This document shows positions 1 through 64,000 of a stretch of DNA of 64,000 nt, piece after piece. The DNA lies in contig BDTD01000033.1 of assembly GCA_002897635.1 (NCBI GenBank), positions 62,001 through 126,000 on the forward strand. Direction: 5' to 3'. Both the position numbers and the translations under genes were made by a program. This DNA comes from a bacterium BMS3Abin11. Its GTDB lineage: Bacteria > Pseudomonadota > Gammaproteobacteria > BMS3Bbin11. Under the pieces are notes generated by a model. That model was not told the origin of the DNA, made no database searches, and saw only the letters and a list, made by a program, of their open reading frames with translations. Each line of letters opens with the position of its first letter. The stretch's first letter is position 1.

Positions 1-633
1 CAATGTATCGAGGTCGCCAAACTCTTCAAGCAACTTCGCTGCCGTTTTTGGTCCAATCTTGGGCACACCGGGAATATTGTCAGAAGGATCCCCCACCAGC
101 GTCAGATAATCAATAAACCTGTCTGCAGACACGCCAAAGCGTGCCTTAACACCCTCAACATCCATCACCCTGTTATCCATAGTATTGACCAGCGTGACAT
201 GCTCATTGACCAGCTGCGCCATATCCTTGTCGCCTGTTGATATCAGCACCTCAACTGAGTTCTCCACCGCCTGCGCCGCCAGTGTACCGATCACATCATC
301 TGCCTCGACGCCTTCAATCACCAGCAGGGGAAGGCCCATAGCCTCAATAATTTCATATAGAAAAGGTACCTGGCTGCGCAGCTCATCCGGCATCGGCGGG
401 CGGTTGGCCTTGTACTCTTCGTACAGGTCATTACGAAATGTTTTGCCTTTGGCATCAAATACCATGGCGATATATTCAGGCTGATACTGCTTCAGAAGAC
501 TGCGCGTCATATTAATCACACCGTAGATGGCTCCGGTAGGCTGACCTTCGGAATTATTCAGCCCGGGCATGGCGTGGAAGGCGCGGTAGAGATAGGAAGA
601 ACCGTCGACGAGGATGATGGGGGGTTTTGACAT
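1..633 (-). CDS. polA: DNA polymerase I, N-terminal part (runs off the window)
   Basis: This encodes the first 211 residues of DNA polymerase I, the repair and Okazaki-fragment polymerase. The visible part is the 5'-3' exonuclease domain: it opens with a [16 protein letters not shown] stretch and contains GDKDMAQLV and a helix-hairpin-helix region [20 protein letters not shown], both typical of PolA. The ATG lies at 631-633 on the reverse strand; the 3' portion (Klenow domains) is outside the window. The DUF2782 gene at 1756 is a frequent gammaproteobacterial polA neighbour. The gene is followed upstream by a heptamer array beginning only a few bases from its start codon. Confidence 0.97.
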
Positions 634-637
634 GGGC

Positions 638-685
638 TTTACGATTTACGATTTACGATTTACGATTTACGATTTACGATTTACG
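638..685. repeat. Tandem heptamer array, unit TTTACGA
   Basis: About 6.5 tandem copies of a 7-bp unit (TTTACGA) lie directly upstream of the polA start. This is one of many heptamer arrays in the window, each with its own unit sequence. No coding function is apparent; it must lie inside the polA 5' leader or promoter. Confidence 0.9.
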
Positions 686-742
686 GAAGTATATGTGATT
701 CCTGAACTCTTTGTTTAATTGTCGCGCTGCTACAAATACAGT

Positions 743-817
743 TGTAGGAGCATCACTTGGCGCGATTGTTTAAATCTTGTATCAAAGCATAATTATCGCG
801 CCGAGCGACGCCCTACA
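743..817. repeat. GTAGG-type intergenic palindrome
   Basis: An imperfect inverted repeat with arms starting TGTAGGAGC and ending GCCCTACA, with internal GGCGCGAT and ATCGCGCC. It sits between the divergent polA and LOG genes. The same family recurs at 3010, 4054, 33064, 37922 and 50513. Together with the heptamer array it fills the gap 634-859, where I see no gene. Confidence 0.8.
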
Positions 818-859
818 AAAGCCATTTCTTTACCGCCTCTATCGTGCTAAAACACAACC

Positions 860-1588
860 ATGACAAAAAGAACCAACAGCCCGCAAGTCACCAAACTGCC
901 CCGCACGTCGACGCGTAAACTTTCCCGCCAGTCATGGAAGGTCTTTCAGGTCATGGCCGAGTTTGTTGAGGGCTATGAAAAACTGGCAGAAATCCATCCC
1001 TCTGTCAGCATCTTCGGCTCCGCCCGATTCGACCCCGAGCACCCGTCCAGCAAGCTAACTGAAGAAATTGCACTGAAGCTGTCAAATTCGGGTTTCTCTG
1101 TAGTCAGCGGCGGCGGACCAGGCATCATGGAGGCGGCCAATAAGGGTGCTTTCGCTGGCAAGTCACCAAGCATTGGCCTGAATATCGAACTGCCTCATGA
1201 GCAGAACTCCAATCCCTATCAGGACATTGAACTGACGTTCCGGCACTTTTTCTCGCGCAAGGTCATGTTCGTCAAATTTGCCACTGCCTATGTAGTGATG
1301 CCCGGTGGATTCGGTACGCTGGATGAATTCGCAGAGATCCTGACCCTGGTACAAACCGGCAAGTCACGCCGCATCCCCATAATTCTTGTCGATTCCGATT
1401 TCTGGTCCGGTCTCGTAGACTGGTTTAGCAACACACTGGTAAAGGCAGGCACCATCACCGAATCTGATCTGGACCTGATTCAAATTATCGACGATCCGGA
1501 CGAGGTGGTAGAAGCGATATTCTGCTATTACCAGCATCGCCGCTTTGAACCCACAGAAGAAGAGGCAGAATTGCAGTTAAATCTTTAG
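860..1588 (+). CDS. LOG-family Rossmann-fold protein (TIGR00730)
   Basis: The 242-residue product belongs to the LOG / 'lysine decarboxylase-like' family. Characterised members are nucleoside 5'-monophosphate phosphoribohydrolases that release free bases (cytokinins in plants and some bacteria). It shows both family signatures: the phosphate-binding GGGPGIMEAANKGAF near residue 87 and PGGFGTLDE near residue 150. The N-terminal 45 residues are basic and probably flexible. The ATG at 860 has no convincing Shine-Dalgarno sequence. The physiological substrate is not deducible here; bacterial members are often misnamed lysine decarboxylases. Confidence 0.9.
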   Translation: MTKRTNSPQVTKLPRTSTRKLSRQSWKVFQVMAEFVEGYEKLAEIHPSVSIFGSARFDPEHPSSKLTEEIALKLSNSGFSVVSGGGPGIMEAANKGAFAGKSPSIGLNIELPHEQNSNPYQDIELTFRHFFSRKVMFVKFATAYVVMPGGFGTLDEFAEILTLVQTGKSRRIPIILVDSDFWSGLVDWFSNTLVKAGTITESDLDLIQIIDDPDEVVEAIFCYYQHRRFEPTEEEAELQLNL

Positions 1589-1603
1589 ACCTTTAGATCA
1601 AAG

Positions 1604-1683
1604 ATCAAGGATTAAGGATTAAGGATTAAGGATTATCAAAATCGTAACGAGTTTTCTTTCATCCTTCATCTTTAATCCTCCAT
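1604..1683. repeat. Heptamer hairpin element, units AAGGATT / TTCATCC
   Basis: About four copies of ATTAAGG are followed by a non-repeated core (ATTATCAAAATCGTAACG then GTTTTC) and by a TTTCATC/CTTCATC arm. The same core, with one substitution, joins the two much longer arms at 6004-6238, so these are two copies of one composite element differing in copy number. Confidence 0.85.
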
Positions 1684-1755
1684 CTGCCTTTCCACCTTGC
1701 GTTGCAAGGATGATGGTAGTGTAATATCAGAAAACCTTCCTGCAAGGACATAACA

Positions 1756-2106
1756 ATGCATAAGCTCCTGATTTTCACATTTCTTTTTTTTCCACCTATT
1801 GCTGTCGCCCAGAATATAAAGCACCCTGAAGAGGCTACACCAACTAGCCGATCACAGGAAAATGTGGCCGATGAGCCTGAAGGATTCGATCCCGGGGGTG
1901 CCGAAATCAAAATTATTACTGAAGGAGATATGACCTTCAAGGAATATAGCCTGAACGGAAAAGTCTATATGGTGAAAATTCAGCAGAAAGGATTTCCTCC
2001 TTACTATCTTATTGATCGTAATGGTGATGGACGGATGGATGAACAGGTCAGTGAGTTGATGGGACCCGCGGCTCCACCACCGAACTGGGTTTTGTTTCGT
2101 TGGTGA
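1756..2106 (+). CDS. DUF2782 family secreted protein
   Basis: This is a small (116-residue) exported protein. Residues 1-19 form a signal peptide ending VAQ. The C-terminal half, with ITEGDMTFKEY, YLIDRNGDGR and a terminal PPNWVLFRW, matches the DUF2782 family, which is found beside polA in many gammaproteobacteria. An AAGGA ribosome binding site precedes the ATG by about 8 nt. The function of the family is unknown. The RNGDGR segment resembles an EF-hand-like loop, but a single short loop does not prove calcium binding. Confidence 0.85.
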   Translation: MHKLLIFTFLFFPPIAVAQNIKHPEEATPTSRSQENVADEPEGFDPGGAEIKIITEGDMTFKEYSLNGKVYMVKIQQKGFPPYYLIDRNGDGRMDEQVSELMGPAAPPPNWVLFRW

Positions 2107-2178
2107 ACAGAATGTTTTACGTTTTAAAAAAAGATAAAAAAATATATCCTCATTTTGATACAGACAAAGGAGAAAATT

Positions 2179-2883
2179 ATGCAGGTAAATAGCGTAAGTG
2201 CAGAGCAGGGTGCGAGATGGTTTAAGTGTGGATGGGATCTGTTTAAACAGGACTTTGGAACCTGGTTTATTATGTTCCTGATACTTGTCGGCTTATCTAT
2301 TGTATTGAGTTTTATACCCTTTATAGGGTCACTGGCTTTGATGATTATTTCCCCAGCCCTGATGGGTGGCTTTATGTACGCAGCCTCTGAGATGGATAAT
2401 GGCAACAAGATTGAAATCGGCTATTTGTTTCAGGGTTTCAGAGATAAGGAGCGTATGAACAAGCTGCTTATACTGGGTGGAATATATCTGCTAGTGCAGG
2501 TTCTTTTTATATTCATCATGTTTTCATTGGTTGGCGGAACCTTAATGATGACTGCAAGTCAGACGGGTAATGTTGATCCTGCAGCGATGATGACTTCGGG
2601 TATGGGATTATTAATGCTACTGGCCTTCCTTGTCGTACTGACTATCATGCTGGGTTTTATATATGCCACACCGCTGATTATGCTCGACAATGTGTCGCCG
2701 ATTGAATCAATCAAGGCAAGTTACTCAGCTAGCTTTAAAAACATCCTGCCACTACTGGTTTTCGGCCTTGTCTATTTGCTGCTTGGTATCGTAGCTGCTA
2801 TTCCGATATTACTGGGTTTTCTGATATTGATACCTGTATCGATACTGGCGATGTACTGTAGTTATAAATCGATATTTCATTAA
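2179..2883 (+). CDS. BPSS1780-type integral membrane protein
   Basis: The 234-residue protein has about five to six hydrophobic segments (roughly residues 28-60, 95-125, 140-170 and 185-225). Its start, with GARWFKCGWDLFKQDFGTW, resembles the BPSS1780 family of uncharacterised inner-membrane proteins. I place the start at the ATG at 2179 because an AAAGGAG ribosome binding site lies just upstream; an ATG 24 bp earlier has none. No catalytic motifs are visible and no function is assigned. Confidence 0.8.
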   Translation: MQVNSVSAEQGARWFKCGWDLFKQDFGTWFIMFLILVGLSIVLSFIPFIGSLALMIISPALMGGFMYAASEMDNGNKIEIGYLFQGFRDKERMNKLLILGGIYLLVQVLFIFIMFSLVGGTLMMTASQTGNVDPAAMMTSGMGLLMLLAFLVVLTIMLGFIYATPLIMLDNVSPIESIKASYSASFKNILPLLVFGLVYLLLGIVAAIPILLGFLILIPVSILAMYCSYKSIFH

Positions 2884-2887
2884 AAAT

Positions 2888-2983
2888 TAAAGGGGTCGGA
2901 GTCACACTTCGACTCCAAGTTAAAGGAGTCGGATTAAACGAATTAAAGGGGGTCGGAGTCGCACTTCGACTCCGGCCCCTTTA
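2888..2983. repeat. Two GGGGTCGGAGTC-type palindromes (REP-like)
   Basis: Two related palindromic units lie in tandem: an imperfect one at about 2888-2935 and a better one at 2943-2983 (AAAGGGGGTCGGAGTC, a CACTT loop, then GACTCC and CCCCTTT). A third, perfect copy overlaps the ispE stop codon at 13176. Palindromes of this type are often REP-like sequences moved by REP-associated tyrosine transposases, none of which is in this window. Confidence 0.8.
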
Positions 2984-3009
2984 ACTCTATAAATTACTGA
3001 ATAGGACTT

Positions 3010-3082
3010 TGTAGGTGCGAATTCATTCGCACAGGGTCGATATAGCGCGATTCATATTTGTTCGAATGAATTCGAGCCTACA
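3010..3082. repeat. GTAGG-type palindrome with GCGAATTCATTCGC arms
   Basis: The left unit GTAGGTGCGAATTCATTCGC is itself palindromic. It pairs loosely with a right unit GAATGAATTCGAGCCTACA about 40 bp away. It occupies the gap upstream of the hypothetical gene at 3123 and belongs to the same family as the repeats at 33064 and 50513. Confidence 0.8.
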
Positions 3083-3122
3083 GCGGATTGTCCACACAGG
3101 TTCTTAAAACTCAAAAGATTGA

Positions 3123-3509
3123 ATGGCTAAAATACTAATCTACCTATTTGTCTCTCTGTTGCTGGCAAGCATTTCTATTACAGCCTTTGCCCGTGAACCT
3201 GAAATTCGCCTGTATAAAATGACCCGTGACGGCCATTCAGAAAAGTATATGCTTTTTGGTAAGGGCGACAATCCGGGCTGTCACAACACGCCCTATACCT
3301 ATCATGTCTATAAAGTAGCCGTCCTTGCCTTTAAAAACTGCAGCGTCTATTCGGCAAAAGACTGCCCTCCTGCGACCATCCTGCCTGCCTACTGGAAGAA
3401 CAAGGACAAGGCCTCAACAAAAATGAAGCAGGGTACACGCTGGTTTCTGACTCGCGATGGCAGTGAAGTCGCTGTCGCGTCCTGGTCCTGCGAAGTAGAA
3501 AAACCTTAA
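3123..3509 (+). CDS. Hypothetical exported cysteine-containing protein
   Basis: The 128-residue product begins with a clear signal peptide (hydrophobic residues 5-21, probable cleavage after AFA). The mature part carries four cysteines (in PGCHN, KNCSV, KDCPP, WSCEV), suggesting two disulfides in the periplasm. I do not recognise the family. It ends 6 bp before the TRAP small permease gene and may be co-transcribed with it. It is too small, and lacks the fold features, to be a TRAP substrate-binding protein. Confidence 0.7.
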   Translation: MAKILIYLFVSLLLASISITAFAREPEIRLYKMTRDGHSEKYMLFGKGDNPGCHNTPYTYHVYKVAVLAFKNCSVYSAKDCPPATILPAYWKNKDKASTKMKQGTRWFLTRDGSEVAVASWSCEVEKP

Positions 3510-3515
3510 CCGAAA

Positions 3516-4025
3516 ATGCAAAAGATTATCCAGATAATTGATCGCATCAACGATGTGACTGGCCGCAGTATCGCCTGGTTAACGCTGGCGATGGTGCTGG
3601 TCACCTTTCTAATTGTGGTTCTACGCTACGCTTTCAGCATCGGCTGGATCGCCATGCAGGAGTCTGTCGTCTATCTGCACACAATAGTTTTTATGCTGGG
3701 TGCTGCCTACACCCTGAAACAAAACGGTCATGTCCGTGTCGATATTTTCTACGAAAAAATGAGCGCCCGTGGCAAGGCCTGGGTTGACCTGTCAGGCGCC
3801 CTGCTGCTGCTAGTGCCCTTCTGCCTGTTTATCATAGTGATTTCCTGGAACTACGTCGGCCTGTCCTGGTCATTGCTGGAAGGCTCCCGAGATGCTGGCG
3901 GACTGCCTGCTGTGTTCCTGCTGAAAACGACTATACCGGTTATGGCAGGTCTGCTGATGCTGCAGGGCATCGCGCAGGCATTGCGCAGCATCCTTCTGTT
4001 GAGTGGGCGGGAAATGCCGAAATGA
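3516..4025 (+). CDS. dctQ: TRAP transporter small membrane subunit (DctQ type)
   Basis: The 169-residue protein has four predicted transmembrane helices (about residues 20-40, 48-70, 90-115, 135-155) in the pattern of TRAP small permeases, with the family-typical MQESVVYLHTIVFMLGAAYTL and GHVRVDIFY segments. TRAP systems import organic acids and related solutes using ion gradients and a periplasmic binding protein. The large subunit follows at 4175. No DctP-like binding-protein gene is adjacent, so the substrate cannot be inferred. Confidence 0.92.
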   Translation: MQKIIQIIDRINDVTGRSIAWLTLAMVLVTFLIVVLRYAFSIGWIAMQESVVYLHTIVFMLGAAYTLKQNGHVRVDIFYEKMSARGKAWVDLSGALLLLVPFCLFIIVISWNYVGLSWSLLEGSRDAGGLPAVFLLKTTIPVMAGLLMLQGIAQALRSILLLSGREMPK

Positions 4026-4053
4026 CCACTAGTCGAGGGGATCTCAATAATTT

Positions 4054-4126
4054 TGTAGGCGCGTCGCTCGGCGCGGTAGTTTTTATGCACGCTTCAGTCT
4101 AATCGCGCCGAGCGACGCGCCTACAA
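4054..4126. repeat. GTAGG-type palindrome between the two TRAP subunit genes
   Basis: A strong inverted repeat: TGTAGGCGCGTCGCTCGGCG on the left, and ATCGCGCCGAGCGACGCGCC with CTACA on the right, around a ~25-bp loop. It splits what is normally a compact dctQ-dctM pair and could form a long mRNA hairpin. Confidence 0.9.
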
Positions 4127-4174
4127 CATATATTCGACTACCGCGTAATCCTCCCCAAAAAAATTCTTTTAAAA

Positions 4175-5548
4175 ATGACTGAATTAATGCCCCTGTTCAT
4201 GTTTCTGGTCGCAGGACTTATCCTGATGTCCGGTTACCCTGTTGCCTTTGCCCTGGCAGGTAGTGCGCTGATTTTTTCCCTGATTGGCAGTATGACCGGT
4301 GGCTTCGACAGTACCTTCCTGGCCGCCATGCCCAGCCGTTTATTCGGCATCATGACTAACGAGACCCTGATTGCAGTGCCCCTGTTTGTATTTATGGGTG
4401 CCATGCTTGAACGTTCGCGGGTAGCCGAAGAATTACTTGATGCCATGACGGCACTGTTCGGTAAGTTGCGCGGCGGGCTGGGTATCTCGGTTGTTCTGGT
4501 CGGCATGCTGATGGCAGCCAGCACCGGTATCGTCGGTGCTACCGTAGTGACCATGGGCATGATGGCTCTACCCACCATGTTGAAGCGTAACTATGACCCT
4601 GCGATAGCCTGCGGCACGATTTGCGCCTCCGGTACTCTCGGGCAAATCATCCCGCCATCAATCATTCTGGTGCTGTTGGGCGATGTGCTGTCATCTGCCT
4701 TTCAACAGGCACAACTTGATATGGGCATCTTCTCCCCGGATACGGTTTCCGTCGGTGATCTGTTCGCCGGGGCAATTATACCCGGCCTGATTCTGGTCGT
4801 TATGTATATCATTTATCTTTTGACGATGGCATGGCTGCGGCCACAAACTATGCCAGCACCGGAGGACAGCAGAGATGACAACAATTCATGGGCAGCACTA
4901 CTGTCTGCCCTGTTCCCGCCACTGCTACTTATCGTCTCGGTGCTCGGCTCGATACTGGGTGGACTCGCCACCCCCACAGAAGCGGCGTCGGTCGGCGCAG
5001 TCGGTGCCATACTGCTCGCCCTGGCAAGAAAAAGCTGCACTATTAAAATACTACAGGAGGTCGCCAGGTCAACACTGAAAGTCACTAGCATGGTATTCAT
5101 GATTCTCATCGGAGCCTCCCTGTTCTCACTAGTTTTTCGCGGTTACGGTGGGGATGATCTCATCGCAGAACTGCTAGACAACTTACCAGGTGGTGTGGTC
5201 GGTTCCATGGTCGTGGTGATGCTGGTCATGTTCCTGCTCGGCTTTATTCTCGACTTTATCGAAATTACCTTCGTCGTGGTACCCATCGTCGGCCCGATAT
5301 TACTCAGCATGGGCATAGACCCAGTTTGGCTGGGAATCATGATCGCCATAAATCTACAAACATCTTTCCTGACGCCACCCTTCGGCTTTGCCCTGTTCTA
5401 TCTGCGTGGTGTAGCACCAAAGTCGGTGACTACCGGACAAATCTATCGCGGCGTAATGCCATTTATAGCGATTCAATTACTGATGCTGCTTCTGCTAGCT
5501 TACTGGCCGGAGCTGGCGACCTGGTTGCCGGGGCTTATTTATGGATAA
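4175..5548 (+). CDS. dctM: TRAP transporter large permease (DctM type)
   Basis: The 457-residue protein is the transport-catalysing subunit of a TRAP system, with about 12 hydrophobic helices. Family features include GYPVAFALAGSAL near the N-terminus, ASGTLGQIIPPSI near residue 155, ATPTEAASVGAVGA near residue 268 and the C-terminal LTPPFGFALFYLRGVAP. It is slightly longer than the typical 425-430 residues because of a hydrophilic insert around residues 220-240. The start ATG at 4175 lies behind an A-rich stretch with only weak ribosome-binding resemblance. Confidence 0.93.
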   Translation: MTELMPLFMFLVAGLILMSGYPVAFALAGSALIFSLIGSMTGGFDSTFLAAMPSRLFGIMTNETLIAVPLFVFMGAMLERSRVAEELLDAMTALFGKLRGGLGISVVLVGMLMAASTGIVGATVVTMGMMALPTMLKRNYDPAIACGTICASGTLGQIIPPSIILVLLGDVLSSAFQQAQLDMGIFSPDTVSVGDLFAGAIIPGLILVVMYIIYLLTMAWLRPQTMPAPEDSRDDNNSWAALLSALFPPLLLIVSVLGSILGGLATPTEAASVGAVGAILLALARKSCTIKILQEVARSTLKVTSMVFMILIGASLFSLVFRGYGGDDLIAELLDNLPGGVVGSMVVVMLVMFLLGFILDFIEITFVVVPIVGPILLSMGIDPVWLGIMIAINLQTSFLTPPFGFALFYLRGVAPKSVTTGQIYRGVMPFIAIQLLMLLLLAYWPELATWLPGLIYG

Positions 5549-5691
5549 TTAAAAACGCTATAGTTAGGGGGCCTCCTGCGATTAAACGTAAAAAGATGCC
5601 CGAAGCCAGAGTCTGTACCCGGTGTGTTCACAGGTGCAGAAGGTTAGATGCTATGAGGTTCTGGCTCCGAGCATGGACGGGTAGTGATACG

Positions 5692-5823
5692 CTAGATCGG
5701 CTTATCACCAAAATTCTTGAATAATTCAAGCCCACCCGATCCGTTGTCGGTGATACGAATACGGGTGTACTTTGCAACATAAACAACCATAACGACAACC
5801 AGGGCATTTAAAATCAATGACAT
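5692..5823 (-). CDS. Small single-pass membrane protein, 43 residues
   Basis: A 43-residue protein starts at the ATG at 5821-5823 (reverse strand), 4 nt behind a GGAGG Shine-Dalgarno sequence, which is strong evidence that it is translated. Residues 2-17 form one hydrophobic helix (LILNALVVVMVVYVAK). The rest is a short polar tail rich in charged residues. I do not recognise the family. It is isolated between dctM and the heptamer array, and the AT-rich region 5824-5990 upstream presumably holds its promoter. Confidence 0.6.
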   Translation of the reverse strand: MSLILNALVVVMVVYVAKYTRIRITDNGSGGLELFKNFGDKPI

Positions 5824-6003
5824 AAAGCCCTCCTTCAAGGAACAGTTCCTTAATTTATTTGGTTCGCGCCATCGTACCATAAGTATATTAACATATTCTT
5901 ATGGTATAGAGAAACTCTGTATAGGACAATGTATATATCGGAGCAGTATTTTTTTTCGAGCAATTAGCGAAACTGCGGAATAGTTTGGAGGCGCCTGTCG
6001 TTG

Positions 6004-6238
6004 ATTAAGGATTAAGGATTAAGGATTAAGGATTAAGGATTAAGGATTAAGGATTAAGGATTAAGGATTAAGGATTAAGGATTAAGGATTAAGGATTAAG
6101 GATTAAGGATTATCAAAATCGTAACGGGTTTTCTTTCATCTTTCATCTTTCATCTTTCATCTTTCATCCTTCATCTTTCATCTTTCATCCTTCATCTTTC
6201 ATCTTTCATCCTTCATCTTTCATCCTTCATCCTTCATC
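6004..6238. repeat. Large two-armed heptamer array, units ATTAAGG and TTTCATC/CTTCATC
   Basis: The left arm has about 15.5 uninterrupted copies of ATTAAGG (6004-6113). The right arm has exactly 15 copies of YTTCATC (6134-6238), where Y alternates irregularly between T and C. Read on opposite strands the arms are similar (GATTAAG against GATGAAG), so the whole can fold as an imperfect hairpin. The ~20-bp core between them is shared with the element at 1604. The right arm overlaps the last codons of prmC. Confidence 0.95.
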
Positions 6239-7065
6239 TGGCTCCCCCCAGTTACCCGATCGTTACCACCATAATCTTTTTCGGTGAATATCTCTTTAAA
6301 ACCCTCGTTACATAGCAGTTCGGTCACCTTTATTGCCTGGTCGTAACCATGCTCCAGTAACAAAAAGCCACTGGGCTTCAAATGCAACACGCTGTCGGAG
6401 ATGATCTTCCGGATAGCATCCAGCCCATCACCCCCGGAAATCAGTGCATGATCTGGTTCAGCAGGCAGGTCGCTCTGTTTCAGATGGGGGTCATCCACAG
6501 GAATATACGGAGGATTGCAGATGATCATTTCAAATAGCCTGTTTTTTATCGGCTGGAACCACGAGCCGGCAGCAAAACTGATATTTTTGACGCCCTGTAA
6601 ACGAGCGTTTTCCTTTGCGATGACCAGGGCGGCCATTGACAGGTCTGTGGCGATAATGTCACACAGTGGGCGCTCCCTTGCGAGGACAAGGGCAATGGCA
6701 CCGCTGCCCGTCCCCAGATCGGCAATCTGCCACCTGGCATCTGCCGGTATCCGCTGTAGCGCCTGCTCGACCAGGCATTCTGTGTCTGGTCGAGGAATCA
6801 GTACATCGGGGGTTACCTGCAGGTCCATGTCCCAGAAGCCACGGCTGCCGGTGATGTAAGCGAGTGGTTCGCCTGCTATTCTACGTTTTATTGCAGAGTC
6901 AAATTGCTGACACTGCTTTTCTGATAGCTCTTCATCGGGATGAATGAGTTGATGACTGCGACTGATGCCGCAGATTTCAGCCAGTAATAATTCGCTTTCC
7001 TGCCTGGCTTCAGGTCCTGTCAATTTTGACCGGGCTTCTTTGAGCAGTTCAAGTAGGGTGGGCAC
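6220..7065 (-). CDS. prmC: Release factor glutamine N5-methyltransferase PrmC (HemK)
   Basis: The 281-residue SAM-dependent enzyme methylates the glutamine of the GGQ motif of release factors RF1 and RF2. It has the SAM-binding ADLGTGSGAIALVLA near residue 115 and the diagnostic ICNPPYIP near residue 185. Translation starts at a GTG at 7063-7065. It lies downstream of prfA, its substrate's gene, in the classical hemA-prfA-prmC order. The C-terminal MKDEG and the stop codon are read from the heptamer array, so the array has replaced or extended the native 3' end. Confidence 0.96.
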   Translation of the reverse strand: MPTLLELLKEARSKLTGPEARQESELLLAEICGISRSHQLIHPDEELSEKQCQQFDSAIKRRIAGEPLAYITGSRGFWDMDLQVTPDVLIPRPDTECLVEQALQRIPADARWQIADLGTGSGAIALVLARERPLCDIIATDLSMAALVIAKENARLQGVKNISFAAGSWFQPIKNRLFEMIICNPPYIPVDDPHLKQSDLPAEPDHALISGGDGLDAIRKIISDSVLHLKPSGFLLLEHGYDQAIKVTELLCNEGFKEIFTEKDYGGNDRVTGGSQMKDEG

Positions 7066-7073
7066 TGGGGAGG

Positions 7074-7132
7074 CGGTTTACAGTTTACGGTTTACGGTTT
7101 TGCGTAAAACATAACACGTAATACGTAATACT
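7074..7132. repeat. Short heptamer element, unit GTTTACG
   Basis: About three GTTTACG-like copies are followed by CGTAAAACATAACACG and ACGTAATACGTAATAC, forming a small imperfect hairpin between prfA and prmC. Near-identical wording recurs at 27345-27388 and at 26135-26170, showing dispersal of this version. Confidence 0.75.
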
Positions 7133-7138
7133 TTGTCA

Positions 7139-8218
7139 TTAATTTTGATTCGCCAGCAAATCCGCCTGATGTTCAGTTACCAGTGGCTCGATGATCATAT
7201 CCAGATTACCGGCCATCAGTTCATCTAGCTTGTAGAGCGTCAGGTTGATGCGATGGTCGGTTACCCTGCCCTGCGAGAAGTTGTAGGTGCGGATACGTTC
7301 CGATCTATCGCCGCTGCCGACCAGAGATTTCCGTGTTTCGGCCTGTTCGGCCTGCTGTGCGCTCTGGATCTGATCCAGCAATCTTGACTGCAACACGCTC
7401 ATTGCGCGGGCCTTGTTTTTGTGTTGGGAGCGTTCATCCTGACATTCGACTACCATGCCGGTAGGCACGTGGGTGATACGTACAGCTGAATCAGTCTTGT
7501 TGACGTGCTGACCGCCTGAGCCGGATGCACGGTAGGTATCGATGCGCAGGTCGCCGGCATCAATATCTATCTCATCCACCTCGTCTGCTTCCGGCATGAC
7601 AGCAACAGTACAGGCCGATGTATGTACACGACCCTGGGTTTCAGTCTGCGGTACGCGCTGCACACGGTGAGCACCAGACTCAAATTTAAGACGGGAATAA
7701 ACACGCAGCCCGCTGATACGGGTAATGATCTCTTTGTAGCCCCCGTGTTCCCCGTCACTGTGGCTTAATACCTCGAGTTTCCATCGTTTCTTCTCAGCAT
7801 AAATACTGTACATACGGAACAGATCACCGGCAAACAATGCGGCTTCATCACCACCTGTACCCGCTCGAATTTCAAGAAATACGTTGCGCTCGTCATTGGG
7901 GTCTTTGGGAATCAGCAGTATACGTATCGCCTCCTGATGTTGCTCCATAGACTGTTCCAGCCCGCTGACCTCTTCCGCCGCCATTTCACGCATCTCGCGG
8001 TCTTCATCATCAAGCATCTGGAGTGCTGCATCGAGATCTGTTTTGCTTTGCTGCCATTGATGGTATCGCTCTACCACTGGTGATAATTCCGACATCTCTA
8101 CCGATAATTGGCGGAACTGATTCTGATCAGCTGCCACAGCGGGATCGGCCAGCATGGCATGGATTTCTTCCAGGCGTTGGCTTAGATGATCGAGTTTGCT
8201 GGTTATTGAGGGTTTCAT
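7139..8218 (-). CDS. prfA: Peptide chain release factor 1
   Basis: The 359-residue product is RF1, which reads UAA and UAG and triggers peptide release. The GGQ catalytic motif is present in [18 protein letters not shown] near residue 230, and the domain 2 codon-recognition region is intact. I place the start at the ATG at 8216-8218 ([12 protein letters not shown]), which gives a normal RF1 length. A 10-residue upstream extension is possible, but it would be translated from the heptamer repeat and is unlikely. It lies downstream of hemA and upstream of prmC. Confidence 0.97.
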
Positions 8219-8225
8219 GGAAAAA

Positions 8226-8309
8226 AAGTTCCAAGTTCCAAGTTCCAAGTTCCAAGTACACTAATCCTCGTTCTTATATCTTGGAACTTGGAACTTGGAA
8301 CTTGGAACT
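8226..8309. repeat. Heptamer hairpin, units AAGTTCC / TTGGAAC
   Basis: About four copies of AAGTTCC (8227-8256), a 25-bp spacer, then about four copies of TTGGAAC (8281-8309). The two arms are exact reverse complements in sequence type and would form a 28-bp hairpin between hemA and prfA. The same heptamer word recurs at 17229-17318. Confidence 0.95.
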
Positions 8310-8313
8310 GCAT

Positions 8314-9567
8314 TTAAACTTTCAAATCAAACAGGCGCCGGACTGCCTCAATAACTGCCTTGTCCGCATCAAGTCCGGCTTTTTTCAGCGCAGCTGTCGG
8401 TTTGTGGGTATATTTGTTGGTTAATGATCTAGCCAGTGACTCCATGACGACTTCGGGGTTCTCGCCGCTGGCCAGTAATTTCAGGGCTTTATCCAGTTCG
8501 GCCTGGCGCAGCTGGTCGGCGTTTTCCCTTAGCGCACGTATCATCGGTACGGCATCGAGTGATTTCAGCCAGTCGACGAAGTTGACTACCTGCAGATCAA
8601 TAATTTTTTCGGCTTCCTCCGCTGCTTCACGGCGCGACTGAAGATTCTCATCTATCACATTTTGCAGATCATCAACGGTATACAGAAAAACGTCACTCAG
8701 CTCGCTGACTTCTGCCTCGATATCCCGGGGCACGGCGAGGTCGACCATGAAGATTGGCCGGTGGCGGCGTTTTTTAAGTGCCTGCTCAACTGCACCCTTG
8801 CCGAGTATAGGTAGCTGACTGGCAGTCGATGAGATGACGATATCTGCATCGTGCAGACGTGTAGGTAATTCGGCCAGGGCGATGGCTTCACCACCGACCA
8901 GCTCAGCCAGTTTCTGTGCCCGCTCAACGGTACGGTTGGAAACAATGATATGTCCGACCTGCTGCTGCGACAAATGTTGTGCCGTCAATTCGATGGTTTC
9001 ACCGGCGCCGATCAATAACACTGTTTTCTGAGACAGTTCGGTAAAAATCTGCTTCGCTAGTTTGACCGCAGCATAAGCCACAGACACAGCACTGGCACCA
9101 ATCTGGGTGTCTGTGCGTACTTGTTTGGCAACGGAAAAGGTATGCTGAAACAACTGGTTTAGCAACTTGCCGGTAACGCCTGTCTTGTGTGCTGTAGCAA
9201 AGGCCTCTTTCATCTGACCGAGAATCTGCGGCTCACCAAGCACCATGGAATCGAGCCCACTGGCGACCCGGAAGGCGTGTCGTACGGCTTCATCGCCCGG
9301 GTTGCGATACAGATAAGGCTCGATATCATCGGCGTTAAGCCGGTGGTAATCACAGAACCATTCAACCAGACTATTTTCATTTGCCTGTTCATGACTGCAG
9401 TAAATTTCGGTACGATTACAGGTTGAAAGTATCGTGGCCTCACGCGCTCCACCGGCATCGGTGATATCTGCTAACGCGATCACCAGAGAATCGGGGGCGA
9501 AAGCAGTCTGCTCGCGAAGTTCTAGCGGTGCGGTTTTGTGGTTGATGCCAAAGTTGAACAGGTGCAT
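8314..9567 (-). CDS. hemA: Glutamyl-tRNA reductase
   Basis: The 417-residue enzyme reduces glutamyl-tRNA to glutamate-1-semialdehyde, the first committed step of tetrapyrrole synthesis by the C5 route; hemL at 50613 supplies the next step. It has the catalytic-cysteine region ILSTCNRTEIY near residue 48, GLDSMVLGEPQILGQ near residue 105, and an NADPH-binding stretch VLLIGAGETIE near residue 185. It heads the minus-strand hemA-prfA-prmC run and is divergent from the lipoprotein gene at 9611, with which it shares a very short (~43 bp) control region. Confidence 0.97.
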   Translation of the reverse strand: MHLFNFGINHKTAPLELREQTAFAPDSLVIALADITDAGGAREATILSTCNRTEIYCSHEQANENSLVEWFCDYHRLNADDIEPYLYRNPGDEAVRHAFRVASGLDSMVLGEPQILGQMKEAFATAHKTGVTGKLLNQLFQHTFSVAKQVRTDTQIGASAVSVAYAAVKLAKQIFTELSQKTVLLIGAGETIELTAQHLSQQQVGHIIVSNRTVERAQKLAELVGGEAIALAELPTRLHDADIVISSTASQLPILGKGAVEQALKKRRHRPIFMVDLAVPRDIEAEVSELSDVFLYTVDDLQNVIDENLQSRREAAEEAEKIIDLQVVNFVDWLKSLDAVPMIRALRENADQLRQAELDKALKLLASGENPEVVMESLARSLTNKYTHKPTAALKKAGLDADKAVIEAVRRLFDLKV

Positions 9568-9610
9568 GATGTCAAGTGAAGTGCCTACATATCCAGGAAA
9601 GAACCGAACA

Positions 9611-11407
9611 TTGTCTCTTGTAAGAAGAATCTGTCAAGCCGTATCATCGTTTACATTGCTTGCCTCGCTAGTACTTGTCTCTGCTGCACTTGCCTCCTGT
9701 GCCGGCAGTTCCATCAAAAATAACACAGCTGACACAACGGCAAAAGGACCCGTTCAGGCAAAAACCAATACAGAACCCAAACTGCAGAACCTGCCAAATG
9801 TCGAACTCACTGCCGGGCTGATGTACAAACTATTGCTGTCCGACATTGCCCGCCAGCGGAACAGCAATGACCTTGCGCTGGCGACCCTGGTCGATACAGC
9901 GGTTGAAACACGCGACCCCCGACTGGCTGCCCAGGCAACCCGCCAGGCTGTAGTTTTGTCTCAGTATGGCACTGCAGTTCAAATGGCCAGACTGTGGCTG
10001 GAGCTGGTACCGGACAACCTCGATGTCCACCAGACCATGGGTAATCTTCTGGTTATTGAAAAACAGCCAGAACAAGCTTTAGCACATTATAGCAAAGCTC
10101 TGGCTTTAGCAGACGAAAAAAACCGTAGTCTGCTACTGAAACAAATAAGTGGTACTCTGGTGCGTTACGGCAGCCCACAACAGGCTCTCGAATTAATCGA
10201 AAAGCTGGCAACTGAATACCCCGACTCAGCTGATGTAACGCTGGCCCTTGCCAGTATCGCCAGCAAGCTCAAAGAATATGGCATTGCGGCCACTGCCATT
10301 GAACGCACCCTGTCACTCGACCCGGACAACAGCAATGCCGCTACGTTTAAGTTCGGGCTGTTACTGCTCAATAAAAAAACCAGTAAAGCAGAGCAGTTTG
10401 CCAGCAGCTTTCTTAAAAAACATCCCTCAGCCATTTTGCTTCGCACGGCACTGGCCAGACACTATCTGGAAAATAACAAGCTTAAACAGGCAGAAAAGCA
10501 ATACCTGGTAATATATAAACTGGATGAAACATCCATCATTGCACCGATGGCGCTGGCACTGATACGGATCAATAACAATAAACTGGACGATGCAACGATG
10601 TACCTGGAAAAGGTACTGCTGCTGCAACCGGATAATAATCTGGCCCGACTCTACCTCGGCGATATCGCAGCACAACAGAAAAAACTTGATGATGCTATCC
10701 AGTGGTACCGCTCTGTTACTGAGAAAGGGCAGCTGTTTAAAGCGCGACTACGCCTGGTTGATGTTATTTTGCAGCGAGACGGTGTCGATGCGGCAATGCG
10801 GGAACTTGAAGCCATACACGCCGTGAGCCCCATCCAGCAGGTAGACATCATTCTGCTTCAGCACGACCTGCTACTAGAGGCCGGACGAGAGGATGAAGCG
10901 CTGCAGGTCATCAATGCCGCCCTTGCCGATAGCCCGGATGACATACGTCTGCTTTATGCCAGAGCCATGATTGCTGCACGCCGGGGAGATATTGCTGGTC
11001 TGGAAAAAGATTTAAAACATCTACTTAAAATTGATCCCGACCATGCGCAAGCCCTGAATGCCTATGGTTTTACCCTGGCAGACCTGACGGATCGTTATAA
11101 AGAAGCCTATTCACTCATCAGGGCGGCACTGAAACTAAAACCTGGCGACCCGTATATCCTCGACAGTATGGGCTGGGTCGAGTACCGGATGGGTAATTAC
11201 GGTGTAGCCGAAGACTATCTGCGCAAAGCACTGGCTAAACGAAATGACTCAGAGATCGCCTCTCACCTTGTTGAAGTACTGCAAGATGCAGGTAAAACGC
11301 GTGAAGCAAGAAGGGTCTGGACAAAAGCGAATAAGGATTTCCCGGAGAATGAGAAGTTGCAGATGGTAGGGAAAAAACTGAAGGGGAAGAGGAGCGGTGA
11401 AAGGTGA
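9611..11407 (+). CDS. TPR-repeat outer-membrane lipoprotein
   Basis: The mature protein is a chain of tetratricopeptide repeats (about residues 60-580), for example ALAHYSKALALADEKN and AEDYLRKALAKRNDSE. A lipoprotein signal (LVLVSAALASC) places the lipidated cysteine near residue 30. I choose the TTG at 9611 because an AGGAAAG ribosome binding site lies 9 nt upstream and it leaves a normal-length signal peptide; an upstream GTG at 9581 is the alternative. The position next to hemA and lolB matches the PA4667-type TPR protein of pseudomonads. It probably scaffolds envelope proteins. The last residues (KGKRSGER) run into a heptamer array. Confidence 0.88.
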   Translation: MSLVRRICQAVSSFTLLASLVLVSAALASCAGSSIKNNTADTTAKGPVQAKTNTEPKLQNLPNVELTAGLMYKLLLSDIARQRNSNDLALATLVDTAVETRDPRLAAQATRQAVVLSQYGTAVQMARLWLELVPDNLDVHQTMGNLLVIEKQPEQALAHYSKALALADEKNRSLLLKQISGTLVRYGSPQQALELIEKLATEYPDSADVTLALASIASKLKEYGIAATAIERTLSLDPDNSNAATFKFGLLLLNKKTSKAEQFASSFLKKHPSAILLRTALARHYLENNKLKQAEKQYLVIYKLDETSIIAPMALALIRINNNKLDDATMYLEKVLLLQPDNNLARLYLGDIAAQQKKLDDAIQWYRSVTEKGQLFKARLRLVDVILQRDGVDAAMRELEAIHAVSPIQQVDIILLQHDLLLEAGREDEALQVINAALADSPDDIRLLYARAMIAARRGDIAGLEKDLKHLLKIDPDHAQALNAYGFTLADLTDRYKEAYSLIRAALKLKPGDPYILDSMGWVEYRMGNYGVAEDYLRKALAKRNDSEIASHLVEVLQDAGKTREARRVWTKANKDFPENEKLQMVGKKLKGKRSGER

Positions 11408-11645
11408 AAGGTGAAAGGTGAGAGGTGAAAGGTGAAAAAATGGTTGACGATTTATGTATCAGGGTTTACGGGGAAAAATTAATGAGAAAGATAAAAAATC
11501 AAAAATCTTAACCAGAGAGTACACGGAGATTGATATTGTCTTGTACGGGATTTTTTAGGTGTCTACCGCTGCGAGTTTTTTGGCTAATACAAAACCCTCT
11601 GTGTAAAAAACCCTCTGTGTAACTCTGTGTCTGTGCTTAATCGCC
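11393..11645. repeat. Heptamer arrays in the TPR gene-lolB gap
   Basis: The gap holds several short repeat blocks. One is AGGTGAA units at 11396-11440, which also supply the end of the TPR gene. Another is an ACAGAGAG/ACACGGAG-type word near 11509. The last is CTCTGTG units at about 11590-11640, which are reverse-complementary in type to the second block. No ORF or recognisable RNA is seen. Confidence 0.7.
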
Positions 11646-11653
11646 TTTGAAAC

Positions 11654-12289
11654 TTGAAACTAAAATCTAAATTTACCATCGTCCTGTTTCTTTCGGCTGC
11701 TGTTTTGTTGTTAGGTGCCTGCGCCAGCAGACCTGTTAAGAAAGAGACACCCCCCGACTGGCAGTCAAAACAATCTGCTCTGACTAAAATCGACAGCTGG
11801 AAAATGCACGCGCGTATTGGCCTGCGCGGTATGGGCCGAAGTGGCAGCGCTTCTCTGATATGGATTGAAACACCCGAACAACGTAATCTACGCCTGCTAG
11901 GCCCACTTGGTGGTGGTCTGGTACTGCTGCAACAGGATGCTGCAGGGGTCTCTATAAAGGACAGCAAAGGCAGGGTCTGGCATGGGCAGGATGCCGGTGA
12001 ACTGATCTATCGCGTCACCGGCTGGCAAATCCCTGTCTCCGGCCTGCGCTGGTGGCTGCTGGGCCTGACCGAACCTGGCAGCAAGGCTAAGTCTACCGAA
12101 GATGCTGAACATCGCCTGATTAGCGTCCAGCAGGCCGGCTGGAAAGTATCACTGGATAAATATACCCTGTTCAGTGGCCACAAACTGCCGGCCTCGATTG
12201 TGATGGAAACAGTAGCCAGCCGTGAGGATGAGCGGTATATTCAGATCAAAGTTATAGTTAAGGACTGGACTTTCGGGACTCGAGATTAA
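11654..12289 (+). CDS. lolB: Outer-membrane lipoprotein receptor LolB
   Basis: LolB accepts lipoproteins from periplasmic LolA and inserts them into the outer membrane. The 211-residue product has a type II signal with lipobox LLGAC and family features WKMHARIGLRG near residue 48 and LLGPLGGGLVLLQQ near residue 80. The start is a TTG at 11654; no ATG is available in frame before the signal peptide, and the ribosome binding site is poor. Position between the TPR protein and ispE is conserved in gammaproteobacteria. The last codons (GTRD) overlap the next repeat element. Confidence 0.93.
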   Translation: MKLKSKFTIVLFLSAAVLLLGACASRPVKKETPPDWQSKQSALTKIDSWKMHARIGLRGMGRSGSASLIWIETPEQRNLRLLGPLGGGLVLLQQDAAGVSIKDSKGRVWHGQDAGELIYRVTGWQIPVSGLRWWLLGLTEPGSKAKSTEDAEHRLISVQQAGWKVSLDKYTLFSGHKLPASIVMETVASREDERYIQIKVIVKDWTFGTRD

Positions 12290-12366
12290 AGATTAAAAGA
12301 TGAAAGAGAAACCAGTTAAGATGTTCCCTGACCTTAATCCTTAGTCCTTAATCTCGAATCTGCTTT
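12280..12366. repeat. Degenerate heptamer hairpin between lolB and ispE
   Basis: A left arm of the type ACTCGAGATTAAAGATTAAAAG and a right arm of the type CCTTAATCCTTAGTCCTTAATCTCGAATC form an imperfect hairpin around a GAAACCAG...GTTCCC core. It is related to the elements at 1604 and 37967. It separates lolB from ispE by 77 bp and reaches to the ispE start. Confidence 0.8.
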
Positions 12367-13185
12367 ATGCTAACCCTCCCCGCCCCAGCCAAACTAAACC
12401 TGTTCCTGCATGTCACAGGGCGTCGTGCTGATGGCTATCATGAATTACAGACAGTATTTCAGTTCCTTGATTTGCAGGATGAAATTACTCTTTCTGCCCG
12501 CCCGGATAAACAAATTCGGCGTCTGACCCGATGGGCTGATGTGGCGGAAGGGGATGACCTGATGGTCAAGGCGGCACATCGCCTCGCTGAATATGCCGGG
12601 GTTACAGCCGGGGTTGATATCAGTATTGAAAAAAATATTCCGATGGGCGCCGGACTGGGTGGCGGCAGTTCGGATGCGGCCACGGTTCTTTGTGGCTTGA
12701 ACCGCCTGTGGGGTCTCAATTTATCGAAGGATACATTAGCCGACATAGGCCAGACACTCGGGGCTGATGTGGCGGTTTTTGTTCATGGTCATGCGGCATG
12801 GGCCGAAGGAACTGGCGATATACTGACTTCGATAGCTCCAGCTGAAGATCTTTACCTACTGATTGTACCGCCAGTACACGTCTCTACTGCGAAAATTTTC
12901 AGTCATCCCGCATTGACACGCGATAGCTCGCCAATCAGAATAACCGACTTTCTTGAAGGGCAAGGACATAATGATCTCGAAGCGGTGGTCAGACGGGAAT
13001 ATCCCGACGTAGATAAGGCCATGAACTGGCTGCAGCAATTCGCCAGGGTACGGATGACAGGGACCGGCGCGGGTGTATTTATTACTATAGAATCACCCGA
13101 CAATGCGAAAAAAATTGCACAACAGGCCCCTGCCAGCTGGCAATGCTTTGTTACGCGGGGTTTGAATACCAGCCCGCTGAAATAA
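12367..13185 (+). CDS. ispE: 4-diphosphocytidyl-2-C-methyl-D-erythritol kinase
   Basis: The 272-residue GHMP kinase phosphorylates CDP-methylerythritol in the non-mevalonate isoprenoid pathway. The N-terminal PAPAKLNLFLHVTGRRADGYHEL and the ATP-binding IPMGAGLGGGSSDAATVL (near residue 95) are both diagnostic, as is the C-terminal MTGTGAGVF. The ATG at 12367 is immediately behind a repeat element. Its stop codon lies inside a perfect 53-nt palindrome. It is followed by tRNA-Gln and prs, as in pseudomonads. Confidence 0.96.
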   Translation: MLTLPAPAKLNLFLHVTGRRADGYHELQTVFQFLDLQDEITLSARPDKQIRRLTRWADVAEGDDLMVKAAHRLAEYAGVTAGVDISIEKNIPMGAGLGGGSSDAATVLCGLNRLWGLNLSKDTLADIGQTLGADVAVFVHGHAAWAEGTGDILTSIAPAEDLYLLIVPPVHVSTAKIFSHPALTRDSSPIRITDFLEGQGHNDLEAVVRREYPDVDKAMNWLQQFARVRMTGTGAGVFITIESPDNAKKIAQQAPASWQCFVTRGLNTSPLK

Positions 13186-13228
13186 AGGGGTCGGAGTCGC
13201 ACTTCGACTCCGACCCCTTTATTTCAGC
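13176..13228. repeat. Perfect 53-nt palindrome overlapping the ispE stop
   Basis: Two 24-bp arms, beginning GCTGAAATAAAGGGG and ending CCCCTTTATTTCAGC, are perfect complements around a 5-nt CACTT loop. The ispE TAA is at 13183-13185 in the left arm. The central GGGGTCGGAGTCG is shared with the repeats at 2888-2983. It could act as an mRNA-stabilising or attenuating hairpin just ahead of tRNA-Gln; it lacks a proper T-tract for an intrinsic terminator. Confidence 0.92.
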
Positions 13229-13236
13229 TTTACGAA

Positions 13237-13311
13237 TGGGGTGTAGCCAAGCGGTAAGGCACTGGATTTTGATTCCAGCATGCACAGGTTCGAATCCTGT
13301 CACCCCAGCCA
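13237..13311 (+). tRNA. tRNA-Gln (anticodon TTG)
   Basis: A complete cloverleaf: acceptor TGGGGTG pairs with CACCCCA, and the anticodon stem CTGGA/TCCAG encloses loop TTTTGAT, giving anticodon TTG. The T-arm is CAGG-TTCGAATC-CTG, and CCA is encoded. Its position between ispE and prs is the usual one in many gammaproteobacteria. Confidence 0.97.
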
Positions 13312-13332
13312 TCATTAAATGGGAGCAGACTT

Positions 13333-14280
13333 TTGCCAAACGATGACATGATAATCCTTTCAGGTTCGGGTAACCCCGAACTCAGCAAAGAAGTCTGCCA
13401 ATTCCTGGATGTGCGTCCGGGTAAGGCCATAGTTGATACCTTCAGTGACGGTGAAATCCAGATTGAGATACTGGACAATGTGCGTGGCCGGGATGTTTTC
13501 ATTTTACAGTCGGTCTGTCCACCCAGTAACGATAATCTGATGGAATTACTGCTATTGATCGATGCCTGCAAACGCTCCGCGGCCGGTCGTATCACTGCAA
13601 CTATTCCCTATCTCGGTTATGCACGACAGGATCGGCGGCCTCGCTCACAGCGCACGCCAATTTCTGCACGCCTGGTGGCTGATATGATCTCCCGGGCTGG
13701 TGCCAACCATGTATTAACCGTAGATGTCCATGCAGACCAGATTGTTGGCTTTTTCGATATCCCAACCGATAATATCTACGCACTGCCGGTACTGCTTGGT
13801 GACGTCTGGCGCCACAGCGATGACAGCCTGATGGTGGTCTCACCCGATGTCGGCGGCGTAGTCCGTGCCCGCGCACTGGCCAAGCCACTGGAGGCAGACC
13901 TTGCCATTATTGACAAGCGCCGCCCGAAAGCCAATGTCGCCAAGGTAATGAATATTATCGGTGATGTAGAAGACAGAAACTGCGTCATCATTGACGACCT
14001 GGTTGATACCGCGAATACCCTCTGTGAGGCAGCCGGAGCACTGAAAAAGCGCGGCGCCAGTCGGGTTTCCGCCTGTTGTACCCATCCCATCCTGTCCGGC
14101 CCCGCTGTCGAACGCATCACCAGTTCCGAACTGGATGAGCTGGTCGTCACCAATACCGTACCACTTTCAGAGGACGCGGCAGCCTGCAGCAAAATCCGCC
14201 AGCTGAGTATCGCCGAGCTACTGGCTGAAACCATGCGCCGGATATATAACAAAGAATCGGTTAGTTCGTTGTTTTATTAA
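13333..14280 (+). CDS. prs: Ribose-phosphate pyrophosphokinase
   Basis: The 315-residue enzyme makes PRPP from ribose 5-phosphate and ATP for nucleotide, histidine and tryptophan synthesis (and for PurD's pathway at 31198). It shows [12 protein letters not shown] near residue 35, YARQDRR near residue 97 and the PRPP-binding [13 protein letters not shown] near residue 217. I accept the TTG at 13333 because a GGGAG ribosome binding site lies about 8 nt upstream; an ATG at 13348 is the alternative. In relatives rplY follows directly, but here a repeat element with its own gene intervenes. Confidence 0.96.
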
Positions 14281-14281
14281 C

Positions 14282-14778
14282 TTCAGTGTTCAGTGTTCAG
14301 TGTTCAGTGTTCAGTGTTCAGTGTTCAGATGGATGGTAATTTTACTGAAAACTAAAAACTAAGGATTATTTTCCATGGTGGGAAAATAGCATATCAGAGT
14401 TTTGAAAAACTTGTAGTATGGAAGAAATCTTCCCGTCTTGCTGTCGCCGTATATAGAGAATTCAAACCTTGCAGAGATTATGGGCTGAAAGACCAAATAA
14501 CGCGTGCAGCAGTATCGATTCCGTCTAATATTGCAGAAGGTTCAGAGCGTGAATCTACTCGTGAATTTATTCGGTTTCTAAATTTCTCAAAAGGCTCAGC
14601 AGCAGAATTAAGAACGCAGATTTATATTGCCAAAGAAATATGTCTAATTAGCCCGGCCACTGCGAATTCTATCAATCAGGAATTAAAACAAATATCTTCA
14701 ATGCTTCACGGTCTTGTGAAATCACTGAAAAGTCAGCTTATCTAACAACTGAACACCGAAAGCTGAACACTGAAAACT
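14282..14778. mobile_element. Heptamer-bounded element carrying a four-helix-bundle gene
   Basis: The left end is six full copies plus a partial copy of TTCAGTG (14282-14328). The right end (14747-14778) has CTGAACACCGAAAGC and CTGAACACTGAAAACT, the reverse complement of the left words. Between them is one gene (14386-14745) of the four-helix-bundle family. The ~500-bp unit interrupts the conserved prs-rplY junction, leaving both genes intact. The inverted ends and clean insertion suggest a mobile unit; no transposase is encoded. Confidence 0.65.
14386..14745 (+). CDS. Four-helix-bundle protein (S23 / 23S rRNA IVS family, Avd-like)
   Basis: The frame encodes about 119 residues beginning AYQSFEKLVVWKKSSRLAV and containing ITRAAVSIPSNIAEGSERES near the middle and SKGSAAELRTQIYIAKE after it. 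These are hallmarks of the TIGR02436 four-helix-bundle family, which includes proteins encoded in 23S rRNA intervening sequences and the accessory protein Avd of diversity-generating retroelements. The length is normal for the family. Alignment to the usual MAYQSFE start puts the initiation codon at 14386, which here reads ATA, not ATG, with GGTGGG just upstream. No ATG, GTG or TTG is available in frame. It may be a silenced copy or use a rare start. Confidence 0.8.
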   Translation: MAYQSFEKLVVWKKSSRLAVAVYREFKPCRDYGLKDQITRAAVSIPSNIAEGSERESTREFIRFLNFSKGSAAELRTQIYIAKEICLISPATANSINQELKQISSMLHGLVKSLKSQLI

Positions 14779-14784
14779 ATTTTT

Positions 14785-14793
14785 TGCTATACT
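14785..14793 (+). promoter_or_regulatory. Probable extended -10 promoter of rplY
   Basis: TGCTATACT is a good extended -10 hexamer (TGnTATACT), 66 bp upstream of the rplY start and about 10 bp beyond the right end of the inserted element. A GC-rich hairpin (CCCGG...CCGGG, 14806-14827) follows in the leader. The promoter would let rplY-pth-ychF be expressed despite the insertion after prs. Confidence 0.5.
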
Positions 14794-14858
14794 CGCCGCC
14801 TTTTTCCCGGTCTGGTCGCGGTCCGGGTTGTTTATTACGACAAAACGGGAGATTCCTA

Positions 14859-15533
14859 ATGTCTAACAGTCATACTATTATCGCCGAAATGCGTGATATG
14901 CAAGGTACGAGTGCGAGCCGCCGCCTGCGTCATGCCGGCAAAATTCCTGCTGTTCTTTATGGTGCAGGAAAAGATACAACCATGCTCACACTGAGCCACA
15001 ATAGCCTTTTTCATAACCTGGAGGACGAGTCCTTCCACAGCTCTATTCTGACAGTGGAGATAGATGGCAAAAAGGAGAAAGCCATTCTTCGCGATGTGCA
15101 GATGCATGCCTTCAAACAACTGATTATGCATGTCGACTTACAACGCATCAGTGCCAAAGACAAGATCCATATGAACGTGCCGCTACATTTCACTGGTGGT
15201 GAAGAAGCACCTGGCGTAAAGGTCGAGAGTGGTATTGTCTCTCATCTTATTACTGAACTGGACATAGTTTGTCTGCCTGTCGATCTGCCGGAATTTATTT
15301 CTATTGATATTTCTACCCTGAATCTCGGAGACTCTGTTCATCTTAGCGAAATCGAGCTGCCGGACGGCGTTGAATCTACCATCATATCTCATGGTGGAGA
15401 TGACCTGGCCGTGGTTACGGTTGTAACTGTTCGTGCCCAAATAGAAGAAGAAACTGCTGAAGAAGATGAAGAAGCTGGTGAAGAAGACGCTGGTGAAGAT
15501 ACTGATACTGAAGCACCTGAGAGTAGTGAATAA
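14859..15533 (+). CDS. rplY: 50S ribosomal protein L25, long (CTC/TL5) form
   Basis: L25 binds 5S rRNA. The 224-residue product is the two-domain form: the N-terminal L25 domain (SRRLRHAGKIPAVLYGAGKD near residue 20) is followed by the TL5 C-terminal beta domain and a very acidic tail (residues about 195-224, mostly E and D). The ATG at 14859 has a GGGAG ribosome binding site. A start 75 bp earlier would translate the leader hairpin and is rejected. It is followed 9 bp later by pth. Confidence 0.95.
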   Translation: MSNSHTIIAEMRDMQGTSASRRLRHAGKIPAVLYGAGKDTTMLTLSHNSLFHNLEDESFHSSILTVEIDGKKEKAILRDVQMHAFKQLIMHVDLQRISAKDKIHMNVPLHFTGGEEAPGVKVESGIVSHLITELDIVCLPVDLPEFISIDISTLNLGDSVHLSEIELPDGVESTIISHGGDDLAVVTVVTVRAQIEEETAEEDEEAGEEDAGEDTDTEAPESSE

Positions 15534-15542
15534 GTCCTGTTT

Positions 15543-16124
15543 ATGGCCCACGGCATCAGGCTGATCGCCGGCCTCGGTAATCCCGGTCAGCGCTATGCCG
15601 ATAACCGGCACAATGCGGGCTTCTGGTTTATCGAGGAACTGGCGAATCGTTTTCACGCTAGCTGGCGTGATGAGTCTCGTTTCAAGGCACGGGTCTGTGA
15701 GATCATCGTCAATGGCGAGCGCATCTGGCTGCTGGCACCACAGGATTTTATGAATCACAGTGGCGCATCCATTGCCGCTTTTGCCCGCTATTACCATATT
15801 GACACAGAACAAATTCTGGTCGTCCACGATGAGCTCGATTTACTGCCCGGTCGCGTAAAACTCAAACAGGGAGGTGGTGCAGCAGGTCACAATGGCCTGC
15901 GTGACACCACAAAGCATCTCGGCAGCCCGAATTATCTACGTCTGCGGCTGGGTATCGGCCACCCTAGCAAACAGAGCGCGGTGGTCAATTTTGTCCTGAA
16001 GCGTCCGCCGGAGGCCGAGATGACGCTGATCCAGTCAGCGATTGAACACAGCGCTGATCATATTGAGGATATTCTCAAGGGTGACATACAAACAGCCATG
16101 AACGCCCTGCACTCTCACACCTAG
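15543..16124 (+). CDS. pth: Peptidyl-tRNA hydrolase
   Basis: The 193-residue enzyme recycles peptidyl-tRNAs that drop off ribosomes. The N-terminal AGLGNPGQRYADNRHNAGFW contains the catalytic His region. DFMNHSG, HDELDLLPGRVKLKQGGGAAGHNGLRD and LRLGIGHP follow in the usual order. It sits between rplY and ychF, the standard operon order. Confidence 0.97.
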   Translation: MAHGIRLIAGLGNPGQRYADNRHNAGFWFIEELANRFHASWRDESRFKARVCEIIVNGERIWLLAPQDFMNHSGASIAAFARYYHIDTEQILVVHDELDLLPGRVKLKQGGGAAGHNGLRDTTKHLGSPNYLRLRLGIGHPSKQSAVVNFVLKRPPEAEMTLIQSAIEHSADHIEDILKGDIQTAMNALHSHT

Positions 16125-16133
16125 GAAACAAAT

Positions 16134-17225
16134 ATGGGTTTTAAATGTGGCATCGTCGGATTACCAAACGTCGGCAAGTCCACTCTGTTCAACGCACTGA
16201 CTTGCGCAGAGATTCAGGCCGAGAACTATCCTTTCTGTACGATCGAGCCGAATGTCGGCATCGTTGAAGTCCCTGACCCCCGTCTCGACAAACTGGCGGC
16301 AATTGTTAATCCAGAAAGAGTGCTGCCGACAACGATTGAATTCGTCGATATTGCCGGTCTGGTTGAAGGTGCATCAAAAGGTGAGGGCCTGGGCAACAAA
16401 TTCCTCGCTCATATTCGTGAAGTCGATGCCATCGTCCAGGTAGTACGCTGCTTCGAGGATGAGAGCATTACTCACGTCGCTGGAAAGATCGATCCCATCT
16501 CTGATATCGATGTCATTGCCACAGAGCTGGCACTGGCTGATATGGATACCACGGAAAGGGCACAGGCCCGCGCACAAAAAATGGGCAAGGGTGGTGACAA
16601 GGACGCATTGAATGAAGCTGCGGTACTGCAAAGGGTCAGCAAACATCTCGATCAAGGGTTGCCGGTACGCTCGCTGGAGCTGGATGAAGATGAAATGGCA
16701 ATACTCAAACCCTTGTGCCTAATGACCATCAAACCCACGCTGTATGTCCCGAACGTCGATGACAGTGGCTTTGAAAATAATCCCTTTCTTGATGCCGTAG
16801 TAGATCGGGCAAAAGCAGAAAATGCCGAGGTAGTCCCTGTTTGTGCAGCCATTGAGGCCGAACTGGTGGAAATGGACGAAGAGGAAAGAAAAGAGTTTCT
16901 CGATGATATGGGCCTGGATGAACCCGGCCTCGACCGCGTTATCCGCGCCGGCTATAAACTGCTACAGCTGCTCACCTACTTCACCGCAGGCGAAAAAGAG
17001 GTCCGTGCCTGGACTGTCCGCGCACACTCCACCGCCCCACAGGCCGCTGGAGTTATTCATACTGATTTCGAACGTGGCTTTATCCGTGCCGAAACCATTG
17101 CCTATGATGATTTTGTCGAGTTCAATGGCGAACAGGGTGCAAAAGAACATGGGAAACTAAGGCTGGAAGGGAAGGATTATGTTGTTAAGGATGGAGATGT
17201 GATGCATTTCAGGTTTAATGTATAA
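16134..17225 (+). CDS. ychF: Ribosome-binding ATPase YchF (OBG family)
   Basis: The 363-residue P-loop protein prefers ATP over GTP and binds ribosomes; it is linked to redox stress and translation control. Its G1 motif is [14 protein letters not shown] and G3 is [17 protein letters not shown]. The G4 position reads NVDDSG, not NKxD, as is typical of YchF. The C-terminal TGS domain (about residues 275-363, with [13 protein letters not shown]) is present. It is the last gene of the block before tRNA-Met. Confidence 0.97.
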
Positions 17226-17228
17226 AAA

Positions 17229-17318
17229 CAGTTCCAAGTTCCAGGTTCCAAGTCGAAAAAATCAGTAATTTACTCTTGTTTTTTAACTTGGAACTTGGGA
17301 CTTGGATCTTGGAACTTT
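17229..17318. repeat. Heptamer hairpin, units GTTCCAA / TTGGAAC
   Basis: Left arm GTTCCAAGTTCCAGGTTCCAAG (17230 on) and right arm with ACTTGGAACTTGGGACTTGG. It is a degenerate relative of the hairpin at 8226-8309 and lies between ychF and tRNA-Met. Confidence 0.85.
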
Positions 17319-17362
17319 CTTTTTAGCTTTGAATCAAGTACATTCCCCTCCCCCAAATACAT

Positions 17363-17439
17363 GGCAATGTAGCTCAGCTGGTTAGAGCACAGCATTCATA
17401 ATGCTGGGGTCGGTGGTTCAAGTCCACCCATTGCTACCA
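17363..17439 (+). tRNA. tRNA-Met (anticodon CAT), island integration target
   Basis: A 77-nt cloverleaf: acceptor GGCAATG pairs with CATTGCT (G-U at 1-72), D-arm is GCTCAGCTGGTTAGAGC, anticodon stem CAGCA/TGCTG with loop TTCATAA gives CAT, T-arm is GGTGG-TTCAAGT-CCACC, and CCA is encoded. Its last 39 nt are part of a 40-bp sequence repeated exactly at 23724-23763, so the 3' half is probably supplied by the integrated island. Confidence 0.96.
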
Positions 17440-17440
17440 A
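17401..17440. repeat. Left attachment-site repeat
   Basis: Forty bases (starting ATGCTGGGGTCGG, ending ATTGCTACCAA) identical to 23724-23763. This copy completes the functional tRNA-Met. Confidence 0.95.
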
Positions 17441-18009
17441 ACATAGTTAGTAATAGTAATGGTTTCAGCGATATTTAACTTTTCATAATATTGCTGAAAC
17501 CACCTGTTACACGACTTCTTACACGAGCATGGTCTAAAAAGGCTGAATAAGGCGTGAATATCGCATATTTTTACTAATGACAGCCTTTTATTAGTGTAGT
17601 TACTACATGACCTACCGTCTGATTCCCTGTTTAACTCTTTTCGGAGATGATTAAGTCATTCTCTGACACGAATATCTCCACGCCAGTATTTATCCCGTAT
17701 ATCCTGCATTTCTGCTATATACTTGAGCCCGTTTTCATGGATGCATTGCTTGTCTTCATTAAGAACAGACAGCAATGAGATTCTCGATTCCGGAAAGAAG
17801 ACATCAAACGTCTCTTATCTTATATCAGTCTATTTCATAACGTGAATATTTCACACTTTTACAGATGACAGCATGCTACAAATGCAAATATGGCCCATGG
17901 TGTACTAGCCAGCCCAACAAAAGGAGATTATCCTTCTTGCAGCACAGATGCAGAGCTCACTTGATTCTAAAAACATTTAGGTAAACGAAAAACAGCATAA
18001 TGATGCTAT
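17441..18009. other. Left end of the island: repeats and an ORF remnant, no intact gene
   Basis: Next to the attachment repeat is a 43-bp hairpin (arms TGGTTTCAGC and GCTGAAACCA, 17460-17502), then a direct repeat TTACACGA at 17507 and 17519. A 32-bp imperfect direct repeat (17553-17584 and 17841-17872, 26 of 32 identical by eye) brackets a reverse-strand remnant at 17656-17814. That remnant reads about 52 residues ending YWRGDIRVRE and has no start codon in frame. These could be integrase or excisionase binding sites left after gene loss. Confidence 0.5.
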
Positions 18010-19163
18010 CTATGTACTAGAATTTGCCTTTCTTGCGTGCATTGTGCCATGGATCATCTGCGGATCAATATTCATCTTTTTCGCCCAGATCACTAAATTT
18101 ACAGGCCTATATTCGGCATTAGCTCGCCATTTATCAAATACAGAACTGTCAATAGTCTCAAGGTGGGGTTCTATCCAACCACCCGTAACTTCTTCACGTC
18201 CACAGCCTATTTTTCTATAGAAGCGCTTTCCAAACTTGAGGACTCGATAAAAGCCCTTGAGAAATTCTGCATAGGAATCCACCGGAGTATCAAGGAGTTC
18301 GTTTCCTGACAGCTGTATTGTTTGACGAAAATTGAGACCGGCCTGTATTGCTTTTTTCTGAAGCCATTGCAGCGGTAATTGCGGTAACAGGTCATTGCGA
18401 TAACCGCCGCCCACGTTTGAATGTGCCCCGACAAACCAACGCTGTTCGACTGTTGGTGGGGCAGTGTGAGTTTTTCCAGGGGCCTTTTTAGGGATGAAGT
18501 GATACCACAGCGAGGGACTAAAATTTTTGCGGTGTTCATCTATGGCAAGTGCCTGATAGGCATGCTCATATGACCTGCTGAGGCGCACAAAGTGTGAGTC
18601 AAATTCACCTCTTTTCTCGTGCCTGGAGAGTTTTACCTTGACGCCCAAGGCCCCGACCGTGTCCCATACGCCGATGAATTTTATGGGCACGCGTCGGCTG
18701 TACTGCACCATCCAAGAATCTTCGAGATTAAGTGCCGATGACTCACTAGGCTTCTTTGGAAGGCGATAAATAGGTTTAGCATCTTCTCTTTGATAACGCT
18801 CATAAACCTGCACTACCGGCATTGGCGAACCTGGAATTATCAGTCCGCATTTTGATATCATTCCTGCTAGGCTCCGCGCCGTAAACGCCCCGCGGCTGAA
18901 GCCGAATATGTAGATTGCATCGCCATCATCATAGTGCTCAATCAGCCACTGGTAGGCCTGCCTGATATTTTTGACAATCCCACGCCTGCGACACGTCCAC
19001 GCATGCGGTCGTACCAGTTTGTACCCACCCCTTTATCATAGTAGGAGAGTTGGGTGCCTTGGTTATCAGTCTCGGCCAACATGGACCGGAGTCTCCATAC
19101 GTTGGTGTTGTCAACCGGGTCGTTGGCAGTTCCATCTAGAAATATGGCAAGACGTTTCATCAA
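18010..19163 (-). pseudogene. DUF2235 alpha/beta hydrolase (Tle1-like), frameshifted
   Basis: The N-terminal part (19163 to about 18970) begins MKRLAIFLDGTANDPVDNTNV, the standard DUF2235 start. The rest (18971 to 18010) carries the nucleophile motif IFGFSRGAFTARSLAG and VGGGYRND. The two parts are in different frames and join at a run of five T on the plus strand (18968-18972), so one base appears missing. A restored protein would have about 384 residues. DUF2235 proteins include T6SS phospholipase effectors of the Tle1 type; no T6SS genes are near. The break could be a real mutation, an assembly error in the homopolymer, or slippage. Confidence 0.8.
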
Positions 19164-19423
19164 ACTAGTTCCGTATTATAAAAGCTTAAGTGAGGTTAGA
19201 CATTTCGTGCATCTTGCATAAGTATTTTTATTTATCTTTCAGTAAAGTGAAAGTATTGACTCGAAGTCTTATAGTGATTGATTTTGGCATAGCCTATCTT
19301 ACTACATCAAATATACTGATATTTTCCTCTAATATAACTCACGTGTTCATTCGGTTATGTATAGATATATAACTCAGTGAAAACCATAATTTGTGGCTGT
19401 AACAATTTTGTCGTCATACAAAA
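19164..19423. other. AT-rich gap inside the island
   Basis: This 260-bp stretch upstream of the DUF2235 gene is AT-rich and has no ORF with a ribosome binding site. It presumably holds the DUF2235 promoter and the 3' end region of the MBL operon. Confidence 0.5.
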
Positions 19424-20875
19424 CTAAAACTGTTTGATGTCAGTCGTGCATGATGCCTTCCCACATGGCCTATGATTCGGTGTAGGAGCACTCTTCCATC
19501 CTGCAATCGAACCACTGAGATGTGTTGAGACATGTTGAGCTGTTGCCAGTACATCGCCACCAGCTAAAGTATCACCTGGATGGGATTTATTTTTCCACGT
19601 TCCAAGGTTCCATCCATGCAGTTCGTGAGCATACACTGCGGATTGAGTCGGATGACTCAAGCTCCTGGGTCCGTGCGCATTTCCTGGACCAAAAGAAAAC
19701 AACAGTCGCGCATAAGTATTCTTAGAGCGCTGTGGAATATGCCGATTGCCCGACATCTTCGCACCATGATGCGGCACCACCATTGCTGCTACATCACCGT
19801 ACAACTTGAATGGAAGTTGGTGATAGCCCCCATCTCCCGTCAGCAGCCAATGTAGTTTAGCGCCGCTCTTATCATCGTCAACTCGCATAGCCAAACACGT
19901 ACCATTTCGGTCTTTGCCCGTACAGCGCCCAACTGTGAATGATTGTTTCCATGTGTTGTAAATGGTGATCAGTCCGATTCCTTGTGGCCAGATGAGAAGG
20001 CGTCCGCCAGCAAGCAGTATGTCGTTAGCAAAAACGGTATGCGTCGCCCCTATGATTTGACGTGGTGCTATCCACGTTCGAGCTAGTGCACGGGAATCTT
20101 TCCGTGCGCCTGCCCAGTGATCTGAGTCCCAATGGGAGAGCACAATCACAGGGTCATTAGTCCAACAAAACTCCAACGGTATAGGGGTAGTGTGAGCATT
20201 TCTGGTAACACCTGCACCTAAGTCATGATACAACCACGGCATTTGTTTATCATCAAGCAACGCAGAAGACGAACCCTGTCCAACGTCGAAGGTGGCCAGT
20301 GCCACAGCTCTCTTATGGGTGGTTAAGGCAGTTTTTAACTCATCAAGTGATGCATCTGGCCATGTGTCCATATCGAACGTACTAGAAAGCACTCTCGCTT
20401 CATGGCTTTCTACCTTTTTAAATGAAACGGTAGTTGTTTGTGCAACACCAAAGAGATTGCCGTACACATCGGCCTCCAATGTACTCTGTGGGTTCGATAT
20501 GATGCGGAGCCAGACTTTCTCGTTTTCAACAATTTCGCGATAACGATTGAAGTTATCATTTGCTGCGTTTATCCTAATTTCGTAGCGCAGCAGTGGCATT
20601 TTTCCATAGGGGTCATTGAATGGCAGATTGTTATTATTCTTATTGAAAAGTGTTCCCCAATACTGCTCCCAGAGCTCGGGTGCGGGACTGTCCGTAGCTA
20701 AACTGTAAATATCTTGTGTTTGTTCTGCGTACCAGTCTGCGCTAACTGCCGAAAAGGCCAGGACCGCCTCTTTCGCATCAACCAGATCAACCGGTTCACA
20801 TTGATCGAAACGTGCAAAAGCAATTCGCGGGATATCGAATAATACATCACCGTGGGATATGAAGAATTGATTCAT
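19424..20875 (-). CDS. Metallo-beta-lactamase-fold hydrolase with a novel N-terminal domain
   Basis: The 483-residue protein has an unassigned N-terminal region (about 1-205) and a C-terminal MBL domain of the ComEC/Rec2 type. Visible metal-ligand motifs are SHWDSDHWAGA near residue 254 (HxDxDH, against the usual HxHxDH), LLTGDGGYHQL near residue 352 and VVPHHGAKMSG near residue 374. FDVGQGSSSALL precedes them, as in ComEC C-terminal domains. There is no transmembrane segment or signal peptide, so it is probably cytosolic. It lies 174 bp downstream of the second MBL gene in the same orientation. Substrate unknown; a nucleic acid or nucleotide is plausible from the family. Confidence 0.75.
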   Translation of the reverse strand: MNQFFISHGDVLFDIPRIAFARFDQCEPVDLVDAKEAVLAFSAVSADWYAEQTQDIYSLATDSPAPELWEQYWGTLFNKNNNNLPFNDPYGKMPLLRYEIRINAANDNFNRYREIVENEKVWLRIISNPQSTLEADVYGNLFGVAQTTTVSFKKVESHEARVLSSTFDMDTWPDASLDELKTALTTHKRAVALATFDVGQGSSSALLDDKQMPWLYHDLGAGVTRNAHTTPIPLEFCWTNDPVIVLSHWDSDHWAGARKDSRALARTWIAPRQIIGATHTVFANDILLAGGRLLIWPQGIGLITIYNTWKQSFTVGRCTGKDRNGTCLAMRVDDDKSGAKLHWLLTGDGGYHQLPFKLYGDVAAMVVPHHGAKMSGNRHIPQRSKNTYARLLFSFGPGNAHGPRSLSHPTQSAVYAHELHGWNLGTWKNKSHPGDTLAGGDVLATAQHVSTHLSGSIAGWKSAPTPNHRPCGKASCTTDIKQF

Positions 20876-21049
20876 ACTGAAAACCTCATCGTTGCCATTA
20901 AGTATTAAGCCGCATCAGTACTATTGTGTATAGACCCAGTGTTTGCCGATCCAACTCTGATCAAAGTTTCAACGTGACATATCATGACAGTGCCTAGACT
21001 GATATATAAGGTCTGCTTGATTTTCCCAACCTGTGCCTGTCCTTTAATT

Positions 21050-22192
21050 TTACGAACCGTATTCCACACATGCCGAATTTTTCGCCACAATAAACTCACC
21101 GCCTGGTCTGATGCGTATTTGGATATGTCCAATTTTATCGTTAATCACATGACGATGCGTTGTCTGACGTTTTAGCCAGCGATTAGCGACGGGATCACGT
21201 TTGGTTTTTGTTTTTGGTGTAGGGTCACGTGTAACTATAAGGGATGAGGCTAGTGGAATAATCCTCTCAATATCACTCTCAGCAGGTAAATGTGAATTGG
21301 AATATGGAGTAGTTATCGCCTGTGGTTGCAAGGCAAATAATTTTTCCCAAGCACCTTGGTGATGACCATTTACGCTACCATGATGTGCAACTTTGTAGAC
21401 ATGTGCTTTATCTAAACTTAATTCTGTTGTTATGTCACTATTAAGTACAGCACTCCAGCCGGTGCGGATATTACCGGACTCTTCTAAATCTGACCCTAGA
21501 ACGGCTGAAAATTTTCCGAATGAAAAATGCAGCGCAACAGCATTGAGATTTTCACTGGATGGTGCCACGAGGCGCACACGTCGCTCACCTTTTTTTGGCT
21601 TCAGTTCACGAATGCGTTCAATAGCCTGAGTTGTAGCTACCCGACTTGGCGATAAGGCTACTAATCGAGCACCACTACTATGATCATCAAAAAAGGAATA
21701 CCTGGCATGAACTAAGTCAAATCGGTCATGTCGTTTTCTTTTGCGCAAGCACTCGACAATCTCGCGAAACTCGCGGATCTCCTTGTCAGTATCACCAAAT
21801 GGGTCTTTTTTGTAGAGAGAAGCCAGATTAAGTGCTTCCTCATTGTATAATGCCGCTGAAGCGTGAATAACTGCGCTTTCGCAGGCACAGACTAACTCGT
21901 AAGCGCCCTCAATATGATCTCTGTGCCAGTGGGAAATAAGTAAACCTGTCACTTCAGTAGCGACATTCACGCCCATTGACCGTAGATACTCTAATGCAAT
22001 CGGTATCTTACTGTCGGGTGAAAGGCAACTATCAACTATAAACCAGCGGTTGTCACCGTAGTGAATGACGATACATTCACCTACCCCGGGACCGAACAGA
22101 GAAATCTCTGCCGTATCAGGATCAGGGGCTTCTGTCTGGATCGCGATTGAAGAAACTGGCCAACTCCTCTGCTTGACTGGAGGCCGTATCAA
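21050..22192 (-). CDS. ComEC/Rec2-like metallo-beta-lactamase-fold protein
   Basis: The 380-residue product is an MBL-fold hydrolase with SHWHRDHIEGA near residue 88 (the full HxHxDH zinc motif), SAVLGSDLEESG near residue 232 (Asp ligand) and KVAHHGSVNGHH near residue 270. These resemble the soluble C-terminal domain of ComEC, which degrades DNA in some species. The likely start is the TTG at 22192, giving a ~71-bp overlap with the preceding gene; no ATG is available before the conserved domain. It is the third gene of the island operon. Confidence 0.78.
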   Translation of the reverse strand: MIRPPVKQRSWPVSSIAIQTEAPDPDTAEISLFGPGVGECIVIHYGDNRWFIVDSCLSPDSKIPIALEYLRSMGVNVATEVTGLLISHWHRDHIEGAYELVCACESAVIHASAALYNEEALNLASLYKKDPFGDTDKEIREFREIVECLRKRKRHDRFDLVHARYSFFDDHSSGARLVALSPSRVATTQAIERIRELKPKKGERRVRLVAPSSENLNAVALHFSFGKFSAVLGSDLEESGNIRTGWSAVLNSDITTELSLDKAHVYKVAHHGSVNGHHQGAWEKLFALQPQAITTPYSNSHLPAESDIERIIPLASSLIVTRDPTPKTKTKRDPVANRWLKRQTTHRHVINDKIGHIQIRIRPGGEFIVAKNSACVEYGS

Positions 22193-22703
22193 TTTCCTGT
22201 TGAGACCATACAGGTAAGCGGCGGAAATGTATTTTTGAAAAACCTTCGCGAGAGATCATTTGTCCTTGAACATAACCGATGTACCAGACAAATGAATCAC
22301 CCTTTTCGAGTTGGTTCTGGTCTACTTCCTGGATTTCGTCAAAACTCAGAGTCACCTGTTCTTCGGGGTTTTTGGGATGAGTAACGTCAGTAATACGAGC
22401 AGAAAATTCTTTGCTTTCGTGATCAACCTCGGTCACGAAACCGGAGAATTTCTGTTTAATATTATCGATGACGTTGGGCACGACAAGTGCGCGTTCGAGT
22501 ACCTGGCGACGGAACTGGCTCGTTAGCCGATACTGAAATAGCGCATCCAAATTTTTGGTAACAACATCTTCGCTATCGGTGGCGGTTTCGCCGGTAGTTT
22601 CGGTCGCGATGCGAAACTTGAGCGCTGCTTCGCGAGACGCTTCATTGCTTCGGTATGTATCGCCATCAAACTCGGGCGTTGACAGTGTACTAATTGCAGT
22701 CAC
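22122..22703 (-). CDS. Hypothetical protein, second gene of the island operon
   Basis: The 193-residue acidic protein is of an unrecognised family. It starts at a GTG (22701-22703) with an excellent AAGGAGG ribosome binding site 6 nt upstream. The GTG overlaps the TGA of the preceding gene (GTGA), implying translational coupling. Residues about 88-155 look like a small beta-rich domain (GFVTEVDHESKEFSARI, then VTLSFDEIQEVDQ and FVWYIGYVQG). The coupling to an MBL protein suggests a partner or regulatory subunit. Confidence 0.7.
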   Translation of the reverse strand: MTAISTLSTPEFDGDTYRSNEASREAALKFRIATETTGETATDSEDVVTKNLDALFQYRLTSQFRRQVLERALVVPNVIDNIKQKFSGFVTEVDHESKEFSARITDVTHPKNPEEQVTLSFDEIQEVDQNQLEKGDSFVWYIGYVQGQMISREGFSKIHFRRLPVWSQQEIDTASSQAEELASFFNRDPDRSP

Positions 22704-23419
22704 CCTAAACCTCCTTCCTCAAGTTGGCTGGAGAGTGCTTTCTTTATGAAATCATCTGCAAAATCCAGTGCTATCTCCCAGTGGCCATTTAAATAATCAA
22801 TCATGGTTGCAGCACTATTGTCTTCGATGACCACATGGTTGTTGATACTGATCGAAAGTGTACGAGACACAAGATCTAGGGCTTTAAGTGTAGGCCTGAT
22901 GAAACCTTTCAGGTCGTCCGGTCTAGGCATTTGCATGGTCATTTCCAACAAACCCAGGGCATCTTGTTTTTCCTTATCAAGGTCATTGATATAGGGGGCG
23001 GCTGCCACCCAAGGTTCCTTGGGTGCCATTAGCTCACCAAATTTGATCCAGAGATCCTTATCAGCAATCTGAATTACAGCCGTGTAGTTCATACCCATTT
23101 GTGTAATTGGAGTTTCCTGTAAAATGCCGAAGGTACTGATAGCTATATCCTTGAGGCTCAGGTACTCACTGGCTCGGGCACAACCAAGCGTAAATTTATT
23201 GAGCATCACCTGTAGGTTGCGTTGATTTTGAAATTCCACCTGAGCCAGGTCAGGCATTGTAGCCACGGACGGTTTGTCACTGCTTGATCGACGACCGGGA
23301 TAATTCCAGTCAGCCAATATTTCGTGGCGGATAAACCACTCCGGGTGGAAGATAGATGGGTTGAAGCTCCCAACCAGTACAATACTGGCATCCTCGCCAA
23401 TTTTTTCCCAAGCACTCAT
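22700..23419 (-). CDS. Hypothetical protein, first gene of the island operon
   Basis: The predicted 239-residue product begins MSAWEKIGEDASIVLVGSFNPSI at the ATG at 23417-23419; a TTG at 23458 would add 13 residues. The N-terminal VGSFNPSIFHPEWFIRHEIL resembles openings I associate with accessory-island proteins of unknown function, but I cannot name the family. No catalytic motif or membrane segment is seen. Its stop overlaps the start of the next gene by 4 bp. The 304 bp between it and the right attachment repeat contain a CCCGC...GCGGG hairpin and presumably the operon promoter. Confidence 0.65.
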   Translation of the reverse strand: MSAWEKIGEDASIVLVGSFNPSIFHPEWFIRHEILADWNYPGRRSSSDKPSVATMPDLAQVEFQNQRNLQVMLNKFTLGCARASEYLSLKDIAISTFGILQETPITQMGMNYTAVIQIADKDLWIKFGELMAPKEPWVAAAPYINDLDKEKQDALGLLEMTMQMPRPDDLKGFIRPTLKALDLVSRTLSISINNHVVIEDNSAATMIDYLNGHWEIALDFADDFIKKALSSQLEEGGLG

Positions 23420-23723
23420 AGAAACGGTCTGCCTATGTTTAACGTGATGTCTTACCAACAGTGGATATATAATTTATATTATTTCATGCCCTCTACCGGA
23501 AGCATCAGTAGGCGTCATAGCCCGCCATTATGCGGGAAAATTACTCTCTTGCAAACTTCTGCAGAGTAATACGCTAGGTAGCTAGCATGCTTGCTAAGCC
23601 CACTTAGCCCTTAATTGCCTGCATTTCAACCACGCTACAACCATTGAAGCACATGTCGAACCATAGGATTCCACAGAACCTTCACACACGCGCTACAAAC
23701 TATTCCTTGTCTTTGCATCCTAT

Positions 23724-23763
23724 ATGCTGGGGTCGGTGGTTCAAGTCCACCCATTGCTACCAA
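23724..23763. repeat. Right attachment-site repeat (orphan 3' end of tRNA-Met)
   Basis: An exact copy of 17401-17440. It lacks the 5' half of a tRNA and is therefore not a second tRNA gene. It is probably the original 3' end of tRNA-Met displaced by the island, since a terminator hairpin follows it directly. Confidence 0.93.
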
Positions 23764-23770
23764 CTTCAGA

Positions 23771-23801
23771 CTCCTGGCCGCTGTGCTGCCAGGGGTTTTT
23801 T
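23771..23801 (+). terminator. Intrinsic terminator, probably the displaced tRNA-Met terminator
   Basis: Stem CTCCTGGC/GCCAGGGG with a 9-nt loop is followed by a run of T (23796-23801). It begins 8 bp after the orphan tRNA 3' end, the normal position for a tRNA terminator. It now marks the right edge of the island. Confidence 0.8.
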
Positions 23802-23809
23802 ATTACAGT

Positions 23810-26074
23810 TCACCGCTTTAAAATACCTGTCAGTTTGCGCGTTACGCGATAGGACGGTGAGGTCTTGATTGCAAGAAGCTCTTCCTTATGTGACTTCAGG
23901 GCTTGCTTAAGTTCATTAATCTGCTTAAGCATCTCGTTTTTATCCTTCTGCCAGGCAGAAAATTCCTGCTTCAGACCATCGCGTACGATTGCATATTCTT
24001 CACTGTGCGGCCAATCCATCTCTATTTCCACATGAAGATTTTCAGCGGCATCGGTCAGCCGATATTCAAGGCGTGGGTCACTGTCATGCGCCATAAAAAC
24101 GGTTTCGTTGCTGCTGCCGCAGACGCTGATGCCTTTAACATCGAAATGTTCAGTAATCTCCTGCGCAGAATACAGCTCCAGCAGTAATTTATCCCCTGCT
24201 CGCAATTCTAATCGATAAAGATGGAAGTAGCCCTCACGCTCTGCCGGATCAAAACGCAGCAGACTGCCGGCTGCCAGCGGTACTGGAATATCGAATGAAA
24301 GTTGTTGATGATCAGACCCCAATACCGCTGTTGCTTTGATGCTGTTCTGCTCCGAACAATGTTCATTCGGCTGCGCCCAGTACAGACGGGGATAAAACAG
24401 TGTCTCGCCACTGCCCGCCTGAGGCACAGTCTCCAGCAGACGACTGACCAGCCTGTCCTGGTCAACGGTACCGATAACCGCCTGAAATCTATCTTCCATG
24501 GCGACGTATGCCTGCAGCTTGCCAGAGAGGACAAGGCCAAGTTGCTCGAAGCTGGAAACCAGGTACTCTCGAATACTATTCCAGCCATTGTTGTCGAATA
24601 AAGGAGCAAACTGTCGGCTATTACCATAGACAAACCAGAACAGAGCACGAAACAGGACAAACTCTGCTGTCAGTTTTTCATCCAGCTGCCATTCGCGATC
24701 GAAGCTATGGTAGTTACCTGACACATCAACAATGATATTAAACGGCAGCATGTCGAATATATCTTTCGCAACAGGATGTTTTGCTGCATATTCTTTAAGA
24801 AATTCGTAATAGCCCTGGTACAGAGTGATTAAACGTTGCTGATCCTGCCAGGTCATCAGTGTCTGCAGCCAGTCGTCTGCCAGCACCCTGCCCGTCAGAT
24901 AGTCTTCATCGATACAAATCTGCTGTAATCCAGATGCGGCGGCATTTTTGTTTACTACACGGCCCAACCTTTGCTTGCGTACTATCTTTTCGTCGCGGTG
25001 TTTGCGAGTACTTGTACGAAATTCAGCTTTGCGTTGTGAACCGGTAAAATGGGCGAAATCAAAGGAGGCAATTTTGTCTACCGTACCGTTATCGCGGCCG
25101 GCGATGATCAGATAGGAGTTGGCAAATTCGAGCAGGCTGCCGTTTTGAACACAGGCCTGCCAGAAAAGATATTCGTCAAAATTGCTGTCAAGGACGCGCA
25201 GGTAATCACGTGACACTGTACCGCGCAAATGGGACGCTGCTGAAGGATCATTGAGAAATTCTTCATGCAGCACAACCGTAGGTATTTTGTAGTCCGGGAA
25301 GGGTACCAGGAAGACATTACTGTTGTACCCTGCGTCGTCAAGTATGCTACACCATTCAACATGGTCATAGGTACATATGCCTGCGCTGTCTGGATAGCGA
25401 TTGATACCAATATAGGGAACACCGTAGTGATCCTCGGTCGCACCCATCAGATACTTCAGGCCAAGGCGGTTCTCGATTGCTGTGATTACTACACCGTCAG
25501 GCAGGAGGCTTTCCTGCACAGCCGCGAGGATCTCCAGTACCGCAGCTCGATCATCAGCCGCATCGGGACAAAATCGTCTGGCATACTCAAGCACACCAAT
25601 AAGGAACACCGCGTCATAGGCCTGCCTGGGCAGTTTAAGGCGATTGAAGTTGGCATTTACTATGTTTATATTGTCTAGATCTCGGCAACGAGAATGGGCA
25701 ATGCCTGCACGTCGGAAGCTGCCCTCTATGGCATCAACGTTCATTCCCTGTTCGGCCAGATAACGGGAAATTGCGCCGCAACCGCAGCCCAGTTCAAGGA
25801 CATTTTCAAGGCCGGACAAATCCAGTGCCCGCAGCAGGTGTGCCCGTTTTGTTGTCAGATGATATTCTGAAGGCCAGTCATGTATATGGCTTTCCAGTTC
25901 TGCTGATGTGGAGCTGGTGTCAGCTGCATTGGCAATAATTTTTTTAACATAGGATTCTTCATCATCGCCATCTGAATAGGTAAAATCATCCTGTACATCG
26001 GCGCCCAGCAAATGCCAGAGGCCGGATGTTGCCTGCTCGAGTTTGTTTTCAGTAATTAGCCTGGAAGCCGTCAT
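23810..26074 (-). CDS. Large SAM-dependent methyltransferase with C-terminal coiled coil
   Basis: The 754-residue protein contains a class I methyltransferase domain at about residues 75-225 (VLELGCGCGAISRYLAEQG, then a GVLEYARRF stretch). A region of about 450 residues follows that I cannot assign. The C-terminal 60 residues are a charged coiled coil ending SPSYRVTRKLTGILKR, a tail often found on glycosyltransferases and methyltransferases of surface polysaccharide clusters. No such cluster is adjacent. It begins just outside the island terminator and probably predates the island. A sugar or glycan methyltransferase is the best guess. Confidence 0.75.
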   Translation of the reverse strand: MTASRLITENKLEQATSGLWHLLGADVQDDFTYSDGDDEESYVKKIIANAADTSSTSAELESHIHDWPSEYHLTTKRAHLLRALDLSGLENVLELGCGCGAISRYLAEQGMNVDAIEGSFRRAGIAHSRCRDLDNINIVNANFNRLKLPRQAYDAVFLIGVLEYARRFCPDAADDRAAVLEILAAVQESLLPDGVVITAIENRLGLKYLMGATEDHYGVPYIGINRYPDSAGICTYDHVEWCSILDDAGYNSNVFLVPFPDYKIPTVVLHEEFLNDPSAASHLRGTVSRDYLRVLDSNFDEYLFWQACVQNGSLLEFANSYLIIAGRDNGTVDKIASFDFAHFTGSQRKAEFRTSTRKHRDEKIVRKQRLGRVVNKNAAASGLQQICIDEDYLTGRVLADDWLQTLMTWQDQQRLITLYQGYYEFLKEYAAKHPVAKDIFDMLPFNIIVDVSGNYHSFDREWQLDEKLTAEFVLFRALFWFVYGNSRQFAPLFDNNGWNSIREYLVSSFEQLGLVLSGKLQAYVAMEDRFQAVIGTVDQDRLVSRLLETVPQAGSGETLFYPRLYWAQPNEHCSEQNSIKATAVLGSDHQQLSFDIPVPLAAGSLLRFDPAEREGYFHLYRLELRAGDKLLLELYSAQEITEHFDVKGISVCGSSNETVFMAHDSDPRLEYRLTDAAENLHVEIEMDWPHSEEYAIVRDGLKQEFSAWQKDKNEMLKQINELKQALKSHKEELLAIKTSPSYRVTRKLTGILKR

Positions 26075-26129
26075 ATATCCTGTCCTGTCAAAAGCAATCG
26101 AACGATAGCATATAAAGCTCTTTTACGGG

Positions 26130-26172
26130 TCACGGCTTACTATTTTCCGTAAATCGTAAAACATAACACATG
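26130..26172. repeat. Short TTTACG/CGTAAA heptamer remnant
   Basis: Words CTTTTACGG, CCGTAAATCGTAAAACATAACAC repeat those seen at 7074-7132 and 27345-27388. It lies in the divergent gap between the methyltransferase and galT-like genes. Confidence 0.55.
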
Positions 26173-26248
26173 CTTTAAACTTGCCGATCGACCCCCGAAG
26201 TGGAATATTACGCCACTACGTAAATGATGCATTGCAATTGGAGAAATA

Positions 26249-27328
26249 ATGTCTACCGAACTACGTGAAATTCGCATCAACCCCATCGTCCCGAATGAAT
26301 CTGTCCTGGTCGCTACGGCACGCGGTAGCCGTCCGAAAAAGGCCGAAGAACTGGCGCCGCGAGATTCCCGCTCACATGTCGCCACCTGCCCATTCTGCCG
26401 GGGCAATGAAGACATGACGCCTCCAGTCATTCAGGCTTTACCGGATGAAGTTAAATGGGAAATTCGTATTGTCGAAAACCTCTATCCTGTCCTCGGTGAT
26501 GATCGTGAACAGCCTGATCTCAACCTCGGCCTGCAGCAAACGATAGATGGCTATGGCCGCCACGAAGTAATCATCGACAACAGCAATCATGGCATCGCTA
26601 TTCATGAAATGACTAACAGCCATCTCGCTCTGCTGTTCAGAACCTATCGAGATCGCATGCAGGTATTGTATACGTCTGATGACCGCTTACGTTATGTGCT
26701 GGCCTTCAAAAACTTCGGCCCCGCTGCCGGTGCCAGTATCCCGCATACCCATTCACAGATGATTGCACTTCCTGTGGTGCCTGATAATGTACAGGCTGAA
26801 GTTGATCACTCGCACGACTATTATGAAAAGCACCATCACTGCGTTTTCTGTTCATTGATTGACGAAGCGCTAACCTTTGAGACCCGCATCTATGACCGTG
26901 ACTCCGGTGAAATCAGGCGACAGATTGATGTTGGTCAGTATGTCATTGAGCGCGGTAAAAACTTTATTGCCATCAAGCCCTTTGCCAGCCGTTACGAGTG
27001 GGAGATACATATCCTGCCAATGGCACATCAGGCCGATTTCAAGGATGCGGCCGATGAAGATCTGGAAGATTTTGCTACAGTGCTAAAACATACCATGGCA
27101 AGACTGGATGCTGTGCTCGGCGGGGTACAGTACAACTACTTTCTGCATTCCATCCCACATAACCGCCGCTTCGAAGAAAACCTCCCCAGCTACCACTGGC
27201 ACCTGGAAATCACACCAAGGACATCAATCCCAACCGGCTTCGAACTTGGTTCAGGGTTATTCGTCAACACCATCAGCCCGGAAGAAGCGGCTGAACAATT
27301 AAGGAATGTGGAGCTAGCAAAGGAATAA
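26249..27328 (+). CDS. galT: Galactose-1-phosphate uridylyltransferase-type enzyme
   Basis: The 359-residue protein is of the HIT-superfamily GalT type, which transfers UMP between UDP-glucose and hexose 1-phosphate. It has the zinc-site motif CPFCRGNE near residue 48 and a second cysteine pair in HCVFCSLID near residue 200. The nucleotide-binding GASIPHTHSQM lies near residue 168 and YHWHLEITPR near residue 315. The active-site motif reads HTHSQ, not the classical HPHGQ, as in the divergent bacterial subgroup, so the hexose may not be galactose. A GGAG ribosome binding site precedes the ATG. No other Leloir genes are adjacent. Confidence 0.85.
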   Translation: MSTELREIRINPIVPNESVLVATARGSRPKKAEELAPRDSRSHVATCPFCRGNEDMTPPVIQALPDEVKWEIRIVENLYPVLGDDREQPDLNLGLQQTIDGYGRHEVIIDNSNHGIAIHEMTNSHLALLFRTYRDRMQVLYTSDDRLRYVLAFKNFGPAAGASIPHTHSQMIALPVVPDNVQAEVDHSHDYYEKHHHCVFCSLIDEALTFETRIYDRDSGEIRRQIDVGQYVIERGKNFIAIKPFASRYEWEIHILPMAHQADFKDAADEDLEDFATVLKHTMARLDAVLGGVQYNYFLHSIPHNRRFEENLPSYHWHLEITPRTSIPTGFELGSGLFVNTISPEEAAEQLRNVELAKE

Positions 27329-27344
27329 CTACTTCCTTTGTGTA

Positions 27345-27388
27345 TTACGGTTTACGGTTTACGTAACGCCTAAAACGTAAAACATTCT
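27345..27388. repeat. Heptamer hairpin, unit GGTTTAC / GTAAAAC
   Basis: ATTACGGTTTACGGTTTACG is followed by AAAACGTAAAAC, forming an imperfect hairpin between convergent galT and the CBS gene. Same wording as at 7074. Confidence 0.75.
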
Positions 27389-27792
27389 TATATCTCCACC
27401 AGGCCTTTCAGCACCATATCGGTGAAACTTACTATTCCTACTACCTGGCCATTCTCCACCACCGGTGCGCGGGACAGGCCGAAGCGATCGAAAAGTCTTG
27501 CTGCATATCGGATATCCATATCCGGATCGACGGTGACTATCGGTTTTGACATCACCTCATAGACGTTGACCCGTTCGGGTGATCTGTCCTGTGCCAGCAC
27601 CTTGCGTGCAACATCGGAAATCAGGATCATACCGTATTCATCATTCTCATCACGCTTCTCGACAATCAGTGACTTATTGTCCATGTGTTTCATTGCTTTC
27701 ATTGCTTCCTTTACACTCATCATGCCGTCAACAATATCAAATTTATGCTTCATCACATCGCGAACGGTGATGCGCTTTCTTTCAGTCGTCAT
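27388..27792 (-). CDS. CBS-domain protein
   Basis: The 134-residue protein is made of two CBS motifs (about residues 14-68 and 78-132), a Bateman module that usually binds adenosine nucleotides and regulates a partner. SLIVEKRDENDEYGMILISDVARKVL and APVVENGQVVGIVSFTDMV are characteristic. Its start codon overlaps the stop of the PII-like gene by 4 bp (ATGA), so it is the last gene of the DUF1538-PII-CBS operon and probably senses energy charge for the membrane protein. Confidence 0.9.
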   Translation of the reverse strand: MTTERKRITVRDVMKHKFDIVDGMMSVKEAMKAMKHMDNKSLIVEKRDENDEYGMILISDVARKVLAQDRSPERVNVYEVMSKPIVTVDPDMDIRYAARLFDRFGLSRAPVVENGQVVGIVSFTDMVLKGLVEI

Positions 27793-28139
27793 ATCTGTTC
27801 CTCCACGGCTTCACTCAATTCCTCAATTTGCTTTGCTACGCCTACAGCATCTTCAACATCAATCTGAAAAGCGATACCTGAGCCCGGATCCTTTTCAAAT
27901 TCGGCAACATCGGATATTTTCTCAATTATAGTCCTGCTCATATGTTCCTCAACCAAAAATAGCAGGACATCACGCTGTGTCTCCAGTGACAAACCAAAGA
28001 AAGTTTTGGTTTTTTCCAATCCTTCGCCACGGGCATTATTAATGACCGTTGCACCAGTCGCACCGGCCTCTCTGGCAGCATCCATGACGGCATCGGCCTT
28101 ACTGTCCTTAACAAAGGTAATAATTAATTTAAAATGCAT
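27789..28139 (-). CDS. PII-like signal transduction protein
   Basis: The 116-residue product has the GlnB-like fold pattern: FKLIITFVKDSKADAVMDAAREAGATGATVI at the start, a T-loop region shortened to about GEGLEKTKTFFGLSLE, and a DVLLFLVEEH strand. The uridylylated tyrosine motif of GlnB/GlnK is absent, so it is not a classical nitrogen sensor. It lies 2 bp downstream of the DUF1538 gene, as is common in this gene trio, and is the probable regulator of that membrane protein. Confidence 0.88.
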   Translation of the reverse strand: MHFKLIITFVKDSKADAVMDAAREAGATGATVINNARGEGLEKTKTFFGLSLETQRDVLLFLVEEHMSRTIIEKISDVAEFEKDPGSGIAFQIDVEDAVGVAKQIEELSEAVEEQI

Positions 28140-28141
28140 GT

Positions 28142-29758
28142 TTACTCTCCTGCTATTTGCTTTTCATGTTTTTTACGCTTTCTACTGCGAAATTCTGAGA
28201 TCTGGGCATAGGCCATGACACTGATAATCGGGAACAGACTGGCAAAGGCGATCAGGCCAAAGCCATCAACCAATACACTGCGGCCGGGGATGGTAGCTGC
28301 CAGGCCGAGACCCAGTGCAGTTACCAGCGGCACAGTCACGGTAGAAGTGGTCACACCGCCGGAATCATAGGCCAGAGGAATAATCGCACGCGGTGTAAAA
28401 AATGTCTGTATCACAACAATGACGTATCCGGCAATAATAAAATTCTCCAGCGACACACCACTAACAATTCGGTATACACCCAGCGTTATGCCGAATGCAA
28501 CACCGATGGCGACCGCAATGCGCAGACCCCAGATACTGATGGTTCCGCCGGATATTTCTTCCGCCTTTATCGCCACGGCAAGTAATGCAGGTTCTGCCAG
28601 GGTTGTGCTGAAACCTATCATAAATGCAAAAAGATACACCCAGTAATAATCAGCCCAGCCCAGGTCCTCAACATGACCGCCGCTACTGGCGAGAAATACC
28701 GGATCAGTCAACTGGGTAGCCATTAGCTTGCCTATCGGAAATAAGGCCATTTCCAGACCAAGTAAAAACAGCGCGAGCCCGCCAAGCACAAATGCAAAAC
28801 CTGCAATCAGTCGCTGAGGATGGTTTACACGCTGGCGTATAACAAATATCTGAAAGAATAGAATCACAGCAATGATCGGTAACAAATCCCGTACGGTTTG
28901 TAGCAGGGTGATAAAAAGCTCTCTGATAATTCCCGGACTGCCTGCCTGTTGAATAACCTGGGCTACCATTTGGCTCTGCTGGTCGTCGCACTGCGGCTGT
29001 TGCCACAACCAGCCTGCTTCACCTGCAATTCCGTAGAGTAAAACGAAGATTATCGGCAGCAATGAAGCAAAGGCGATGAGGCCAAAACCATCCAGCATGG
29101 GATTGCGCCCCTTGATGGCGGCGGCAAGCCCTACACCCAGTGCGGCCACTAGCGGAACGGTAATGGTTGATGTCGTCACACCACCGGAATCATAGGCAAT
29201 ACCGATGATGCTCTGTGGTGCAAAAGCGGTCACGATTACAACCAGAATATATCCGGCAATAATCAGATACTGGATCGGCCAGCCACGTATGATCCGCAGC
29301 ACACCCAGCATAATGGCCAGACCAACGGAGACACCGACAGTCAGTCGCAGGCCAAACGCATAGCTTTCCATCGACTCTGCGTTATTACTGATAATGCAGC
29401 CTGCCGCCGCAACTTTCGAGGCCTCTCCAGCGACCGCAATCAGGGCTGGCTCGGCAATGGTAGTCCCCAGGCCCAGTGCAAAAGCAAAACTTAACAAGCC
29501 CAGCGTCCTGCTTTTGCTGGCAAAGTCATGGGCCATGTTGTTACCAATAGGGAACAACCCTGTTTCAAGACCAAAAACGAAGAAAGTGAGACCCAGGATA
29601 ACCAGAATGGCCCCGGCAAGTATATTAAACAGGCCATCAACCGGCTGCTGTAGTATCAGCAGTTGAAAAAATGCAATAACCAGAAATACCGGCGCCAGAT
29701 CACGCAGGCTGTCGAGCATGGAGGAGGAAAATAAGCGCAGGATTTTATTTATAGACAT
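28142..29758 (-). CDS. DUF1538 membrane protein (duplicated)
   Basis: The 538-residue integral membrane protein consists of two homologous halves (about residues 1-255 and 275-530). Each has LGLVEMGLFPIGN-like, [12 protein letters not shown], [17 protein letters not shown] and [13 protein letters not shown] segments; the repeat of the [11 protein letters not shown] motif is clear in both. This is the DUF1538 family, thought from its topology and PII/CBS partners to be a regulated transporter, but its substrate is not known. It heads the operon with the PII-like and CBS genes. Confidence 0.9.
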
Positions 29759-29789
29759 CCTGTTTACAGCCTGCTGTGCATTTTACAGA

Positions 29790-30083
29790 TCAAAGCTGCA
29801 AGTTCAGAATCTGTTTTCCGATTCCTTTCCCACGCCAACCCGATAATATGGCCATGCGGCCAATCCGCCCTTCAGGCAGTAAACGGCCGGTAGCAATAGC
29901 CTGCCCATTTCCATCCTGTGCAAGAGTATGGATAGCGCTCTTATCACGTTCATCCCATTCAAGTCGGGCGGAAATCCCCTGTTCGTTAATGAAAACGTCC
30001 TGCCGGACTGATTGCAGCAAGTCCTTATCCTGCTGCCAGTTTGCCAGTCGACAGGTGCAGGGTTTCGGTTTGTGGCTTTTCAT
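29790..30083 (-). pseudogene. GNAT acetyltransferase, truncated at the C-terminus
   Basis: The 97-residue frame matches the first two-thirds of small GNAT N-acetyltransferases (VFINEQGISARLEWDERD, then GRMAILSGWRGKGIGKQIL, the acetyl-CoA motif A). It stops right after motif A, whereas family members are about 140-150 residues. No continuation is found in other frames before the DUF1538 gene 31 bp further on, so the 3' end appears deleted. It may still be transcribed ahead of DUF1538. Confidence 0.7.
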
Positions 30084-30131
30084 TGTTTGTATGATATAGC
30101 ATATGGGGTGATTTTTTTCCCCCTGCCTTTC

Positions 30132-30896
30132 CTATTGTTCAGCCTGAATCCTGCGAAGAGTCTTTCCCTCCAGGCCTGCCTCATCTGCAAGCTGTAATGC
30201 CCTCTGCAAACGTGCAGGAGCTGAACGACCTGTGCAGCTGTGTTTCGGGTCACCATCAAAGGCGACCAGCATAGCGGCAATCAACCCCCTGCTATCCAGC
30301 TCTTCCCCTGTCAGCCAGGCCTGCAGTTCCAGCACGTCTTCCGCCACCTCTATGGCTAAAGAGCGGTGATCCTGCCACAACTCCGAAACATTGCCACCAA
30401 CAACCAGTCCAGCAATGTTGGTGGTCAATATATAAAGGTTTTTTCTTACCAGCTCAAACAGCAGATCCCCTGCTGAGTTGAGCTTTTCTACTGGAATCGC
30501 GAGGGCATTAAGCGCCTCGCAGAGTAGACCGGCATGTGGGCCGAAGACGGGTGAGACAACTATGGGCTTTGCATCCATGCCCGGCTTTTTCTCAAACCAG
30601 ACAGAAATAATGGTTGGCGACTCAATGCTGTGTTTTTCCCAGTCACGTGGTAATAACTCGTTTTGGACCAGGCACAGTCTATCGACCCATGCCTTTGGCA
30701 TACCTTCAAGCGAGGCATGTAGGTCCTTTTCCGCAACGGTCAGCAGAACGGCTTCTGGGTCAGGGTTTTCATTTGCGATTTGATTGATATCATCGCAGCG
30801 ATTGACGGGAATCAGGGGGTAGCCCGATCTCAGCAGACCTCGCGCAAATACACCGCCGATCTCACCTATACCAATGATCACTACTGGCTTTTTCAT
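30132..30896 (-). CDS. Rossmann-fold NAD(P)-binding protein, ketopantoate-reductase-like
   Basis: The 254-residue protein begins with a dinucleotide-binding motif (VVIIGIGEIGGVFARGL) and has the layout of ketopantoate reductase-type dehydrogenases: an N-terminal Rossmann domain (1-135) and a helical C-terminal half. The usual catalytic Lys/Asn/Asp pattern of PanE is not clear, so I do not assign PanE activity. A DPKHSCTGRSAPARLQRAL stretch near the C-terminus is conserved-looking. It stands alone between the GNAT remnant and purD. Confidence 0.65.
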   Translation of the reverse strand: MKKPVVIIGIGEIGGVFARGLLRSGYPLIPVNRCDDINQIANENPDPEAVLLTVAEKDLHASLEGMPKAWVDRLCLVQNELLPRDWEKHSIESPTIISVWFEKKPGMDAKPIVVSPVFGPHAGLLCEALNALAIPVEKLNSAGDLLFELVRKNLYILTTNIAGLVVGGNVSELWQDHRSLAIEVAEDVLELQAWLTGEELDSRGLIAAMLVAFDGDPKHSCTGRSAPARLQRALQLADEAGLEGKTLRRIQAEQ

Positions 30897-31009
30897 GTCG
30901 GAACAGCTCCTGGAATTATTATTACAAATTATTTAATAATTATATCTACCGATATAATGCTATTCACGTAAAATAGAACTAATTAGCAATGGAAACAATG
31001 ATTGATTCA

Positions 31010-31165
31010 TAGCGTCCCGTCATTGCACCCTTCGGGTATTTCCTACAGAATGGCTACGCCATTCTTGCGGTCACGAGCACCGAAGCGCGGCATTCTCCAT
31101 GCATGTACTCGAGTAATTAGAGGTTGCTTCGTCACCATGTTCCTCGCAATACCGACTGGATGAGA
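31010..31165. repeat. Dispersed CGTCATTGCGAGG-type repeat upstream of purD
   Basis: The segment contains CGTCATTGCACCC at one end and, on the reverse strand, TATTGCGAGGAACATGGTGACGAAGC at the other, plus a perfect palindrome AGAATGGC-TAC-GCCATTCT at 31047-31065. Sequences of this wording are widespread non-coding repeats in proteobacteria. It fills the 300-bp gap 30897-31197, where no gene is seen. Confidence 0.6.
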
Positions 31166-31197
31166 GTTTCCATTAAGAAACTAACACAGGCTCTGAA

Positions 31198-32484
31198 ATG
31201 AATATACTTGTAGTAGGTGGCGGCGGACGTGAACATGCGCTGGCCTGGAAGTTATCCCAAACTCCGGTAGCAGAATCAGTTTATGTCGCGCCCGGCAATG
31301 CAGGTACAGAAGCTGAGCCCGGGCTGGAGAATGTTTCCATCGCGGCTGATAATATTGATGCACTGGTTAAATTTGCGCTTGCGCACAAAATCGACCTAAC
31401 TGTCGTCGGCCCCGAACAACCGCTGGTAGCAGGAATTGTTGATCGCTTTTATGATGCTGGCCTGCGCTGCTTCGGCCCCAGTGCTGAGGCGGCAGAGCTA
31501 GAAGGCTCAAAACGTTTTACCAAGGATTTCCTCGCCCGCTTCAATATACCCACCGCGACCTACGAGTCATTTACTGAAATTGATCCGGCAATAGCTTACA
31601 TACGCCAGCAGGGAGCACCAATAGTAATCAAGGCCGATGGCCTGGCGGCCGGTAAAGGGGTGATCCTGGCGCAGACAGAAAAGGAGGCGACCACTGCCGT
31701 GCGAGACATGCTGGCCGGCAATGCCTTTGGTGCGGCCGGACATTGTGTAGTCATTGAGGCGTTTCTAACCGGTGAGGAGGCCAGCTTCATCTGCATGGTC
31801 GATGGTAGTCATGTACTGCCACTGGCCACCTCACAGGATCACAAGACACGCGATAATGGTGATACCGGCCCCAATACCGGTGGCATGGGCGCCTATTCAC
31901 CGGCTCCGGTAGTGACTGAAGAAATGCATCAACGCATCATGAATGAAGTCATCCTGCCGACAGTCGAGGGCATGAAGGAGCTCGGCAGGCCGTATACCGG
32001 CTTTCTCTATGCCGGCGTCATGATCGATGCGGACGGTACACCGAATGTACTCGAATACAACTGCCGCTTCGGAGACCCGGAAACCCAGCCAATCATGATG
32101 CGCCTGCAGTCCGATCTGGCCTGGCTCTGCGATATGGCGCTTGACGGTAAGCTAGACAAAGTCACGGCACAGTGGGATGAACGGAAGGCGCTGGGTGTGG
32201 TGTTGGCGGCGGGTGGCTATCCCGACAGTTACAACAGTGGAGATATCATCGACAGCCTGCCGGAAAACACAGAAGATATGCATATCTTCCATGCCGGGAC
32301 AGCGACACAGGGGAATAAGCAGGTTACCAGCGGCGGGCGGGTGCTGTGTGTCACAGCCCTGGGTGACAGTGTTACCGAAGCACAACATCGCGCCTACGAA
32401 ACCGTGAAACAGGTACACTGGGATAATGTCTATTACCGCACCGATATCGGCCACCGCGCAATCAGCCGGGAGGCTCTATCCTGA
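31198..32484 (+). CDS. purD: Phosphoribosylamine-glycine ligase
   Basis: The 428-residue ATP-grasp enzyme joins glycine to phosphoribosylamine, the second step of purine synthesis, and so depends on PRPP from prs. It shows VVGGGGREHALAWKL at the N-terminus, VGPEQPLVAG near residue 70, ATP-grasp KADGLAAGKGVI near residue 144 and YNCRFGDPETQ near residue 287. Its stop is 24 bp before the next gene start, implying co-transcription. Confidence 0.97.
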   Translation: MNILVVGGGGREHALAWKLSQTPVAESVYVAPGNAGTEAEPGLENVSIAADNIDALVKFALAHKIDLTVVGPEQPLVAGIVDRFYDAGLRCFGPSAEAAELEGSKRFTKDFLARFNIPTATYESFTEIDPAIAYIRQQGAPIVIKADGLAAGKGVILAQTEKEATTAVRDMLAGNAFGAAGHCVVIEAFLTGEEASFICMVDGSHVLPLATSQDHKTRDNGDTGPNTGGMGAYSPAPVVTEEMHQRIMNEVILPTVEGMKELGRPYTGFLYAGVMIDADGTPNVLEYNCRFGDPETQPIMMRLQSDLAWLCDMALDGKLDKVTAQWDERKALGVVLAAGGYPDSYNSGDIIDSLPENTEDMHIFHAGTATQGNKQVTSGGRVLCVTALGDSVTEAQHRAYETVKQVHWDNVYYRTDIGHRAISREALS

Positions 32485-32507
32485 AAAGGGATGACACCAA
32501 ACAGGCA

Positions 32508-33032
32508 ATGGAAAAGCTGCGTGCGGGTGGTATCATTGCCTACCCTACCGAGTACTGCTATGGACTCGGCTGTGATCCGCACAATAACGTGGCTATCCGC
32601 TCATTGCTTAAGATCAAACATCGCCACTGGCAAAAAGGCTTAATCCTGATTGCCGCCTCGGTAGAACAGCTCTATCCGTACATCGACATAAACAAATTCA
32701 ACATAGATAAAACTGAGCCTGGCTGGCCCGGACCAATCACCTGGGTAGTGCCTGCCGCAGAGAATGTCAGCCACTATCTGCAAGGTGTTCACTCTGGCAT
32801 AGCTGTACGGGTAAGTAACCACCCACTTACTAACCTGCTGTGCCGCACTTTCCGGGGCCCAATTGTGTCGACTAGCGCCAATCCGGAGGGACAGGCGCCT
32901 GCCTTAACTGCTAACGGTGTGAGACGTTATTTCGGAGATGAAGTTGGGTTTATCCTTGAAGGATCGTTAGGAGGGCTGGAAAAACCTACGCCTATTTATG
33001 ATCTGTTAAGTGGGCAAATTTTGCGGCCATGA
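32508..33032 (+). CDS. tsaC: TsaC/YrdC-family threonylcarbamoyl-AMP synthase
   Basis: The product (174 residues from the ATG at 32508) makes threonylcarbamoyl-AMP for the t6A modification of ANN-decoding tRNAs. IAYPTEYCYGLGCDP near the N-terminus, the KxR-like KHRHWQKGLILIA and STSANPEGQAP near residue 122 are diagnostic of the YrdC fold; there is no SUA5 domain, so it is TsaC-type. The ribosome binding site for this ATG is weak. The frame is open upstream to the end of purD (LKRDDTKQA), so a non-canonical earlier start is possible. Confidence 0.9.
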   Translation: MEKLRAGGIIAYPTEYCYGLGCDPHNNVAIRSLLKIKHRHWQKGLILIAASVEQLYPYIDINKFNIDKTEPGWPGPITWVVPAAENVSHYLQGVHSGIAVRVSNHPLTNLLCRTFRGPIVSTSANPEGQAPALTANGVRRYFGDEVGFILEGSLGGLEKPTPIYDLLSGQILRP

Positions 33033-33063
33033 AATACCTGCCGTGCGTTCATTCAGCCTCATT

Positions 33064-33139
33064 GTCCGAATAAATTCGGACCTACAATTATTTTCTACCT
33101 GAAAGGGTATTTTTTCGTAGGTGCGAATTCATTCGCACA
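33064..33139. repeat. GTAGG-type palindrome, GTCCGAATAAATTCGGAC form
   Basis: Left unit TGTCCGAATAAATTCGGACC with CTACA, right unit CGTAGGTGCGAATTCATTCG with CACA, ~38 bp apart. It lies between convergent tsaC and the dihydrolipoyl dehydrogenase gene. Confidence 0.8.
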
Positions 33140-33175
33140 AAAATCTCACGACAAACAGCCGACGTTGAATAAACC

Positions 33176-34573
33176 TTATGACTTTTCCAGATCCAGCACC
33201 CCACCTGGATTATCTTCTACCTGAGATGCCAGATCGCGTAGTGCCGCCTGCAGAGCCTCTTCTATCACGGGGTGGTAAAACGGCATACGGAGTAGATCAA
33301 ACACGGTCAAATCCTGCTGTATACACCATGCCATAAGATGCGCCAGGTGTTCGCCATTGATGCAGAACAGGCTGGCACCCAGTAGCTTGCCGGTTTTTTT
33401 ATCGCCATAAACACGAATCAGGCCTCGGTTTTTAGTCATTATCAGGGCGCGGCCTACCGGTGCCATTCTTATCTGGCCGATAACGGTTGTTTCCTGATCC
33501 AGCTCAGACCAGTTAGCGCCTGCCGTACATATATTTGGATCGGTGAATGTTATCGCAAGCGGTATTTTGCGTTTATAGGCCTGAATGCTATCTCCAGCAG
33601 CATTGATGCCGGCGATTCTGCCCTCGTCACCGGCTTCATGCAGGACGGCTCGATCACCGTTTACATCACCGGCGATGAAAACAGGCTGATCGCCACACTG
33701 CATAGTATTCGGATTGTAGAGTGGTACACCCTGCGGGTTCAGCTCGATATCCAGATTCTCAAGTCTCATGCCTTCAACATTTGGGCTGCGCCCCATGCTG
33801 ACCAGTAAGCTGTCAACCAGTACACTATTATCACCAGCAGTGACGCGCAGCTTGCCATCCTCCATTGTTACTTCTGCCCCCTGTCCCAGCCACAGCGGGA
33901 ACTCACGCGCGAGCGTTTCAATGACCGACTGCTGAATCTCCGGGTCTTCAATGCCGCCGATTTGTTCTGCCATATCGACACCGGTTACATCGACATCCAG
34001 CCGTGCCAGTGCCTGACCAATCTCCAGCCCAATCACGCCGAGACCAATAACGGCCACTGATTCAGGAAGCCCATCAAGTTCAAAAAGGGTATCGGTAGTG
34101 ATGATGCGGTCAGAGAATGCCTGCCAGGCCTTTGGGATGACAGGCGTTGTACCGCTGGTAATCACTACGCTGCTGAAATTAACAGTATCTTCTCCAACAC
34201 GCAGCTGTCCGGGTTTAATAAATTCAGCCAGGCCATGGATGATGTGGTCTTTCAAACGTTTGTCATTACTGGCGAAAACACGCTCAACAAACATGTCCCG
34301 CAGTTCGCGCACGAACTCCATTACTTCTTCTTTATCGACCGACAGTTGTTCGCTACCTTCTATGCCTTCACGCTCGAGCGCTTTACGACGATGAAAATCC
34401 TCAGCCGCCTGAATAAGTACTTTAGAAGGCATGCAACCGACTCGCGAACAGGTCGTGCCTAGCTCACCATTCTGAACTATCAAATAGCTTTTACCTTTAC
34501 GCACTACCTGTGACAGAGCATACAGACCAGCTGATCCCGCACCAATTATGACGACATCTACATTGTGCTTCAT
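33176..34573 (-). CDS. Dihydrolipoyl dehydrogenase-type flavoprotein disulfide reductase
   Basis: The 465-residue FAD/NAD protein has the FAD motif VVIIGAGSAGLYAL at the N-terminus, the redox disulfide in GTTCSRVGCMPSKVLIQ near residue 40 (CxxxxC), an NAD-binding VAVIGLGVIGLEIGQAL near residue 170 and FAxGDVNGD near residue 300. The active-site His-Glu pair is in YHPVIEEAL near the C-terminus, where HPTxSE is more usual. It is not beside a 2-oxoacid dehydrogenase, so it may serve another disulfide or quinone substrate; family assignment is sure, substrate is not. A 15-bp gap separates it from gpmA upstream. Confidence 0.85.
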   Translation of the reverse strand: MKHNVDVVIIGAGSAGLYALSQVVRKGKSYLIVQNGELGTTCSRVGCMPSKVLIQAAEDFHRRKALEREGIEGSEQLSVDKEEVMEFVRELRDMFVERVFASNDKRLKDHIIHGLAEFIKPGQLRVGEDTVNFSSVVITSGTTPVIPKAWQAFSDRIITTDTLFELDGLPESVAVIGLGVIGLEIGQALARLDVDVTGVDMAEQIGGIEDPEIQQSVIETLAREFPLWLGQGAEVTMEDGKLRVTAGDNSVLVDSLLVSMGRSPNVEGMRLENLDIELNPQGVPLYNPNTMQCGDQPVFIAGDVNGDRAVLHEAGDEGRIAGINAAGDSIQAYKRKIPLAITFTDPNICTAGANWSELDQETTVIGQIRMAPVGRALIMTKNRGLIRVYGDKKTGKLLGASLFCINGEHLAHLMAWCIQQDLTVFDLLRMPFYHPVIEEALQAALRDLASQVEDNPGGVLDLEKS

Positions 34574-34588
34574 TTATTTTAACTGATT

Positions 34589-35344
34589 CTATGTTTCGTT
34601 GATGGGGTCTTCCGTCTGTGCCTCGACTTCATGTATGCCGGCTTCAACCTTGCGCTGGTCACCAAGATAATAGCGCTTCTGTGCATGCATGGTTTCATCC
34701 AGTTCGTAGACCAGAGGAATACCGGTAGGCATGTTAACCCTGGCAATATCTTCATCCGAGATATTTTCGATATACTTCATCAGGGCTCGTAGACTGTTGC
34801 CATGCGCACAGATCATTACCTGTTTGCCCGCCTCTATCATTGGGCGAATGGTACTTTCCCAGTACTCAAGCACGCGGTTCAGGGTATCGTGCAATGATTC
34901 GGTATTCGGTAGTTTTATGCCAAGATCACTGTAGCGCGCATCATACATCGGATGACGTGGGTCAGACGTACTCAGTTCAGGTGGCCTAACCTCAAAGCCC
35001 CTGCGCCATTTCTGCACCTGCTCTTCACCATAATTTCTCATTACTTCTTTCTTATCCATCCCCTGTAATGCACCGTAGTGCCGCTCATTCAGAACCCATG
35101 ATTTGTCCACAGGAACCCACATCAAATCCATGTTATCGAGGATGATCCAGGTGGTACGAATTGACCGCTTAAGCAGTGAGGTATATACCCGATCGAACAC
35201 AAAACCAGCGTCTTTAAGTAGTTTAGCTGCATCGGTAGCCTCTTCTATCCCACGGTCAGTCAGATCAACATCTGTCCAGCCGGTAAAACGATTTTCCAGA
35301 TTCCACATACTCTGTCCGTGGCGGACTAGTACTAGCCTTTTCAT
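34589..35344 (-). CDS. gpmA: 2,3-bisphosphoglycerate-dependent phosphoglycerate mutase
   Basis: The 251-residue enzyme interconverts 3- and 2-phosphoglycerate. The phosphohistidine motif LVRHGQSMWN is at residues 5-14, with RHYGALQGMDKKE near residue 90 and the second active-site histidine in ICAHGNSLRAL near residue 184. It lies close to ppsA (phosphoenolpyruvate synthase), so the pair serves the lower glycolytic/gluconeogenic steps, although a repeat region separates them. Confidence 0.96.
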   Translation of the reverse strand: MKRLVLVRHGQSMWNLENRFTGWTDVDLTDRGIEEATDAAKLLKDAGFVFDRVYTSLLKRSIRTTWIILDNMDLMWVPVDKSWVLNERHYGALQGMDKKEVMRNYGEEQVQKWRRGFEVRPPELSTSDPRHPMYDARYSDLGIKLPNTESLHDTLNRVLEYWESTIRPMIEAGKQVMICAHGNSLRALMKYIENISDEDIARVNMPTGIPLVYELDETMHAQKRYYLGDQRKVEAGIHEVEAQTEDPINET

Positions 35345-35377
35345 ATTTTCTCTCTCGTAAAATTTCTGGATAGAAGG

Positions 35378-35514
35378 ATAAAGGTAAAAGGAGAAAGGTG
35401 AAAGGTGAAAGGGAAAAAGAAGAAGAAGAAAGGAGGAAAGGAGGAAAGGAAAATCAAAAGCATCATGCCCCTTAGTCCTTTGTCCTTAATCTTTCCTCCT
35501 TTCCTCCTTTCCCC
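35378..35514. repeat. Heptamer hairpin, units AGGAGGAA / TTTCCTCC
   Basis: The left arm has GAAAGGTGAAAGGTGAAAGG and AAGGAGGAAAGGAGGAAAGG. The right arm has CTTTCCTCCTTTCCTCC and TTTCCCC. A TTAGTCCTTTGTCCTTAATC core segment resembles the elements at 12280 and 37967. The right arm overlaps the last codons of ppsA. Confidence 0.88.
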
Positions 35515-37891
35515 TGGTTTTCTGCCGTCCTGCGATATCTAGCCATGTCTCAATAATGGTGTCGGGGCTCAGTGACAGGCTGCTGATCCCCTGTTCAACC
35601 AGCCAGGCTGCAAACTCAGGATAATCCGACGGCCCCTGGCCGCAGATACCAATATACTTATTGTGCTTCAGACAGGCCTTGATCGCCATCAATAGCATCT
35701 TGCGAATGGCTGGATCACGTTCATCAAACAAATGTGCCACAAGGCCAGAGTCACGATCCAGCCCCAGGGTCAGCTGGGTCAGGTCATTGGAACCGATCGA
35801 AAAACCGTCGAAATACTGCAAAAACTCCTCGGCCATTACGGCATTGGAAGGCAGCTCGCACATCATTAAAATCTTCAGGCCGTTTTCACCGCGTCGCAAA
35901 CCATTTTCTGCCAGCAGATCGATGATGGCTGAAGCCTCGTCCAGCGTGCGAACAAAGGGCACCATGACCTGGATATTAAGCAGCCCCATATCATCTCGAA
36001 CTGACTTAAGGGCCTGGCATTCCATGGCGAAACTTTCTCTGAACTGGGGTGAAAGATAGCGTGTGGTACCGCGGTAGCCGATCATCGGATTTTCTTCATC
36101 GGGCTCGTAGAGTTCGCCGCCCAGCAGGTTGATGTATTCATTGCTCTTGAAATCAGACAGACGCACAATCACTGGCTGTGGGGCAAATGCGGCGGCAATG
36201 GTAGCGATGCCTTCTTTCAGTTTTTTGATATAGAATTCAACAGGGCCGTCATAACCCGCTATTTTTTCGGCTATCTGCCGCTGCAAACCTTCCTCCAGGT
36301 GACTGTAGCCAAGCAGGGCCTGCGGATGTATACCGATCATGGCGTTTATAATAAATTCCAGCCGTGCAAGTCCAACGCCCTGATTGGGCACACGCGAAAA
36401 ATCAAAGGCACGCGTCGGGTTACCGACATTCATCATTAGTTTTACCGGCAGGTCCGGTAAACTATCAACTTCATGCCTTTCCACCTCAAACGCCAGCTTC
36501 CCCTCATAGACACTGCCAGTATCACCTTCTGCACAGCAAACAGTAAGCTCCTGCCCATCATGAATACTGCCTGTGGCATCGCCGCAGCCTACGATAGCCG
36601 GAATATCCAGCTCTCGCGCGATGATTGCCGCGTGGCAGGTGCGACCACCACGATTAGTGACTATCGCCGATGCACGCTTCATGATCGGTTCCCAGTCCGG
36701 GTCGGTCATATCGGTCACCAGAACATCACCGGCCTGCACATCCTCCATCTTCGACGGATCAAGGACAACCCGGCCAATGCCACTGCCGATACGTCGGCCT
36801 ATCGCTCTGCCGGTAATTAACACCGGGCTTTTCTGCCGCAGATGATAGCGCTCTATTACAGCACCACCCTGCTCCCCGCTGCGCACCGTTTCCGGTCTTG
36901 CCTGCACTATATAGAGTCCACCGTCTACGCCATCGAGTGCCCACTCTATATCCATCGGCCTGCCATAGTGTTGTTCGATAGACACGGCATGGCGCGCCAG
37001 GGCTTCAACCTGTTTATCCGTAATGCAGAAGCGTCGGCGATCACTGTCCTCCACCTCGACCGTGCGTAGCGATTTGCCCTGTTCCGAAGTACCGGTAAAA
37101 ATCATCTTGATCGCCTTTTCACCTAAAGACCGGCTGAGTATGGCCTGCTGTCCGGCTGTCAGTGTCGGCTTATAGACAAAAAATTCATCCGGGTTGACGG
37201 CTCCCTGCACCACTGTTTCACCAAGCCCCCAGGCGCCGGTGATAAAGACGGCATCGCTGAAACCGCTCTCCGTATCCAGGGTAAAAATTACCCCGGCACT
37301 GCCTATATCACTGCGTATCATGCGCTGAACGCCTGCTGACAGAGCAACTGCCGCATGGTCAAAGCCCTGGTGTACACGATAGGCAATAGCCCGGTTATTG
37401 AAAAGCGAGGCAAACACATGGTGCACAGCACTCAGCACATTGCCGGTACCGCGAATGTTGAGAAAGGTGTCCTGCTGGCCGGCAAATGAGGCCTCGGGCA
37501 GATCCTCTGCTGTGGCGGAGGAACGCACGGCGACAGCCACATTGCTACCAAACTGCCGCTCCATCTGTCGATAGGACTCTCCTATCTCCTCCTGTAGACG
37601 TTGCCCTAAGGGGGCATCAATCAGCCAGCCCCGGATTTCATTACCGGCTAGCTCCAATGCATTGACATCGTCGACATCAAGATTCTGCAGGCTCTGGTTG
37701 ATTTTTGTATCGAGATTGTTGTCGGCCAGGAATTCGCGGTAAGCCTCTGCAGTGGTAGCAAAACCCTCCGGGACGTTTACCCCTGTGGCAGACAGCTGAT
37801 TGATCATTTCACCGAGTGATGCATTTTTGCCGCCAACGATTGCGACATCCGCATTACCAACATCTTCAAGACCAACAACCCGGTTCTTCAT
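35486..37891 (-). CDS. ppsA: Phosphoenolpyruvate synthase
   Basis: The 801-residue enzyme makes PEP from pyruvate and ATP for gluconeogenesis. It shows the N-terminal ATP-binding domain ([12 protein letters not shown] near residue 20, [20 protein letters not shown] near residue 123), the phosphohistidine in [21 protein letters not shown] near residue 415 and the C-terminal PEP/pyruvate domain with [16 protein letters not shown] near residue 715. The protein ends [11 protein letters not shown], which is read from the heptamer element rather than from a conserved C-terminus. Confidence 0.97.
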
Positions 37892-37921
37892 TATCCAGCC
37901 TCCACGGTGGCACTATTGTAT

Positions 37922-38093
37922 CGTAGGAGCGTCGCCCTCGGCGCGATTATTTTAGACAAAAGATACGGGATTAAGGATTCGAGATGAAAGATGAAAGAAT
38001 TGGAACTTGATGTTTTCTTAACCTTTTATCCTTAGTCCCGAATCTTTGATCCTTTTTTTTAGAAAACATCGCGCCGAGGACAACGCTCCTGCA
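37922..38093. repeat. GTAGG-type palindrome with a heptamer hairpin inside its loop
   Basis: The outer arms are CGTAGGAGCGTCGCCCTCGG with CGCGAT (37922-37947) and ATCGCGCCGAGGACAACGCT with CCTGCA (38068-38093). The loop between them holds a heptamer-type hairpin (37967-38052: GGGATTAAGGATTCGAGATG to CCTTAGTCCCGAATC). The heptamer element therefore appears inserted in the older palindrome. The gap between ppsA and rhlB holds nothing else. Confidence 0.82.
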
Positions 38094-38127
38094 GCAGATC
38101 ATTGGGTAGAAGAGATGTACTAAGTAA

Positions 38128-39615
38128 TCAACCTATAGCAGGCGGCCCATCTCTCCGGCGTCGTATGGACGGAATGTCCTTTGTTGACGGTGAAACCGGT
38201 GTTTCTACCTGAACAATCTCTACCGGCCTACTGCGCTTGCTGCCGCCGTCATCATTCTTGCTATCTTTACCTGCTTTGGCCTGTCTGCGATCAATTGTAC
38301 TGTGCGGGCCGGAACGGCGCTTCTCTCTGTCACCCGATCTCGGGCCTGTATGTTGCCCGTCCCGCGGCTTATTATTGAAGCGATCCTTTCTATCGGACCT
38401 GTTATCCGGCCTATTGCGAGATGTGCTTGATGAAGGTTTCAATGTTGCCAGCATTTCAGGCTCAATCTTGCCGAGTGGGATGGGTTTACCGATAAATTCC
38501 TCAATATCCATCAAGAAATAGGCGGTGTCTTCGCAGGCAAAGGATATAGCATCACCCGATGCACCAGCACGTGCTGTGCGGCCAATGCGATGAACATAGT
38601 CTTCAGCATCCTGTGGCAGATCATAATTGAAGACATGTGATACAGCAGGTATATGCAGGCCTCTGGCTGCGACATCTGTTGCTACCAAAATGCTAATTTT
38701 GTCATCCTTGAAATCCTGTAGCAGTCTTTCACGCTTTAACTGCGGCACATCACCAGAAATGATGCCTGCTTTGAATCCGTTGGCGCGCAGACCATTATAG
38801 ATTTTCTCGGCAACCCATTTCATGTTGACAAAGATAAGTGTGCGCGCGGGCTTATGCTGGTTCAACAGGCCGACCAGCAGTGGTAGTTTTTCCTCATTGC
38901 CCGGGTGATAGACAATCTGGGTAATTTTGTCAGCGGTAATCGTTTTACTTTCGATTTTTACTTCTACCGGATCGTTCATGTGCTCATAGGCCAGCTCTTC
39001 TACACGATGGCTCAGTGTTGCTGAGAAAAGCATACTGAGGCGATCAGCCGGTGCAGTCATCCGATGCAGCAGATAACGAATGTCCTTGATAAAGCCCATG
39101 TCGAACATGCGATCCGCCTCATCCAGGATCAGCACATCAAGCCGATCCAGTTTATACAGGCCCTGCTTGAAGTAATCGATTAAACGGCCGGGGGTGCCAA
39201 CCAGGATATCGACGCCATTTTCCAGCATTTTACGTTGCGTATCATAACCTGTACCACCGTAGATCAGTCCCAGCCTGAGGCCAGTATGTCTGCCGATAAC
39301 GCTTGCATCCTTTTCAATTTGTATCGCCAGTTCCCGTGTCGGGGCAAGGATCAATACCCGTGGTTGATTCTTTTTTCTTTCCACATCCGGCTCTTTAGCT
39401 AGCAGGTGCTGATAGGCAGCCAGCAGGAAGGCCATGGTTTTACCTGTGCCGGTCTGTGCCTGTCCCGCAACATCCTTGCCGGCGAGTGCATGCGGCAGGG
39501 TTTCTGCCTGTATTGGTGTACAAAACTCGAATCCGGCCTCATTCAATCCCTGCAACAGGGATTCATGGAGTGCAAAATCGCTGAATTTTTTATCTGTAAG
39601 ATGTGTGGTAGTCAT
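38128..39615 (-). CDS. rhlB: ATP-dependent RNA helicase RhlB
   Basis: The 495-residue DEAD-box helicase unwinds RNA, in relatives as part of the RNase E degradosome. Motifs in order: Q-motif region FCTPIQAETLP near residue 31, AQTGTGKT near residue 55, LILDEADRMFDMGF near residue 160, FSATLS near residue 195 and YVHRIGRTARAG near residue 340. A basic, low-complexity tail of about 100 residues (SRNRPDNRSDRKDRFNN) follows, common in RhlB for RNA binding. It is divergent from trxA-rho, a classical gammaproteobacterial arrangement. Its ribosome binding site (AGAGG, 8 nt before the ATG) lies inside the inverted repeat of a mobile element. Confidence 0.95.
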   Translation of the reverse strand: MTTTHLTDKKFSDFALHESLLQGLNEAGFEFCTPIQAETLPHALAGKDVAGQAQTGTGKTMAFLLAAYQHLLAKEPDVERKKNQPRVLILAPTRELAIQIEKDASVIGRHTGLRLGLIYGGTGYDTQRKMLENGVDILVGTPGRLIDYFKQGLYKLDRLDVLILDEADRMFDMGFIKDIRYLLHRMTAPADRLSMLFSATLSHRVEELAYEHMNDPVEVKIESKTITADKITQIVYHPGNEEKLPLLVGLLNQHKPARTLIFVNMKWVAEKIYNGLRANGFKAGIISGDVPQLKRERLLQDFKDDKISILVATDVAARGLHIPAVSHVFNYDLPQDAEDYVHRIGRTARAGASGDAISFACEDTAYFLMDIEEFIGKPIPLGKIEPEMLATLKPSSSTSRNRPDNRSDRKDRFNNKPRDGQHTGPRSGDREKRRSGPHSTIDRRQAKAGKDSKNDDGGSKRSRPVEIVQVETPVSPSTKDIPSIRRRRDGPPAIG

Positions 39616-39884
39616 TTAAGGAACCTCTGATCAATTATGCCATATCTCTGGCTTACAGGCTGACTCACAATCAAGGCGCAGCTTTGAAAGCATGCCTGGG
39701 CCTGGTGAAAAGGTGCAACGCAGAGTGTGAATCAGTCTGTAAACCCAAAGGGCGAGGCCTGAAGCGCGCATCTACGGCATAGTGCTTCTTGCAAAAGACC
39801 GGGCCATTCGCTGCGAAGCACGCTTTTTAGCTGTGCGCTTCAGGCCTCGCAGAGATGTGGCATAATTGATCAGAGACTCCTTAA
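39616..39884. mobile_element. 269-bp MITE-like element, copy 1
   Basis: Both ends carry the inverted sequence TTAAGGARCCTCTGATCAAT continuing ATGCC. The element begins at the base next to the rhlB start codon and ends 110 bp before trxA. It aligns along its length with the reverse complement of 57315-57583, which is exactly the same length. It has no transposase. Its left end provides the rhlB ribosome binding site. Confidence 0.88.
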
Positions 39885-39994
39885 TTGCAATATTATCAGG
39901 AAATAGACCAAAGGTGGACTTGCAATAACGCGGTGATTGGGCTGAAATAGAAATCATTATCCCCACTGATATCCATTAAACAAAGAGGAAAGCA

Positions 39995-40321
39995 ATGAGT
40001 AATTCCATTATTCAGGTGACTGATGATGATTTCGAGGAAGTAGTCTTACGTTCATCTGAACCTGTGCTGGTTGATTACTGGGCAGAATGGTGCGGCCCGT
40101 GCAAGATGATCACGCCACTACTGGAAGAAATTGTGGTCGAATACGGCGATAAAATAAAGGTCACCAAACTTAACATTGACGATAATCCGGCTACGCCACC
40201 AAAATACGGAATACGGGGGATCCCAACATTGATGCTGTTCAAGGACGGTAATGTAGAAGCGACAAAAGTCGGTGCTCTGTCGAAGTCACAGCTAACTGCT
40301 TTTATTGATGCGAATAGCTAA
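39995..40321 (+). CDS. trxA: Thioredoxin 1
   Basis: The 108-residue cytosolic thioredoxin reduces protein disulfides. The active site is [13 protein letters not shown] at residues 28-40, and the cis-proline motif [14 protein letters not shown] lies near residue 72. Length and motifs match classical TrxA. AAAGAGGAAAG provides the ribosome binding site. Gene order rhlB (divergent)-trxA-rho is conserved in gammaproteobacteria. A second type of small element begins directly at the stop codon. Confidence 0.97.
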
Positions 40322-40481
40322 AGGGTACCTCTATTAATTAATGAATATTCATCTTACATGAAAAATCGTCTATCTCTGCGTTAAGAATCTTCGCAATAGC
40401 TAGCTATTACGTGCGATCCTTGCCTTGATATAAACAATTTTTCATGCAATCTGATCTATCCATAATTAATAGAGGTGCCCT
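40322..40481. mobile_element. ~160-bp MITE-like element, family B copy 1
   Basis: The ends are inverted repeats: AGGGTACCTCTATTAATTA on the left and TAATTAATAGAGGTGCCCT on the right. Internally it contains GCGTTAAGAATCTTCGCAAT and AGCTAGCTATTACGTGCGAT. A second copy in the opposite orientation lies at 49396-49558. It starts right at the trxA stop codon and has no ORF. Confidence 0.85.
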
Positions 40482-40862
40482 AAAAGGATTATTTAAGCTG
40501 CAAATACGCAATGAAAACTAGAAAAGAATGACTACACTATAATGCAGAAAATACCTGAAAATAAAAATGTGGAGTCGCTTCTGTTTTTATCTAATATCAA
40601 TTTCCTTTGCGTCTTTGCTTTCTGGCGGTTCAATAAAAATCAAATAAACACTGAACATTAATGCTTTACCTCCCGCCATGGTAGTGCTAATCTTATGGAG
40701 ACATAAGGATAATCCTTAAAAAGAAGCAAATGCTCACTCGAGCACCCTCAGCAGCAGTAATCAGCTACAAAAAAGTACCAAAATAAAAGAAATCTACCGG
40801 AAACTTCCGGGTTTCACTCAATCAATCCCTGGACAATAACTGTCCGCCATACATTCTCAGCT
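40482..40862 (+). promoter_or_regulatory. rho leader region
   Basis: This 380-bp gene-free stretch precedes rho. A TATAAT at 40538-40543 is a possible -10 box, although no good -35 is visible. A long untranslated leader would fit the known autogenous control of rho, but no specific rut-like pattern is certain here. CCGGAAACTTCCGG at about 40798-40811 forms a small hairpin near the gene. Confidence 0.35.
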
Positions 40863-42137
40863 ATGAATCAGCCCACATCTATACACCTCTCTGAAATTAA
40901 ACGCATGACGCCTACCGACCTGGTCGAGCATGCCTCTGAACTTAAACTGAGCAACATCTCCCGCATGCGCAAACAGGATCAGATCTTTGCGATCCTTAAG
41001 GCAGAATCAAAACGCGGCACCAAAATAGCCGGTGGAGGAGTGGTTGAAATTCTACAGGACGGCTTTGGCTTTCTGCGCTCTGCTGACAGTTCCTATCTTG
41101 CCGGACCGGATGATATCTACGTTTCACCTAGCCAGATCCGCCGTTTCAGTTTACGTACCGGCGATACCATTACCGGACAGATCAGACCACCAAAGGACTC
41201 CGAACGTTATTTTGCCCTGCTCAAAGTCGAAACAATTAATGGCCAGCATCCCGACGAGGTCAAAAACAAAATTCTGTTTGAAAATCTGACTCCGCTACAC
41301 CCGAACAAAAGAATGCCCCTGGAACGGGAAAATGGTTCAGCTGAAGACATTACCAGTCGAATTATTGACCTCGTTGCACCGATAGGTAAAGGCCAACGTG
41401 GCCTGATAGTTTCATCACCCAAGAGCGGTAAAACGGTAATGCTGCAGCAGATCGCTCACGCCATAACTGCCAACAGCCCGGATGTCGAGCTTATTGTACT
41501 GTTGATTGATGAACGGCCGGAAGAAGTGACCGAGATGCAGCGCACCATCCGCGGTGAAGTCATCGCTTCAACCTTCGATGAACCGGCTTCACGCCATGTG
41601 CAGGTAGCTGAAATGGTCATCGAAAAGGCCAAGCGTCTGGTTGAACATAAACGCGATGTGGTGATTCTGCTGGATTCTATTACCCGCCTGGCACGTGCCT
41701 ATAACACGGTCGCGCCATCGTCCGGGAAGGTATTGACCGGTGGTGTCGATGCCAATGCACTACAACGCCCGAAACGTTTCTTCGGTGCAGCACGAAACAT
41801 AGAGGAAGGTGGCAGCCTGACCATACTTGCCACCGCGCTGATCGAAACCGGCTCAAAAATGGATGATGTCATCTACGAAGAGTTCAAGGGTACTGGCAAC
41901 ATGGAAATCCATCTCGACCGCCGTATCGCCGAACGTCGAATTTATCCAACTATCATCATCAACAAGTCCGGCACGCGACGTGAGGAATTGTTGACAGCCC
42001 CTGATGAGCTGCAGAAAATCTGGCTGCTGCGAAACCTGCTACATCCGATGGACGATGTAGAAGCGGTGATTTTTATGATCGACAAAATGAAGGCTACAAA
42101 AAATAATGCCGAATTCTTCAAATCGATGAAGGGCTAA
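40863..42137 (+). CDS. rho: Transcription termination factor Rho
   Basis: The 424-residue hexameric RNA helicase terminates transcription. The N-terminal OB fold has [22 protein letters not shown] near residue 62. The ATPase domain has the P-loop [15 protein letters not shown] near residue 183, [13 protein letters not shown] near residue 215 and the Q-loop/R-loop region [27 protein letters not shown] near residue 317. It is full length, with no inserts. Confidence 0.98.
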
Positions 42138-42167
42138 AGAGCTCAATCAGCAATTACAACATCATGC

Positions 42168-42195
42168 TTGAGTTTTTAGCAGAATTTGCTATTAT
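42168..42195 (+). promoter_or_regulatory. Probable sigma-70 promoter of rpmE
   Basis: A -35 TTGAGT (42168-42173) and a -10 TATTAT (42190-42195) are separated by 16 bp, and TG precedes the -10 (TGCTATTAT). The rpmE start is 58 bp downstream. Confidence 0.6.
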
Positions 42196-42252
42196 TCGCG
42201 CCCTTTTCCAGCAACCCAGCAAAAACACCACATACGGTGGAGTGACAAGACA

Positions 42253-42462
42253 ATGAAGGAAGCGACACACCCCGATTACAGCACCATGCAGGTCACCTGC
42301 ACCTGTGGTAACACATTTGAAACCCGATCCACGTTGGGCCATGATCTCAATGTCGAAGTCTGCTCCCAGTGCCATCCATTTTATACCGGCAAGCAGAAAA
42401 TGCTCGATACTGGAGGACGTGTAAGTAAATTTAAGGATAAATATAGTCGCGGTAAAAAATAA
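42253..42462 (+). CDS. rpmE: 50S ribosomal protein L31 (zinc form)
   Basis: The 69-residue protein retains the zinc-binding cysteines (CTCGNTF near residue 15 and [13 protein letters not shown] near residue 37), so it is the C+ L31 expected when zinc is sufficient. The C-terminal basic region is normal. It has its own promoter and an intrinsic terminator. Confidence 0.97.
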
Positions 42463-42480
42463 TCTCGACTTTTTATCTTG

Positions 42481-42517
42481 AATAAAGGGCGCCGGTTGGC
42501 GCCCTTTATTGTTTTTT
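42481..42517 (+). terminator. Intrinsic terminator of rpmE
   Basis: A perfect 13-bp stem (AATAAAGGGCGCC / GGCGCCCTTTATT) with a GGTT loop is followed by GTTTTTT. It lies between the convergent rpmE and prmB. Confidence 0.92.
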
Positions 42518-42527
42518 GCACTTCGAA

Positions 42528-43394
42528 CTAAAAATACTGATCCAGTTCCCGCTTGCTCATCACGAAAAGGCCTGAATCCTCAACCCCCGTTTCAACCCAG
42601 TTAAAAGCAACCCCCGGATAAGCCTGTTCCAGTGTAGTCCAGCTTTCACCAACTTCTACAACGATATGGCCTTCCGGCGTAAGAAATCGTGAGGCATCAG
42701 CGAGTATCCTGTGTACAAAGTCGAGACCATCTTCTCCGCCATCGAAGGCGGCAGCAGGTTCATGTTGATATTCTGCCGGGAAGTGGTCGATTTCTCCAGC
42801 TGGAACATAGGGCGGGTTGGACAGGATCAAGTCGTAAATCTCTGACAGGTTCTTAAAAATATCAGATTCGATCAGCTGAACCCGGTTTTCCATTTTGTAT
42901 TCTTTGATATTTTTTCTAGCTAACGCCATCGCAATGGGGTCAATATCGGTGGCATCAACATGGGCCTCAGGAAACCTTATGCCCGCGGCAACAGCAATGC
43001 AGCCGCTGCCGGTACAAAGATCAAGGATACGTTTTACTTTTGCTGGCTGTATCCAGGGCCGTCCACTTTCAAGCAGAAAGCCCCCGATATGGGAGCGGGG
43101 AACAATAACACCCTCAGCAGCATGAAATGGCATACTGGCGAACCAGGCGGTCCCGGTCAGGTAGGCTGCCGGTCTACGGGATTCAATTCTCTGCTGTAGA
43201 AGAGTATTGATGGCTGTCTGCTGAGCGCTGCCGATTGGCATGTTCAGATCTGCTTCTTCGCCAACGGGGATGTCGAGTGCATGGAGAATCAGCCAGACTG
43301 CTTCGTCCCAGGCATTATCGGTACCGTGGCCGAAGAAAACACCGGCAGCTTCTAGCTGTGCGGCAGCATTTTCAATGCAGGTTGAAAGCTTCAT
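42528..43394 (-). CDS. prmB: Ribosomal protein L3 glutamine N5-methyltransferase
   Basis: The 288-residue SAM-dependent enzyme is of the PrmB/HemK family. It has RILDLCTGSGCIAVAAG near residue 127 and LILSNPPYVPAGEIDHFPAEY near residue 190. The ...PAEYQHEPAAAFDGGEDGLDF continuation separates PrmB (L3) from PrmC (release factors; present at 6220). PrmB methylates glutamine in L3 during large-subunit assembly. Confidence 0.95.
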   Translation of the reverse strand: MKLSTCIENAAAQLEAAGVFFGHGTDNAWDEAVWLILHALDIPVGEEADLNMPIGSAQQTAINTLLQQRIESRRPAAYLTGTAWFASMPFHAAEGVIVPRSHIGGFLLESGRPWIQPAKVKRILDLCTGSGCIAVAAGIRFPEAHVDATDIDPIAMALARKNIKEYKMENRVQLIESDIFKNLSEIYDLILSNPPYVPAGEIDHFPAEYQHEPAAAFDGGEDGLDFVHRILADASRFLTPEGHIVVEVGESWTTLEQAYPGVAFNWVETGVEDSGLFVMSKRELDQYF

Positions 43395-43644
43395 TAGCGA
43401 TTCTGTCGTTTAAATTGTTTTGTATTATACCCCTGGGGTGAGAAGATCCTCGCTAACAAAAAATAGACCATTCCAAATTTACGCTAATTTGAAGCTAATC
43501 TGGCTAGAATTCTCCAACGGTAATTCTGATTCAGAGTTTTCACACAGTCTGGATCTGAAAGTGATATTCGAGGGCGACAGAACTGGACAGGATTTCATGG
43601 GAATAAGGAGGAAAATGCTGATTGGCTATAAATACAACAGGGCC

Positions 43645-44757
43645 TTATACAGTGGTCTGCCGTTTCCCAGGGTTCTTGCGCCGGCCTTTAATCCATAGAT
43701 GGCGCGCCAGCAGCAATGGGGGCATACGCAGCCAGTGCGAACGCAAATAGAGCAGCCAACCGGCCATGGCAGCGGTACGGTTCGTCTTATCAGGATGTGT
43801 GGGAATCAGGAGTTGGCCCATCAGGTGCACCATAACTGCCCGCAACAGGGGATTGGGACCACTGATCTGGTTCATGTCTTCGATAATCTTCGGTGGTATT
43901 GGCGTCTGCAGGATCCTGCTCGCCATCAGCAGGCCATAATAGAGCGGCCGCACCAGATCCATGTCTTGCGAACGATCGCGTAAATTTTCCCAAAATCCAT
44001 CCGCTTTGCTGAACGTCGTGAGCATGCCATCCAGATCTAGCAATTGCCGCAGACCGGAGCGGAAGTCACCATCCTGAAACAGATGTGCGGTATTGTGAAG
44101 CACCATATCGGCGGGGCACAGTGTCGCCAGTCGCAGCTCATCACCCGGCAGAGGGGTGGCGTCCTTTAACAGGCGTTGGGGGTCGGGTCGCCTGCGTCCG
44201 GTCGGGGGCAGGATGTTGTGGTGCACATCGACCTCGGTAGCTCTGTAGCTGTGTCGCAGAGGCGGGATTTCATGCATCCAGTCGCGGTAATAGCGCTGGT
44301 CGTATTCATCAAGCTTGATCGCTTCCCACCCGTGTTCCTTCAGGCCTTTTTCAATGCACGGGAGGCAGCTCCTGTCCACCAGGATGTCTACATCGGAGAC
44401 CAGACGCTCGCGCGCCCAGTCGTGACCACCGAGTAAATAGGCTGCACCCTTAAGCAATACCAGGGGGCCGGGACAGTCTTGTGTGGCCCGCTGTATGCGG
44501 TTGACCTCCCAACGCAGCATACGGGCGTGCACCTGCGCGATGGCGAAAGCGCCTTCGAATTGTCGCTTCAGTCTCGGCGGGCAGGTGTCAAGCAGCTTTC
44601 GCTTGCGCAACTCGTCACCAAGGCGCGCCAGCAAGCCCTGCCGACGGGCAATGCGGACCATCAGATCCTGGGTCTCAGGCGAGGCGTTGGGTAGCTGTTC
44701 AGGGTGCTTCAGAAACCGGATAAATTCCTGTCCGTAGGACTGGCGGGAAAAACTCAT
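43645..44757 (-). CDS. Uncharacterised nucleotidyltransferase family protein (NTP_transf_5 type)
   Basis: The 370-residue protein has the minimal nucleotidyltransferase pattern: LLKGAAYLLGG followed by LVSDVDILVDRS near residue 118 (the DxD metal site), and a later EVDVHHNILP near residue 185 (third acidic residue). The rest is helical. This family is commonly encoded beside HprK-related kinase A and PqqD-like genes, which here lie on the opposite strand 270 bp away. It probably transfers a nucleotide to a small molecule or protein of that system; the target is unknown. The C-terminus ends close to a basic tail. Confidence 0.8.
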   Translation of the reverse strand: MSFSRQSYGQEFIRFLKHPEQLPNASPETQDLMVRIARRQGLLARLGDELRKRKLLDTCPPRLKRQFEGAFAIAQVHARMLRWEVNRIQRATQDCPGPLVLLKGAAYLLGGHDWARERLVSDVDILVDRSCLPCIEKGLKEHGWEAIKLDEYDQRYYRDWMHEIPPLRHSYRATEVDVHHNILPPTGRRRPDPQRLLKDATPLPGDELRLATLCPADMVLHNTAHLFQDGDFRSGLRQLLDLDGMLTTFSKADGFWENLRDRSQDMDLVRPLYYGLLMASRILQTPIPPKIIEDMNQISGPNPLLRAVMVHLMGQLLIPTHPDKTNRTAAMAGWLLYLRSHWLRMPPLLLARHLWIKGRRKNPGKRQTTV

Positions 44758-44903
44758 TTAGACACCGTTGTTTAAAAGGTAGTGGGATTATACAGTCTAT
44801 TGCCGCTGTTCGTATCTGCTTAGGTGTCAGCATTTTTTACAAATGCTGCTATACTTGTCCTTGTGCATGATTTATTGCTTATTTAAAACAATGAGTTAAA
44901 AAT

Positions 44904-44920
44904 TTGGCTTGAATTATGCT
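44904..44920 (+). promoter_or_regulatory. Possible sigma-54 promoter of the peptide cassette
   Basis: TTGGC and TGCT are placed so that GG (44906-44907) and GC (44918-44919) are 12 bp apart, as in -24/-12 promoters. It lies 110 bp upstream of the precursor-peptide start, in an otherwise AT-rich gap. No activator gene is seen nearby, so this is tentative. Confidence 0.35.
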
Positions 44921-45030
44921 TAATATTATATTACGAGCCGTTTCGTCCGGTATTTATCGAACCGGACTGGCAATTGTGGACTTCAATAGCTAAAAAGTGC
45001 GGCATACACTCAGGCTCATAATGGGGACGT

Positions 45031-45255
45031 ATGAAGAACGAGATAACCAATACCAGCAAACCTGTACTGCAGTCCGATGGACAGGTACCCGTTGACGGGA
45101 TCCCCACGGTTGCATCGCCAGATGACACCGCATTAATGCGACGCAGGAAGCTGCTCAAGACGGGCATCGTCGCGGTGCCTGCCGTGATGACGCTGCACAG
45201 CAGTGTGGCAGCAGCCGGTAGTGCCTGTATCTCCTGCAATGCGTCGCTCATTTAA
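45031..45255 (+). CDS. Short precursor peptide with Tat-like leader and CxxC tail
   Basis: The 74-residue peptide has a polar N-terminal half, then MRRRKLLKTGIVAVPAVMTL (twin-arginine-like charged region plus hydrophobic stretch), an SVAAAG cleavage-type site, and a tiny C-terminal segment SACISCNASLI with two cysteines spaced CxxC. A GGGGA ribosome binding site precedes the ATG. It is followed by a PqqD-like gene and a kinase, the context of a modified peptide. It is probably the substrate or secreted product of the cassette. Confidence 0.65.
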   Translation: MKNEITNTSKPVLQSDGQVPVDGIPTVASPDDTALMRRRKLLKTGIVAVPAVMTLHSSVAAAGSACISCNASLI

Positions 45256-45297
45256 GATGTGCAGTGAACTGAGTGTCCGGGCTAAAGTGGCGGTGAT

Positions 45298-45609
45298 ATG
45301 GAGGAACACCCCTCATTGATAACTGAACCACGCTGGTTGACACCGCCGTTCCCACAATTGCGGTCGTATCTCCTGGGAGACGAGTATGCGGTATTCAATC
45401 CATTTTCTGGACAAACACATTTCCTCAATGAGCTGTCGTTTGAAGTACTGAGACTACTGCATGAAAGCGGCGGCTTGAGTCCATCACAGATCATCAACGC
45501 GTTCAGCGACGGTAATGATTCCGCCGAACTGAATGCCTTCCGCCAGTCCCTGGGGACACATCTTTCAGATCTGGATGAACTGGGTCTCATCGCCCTGGCG
45601 GACGATTGA
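45298..45609 (+). CDS. PqqD-like peptide chaperone of an HprK-related kinase A system
   Basis: The 103-residue protein resembles the PqqD fold (YAVFNPFSGQTHFLNELSFEVLRLL near residue 30, then a helical segment ending LDELGLIAL). PqqD-family proteins bind precursor peptides and present them to modifying enzymes. It lies 42 bp after the small precursor and 21 bp before the kinase, so the three are likely one transcript. Confidence 0.82.
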   Translation: MEEHPSLITEPRWLTPPFPQLRSYLLGDEYAVFNPFSGQTHFLNELSFEVLRLLHESGGLSPSQIINAFSDGNDSAELNAFRQSLGTHLSDLDELGLIALADD

Positions 45610-45630
45610 AGCAGCAGAAGTCAGGCGACA

Positions 45631-46611
45631 TTGTCTAACACGGCCATCGATCTAACGCTTCCGGAACAACCAGGCCAGGATCCTGTCACCTTCCTTGGAG
45701 ACTTGAGCGACCATCAGCTACGTGTGTTGCTGAGAAAAGGACTGGTGTTGGAGACCGGGCCGTTCCTGGTCAGAATCCTTGCTGATATTCCAGGTTTTGC
45801 CGATACACTTCACCGCCTCTACGCCCAATCCAGGTACTATGAAACCGACTCTGGCGAGGTTGTGGATTTCCATATCGGCCTGAAACATCCGCGCGGACCT
45901 CGGCGCTGGTTGCGAAGGCAGGTCGTTTTCGAACTGGACGGTTATTCTCCGTTCACACCATTTCCAATGGATCATGCCTACCCGCTGTTCGAATGGGGGC
46001 TGAACTGGTGTATTGCGAGTCGCGCACACCAGTACCTGATGTTTCATTCGGCGGTGGTCGCACACCATGACAGGGCAATCATCATGCCAGCAGTGCCTGG
46101 ATCTGGAAAAAGCACCCTGTGTGCAGCACTCATGGCCAGTGGCTGGCGCCTGCTGTCCGATGAATTCGGCATCATCCGGATGGGTGATGGCATGCTGCTA
46201 CCAATGCCCCGACCAATAGCATTGAAGGACGCCTCCATCCCTGTGATGCAACGTTTTGCCCCAGAATGGAAAATGGGGCCAGTTTTCCCCAAGACCCGCA
46301 AAGGCACGGTCTGCCATATGAAACCATCGGACGATGCCATTCGACTTTCGTCGCAACCTGCAACGCCATCGTGGGTGATTTTCCCCCATTATCAAGCGGG
46401 TGCCGATGCCATACTGGGTTCGCTGACAGCTAGCGAGCATTTTGCTCTGCTCTCCGGCAATGCCTTCAACTATGAGTTGAAGGCACTGGCAGGGTTTGAT
46501 CAGGTGGCCCGGATGATTTCGGAATGTGATATCCATACCTTCGAATTTGACGACCTTACGGCAGCCGTTTCGGCACTCGACCGGCTTACCGGTATAAGCC
46601 GAAATAAATAA
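45631..46611 (+). CDS. HprK-related kinase A family protein
   Basis: The 326-residue protein has a central P-loop (MPAVPGSGKSTLCAALMASGW near residue 153) followed by LLSDEFGII, the HprK-like arrangement (DE in place of the HPr kinase Walker B). No PTS or HPr gene is nearby, in line with the 'HprK-related' families that act on other substrates. The start is a TTG at 45631 with a weak ribosome binding site. By context it phosphorylates the peptide, the PqqD-like protein or a small-molecule partner. Confidence 0.82.
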   Translation: MSNTAIDLTLPEQPGQDPVTFLGDLSDHQLRVLLRKGLVLETGPFLVRILADIPGFADTLHRLYAQSRYYETDSGEVVDFHIGLKHPRGPRRWLRRQVVFELDGYSPFTPFPMDHAYPLFEWGLNWCIASRAHQYLMFHSAVVAHHDRAIIMPAVPGSGKSTLCAALMASGWRLLSDEFGIIRMGDGMLLPMPRPIALKDASIPVMQRFAPEWKMGPVFPKTRKGTVCHMKPSDDAIRLSSQPATPSWVIFPHYQAGADAILGSLTASEHFALLSGNAFNYELKALAGFDQVARMISECDIHTFEFDDLTAAVSALDRLTGISRNK

Positions 46612-46711
46612 CTTGCGGGGGAAAGAGGAAGTAACGAGTAGCGCTATTTCATTTGGTTCGTTTCTTTTTTTATAAAAGAAATGAACTGTCTATGAAGGGT
46701 GAAAAACCCAG

Positions 46712-48454
46712 TCAGGTATCTGTAGCATGCCTGCTGCCTCCAGAAAACATCCGCCACAGCCATCCCTCGGAAACCTGTTCACCCGTCTGCACATAATGCA
46801 GGGCATTACGATTATTCAATACCCAGGCAATCTCATTTCTCACCCCTTCACGCGAGCAGAACAATATCTGGTCACCTGCCTGCAGCGGCTGATCCTCATC
46901 GGGCAGGCTTATCAAGCTGATGCCATCTTCATGCCCCCTGTCCTCCCTGGCGATCATCAATACCATCGACTTCAGCTGTTTCTCACGGTCAAAATGGCTT
47001 TTGTTCAGGGCACCCACTGATACCTGCTCCCCCTCTGCCAGGGCAGCGGCTAATGCTGGTGTCTGTTTTTCATCAATGGCCACGCCCCAGGTATCCGGAG
47101 TCGTTTCACCGACTATAGCAATAAGCCGACTGGCCAGTTCACAGGACCACAGGTTACCATGGCTTTTTACCTGTTGTAGAAAGCTTGCCAGTAATGGTGC
47201 AAGAATTACCGATAGAATTTCATGTGCAATGATATCACTGCGTTGCATGACAATATCCACTGATGTGTTTTGAAACAGTTTTTCATTGCTGCCGTGGTTC
47301 TGCCGGGCAACCGTAAACAGGTCCTTATTCTGTTCCTTGGCAGTATAGATAATTGACAGGTTGTTGGTGTCGTTATCCGTGCCCGCAACGATTCCCACCG
47401 CATCCGAAATTCCGGCATTTCTAAGTGTCACCGCTTCAGTACCGCGTCCTTTTATACTTCCTTCTGGCGGGCTGGTCAGCTCATGGTCTGATTCAATAAT
47501 GCGTGTTTTTAATCCTTCAAATGTAAGAAATCGATGGACTGCCTTGCCAAACCGCCCGTAACCGCACAACAGCCACAAGCCACGTGGCGGTGTTGCCGGC
47601 TCCATCAGACGTGTGCCCGGTACACCTGTCAACCACTGGTAAATTAAATAACTGCCAGGTGAATGCAACGCCATCGCCAGACGAGAGGCAAAACTTTCAA
47701 ATGGATTAATAATGTAATCAGTGCTGAATGAGCGCATATTGGCTTCGGTATCCAGCGATTCAGCCCGGCAAATTACATCCACGGATTTTTTTAGTAAACG
47801 GCAGCTTATCGCGATCTTCAAATTCACTTCATCTGAATCAGTCAGTGCAACGACACCCTTACACATAGAATGATACAAACCCGCTTCAATAAGGACTTCA
47901 CTGTCTGACGCATCCGCCGCAAATGATGGCACAGAATTAGGAATATCTGACATGGATAAATCATCAAGCCGCTCGCTGTTACTTTCAATAACCACCGTGC
48001 GGAAACCTCTGGTATTCAAAGAATGCACCAGCAAACGGGCGGTCTCTCCATAGCCACATATGATGAAGAAACTTTCATTTAATCTTTTTACATTGCGAAT
48101 AAAGCGACCTTCTTCCAGTGCACGCTTCAATAAATTATTCTGTACCAGTGACAGGATGGCACCGATGGCATAGACCCAGCCGACTACAGATAGATATATG
48201 CTGATTGTGGTCCACATCCTCTGCGCAGCAGAAAATGGCTGGGGTAATTCACCGAAGCCTATCGTTGTCGCCATGTAGCTGACAAAATACACCGCGTCGA
48301 AAAATGTCATATTCCAGCGCTGACCATTCTCATCAACGCCGGGAACCAGCACAAAGCCAAGTATGGAGATAGAATATGTTGCAATCAGCACCAGCAGCGG
48401 TACCCGCATGCGACGCAGAATTAACGATGAGGCTTTAGTCATCCTGATAAGCAC
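46712..48454 (-). CDS. Potassium channel with two RCK (TrkA-N) domains
   Basis: The 580-residue protein has two transmembrane helices (about 18-38 and 85-110) flanking a pore loop with selectivity filter TTIGFGEL near residue 66. Two cytosolic nucleotide-binding domains follow, with FFIICGYGETARLLV near residue 130 and LWLLCGYGRFGKAVH near residue 293, the second a tandem repeat of the first. A TrkA-C-like segment is at the end. The filter reads GFG, not the usual GYG. It starts at a GTG at 48454 or at an ATG 12 bp later. It is followed upstream by the DUF6394 gene. Confidence 0.87.
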   Translation of the reverse strand: MLIRMTKASSLILRRMRVPLLVLIATYSISILGFVLVPGVDENGQRWNMTFFDAVYFVSYMATTIGFGELPQPFSAAQRMWTTISIYLSVVGWVYAIGAILSLVQNNLLKRALEEGRFIRNVKRLNESFFIICGYGETARLLVHSLNTRGFRTVVIESNSERLDDLSMSDIPNSVPSFAADASDSEVLIEAGLYHSMCKGVVALTDSDEVNLKIAISCRLLKKSVDVICRAESLDTEANMRSFSTDYIINPFESFASRLAMALHSPGSYLIYQWLTGVPGTRLMEPATPPRGLWLLCGYGRFGKAVHRFLTFEGLKTRIIESDHELTSPPEGSIKGRGTEAVTLRNAGISDAVGIVAGTDNDTNNLSIIYTAKEQNKDLFTVARQNHGSNEKLFQNTSVDIVMQRSDIIAHEILSVILAPLLASFLQQVKSHGNLWSCELASRLIAIVGETTPDTWGVAIDEKQTPALAAALAEGEQVSVGALNKSHFDREKQLKSMVLMIAREDRGHEDGISLISLPDEDQPLQAGDQILFCSREGVRNEIAWVLNNRNALHYVQTGEQVSEGWLWRMFSGGSRHATDT

Positions 48455-48477
48455 TCAATGTAAAGAACCATCATCAC

Positions 48478-48855
48478 TTATTTTCGCAGTGACATCGTCT
48501 CAACAACTAACAGAACTACCGAGGTGATATTTGCCAATAATGCACCGCCAGAAAGTGAAACCACAATGCCGAGCACATCATTCCCCATACCAAGCACGTA
48601 TAACCCTATACTCCAGGCAACTGCAGCGGCAATTAGGTGCAGGTCGGCAACGAGGGATGTTGCCAGAAGGACTGCGCCTATGTGCGTTCGATCGCCAAAC
48701 TTGAGGATGGTGGCGATCAGGTTAACCACTATTGCCACATACAACTCATAGACATTATGATGCAACGGATCATTCATTTCACCGACAAAAAAACCAAAAT
48801 TTACGGTCAGTGCAAGAACGATAAAAAAGGCAAATACAACTTTTTCCAGATTCAT
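48478..48855 (-). CDS. DUF6394 family membrane protein
   Basis: The 125-residue protein has about four hydrophobic helices. The N-terminal MNLEKVVFAFFIVLALTVNFGFFVGEM and the VYELYVAIVVNLIATILKFGDRT stretch match the DUF6394 family, which is often next to potassium channel genes in proteobacteria. Here the channel gene lies 23 bp downstream, so the two are probably co-transcribed. Function unknown; a channel accessory role is only an inference. Confidence 0.82.
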   Translation of the reverse strand: MNLEKVVFAFFIVLALTVNFGFFVGEMNDPLHHNVYELYVAIVVNLIATILKFGDRTHIGAVLLATSLVADLHLIAAAVAWSIGLYVLGMGNDVLGIVVSLSGGALLANITSVVLLVVETMSLRK

Positions 48856-48878
48856 ATTTTTATTCCGGTCTGATTATG

Positions 48879-48900
48879 CACCATTAATAGAGGTACCCTT
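48879..48900. repeat. Solitary tip of the family-B MITE
   Basis: The sequence ACCATTAATAGAGGTACCCT matches the terminal repeat of the elements at 40322 and 49396, but no second end is found nearby. It lies in the gap upstream of the DUF6394 gene and may be a remnant after excision or deletion. Confidence 0.6.
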
Positions 48901-49004
48901 AAATATTGTGATCTGTTACAACACAGGTAGCAAGTCACGCGTTTTATAAAATGTTGCACAGAGATTTTTTCTCAGCTAAGTTCACTCTCCTTATACAGGA
49001 ATTC

Positions 49005-49397
49005 ATGAAATTGCAAAGCGAAGATAGCACAACGATGCTCTCCCACATAAATACAGAGGTGGGTAGATCTATGTCAGCAAACAAAATTGTGCTGCCGCTC
49101 TATGAAAGTCGGCTATGGATTCGCCTGTTTGCTGCCTGCCTGATCTTCTATGGCGCACTGATCACAGTTACCGGTGTTGGTATACTTGTTGCCTGGGTGC
49201 CTGTGTGGATCGGTATCCTGCTGCTGCTCGTCAGCAGAACAATAAAGACCGCCTATGAAAAAAATGATGAACAGGCTTTGATGCGGTCACTAGCACGTCT
49301 GAAAACAATATTTACAATCCTCGGTCTTTCCTCTGTTGTACTGATAATCAGCAGCATCTATCTTGTCAACTATGCGTTTGAAAAGTCTTTGTTTTAA
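49005..49397 (+). CDS. DUF5362-like membrane protein
   Basis: The product from the ATG at 49005 (130 residues; AGGA precedes it by 4 nt) has two hydrophobic helices in the middle (LFAACLIFYGALITVTGVGILV and WVPVWIGILLLLV), then an amphipathic helix and a final helix (TILGLSSVVLIISSIYLV). The pattern resembles DUF5362 family membrane proteins. An ATG 54 bp earlier lacks a ribosome binding site. No function can be assigned. Confidence 0.65.
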   Translation: MKLQSEDSTTMLSHINTEVGRSMSANKIVLPLYESRLWIRLFAACLIFYGALITVTGVGILVAWVPVWIGILLLLVSRTIKTAYEKNDEQALMRSLARLKTIFTILGLSSVVLIISSIYLVNYAFEKSLF

Positions 49398-49558
49398 GGA
49401 TCCTCTGATTAATTCTGGACGATGTAGATTGCGATCTAACATCTTCAGGTTTGAGGCGCAAATCTCACGTGATAGCTAGTTATTGCGAAGATTCTTAATG
49501 CAGAGAGGGCCAATTTGGGATGGAAGATGAATATTCATGGATTAATAGAGGAGCCCTT
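49396..49558. mobile_element. ~160-bp MITE-like element, family B copy 2
   Basis: Ends AAGGATCCTCTGATTAATTC (left) and ATTAATAGAGGAGCCCTT (right) with the shared interior TAGCTAGTTATTGCGAAGAT, reverse-complementary in orientation to the copy at 40322. It begins at the last base pairs of the DUF5362-like gene (the stop TAA is within its left end). Confidence 0.82.
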
Positions 49559-49955
49559 CATACTAAATTACCCTGGGCAACCTGGCGAAGTATTTGGTCG
49601 CCGAAAATTACCAATTTGATCCCATCTATCATCTACTGGCACCTGCCGTACGGATAAACCCTGACAGGTAGTTTATTACGGGATTTCACCAGACGATAGT
49701 TTGATTTTAACAAGGTGGATACGTCACCCTGGCAAGCTATGCTGCGGTCCCTCCGACGAGTAAACACCAGCCTTGACTGACTATTCCACCGCCTCTCTTT
49801 CCAGGAAAGGACGCACCTTACGTCTCTAAATACTACTGATTATCGGAAATCAGGTGTGTCTTGAGCAAAACAAGAGTAAATTCGAACACTTTAAAACTAG
49901 TCTCATTTACCTGCTATCAACTACTGTAAATAGAAAGCCGGGTAAGGCCAATGTC
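49559..49955. other. Gene-free 400-bp region with possible structured leader
   Basis: No gene with a ribosome binding site is seen until the ATG at 49956. The region has short inverted words (CCGTACGG palindrome at about 49653, CCTG...CAGG around it, GGATAAACCC and TTTATTACGGG). I compared it by eye with riboswitch consensus patterns (GEMM, TPP, cobalamin) and found no convincing match. Confidence 0.4.
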
Positions 49956-50438
49956 ATGTTAGATCCAAAATCCGTCTCTACGCCTGGAATACCTGTACGA
50001 CGCCCCAGACTGGTTCGTGCCGACAGTCAGTTACGAAATAAATGGCTGGCTGCTGTAGCTTTCCTGGTTATTGTGCTTGCTTTACTGCTCTGGAGTTCAC
50101 CGTCAGTACAAAGCAATCTGGTTAAAGTGTTTTTTGGTGATGGCACAGAGAATGTTTTCAGGCTGTTGGTTATTTTCTATTCCCTGTTCGCAATACTTGC
50201 CATCATACTGATTACCATTGGCATACACCTGATTCAGGTGGCCAGGGAAATTCAGCAAAGCAACAGGTTTCCAGCACCCGGCATGCGTGTTATGCGTGAT
50301 ACCTGGGTAATAAGGGGGCGCCGGGCCCAGTTTTTGTCACGCCTGTTTATTGGGATAGCTGTTGTATTGATTATTGGCGGGGGTTTCATCCCCTTTTATT
50401 TTCATGCTTTGTTGTTGAAGTTGCTGGCATCGGGCTGA
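49956..50438 (+). CDS. Hypothetical inner-membrane protein
   Basis: From the ATG at 49956 (AAGG 8 nt upstream) the product has 160 residues with three hydrophobic helices (about 30-48, 68-95 and 130-153) separated by basic loops. No known domain is recognised. The frame is open upstream to 49854, which would add 34 residues, but that start has no ribosome binding site. Confidence 0.6.
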   Translation: MLDPKSVSTPGIPVRRPRLVRADSQLRNKWLAAVAFLVIVLALLLWSSPSVQSNLVKVFFGDGTENVFRLLVIFYSLFAILAIILITIGIHLIQVAREIQQSNRFPAPGMRVMRDTWVIRGRRAQFLSRLFIGIAVVLIIGGGFIPFYFHALLLKLLASG

Positions 50439-50439
50439 A

Positions 50440-50608
50440 AGGCAGGAGGAAAGGGGATACTAAAGACTAAAGATAAAAGATAAAAGATAAAAGATGAAGA
50501 TTTTCCTTTGAGCTTGTCCGAATAAATTCGAACCTACAGGAAAATTATGCACATCACGTTGGCAACCACCTGGTTTTGACTTTCCTTTCCCCTTTCCCCT
50601 GCCTTTCA
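50440..50608. repeat. Heptamer hairpin with a GTAGG-type unit in its core
   Basis: The left arm is AGGAGGAAAGGGG plus GATAAAA units (50476-50497). The right arm is TTTCCTTTCCCCTTTCCCC. The core contains CTTGTCCGAATAAATTCGAA with CCTACAG (50513-50539), a unit of the palindrome family. Here the palindrome unit is inside the heptamer element, the reverse of the nesting at 37922. Confidence 0.8.
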
Positions 50609-50612
50609 CCCC

Positions 50613-51890
50613 TCAAAGTGATGAAAAAACAGCCTCTGCCGCATCAAGTGTAAAATCAATTTCCATCTGCCCATGCGCCGATGAAACAAAGCCTGCCTCA
50701 AAAGATGAAGGCGCCAGATTTACACCCTGCTCCAGCATCCCATGGAAAAATTTATTAAACCGCCCAACATCACAGGCCATGACGTCTACGAAACGGCTCA
50801 CTTGCTCGCTGTCGGTGAAAAACAGGCCAAACATTCCGCCGACCTGATTAAATGTCAGTGCTATTCCTGCAGCCTTTGCACGTTGCTGAATACCGCTCGC
50901 TAACTGATATGCGGTCGCTGACAAACAATCATAAAAACCTTCTTCCTGAATGTTCTCAAGCATCGCCAGACCGGCTGACATGGCAACCGGGTTGCCGGAC
51001 AATGTCCCCGCCTGATACACCGGCCCATCGGGTGCTATTTGATCCATCAAATCAGCGTGCCCGCCAAAGGCCCCGACGGGCAATCCGCCACCGATCACTT
51101 TACCGAGCGTCGTAAGGTCAGGGACTACGCCGTAATGTGCCTGGGCCCCGCCTAATGCCACGCGAAAACCGGTCATAACCTCATCAAAAATGAGTACTGT
51201 GCCGTGCTTGTCACAAAGCTCTCGCATGCCCTGCAGAAAGCCTTCTACGGGTGGTACGCAGCTCATATTACCGGCTACCGGCTCGACGATCATACAGGCA
51301 ACATCCTGTCCCTCTGCCTGCATGACTTCGGCAAGCTGATCCAGGTTGTTGTATTCCAGAGTTAGTGTCAGTCTGGCCAGATCTGCCGGCACTCCCGGAG
51401 AGGTTGGTACGCCCAGGGTCAGCGCGCCGGAACCGGCCTTGACCAGCAGGGAATCTGAATGGCCGTGGTAACAACCTTCAAATTTAATTATTTTGTCCCT
51501 GCCGGTTGCGCCGCGTGCCAGTCGAATTGCACTCATCGTAGCTTCTGTGCCGGAGCTGACCATTCTTACCTTTTCAATTGACGGCATCAGTTGGCAAACA
51601 AGATCCGCCATCTGTGTCTCGAGGACGGTCGGTGCGCCGTAGCCAAGCCCGGCTTCGAGCTGCTTTTTTACAGCCTCAATAACGGCTGGGTGGGAATGGC
51701 CAAGTATCATCGGCCCCCAGGAACCAACATAATCGATATATTCCCGCCCCTCTTCATCCCACAAACGGGCGCCTGCGCCGCGCTTGAAAAATACCGGTGC
51801 GCCACCGACTGATTTGAATGCCCGTACCGGGGAATTCACACCACCCGGGATATGTTTTGAGGCCTGCAGGAAAAGCTCTTCGTTGTTCAT
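50613..51890 (-). CDS. hemL: Glutamate-1-semialdehyde 2,1-aminomutase
   Basis: The 425-residue PLP enzyme makes 5-aminolevulinate from the product of HemA (8314). The PLP lysine is in [18 protein letters not shown] near residue 265, with [17 protein letters not shown] near residue 240 and the N-terminal [16 protein letters not shown]. Its ATG directly abuts the thiE stop codon, so it is the last gene of the moxR-to-hemL run. Confidence 0.97.
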
Positions 51891-52571
51891 CTATGTTTCA
51901 ACCTGTTTAGTCTTTGCTATTTGTCGTTTATTAATAGAGGCACCCTTAAATAATGCAGTGATTTTCATGCTGCTGAGGAACGGGTCCGGCGTTAAAAAAA
52001 CACCGCTGATAACCGCTACGGCGCTAGCTCCGGATGATATCAGAGTCTCCGCATTTTCCGCTACGATTCCACCTATCGCTACTAGCGGCAGCTCAAACCT
52101 TTGTTTTGCCTGTTGAAGAATTTTCAGATCAACTGGTTTTGCCTGCGGTTTCGTGCTTGATAAAAAGAAACTGCCGAATGCAATATAGTCGGCGCCGGCA
52201 TTGGCCGCCTGCACTGCCCGCGACAGACTGTTGTAACAGGATGCACCAATCATTAGCTCAGGGTAACGGGTCCTTGTTTCACTTACTGTGGCATCATCTC
52301 TGCCACAATGCACACCATCTGCATTCACTTTCATGGCAAGTTCAGCATTATCATTGATGATGAATACTGCACCTGCACGACGGCATATTTTACACAATTC
52401 ACTTGCCTGTCTCAGACGTTTTTCCTCATTACGGCTCTTGTCACGGTACTGTAAAACCCGGCATCCTCCCGCCAGCACCATGCGAACCTTCTCAAATAGC
52501 TCGCCATCATCCACAGACCCGGTGTCGGCAATGGCATACAGACCTCTAATCTTGTTAGCAAGATGATGCAT
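51891..52571 (-). CDS. thiE: Thiamine-phosphate synthase
   Basis: The 226-residue TIM barrel joins HMP-PP and thiazole phosphate. LQYRDKSRNEEKRL near residue 40, VFIINDNAELAMKVNADGVHCGRDD near residue 68, IGASCYNS and FGSFFLSSTKP match ThiE. It follows thiD by 3 bp. Its last ~20 residues (ALFKGASINKRQIAKTKQVE) run through a solitary tip of the family-B MITE (51930-51951) and are longer than typical ThiE. Confidence 0.95.
   Translation of the reverse strand: MHHLANKIRGLYAIADTGSVDDGELFEKVRMVLAGGCRVLQYRDKSRNEEKRLRQASELCKICRRAGAVFIINDNAELAMKVNADGVHCGRDDATVSETRTRYPELMIGASCYNSLSRAVQAANAGADYIAFGSFFLSSTKPQAKPVDLKILQQAKQRFELPLVAIGGIVAENAETLISSGASAVAVISGVFLTPDPFLSSMKITALFKGASINKRQIAKTKQVET
51927..51951. 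repeat. Family-B MITE tip inside the thiE 3' end
   Basis: ATTAATAGAGGCACCCTTAAA matches the terminal repeat of the elements at 40322 and 49396. It is translated as GASINK near the ThiE C-terminus. Confidence 0.7.
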
Positions 52572-52574
52572 GAT

Positions 52575-53405
52575 TTACTTTGGTAAATTCGTAAACATGC
52601 CGTCGCGGCAAAGACGGCCGGGAATATGCTGTCCATGACCGAGCCTGAACCCTGCCCGCAGACTATTTATGACGAATTGTTGTGCCTGTTCCAGTGCCTG
52701 TTCCATCTCCAGGCCATGTGCAATCCCTGCAGCGATGGCTGAAGCCAGGGTACAGCCTGAGCCATGATATTCAAATTCCAGGCGTGGCCACGACCACTCT
52801 CGGATCTTTTTGCCCCGCTGATAGAAATGGTTAATGACATAACTAGATTCAGCATGTGTGCCGGTAATCATACAGTTGCTGTCACTTAACAGCCTGGCGC
52901 AATCATCGGCAGCGACATCTTTACCTGCCAGCAAGCACGCTTCTGGAAGATTGGGCGTAATTATTGTCGCTCTGGGAAATAGCAATTCCTTTAGTGGTTC
53001 AATAAGTGAGTCTTTACTAAGCCTCTCACCGTTATTACTGCTCATTACAGGGTCGACTATCACCTTGATTTCGGGATATTCACCTAGTAAAGAGGATACA
53101 ACGGAAATAATCTCCCTGTTTGCCAGCATGCCCGTCTTCACCGCAGAGAGTGATAGATCATCCAGCACTGCGCGCATCTGCTCTTCGATTAAACCCACTT
53201 CTACCGGCTGAAATCTCCTGACCCCGACTGTATCCTGAACGGTTATTGCCGTTACCACCGGTGCCGCATGACAGCCCATGGCGGACAGCGTCTGAATATC
53301 CGCACACAGCCCCGCTCCTCCAGAGGGGTCCATGCCACCGATTACCATCACTACCGGTGGCACCGTTTTGTTTGTACTCCTCGTTTTACTGCCCCCTAGT
53401 TTCAT
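52575..53405 (-). CDS. thiD: Hydroxymethylpyrimidine/phosphomethylpyrimidine kinase
   Basis: The 276-residue ribokinase-fold enzyme phosphorylates HMP and HMP-P for thiamine synthesis. VIGGMDPSGGAGLCADIQTLSAMGCHA at the start, VIVDPVMSSNNGERL near residue 115 and the anion-hole/base motif EYHGSGCTLASAIAAGIAHG near residue 213 are typical. Its ATG overlaps the tgpA stop (ATGA), showing coupling to an unrelated upstream gene. Confidence 0.96.
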   Translation of the reverse strand: MKLGGSKTRSTNKTVPPVVMVIGGMDPSGGAGLCADIQTLSAMGCHAAPVVTAITVQDTVGVRRFQPVEVGLIEEQMRAVLDDLSLSAVKTGMLANREIISVVSSLLGEYPEIKVIVDPVMSSNNGERLSKDSLIEPLKELLFPRATIITPNLPEACLLAGKDVAADDCARLLSDSNCMITGTHAESSYVINHFYQRGKKIREWSWPRLEFEYHGSGCTLASAIAAGIAHGLEMEQALEQAQQFVINSLRAGFRLGHGQHIPGRLCRDGMFTNLPK

Positions 53406-55444
53406 TGTCCCGGCCTAAAATCATGTACGACCCGGGTAAGTATTTGCTGTTGTTTTGGATCTGAAATGCCTGCATATAAAATGGCGATATAGGCCCCTGT
53501 CACTGACATCACCGCTCCCTGTAAATCTGGCCGTAGGCCTATTACCCGCCGGGCAAAACTTGCCGGTCCTTCTGATGGCGACCTAACAATTCCGATACGA
53601 GACAGGCGATGACAGTATTTTTGATACTGCCGTATAGCCGGATCAGTTATTTTTTTTCTATGAAATAATAACCACGCCTGAATACTGACTACCAGTGAAC
53701 CCAGCCCCACAAGTAAAAATACCAGCTTACTCCAGTCCGTCTGCTGAAAACCAATCCAGCGAAGCAAACTGCTCTGATTTTTCTTGCCATAATCGATCAC
53801 CCACTTATACCAGTGTGTGTTGACGCCATCCCAGAATAGTTTCACCCCCTTAATTGTTCGGCTGAATGGGGTTCCTGCTAAAATTGCCTGCAGCTTTTCA
53901 CCCGCCACATTACCCAGCGGCTGCCCCTGTTCCATTAATTGTCGAATAGCAGAAAAACCATATTCAATTCTTTCCGGCGCAACGGCTGAGGTAGGGTCTA
54001 CTCTGACCCAGCCACTTTCCTCCAGCCACACCTCAGACCAGGCATGGGCATCGCTTTGTCTGACAATTAAATAATCGCCCTGCTCATTCCATTCGCCCCC
54101 CTGGTATCCGATTACCACACGTGCCGGTATTCCAGCCAACCTCATCATTGCAGTAAAAGAAGAGGCATAGTGCTCGCAATAGCCCCTTCGTGTATCGAGC
54201 ATGAAACTTTGCACTGGTTTATCACCCAGTAGCGGAGGTTGCAGGGTATAGAAAAATTTATTGTCCCGATAATAATCAAAAACGGCCTTGATGTACTCCC
54301 TGTCACTGCCTGCCTGCCGGTAAAGTTTTTCTGCCAGGCGGGCAAGCCGGTCTCCTTTTATCGAACTTTTATCCAGATTTCTCTGTCGTACCTCGTCAGA
54401 TATCTTTGGAAATTTATAGTTAATCGCTGATTTTATTTGCAGTTGTTGCCGTTCACGGATTGGCCCCGTGCTGCGCAGAGTCTGTCCTGTCCCCCATTTC
54501 AGTTCAACGGGCTTGCTGACCGGCATGTCGAGAGCAAATATCCATTTTTTATTTGATGGCTCCTGAAGAATTGAATATTTAATCACATTCTCTTTTTTGT
54601 AGTTTACTTTTGCAGCGACCACCTTTGCTTGTGGACTTTCTTTCCAAACTCCCTGTTCATAGTTTTCCAGCACCAGGCCGCGCCAGTAGCGCTGTTTTGC
54701 AACCGGAAGTCTGCCATTAAACTCTACCCTGAATGCCACTTTTTCACTCTGGTTCAATTCATTAATACTACCAGGCTTCATCGTATCCGACATTCCAGTC
54801 AGTCCGGAGTGGCTATCACCGGGCAGTCCAAACAGGCCGCCCTGCAGACGGGGAAATAGCAGGAATAACAATATAGCAACAGGTAGCCCCATCATTACTA
54901 TGCCCGCAGCACGCCTCAGCATAGTGAATGGTTTTTGTCTGTTACTATGGTTTAAGTACATCATGACCGTGAAAAGGACAATAACTACAGCCATCAAATA
55001 GACTCCCAGCCAGAGAGATTGTGAATAGAGAAAGCTTGTCAGGACAATAAACAGACAGAGAAAAATGACCAGCATATAATCACGCATGGTCTTCAGCTCA
55101 AGAAATTTCAACATCGTTAATGCCACCAGCATCGCAACACCCGCATCACGCCCGAGTAGGGTATGGTAATGCTGAAAAAGAAATAAGAGCACGATGAAAA
55201 TTATTATTATTCGAACAATACTGCCGGGCGGGCGCACATTTACGGTGATTATTTTGTAACGCCAGAAAAAGACAAATATTGCAAGCACCGCAAACCATGC
55301 AGGCAAGCGCCCCAGGTGGGGGCTCACTGACAGCAGAAATGCAATAAACAAAGAATATAATGCCTGCCTGTCTGGCTTGATTTCCTGACCGGTACTGATA
55401 TGAAATTTTTGTTTTATCAAAATAACGCTAAAACTTTTAGACAC
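53402..55444 (-). CDS. tgpA: TgpA-type membrane transglutaminase (DUF3488)
   Basis: The 680-residue protein has six N-terminal transmembrane helices (about residues 25-185), a periplasmic transglutaminase domain and a final helix near residue 560. The Cys-His-Asp triad is visible: GYCEHYASSF near residue 422, DAHAWSEVW near residue 463 and VRVDPTSAV near residue 480. It probably starts at a GTG at 55444, overlapping the DUF58 gene by 28 bp. TgpA acts with DUF58 and MoxR proteins in cell-envelope functions; the acceptor substrates are not known. Confidence 0.9.
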   Translation of the reverse strand: MSKSFSVILIKQKFHISTGQEIKPDRQALYSLFIAFLLSVSPHLGRLPAWFAVLAIFVFFWRYKIITVNVRPPGSIVRIIIIFIVLLFLFQHYHTLLGRDAGVAMLVALTMLKFLELKTMRDYMLVIFLCLFIVLTSFLYSQSLWLGVYLMAVVIVLFTVMMYLNHSNRQKPFTMLRRAAGIVMMGLPVAILLFLLFPRLQGGLFGLPGDSHSGLTGMSDTMKPGSINELNQSEKVAFRVEFNGRLPVAKQRYWRGLVLENYEQGVWKESPQAKVVAAKVNYKKENVIKYSILQEPSNKKWIFALDMPVSKPVELKWGTGQTLRSTGPIRERQQLQIKSAINYKFPKISDEVRQRNLDKSSIKGDRLARLAEKLYRQAGSDREYIKAVFDYYRDNKFFYTLQPPLLGDKPVQSFMLDTRRGYCEHYASSFTAMMRLAGIPARVVIGYQGGEWNEQGDYLIVRQSDAHAWSEVWLEESGWVRVDPTSAVAPERIEYGFSAIRQLMEQGQPLGNVAGEKLQAILAGTPFSRTIKGVKLFWDGVNTHWYKWVIDYGKKNQSSLLRWIGFQQTDWSKLVFLLVGLGSLVVSIQAWLLFHRKKITDPAIRQYQKYCHRLSRIGIVRSPSEGPASFARRVIGLRPDLQGAVMSVTGAYIAILYAGISDPKQQQILTRVVHDFRPGQ

Positions 55445-56301
55445 TCTGTCAAATGTCTTTCATCATTTGATGGCAATAATTTATGCCCGGGCAGATCCAG
55501 CCCGAAACTTATTCCCTGTGCCCCTGCTTCTATCACCCAGCGGGTAAGCAGACTGATTCGATGTTCTTTATCTCCATGCGTATCATCCCAGTGGAATGTC
55601 ATTTCAGGCATTTCTCCACCGACAAACTCCTTACTGTACAGGCCCTTGCCTCTGGCATAGGCTTTCCAGTCTATGTGCTGTGGTGGGTCGCCTTTCCGGA
55701 ATTTCCGCAGGCCCGAATAGTCGTCATGGCTGTTTTTTCTCAGCACGGGTTTCGGGCTATTCCCTGTGACCCTTGATGGAAAGTCCTGCCATTCAGCAGG
55801 TTTCGGGTAAACCAGTGTTTTTCTATCAAGCCCTGTGGGTTTACTCCATGAAAATAATAGCCCCAGAGGATAGCGAGTATTCACTTGCACCATAGGCAAT
55901 GAATACCAGCCTCTTTTCCTTACTCTGGTGCAGCACTCAATGCTCAATATATCACTGGCTGAAAAATCTCTACGCCTGCTTTGGTCGCCTTTTATATCAA
56001 TACCAATATCATAACGATCACGTTTCGACCGGTTCGAAAGAATAAGTGTGTAGCTTAGTGTATTGCCTACAAATACCGCGCTGCACGTACCGTAGGAAAG
56101 ACACAGGCCTTCCAGGTTACGATGCGTATATAACATGGATACCAATACCGTCGAGGCCAGTGTAAACGTCATCACATAGGCCAGCGAATTATTGTAATTC
56201 ACGGCGATCAGCAACATCGCCAGCAGTGCAATTGAAAATATAATGCCATGCCGCGTCGGCAACATGTAAAGGTTTGCTCTTGAAAGACAGTGTTCATCCA
56301 T
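55417..56301 (-). CDS. DUF58 family membrane-anchored protein
   Basis: The 294-residue protein has two N-terminal helices (about 13-33 and 36-55) and the DUF58 core. The diagnostic segment DYSGLRKFRKGDPPQHIDWKAYARG lies near residue 195. The C-terminal part resembles a von Willebrand A-like fold without an intact MIDAS motif. It is encoded between moxR and tgpA, the standard MoxR/DUF58/transglutaminase trio. Confidence 0.9.
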   Translation of the reverse strand: MDEHCLSRANLYMLPTRHGIIFSIALLAMLLIAVNYNNSLAYVMTFTLASTVLVSMLYTHRNLEGLCLSYGTCSAVFVGNTLSYTLILSNRSKRDRYDIGIDIKGDQSRRRDFSASDILSIECCTRVRKRGWYSLPMVQVNTRYPLGLLFSWSKPTGLDRKTLVYPKPAEWQDFPSRVTGNSPKPVLRKNSHDDYSGLRKFRKGDPPQHIDWKAYARGKGLYSKEFVGGEMPEMTFHWDDTHGDKEHRISLLTRWVIEAGAQGISFGLDLPGHKLLPSNDERHLTECLKVLALF

Positions 56302-56376
56302 ACTAGTGCTCCTTCAACCTGAAAATGACGGGTTCAGCATCCCTGTGGTGTCTCGCCGCTTCGTTCTAGCGCGCCT

Positions 56377-57300
56377 TTATTGTACCGGGGTAATTTCCAG
56401 TAGCCTGTCTGCAGGATTCTTCCCTATATTCACGTGTCCCTCCTGATCCATTGCCAGCGTCAGTCTATGCCCAATAACTGCAGGCAGGACATCCTGAACA
56501 TCTTCCGGTATGACATAGTCTCTCCCGGCAAGCATTGCCCAGGCCCGTGCGCCACTAACTAAATTCAACGCAGCCCTGGGAGAAATGCCATTGTTGAAAT
56601 TTGCTGAATTTCTTGATTGCTCAGTCAAATCCTGGACATAATCCAGTAGTGCTGGACGGGTTTTTATCGATTTCACTTCTTCCTGCCAGGTCAGTAGATC
56701 CGATTTCGTAACCACGGCCTCAAGTTTTGTCAGCAGTTCCCGACGGTCTTCTTTTTCTAGCAAAGTCCGCTCAGAGGCCCGATTCGGGTAACCAAGATTA
56801 ATTCGCATAAAAAACCGGTCAAGCTGCGACTCTGGTAAAGGGAAAGTGCCACTATGTTCTAGCGGATTTTGTGTGGCGATAACAAAAAATGGATCTGGTA
56901 GCGTGTATGTATTTCCATCGATACTTACCTGTCGCTCTTCCATTGCTTCCAGCAGTGCGCTTTGTGCCTTGGGTGAAGCCCTGTTTATTTCATCCGCCAG
57001 CACTACACTGGAGAAAATCGGTCCCTGGTGAAAACGGAAGCTGCTGTTGGCTACTTCAAATACCGAAACCCCTGTGATATCCGCTGGTAGCATATCGCTG
57101 GTAAACTGTATACGGGCAAAATCAAGCCCAAGCGCTTTTGCCAGTGAGTGCGCAAGTAGAGTCTTGCCCATACCTGGAAGATCCTCGATCAGCAGATGGC
57201 CTCTTGCCAGTATACAACACAGGCAAAGCTCAATTTTATCTTCTTTTCCGAGAACTAATTCATTTAGAAACTTTCTAATTTTATCGAATCTTGTTTTCAT
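56377..57300 (-). CDS. moxR: MoxR-family AAA+ ATPase
   Basis: The 307-residue ATPase has Walker A DLPGMGKTLLAHSLAKAL near residue 42, Walker B SVVLADEINRASPKAQSALLEAMEE near residue 98 and sensor region IATQNPLEHSGTFPLPESQLDRF near residue 135. MoxR proteins act as chaperones for VWA/DUF58 partners. It starts the run moxR-DUF58-tgpA-thiD-thiE-hemL, and a 269-bp mobile element lies 14 bp upstream of its start codon, i.e. in its promoter region. Confidence 0.94.
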   Translation of the reverse strand: MKTRFDKIRKFLNELVLGKEDKIELCLCCILARGHLLIEDLPGMGKTLLAHSLAKALGLDFARIQFTSDMLPADITGVSVFEVANSSFRFHQGPIFSSVVLADEINRASPKAQSALLEAMEERQVSIDGNTYTLPDPFFVIATQNPLEHSGTFPLPESQLDRFFMRINLGYPNRASERTLLEKEDRRELLTKLEAVVTKSDLLTWQEEVKSIKTRPALLDYVQDLTEQSRNSANFNNGISPRAALNLVSGARAWAMLAGRDYVIPEDVQDVLPAVIGHRLTLAMDQEGHVNIGKNPADRLLEITPVQ

Positions 57301-57314
57301 TTTTATCCTGTAAA

Positions 57315-57583
57315 TTAAGGAGCTTCTGATCGATTATGCCATGTCACTACGAGACCTGAAGCATGTAGCCAAAGTGTGTTTCGCAACGAATGGCCCGGCC
57401 CTTTGCATGAAGCACAATGTGCCGTAGGCATGCGCTTCATGCCTCGCTCTTCGGGGCTTACTGACTGATGCACGCTCTGTATTGCAAATTCCACCAGGCC
57501 CAGACAAGCTTTTAAAATTGCGCCCTGATTGTGGATCAGTCTGTACGCCTGAGATATGGCATAATCGATCAGAGGTTCCTTAA
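57315..57583. mobile_element. 269-bp MITE-like element, copy 2
   Basis: Ends TTAAGGAGCTTCTGATCGAT and ATCGATCAGAGGTTCCTTAA are inverted repeats. It is the reverse-oriented relative of 39616-39884, with the same length to the base. It lies between divergent moxR and mlaA. Confidence 0.88.
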
Positions 57584-57689
57584 TATGTTTCAATTGATTG
57601 TAGACTCGTCACACCAGGTCTTCACTTTATAGGTTGCCTCTATTATTTGTCCATTTAATATAGACCATTGTTTGAGACTTCCGGAACTC

Positions 57690-58460
57690 ATGAAAATGAT
57701 AAAAAAAATTAAAATGAAAAAACTGGTTGGCCGGCTAATCCTTGTTATGGCATTCATTGCATTGAATGCCTGTGCTACAACTTCGAATAAAGAAACAGAA
57801 ATGCCTGTGCAGCCAGCCGCCTCCGCTGAGACATTGAAAACCGATCCATTCGAAAATACAAACAGAAAAATATTTGCATTTAATGAAAAGTTTGATGAGA
57901 ATATTTTAACCCCCCTTTCCAGGGGTTATAGAGTCCTGCCCAGACCGATAAGAATAGCTATTTTTAACTTCTTTTCAAATACCGCCGAGGGTAGAAATCT
58001 AATCAACAGCCTGTTGCAGGGCAAACTAAAAAATTCGGTAGATTCTTTTTCGCGGTTATTTATTAATTCTACCCTCGGTCTGTTTGGCCTGATTGATATT
58101 GCTACGCTTACCGGGCTTAAAAGACATGTAGAAGATGTCGGACAAACCCTTGCCGTATGGGGTTTTGGTTTTGGGCCTTATGTCGTAATTCCAATAATTG
58201 GCTCTTCCAGCGGCCGGGATATATTCGGACTTTATAGCTATTTTTTCTATACCGACCCTCTTGGATATATGACTGACACAGCAACGCGTTTTTCGCTGTT
58301 GGTGCTTGATATGGTTGATACACGCTCGCGCTACTTACGTGCCTCATCAGTATTCAGCTTTGCGTCACTTGATCCGTATCAATTTGCCCGCGAAAGTTAT
58401 TTTCAGCAACGCCTGGATTTTATTTATGATGGTAGGCCTCCAATAGAAAACTACGAATAA
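57690..58460 (+). CDS. mlaA: MlaA (VacJ) outer-membrane lipoprotein
   Basis: MlaA removes mislocalised phospholipids from the outer leaflet of the outer membrane and passes them to MlaC. The 256-residue product has a lipobox in FIALNACATT and family signatures DPFENTNRKIFAFNEKFDE near residue 50, NTAEGRNLINSLLQGK near residue 95 and GFGPYVVIPIIGSSSGRD near residue 162. I use the ATG at 57690. An upstream TTG at 57672 is possible but unneeded. The other mla genes are not in the window. Confidence 0.94.
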   Translation: MKMIKKIKMKKLVGRLILVMAFIALNACATTSNKETEMPVQPAASAETLKTDPFENTNRKIFAFNEKFDENILTPLSRGYRVLPRPIRIAIFNFFSNTAEGRNLINSLLQGKLKNSVDSFSRLFINSTLGLFGLIDIATLTGLKRHVEDVGQTLAVWGFGFGPYVVIPIIGSSSGRDIFGLYSYFFYTDPLGYMTDTATRFSLLVLDMVDTRSRYLRASSVFSFASLDPYQFARESYFQQRLDFIYDGRPPIENYE

Positions 58461-58493
58461 ACAAAGATGGTTTTATTACAGGGAAATTAAAGC

Positions 58494-59315
58494 ATGGCAG
58501 TTTATGCAATTGGTGATGTACAGGGATGCTATAAATCACTTCGTAAGTTAATCAGGATTACCGGCTTTAAGTCAGCGAAGGACCAATTATGGTTTTGCGG
58601 TGATCTGGTAAATCGTGGCCCGCAGTCTGCTGATGTTCTACGCTATATAATGGATCTCGGTGATTCAGCCGTTTGTGTGTTAGGCAACCACGACCTGAAC
58701 TTGTTAGCTGTGGCTAATGGCTGCAGAGAAACAAAAGCTTACGATACCCTGGAAGAGGTCCTCAACGCAGCTGATAGCGTTGAAATGCTTGACTGGTTAC
58801 GCAAGCGGCCTTTTTTTCATCGCTCAGATGAATATCGCGCCTGCATGGTTCATGCCGGCATTTATCCCGCCTGGTCAATAAAAAAGGCTGAAACCCTGGC
58901 GAAGGAAGTGCAGCGTGTGTTACGCAAAGGTGACTACAAAAGCTTCCTCAAAAAGATGTATGGAAACTACCCTGCCTACTGGGACAATACACTAGAGGGC
59001 TGGGATCGCTTGCGCTTCATAACTAATACCATGACCCGGATGCGCTATCTTGATACCTCTGGTGCCCTGGAGCTTGATCTAAAATGTGCACCCGGAAAAC
59101 AGCCGCCGGGCTTCCATCCCTGGTTCAATGTTGAGGGAAAGCGTAAGCCGTCCTGGAAGGTTATTTTTGGCCACTGGTCTACCCTGGGGTTACATTGGCA
59201 AAATAATGCGATATGCCTCGACTCAGGCTGTCTCTGGGGAGGAAAACTCACCGCCGTACGTATAGATATACCGAAACCACAGTTTTTTTCTCAAAGCTGC
59301 AAGAAAACCATGTAA
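58494..59315 (+). CDS. apaH: Symmetrical bis(5'-nucleosyl)-tetraphosphatase
   Basis: The 273-residue metallophosphatase splits Ap4A to two ADP and also removes Np4-type RNA caps in E. coli. Motifs: AIGDVQGCYKSL near residue 5, FCGDLVNRGPQS near residue 33 and VLGNHDLNLLA near residue 62, then the His residues in FGHWSTLGLHW near residue 226. Length is normal. It is convergent with gyrB. Confidence 0.95.
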   Translation: MAVYAIGDVQGCYKSLRKLIRITGFKSAKDQLWFCGDLVNRGPQSADVLRYIMDLGDSAVCVLGNHDLNLLAVANGCRETKAYDTLEEVLNAADSVEMLDWLRKRPFFHRSDEYRACMVHAGIYPAWSIKKAETLAKEVQRVLRKGDYKSFLKKMYGNYPAYWDNTLEGWDRLRFITNTMTRMRYLDTSGALELDLKCAPGKQPPGFHPWFNVEGKRKPSWKVIFGHWSTLGLHWQNNAICLDSGCLWGGKLTAVRIDIPKPQFFSQSCKKTM

Positions 59316-59419
59316 CATACTGATTAATATAGTTATTATATCAAAGAACTGCAAAGGGCGCGTAGTAAAGCTTTCGTAAAATCTTTGCGGTCTTTGCACC
59401 CTTGCCGGTTGAAACCTCT
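59316..59419. other. apaH-gyrB convergent gap with inverted words
   Basis: The gap holds CTGCAAAGGGCG followed by TCTTTGCGGTCTTTGCACCC, a short inverted repeat of the (TCTTTGC) heptamer type with no T-rich tract. It may be a weak terminator or another degenerate heptamer element. Confidence 0.45.
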
Positions 59420-61855
<2,436 letters not shown>

Positions 61856-61953
61856 TTATCAATGGAATTATAACATTTTCAGTGGGCGATATCTGGTTTT
61901 CCTGGGGTTTTTTAAATGCGCTGACGCACGGCCCTGCGCCTGTCCTCTGTGGA

Positions 61954-61969
61954 TGTTCCACGTGAAACA
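61954..61969. promoter_or_regulatory. parS centromere-like site
   Basis: TGTTCCACGTGAAACA is a 16-bp near-palindrome that fits the chromosomal parS consensus bound by ParB. It lies in the dnaN-gyrB gap. parS sites cluster near the origin in bacteria, consistent with dnaA and dnaN beside it. ParAB genes are not in the window. Confidence 0.88.
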
Positions 61970-61977
61970 CTCCACGA

Positions 61978-63087
61978 TCAAAGCCTCATCGGCATAACAA
62001 TATAGACCGTTTCTTCATCTCCCGGTGCGCGTATGGTACCACTGCTATTTGCATCACTGAGTAGTATTTCTACTTTTTCAGAATTTATCGCATTCAAGGC
62101 TTCGAGCATATAACCAACATTGAAGCCTATTTCTACATTACCACCGGTATATTCAATATCAATCTCATCAAAGGCTTCTTCCTGGTCTGGATTGTTTGAA
62201 GATACGCTCATTTTGCCGTTTGTGACAATCAGCCGTACGCCTCTAAATTTTTCGTTTGTTAGTATGGCTGCTCTGTTCAGGGTGTTTTGCAGATCATTTC
62301 TATCAATAATAAGGGATTTGTCCTGGTTTTTTGGAATTACTTTTTCATAATCAGGAAAGCGGCCATCTATTAGTTTTGATGTGAAAATGACCGAATCTAA
62401 TTCTACGCGAATGTGGTTCGGATTAAAGCTGACGCTTATTTCTGTATCGTTATCTTCGATTATGTGGTTTAACTCAGTAATTGCCTTTCTAGGAACGATT
62501 GCCTGTATATTTGCATCTGTTGATCTGGATGTAAGTTGGCATTCCGTTTTTGCGAGTCTGTGTCCATCGGTTGCAACTGTTTTCAGTTTATCGCTATCCG
62601 CAACCAATAGCAGTCCATTCAGATAAAAACGTACGTCTTGTTGGGCCATAGCAAATGAGGTTCGAGTAAGTGCTTGTTTAAATAAGCTGGCGGGTAATTT
62701 CCAGACCTGGCTCCATTGTTCAGTTTCAATTTTTGGGAAATCGTCAGCCGGCAGTGTTTGAACAGTAAAGCGGCTTTTCCCGGAGCGGATTATGCACTTG
62801 CCATTATCTTCTGCGGAAATTGATATTTCAGCACCCTCTGGTAGTGCTCGGGTGATATCAAATAATTTTCTGGCATTAATTGATATTTCCCCTGCTTCTC
62901 CTGTTGCATGATCGCAATAAGTAATTACTTCAACTTCGAGATCAGTGCCTGTAAGACTTAGTCTGTCTTTACCATCAGATTGCAATAATACATTTGACAA
63001 TATTGGTAATGTCTGACGTTTTTCTACGACACTGCTTACATAAGTAAGTGGTTTGAGCAATGCTCCTCTGGATAATGTTATCTTCAT
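61978..63087 (-). CDS. dnaN: DNA polymerase III sliding clamp (beta subunit)
   Basis: The 369-residue clamp has the three-domain beta fold. MKITLSRGALLKPLTYVSSVVEKRQTLPILSNVLL at the start, RFYLNGLLL near residue 175 and the C-terminal YIVMPMRL are characteristic. dnaN follows dnaA on the same strand. Confidence 0.98.
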   Translation of the reverse strand: MKITLSRGALLKPLTYVSSVVEKRQTLPILSNVLLQSDGKDRLSLTGTDLEVEVITYCDHATGEAGEISINARKLFDITRALPEGAEISISAEDNGKCIIRSGKSRFTVQTLPADDFPKIETEQWSQVWKLPASLFKQALTRTSFAMAQQDVRFYLNGLLLVADSDKLKTVATDGHRLAKTECQLTSRSTDANIQAIVPRKAITELNHIIEDNDTEISVSFNPNHIRVELDSVIFTSKLIDGRFPDYEKVIPKNQDKSLIIDRNDLQNTLNRAAILTNEKFRGVRLIVTNGKMSVSSNNPDQEEAFDEIDIEYTGGNVEIGFNVGYMLEALNAINSEKVEILLSDANSSGTIRAPGDEETVYIVMPMRL

Positions 63088-63245
63088 AATAGTATTACCT
63101 TATTTTTATACATATTTACTTCTACTGCTGTTTAGTTATAAAACATCTGTGTAAAAGCCAAATTATCTCAATCAATTCAATTGCTTAAAAAAATCATACC
63201 TCTGTTGATAAAGGCTTGGTTTTGAGAGGAGAATATGTGTGTTAA

Positions 63246-63290
63246 TGTGCATAAGTATGTAATCATAAGCGTATTTCTGATTTATCCACA
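63246..63290. promoter_or_regulatory. Two DnaA boxes in the dnaA-dnaN gap
   Basis: TTATCCACA at 63282-63290 is a perfect box. TGTGCATAA at 63246-63254 is the reverse complement of TTATGCACA, also within consensus. They lie in an AT-rich 212-bp gap (63088-63299). They may control dnaN or form part of the origin region; the main origin may lie upstream of dnaA, outside the window. Confidence 0.65.
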
Positions 63291-63299
63291 ATTTATTCA

Positions 63300-64000
63300 T
63301 CAACTACTGAGAATTTTCAACAGGTTTTCATAGTCTTCATTTAGTTGAGGAATATCATCGGCCAACTCTTTTACTTTTTTACAGGCATGAATAACTGTTG
63401 TGTGGTCTCTGCCGCCAAAGGCATCTCCAATCTCAGGCAAGGAATGGTTTGTTAATTCTTTTGCCAGGGCCATTGCGATTTGTCTGGGTCTTGTAATATT
63501 ACGGGTACGTTTTTTTGATCGAATATCCAGGACCCTGATCTTGTAATAATCAGCAACCGTTTTCTGTATATTTTCCAGGCTGATCATTCGCCGCTGGAAG
63601 CCGACAATATCCTTGAGGGCCTCCTTTGCCATGTCAAGATCAATCTCACGGCCTGTAAATCGCATACTGGCAACTATTCGATTCAGGCCGCCTTCAAGTT
63701 CACGAACATTTGAGCGAATTTGTCTTGCAATAAAAAATGCAACTTCCTGCGCAAGGTTAATCCCCATTTCTGCTGCTTTGGTGATTAAAATCGCAACCCT
63801 GGTTTCAAGTTCAGGCGGTTCAATGGGAACAGTCAGGCCGGAACCAAATCGGGAAACCAGGCGCTCTTCCAGGCCCTCTATTTCCTGTGGCATTCTATCA
63901 CTGGTCATAATAATCTGACGGTTTAGATCTAACAGAGAGTTAAAGGTATGGAAAAACTCTTCCTGGGACTGGTTTTTACGTGCAAAAAAATGGATATCAT
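63300..64000 (-). CDS. dnaA: Chromosomal replication initiator DnaA, C-terminal part (5' end outside)
   Basis: The frame runs off the right edge of the window. It covers the end of the AAA+ domain ([45 protein letters not shown]) and the DNA-binding domain IV. The DnaA signature is visible as [18 protein letters not shown] near the C-terminus. An internal ATG at 63906-63908 is not the true start, because the frame continues upstream with conserved sequence. Confidence 0.97.

What the first reader, a model, noticed from the sequence alone, without database searches (positions are those of the whole stretch)
14282..14778. Heptamer-bounded unit with a four-helix-bundle gene splits the prs-rplY junction
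Six TTCAGTG copies on the left and their reverse complement (CTGAACA words) on the right enclose a single gene of the S23/Avd-type four-helix-bundle family. In most gammaproteobacteria prs and rplY are adjacent, so this looks like an insertion. Avd is an accessory factor of diversity-generating retroelements, and relatives sit in 23S rRNA insertions, so the family is repeatedly tied to mobile or hypervariable sequence. The protein may be linked to spread or maintenance of the heptamer arrays: a candidate undescribed system.
Basis: partly seen in the sequence, partly recalled or inferred. Interest (0 to 1): 0.75.

Follow-up and report, generated by a model that had tools for sequence, protein, structure and literature searches.

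The report
Heptamer-armed mobile unit carrying Avd-like gene
A 0.5-kb stretch of DNA between two housekeeping genes is one copy of a widespread, apparently undescribed kind of small mobile unit, in which a gene for a ring-forming helical protein sits between mirror-image runs of a 7-letter word that differs from copy to copy; it may link a mysterious protein family, inserts in ribosomal RNA genes and unexplained 7-letter repeats of bacteria.

Summary
A TTCAGTG array (6.7 copies), a PF05635/TIGR02436 four-helix-bundle (4HB) gene and a degenerate inverted array lie between prs and rplY. The pattern is general. Heptamer arrays crowd 4HB genes (5.2 vs 0.57 per intergenic kb). In 48 genes with arrays on both sides, the two heptamers are reverse complements (5.7/7 vs 3.7 shuffled). 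Without requiring arrays, 104 of 154 4HB genes have complementary flanks, against 6 of 245 control genes; five of those six are 4HB genes, the sixth a REP-type transposase. The unit moves: two copies in one genome match over array-gene-array only; the G000 and G003 genes have dS 0.04 while neighbouring genes have 0.49-0.89; sister species carry gene-less hairpins at the same junction. One relative sits in 23S rRNA helix 45, so rRNA intervening sequences share the architecture. Heptamers change between elements but stay complementary within one. The window's copy seems to be decaying (ATG to ATA start). How it moves is unknown; my best guess is structure-guided copying of the hairpin by host enzymes, assisted by the 4HB protein.

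The parts
14282..14328 (+). left heptamer array, TTCAGTG x 6.7 (G-rich 5' arm); starts one base after the prs stop codon
   Evidence: G003 has three units fewer
14329..14385 (+). sub-terminal region (ATGGATGGTAATTTTACTGAAAACTAAAAACTAAGGATTATTTTCCATGGTGGGAAA); with the array it resembles a whole gene-less TTCAGTG hairpin found elsewhere in the genus; carries a damaged SD-like motif (GGTGG here, GGAGG in G003)
14386..14745 (+). four-helix-bundle gene (23S_rRNA_IVP / TIGR02436 family), 119 codons from ATA at the position of the ATG in the G003 copy; normal start codon lost here; stop 14743-14745
   Evidence: AF2 model pLDDT 95.6 matching 2gsc
14746..14778 (+). right arm: degenerate inverted heptamer array CTGAACA CCGAAAG CTGAACA CTGAAAACT (C-rich 3' arm)
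13333..14280 (+). prs (ribose-phosphate pyrophosphokinase), upstream neighbour, insertion boundary
14859..15533 (+). rplY (50S ribosomal protein L25), downstream neighbour

Best explanation
The stretch 14282-14778 is one copy of a widespread small mobile unit, an intergenic counterpart of the 23S rRNA intervening sequences. Each unit is one 4HB gene between inverted arms, usually built of tandem heptamers, inserted between genes and mostly in their orientation. SHOWN by sequence: the architecture across many phyla, movement as an array-gene-array unit, recurrent insertion at operon junctions, gene-less hairpins at the same prs-rplY site, rapid heptamer change with the two arms kept complementary. 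INFERRED mechanism: the arms extrude a DNA hairpin/cruciform, or fold as a long stem in the transcript. The 4HB protein, by fold a relative of the pentameric Avd ring, binds the structured arms or the folded element RNA without reading the heptamer, and helps a host polymerase, recombinase or borrowed reverse transcriptase copy the element to a new hairpin or junction. Polymerase slippage lengthens the arrays, and copying of one arm from the other through the hairpin keeps them complementary. In the transcript the arm stem can be cut by RNase III, as shown for the Coxiella IVS, so that insertion inside operons and rRNA is tolerated. Gene-less hairpins are remnants, non-autonomous copies or landing sites.
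For: Period-7 arrays within 300 bp of 50 of 90 4HB genes, 1.50/kb near vs 0.083/kb far, other periods not comparably frequent; intergenic only 5.18 vs 0.57/kb. Left and right heptamers inverted: 5.72/7 vs null 3.70 sd 0.17 in 32 loci; 5.71 vs 3.72 sd 0.13 in 48 genes. All 22 long-gap inverted heptamer pairs in the 90 loci enclose a 4HB gene. Arm test without arrays: 104/154 vs 6/245 controls, five of these six being 4HB genes and one a Y1_Tnp gene. 9 of 10 cyanobacterial plasmid loci positive. Transposition: L133/L187 in one genome, 94% over array-gene-array, flanks unrelated. G000/G003 4HB gene dS 0.038 and third positions 116/120, against dS 0.49-0.89 and 60-73% in prs, rplY and pth. cysD|cysN and carA|carB junctions occupied in some species and empty in others. 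23S helix-45 copy with inverted heptamers; Coxiella IVS heptamers and RNase III excision (PMC4990558). Heptamers resemble each other only between elements with similar proteins. Purifying selection, dN/dS 0.03-0.29. Fold match to Avd; DGR homing needs a hairpin whose structure, not stem sequence, matters (PMC3240598).
Against: No nuclease, transposase or reverse transcriptase is encoded in the unit and no target-site duplication was defined, so the transfer mechanism is inferred. About a third of 4HB genes show no significant arms. Gene-less hairpins occur in congeners without a detected 4HB gene, so arrays do not need the protein in cis now. The G000/G003 similarity could be a short homologous replacement rather than transposition. 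Background array density is only weakly higher in 4HB-bearing genomes (7/400 kb and 2/299 kb vs 1/537 kb). Binding of the 4HB protein to the arms is untested.
Confidence: 0.6

Rival explanations
1. Passive passenger model: hairpins are hot spots for slippage and templated copying, which builds inverted heptamer arrays, and the 4HB gene simply inserts into hairpin loops (as IVSs insert in rRNA helices) by another element's machinery; the protein has nothing to do with the arrays.
For: Four congeners have gene-less hairpins at the exact prs-rplY site; rRNA helix insertion; window and genome carry many gene-less hairpins with other heptamers.
Against: Most empty cysD|cysN and carA|carB sites show no heptamer hairpin; two copies in one genome share the same arms at unrelated sites, so arms travel with the gene; heptamer similarity tracks protein identity.
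Confidence: 0.2
2. Autoregulation / RNA-processing model: arms are a structured operator or RNase III site that sets expression of the 4HB gene and shields the host operon; they are selected as RNA structure and the unit spreads only by ordinary horizontal transfer and homologous recombination.
For: Codirectional neighbours (54 ++ vs 10 --); element RNA folds better than shuffles, z=-2.5; Coxiella IVS is cut by RNase III at its stem.
Against: Same-genome copies at unrelated sites with homology ending in the arms require some form of transposition; arms persist without the gene.
Confidence: 0.15
3. Chance or ascertainment artefact of low-complexity intergenic DNA.
For: Heptamer arrays are somewhat common in this genome away from the gene (13 in 358 kb).
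Against: Matched intergenic control, between-locus shuffles, 245 control genes and a separately drawn plasmid set all reject it.
Confidence: 0.01

Closest known systems
23S rRNA intervening sequences with an S23p ORF (Coxiella, Leptospira; PF05635)
   Same: Same protein family, about 0.43-0.5 kb, terminal inverted repeats, heptamers upstream of the ORF (GACAGAT in Coxiella, PMC4990558), sporadic and horizontal distribution; one copy at 23S helix 45 found here (L007).
   Different: Here and in most loci the unit lies between protein genes, often of operons, with tandem heptamer arms whose word differs between elements; not within rRNA.
REPtron / RAYT (Y1_Tnp) with REP palindromes and REPINs
   Same: A single gene between inverted palindromic repeats plus dispersed gene-less copies; the only non-4HB control gene that passed the arm test is a Y1_Tnp gene.
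   Different: The protein is a four-helix bundle without a catalytic HUH domain; repeats are 7-bp tandem arrays with no fixed sequence or tetranucleotide tag.
Avd of diversity-generating retroelements
   Same: Same fold (4dwl TM 0.76/0.85; 8ub7 DGR complex); DGR homing depends on a hairpin/cruciform whose structure rather than stem sequence matters (PMC3240598).
   Different: About 10% sequence identity; no reverse transcriptase, template or variable repeat next to the unit; the genome's only RT is a group II intron maturase.
TAACTGA heptamer repeats of Beggiatoaceae (PMC4679880), GGGAATC repeats of Xanthomonas (PMC4692102), GGGACCG of Geobacter (PMC2700814)
   Same: Heptamer arrays between genes; TCAGTTA (= TAACTGA) arrays flank 4HB genes in L002 and L049, GGGACCG and GGGATTC-type arrays flank 4HB genes at carA|carB.
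   Different: Those reports describe repeats alone and propose regulation or quadruplexes; the two repeat papers searched for S23 or four-helix contain neither. [quoted passage not shown]

Membership tests
PF05635 / TIGR02436 four-helix-bundle (23S_rRNA_IVP) protein | profile score over the curated cut-off | tested here: met
   121.7 bits vs 33.8 (Pfam) and 120.9 vs 24 (TIGR02436)
PF05635 / TIGR02436 four-helix-bundle (23S_rRNA_IVP) protein | conserved SIPSNIAEG motif | tested here: met
   invariant in 38 aligned homologues including this one
PF05635 / TIGR02436 four-helix-bundle (23S_rRNA_IVP) protein | intact expressed gene | tested here: not met
   no ATG/GTG/TTG start in frame; ATA where the sister copy has ATG; expression itself not testable
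23S rRNA intervening sequence (IVS) | location inside a 23S rRNA helix | tested here: not met
   lies between prs and rplY; only L007 among the 4HB loci lies in 23S
23S rRNA intervening sequence (IVS) | terminal inverted repeats enclosing an S23p ORF | tested here: met
23S rRNA intervening sequence (IVS) | excision from the transcript by RNase III | not testable with these tools
   stem predicted, processing not measured
Diversity-generating retroelement | RT with TR/VR pair near avd | tested here: not met
   one RT in the genome, on another contig, group II intron type
Diversity-generating retroelement | Avd fold | tested here: met
   Foldseek 4dwl TMq 0.76, prob 1.00; this shows fold, not function
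REPtron (RAYT) | Y1/HUH transposase domain | tested here: not met
   only PF05635 found
REPtron (RAYT) | gene flanked by inverted palindromic repeats with dispersed gene-less copies | tested here: met
   a works-like feature only
Insertion sequence / MITE | precise target-site duplication | tested here: inconclusive
   boundaries known only to within the arrays

The most novel reading that the evidence does not exclude
The 4HB protein and its inverted heptamer arms form a new class of nuclease-free mobile element, ancestral or sister to rRNA IVSs and related by fold to the DGR Avd. It recognises hairpin structure rather than sequence and, with host enzymes, copies and homogenises heptamer arms, so that many of the heptamer tandem repeats of bacteria (including TAACTGA and GGGAATC types) are its traces.
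Probability: 0.35. Interest if true: 0.92.

Novelty: new variant of a known kind. Interest (0 to 1): 0.8.

Why it matters
It would give a physical context to one of the common uncharacterised bacterial protein families, explain the origin of at least part of the unexplained excess of 7-bp tandem repeats in bacteria, and place rRNA intervening sequences as special cases of a general mobile unit. It also suggests that the reported association of 23S_rRNA_IVP genes with cas operons (PMC3936711) may be insertion rather than CRISPR function: three cyanobacterial plasmid copies sit between cas genes. It makes testable why the repeat unit is seven bases and whether an Avd-type ring acts on hairpins.

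Tried and rejected
DGR link: the only RT is a group II intron maturase. Fixed heptamer recognised by the protein: heptamers differ between elements and are random with respect to each other below about 60% aa identity, so sequence-specific recognition is unlikely unless it co-evolves. Genome-specific heptamer: copies in one genome differ. Phage carriage: no match in 50,697 phage records. A repeated core in two of the window's gene-less elements (ATTATCAAAATCGTAACGRGTTTTC): only two copies in the genus. Genome-wide correlation of array density with 4HB presence: 22 arrays in 1,057 kb of 4HB-bearing genomes, 13 of them from this genome alone, vs 1 in 537 kb of 4HB-lacking ones; suggestive only, uneven sampling. 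A first count of third-position identity for the 4HB gene (118/119) used the wrong codon phase; the corrected count is 116/120 and the conclusion is unchanged. Literature searches for 4HB plus heptamer found nothing relevant; the library lacks most subscription papers, so novelty is relative to that library and to my own knowledge.

Full report
OBSERVATION. Window 14282-14328 holds six perfect TTCAGTG units plus a partial one, beginning one base after the prs stop codon; 14749-14776 holds four degenerate heptamers (CTGAACA CCGAAAG CTGAACA CTGAAAA) in inverted orientation. Period 7 is special in this window: 11 arrays against 0-2 for every other period 4-12, and 28 against 0-5 for other periods 5-12 in 422 kb of the same genome. 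Between the arms lies one domain of PF05635/TIGR02436, the only one in the 2.67-Mb genome. The AlphaFold2 model (pLDDT 95.6) matches Xcc0516 2gsc (TM 0.83-0.92) and, more weakly, the DGR protein Avd 4dwl and the DGR complex 8ub7 (TM 0.64-0.85). Xcc0516 is a homopentamer (Lin et al. 2006, as cited in PMC4990558).

DECAY OF THIS COPY. In the congener G003 the gene begins GGAGGGAAA-ATG-GCATATCAG; in the window it reads GGTGGGAAA-ATA-GCATATCAG. The window copy therefore lacks a normal start. Whether ATA is used is not testable here.

SAME JUNCTION IN SISTER SPECIES. Of six congeners in which the junction was found (including the window's genome), two (G000, G003) have the gene with TTCAGTG arms; the other four (G006, G004, G001, G005) have no gene there but a gene-less hairpin at the same place, clearly of another heptamer class (AAGTTCC type) in G006 and G004 and more degenerate in G001 and G005. 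A flanking-gene tree puts G000 and G003 together with G006 close by. Between G000 and G003 the 4HB gene has dS 0.038 and 116 of 120 identical third positions, while prs, rplY and pth have dS 0.49-0.89 and 60-73%. The element was therefore exchanged or inserted after the species split; G000 has since gained, or G003 lost, three heptamer units. Gene-less TTCAGTG hairpins occur elsewhere in G000, G003 and G005.

GENERALITY. One scan brought 80 loci encoding relatives of the protein, from about a dozen phyla, and ten came from class relatives. Period-7 arrays lie within 300 bp of the gene in 50 of 90 loci, at 1.50/kb against 0.083/kb elsewhere in the same loci; period 8 is also enriched, at about an eighth of that density, other periods little or not. 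Restricted to intergenic DNA the contrast is 5.18 against 0.57 per kb. In 32 loci with arrays on both sides the left heptamer matches the reverse complement of the right one at 5.72 of 7 positions, against 3.70 (sd 0.17) when right arms are dealt out among loci, and 3.56 for direct comparison. A second set chosen by Pfam profile in 20 genomes gave 5.56 against 3.74 sd 0.19 (about twenty of its genes recur from the first set), and the pooled 48 gave 5.71 against 3.72 sd 0.13. Conversely, 22 inverted heptamer pairs 200-900 bp apart were found in the 90 loci, and all 22 enclose a 4HB gene, including two genes that had not been the query. A test that needs no tandem arrays (best ungapped complementarity between upstream and downstream flanks) is passed by 104 of 154 4HB genes at a threshold exceeded by 1% of mismatched flanks, and by 6 of 245 other genes of 300-700 bp in the same loci. 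Of those six, five are 4HB genes themselves and the sixth is a Y1_Tnp (IS200/RAYT-like) gene, a family in which flanking palindromes are expected. Nine of ten 4HB genes of cyanobacterial plasmids pass too. Inverted arms are thus a property of the family in some ten phyla; tandem heptamers are their commonest form.

MOBILITY. Two copies in genome G068 (L133, L187) are 94% identical from left heptamers to right heptamers and unrelated outside. Elements of Desulfosarcina and Desulfaltia share 77-83% identity limited to about -58 to +23 around the gene. The cysD|cysN junction of Halomonadaceae is occupied in 6 of 30 genomes fetched, by two 4HB lineages only about 52% identical, so at least two arrivals are likely; many other genomes have the two genes 17-28 bp or about 150-190 bp apart without heptamer arms, and one (L244) keeps arms without the gene. 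carA|carB of Xanthomonadaceae is occupied in 3 of 30. cysN lies directly downstream of 14 of 148 4HB genes, five of which were found through cysN. Neighbours are mostly codirectional with the 4HB gene (54 ++ against 10 --).

HEPTAMER TURNOVER. Heptamer similarity between elements falls from about 6.5/7 at 90% protein identity to the random 3.5-3.8 below 60%, and copies in one genome differ. Yet left and right stay complementary in each element. Left arms are G-rich and right arms C-rich (45:4 and 46:7). This suggests that complementarity is restored after change, by selection on a stem or by templated copying between arms (inference). The protein is under purifying selection in close pairs (dN/dS 0.03-0.29).

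LINK TO rRNA IVS AND TO KNOWN HEPTAMERS. L007 carries a broken 4HB gene at E. coli 23S position 1165/1181 (helix 45 region) with arms CAGAAGACAGA... / ...TCTTCTGTCTTCTGTCTTCTG. The Coxiella IVS has tandem GACAGAT heptamers before its S23p ORF, a 28-bp terminal stem and RNase III excision (PMC4990558). TCAGTTA arrays, the complement of the TAACTGA repeat of Beggiatoaceae (PMC4679880), flank 4HB genes in L002 and L049. G-rich GGGACCG and GGGATTC words resembling the Xanthomonas and Geobacter heptamers (PMC4692102, PMC2700814) flank 4HB genes at carA|carB. 4HB genes inside cas operons of cyanobacterial plasmids have inverted heptamer arms in L366, long heptamer arrays in direct orientation in L364, and weak inverted arms in L365, which offers a simpler reading of the reported cas association (PMC3936711).

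MECHANISM. Shown: a unit of inverted arms and a 4HB gene that moves and is lost. Inferred: arms extrude as hairpins or fold in RNA; the Avd-like ring binds structure rather than sequence; host polymerases or a borrowed RT do the copying; slippage and arm-to-arm copying build and correct the arrays; RNase III makes operon insertion tolerable. The DGR parallel (hairpin structure, not stem sequence, needed for homing; PMC3240598) is suggestive, but no DGR was found in this genome. I put 0.6 on the whole explanation; that the unit is a real, mobile, heptamer-armed element I hold much more certain (about 0.9).

NOVELTY. The protein family and the rRNA IVS are known; heptamer repeats are known separately. 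I found no report that joins them (library limited to open-licence papers). I file it as a new variant of a known kind (IVS-like elements), with a fair chance that it deserves its own class.

Noticed in passing
window 8226-8309 and 17230-17317: Gene-less inverted AAGTTCC/GGAACTT heptamer hairpins; the same word is used at the prs-rplY junction of congeners that lack the 4HB gene.
   Followed up: partly
window 1595-1685 and 6003-6239: Two heptamer hairpins (GATTAAG left, CTTTCAT-type right; about 15 copies per arm in the second) share the loop ATTATCAAAATCGTAACGRGTTTTC, which occurs only twice in the genus.
   Followed up: partly
window 638-685, 11396-11437, 35374-35512, 50459-50600: Further heptamer arrays (TTTACGA, GGTGAAA, AAAGGTG/AAAGGAG with CTTTCCTC, AAAGATA with CCTTTCC), some clearly paired and inverted.
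   Followed up: no
L364, L365, L366 (cyanobacterial plasmids): 4HB genes inserted between cas6 and cas4 (twice) and between cas10 and cmr3; L366 has inverted heptamer arms, L364 long arrays on both sides in direct orientation, L365 weak inverted arms. Suggests the literature's cas-associated 23S_rRNA_IVP genes may be insertions.
   Followed up: partly
L359: 4HB gene with AGTAGGG/TCCCTAC arms between the beta and alpha subunit genes of ribonucleotide reductase on a Nostoc plasmid, in opposite orientation to both.
   Followed up: no
L032 8446-9096: Y1_Tnp (IS200/RAYT-like) gene with strongly complementary flanks, the only non-4HB gene among 245 controls to pass the arm test.
   Followed up: partly
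L078, L201, L215 (carA-carB): The right heptamer arm overlaps the 3' end of the 4HB gene and is translated into a repetitive C-terminus (SPVPGPRS, ESRVPNPESRS).
   Followed up: no
L007 1441-1886: Intervening sequence in 23S rRNA helix 45 with a 4HB gene broken by two stops and inverted heptamer arms.
   Followed up: partly
L097 (G000 contig C9): Group II intron-type reverse transcriptase/maturase, the only reverse transcriptase found in the window's genome.
   Followed up: yes
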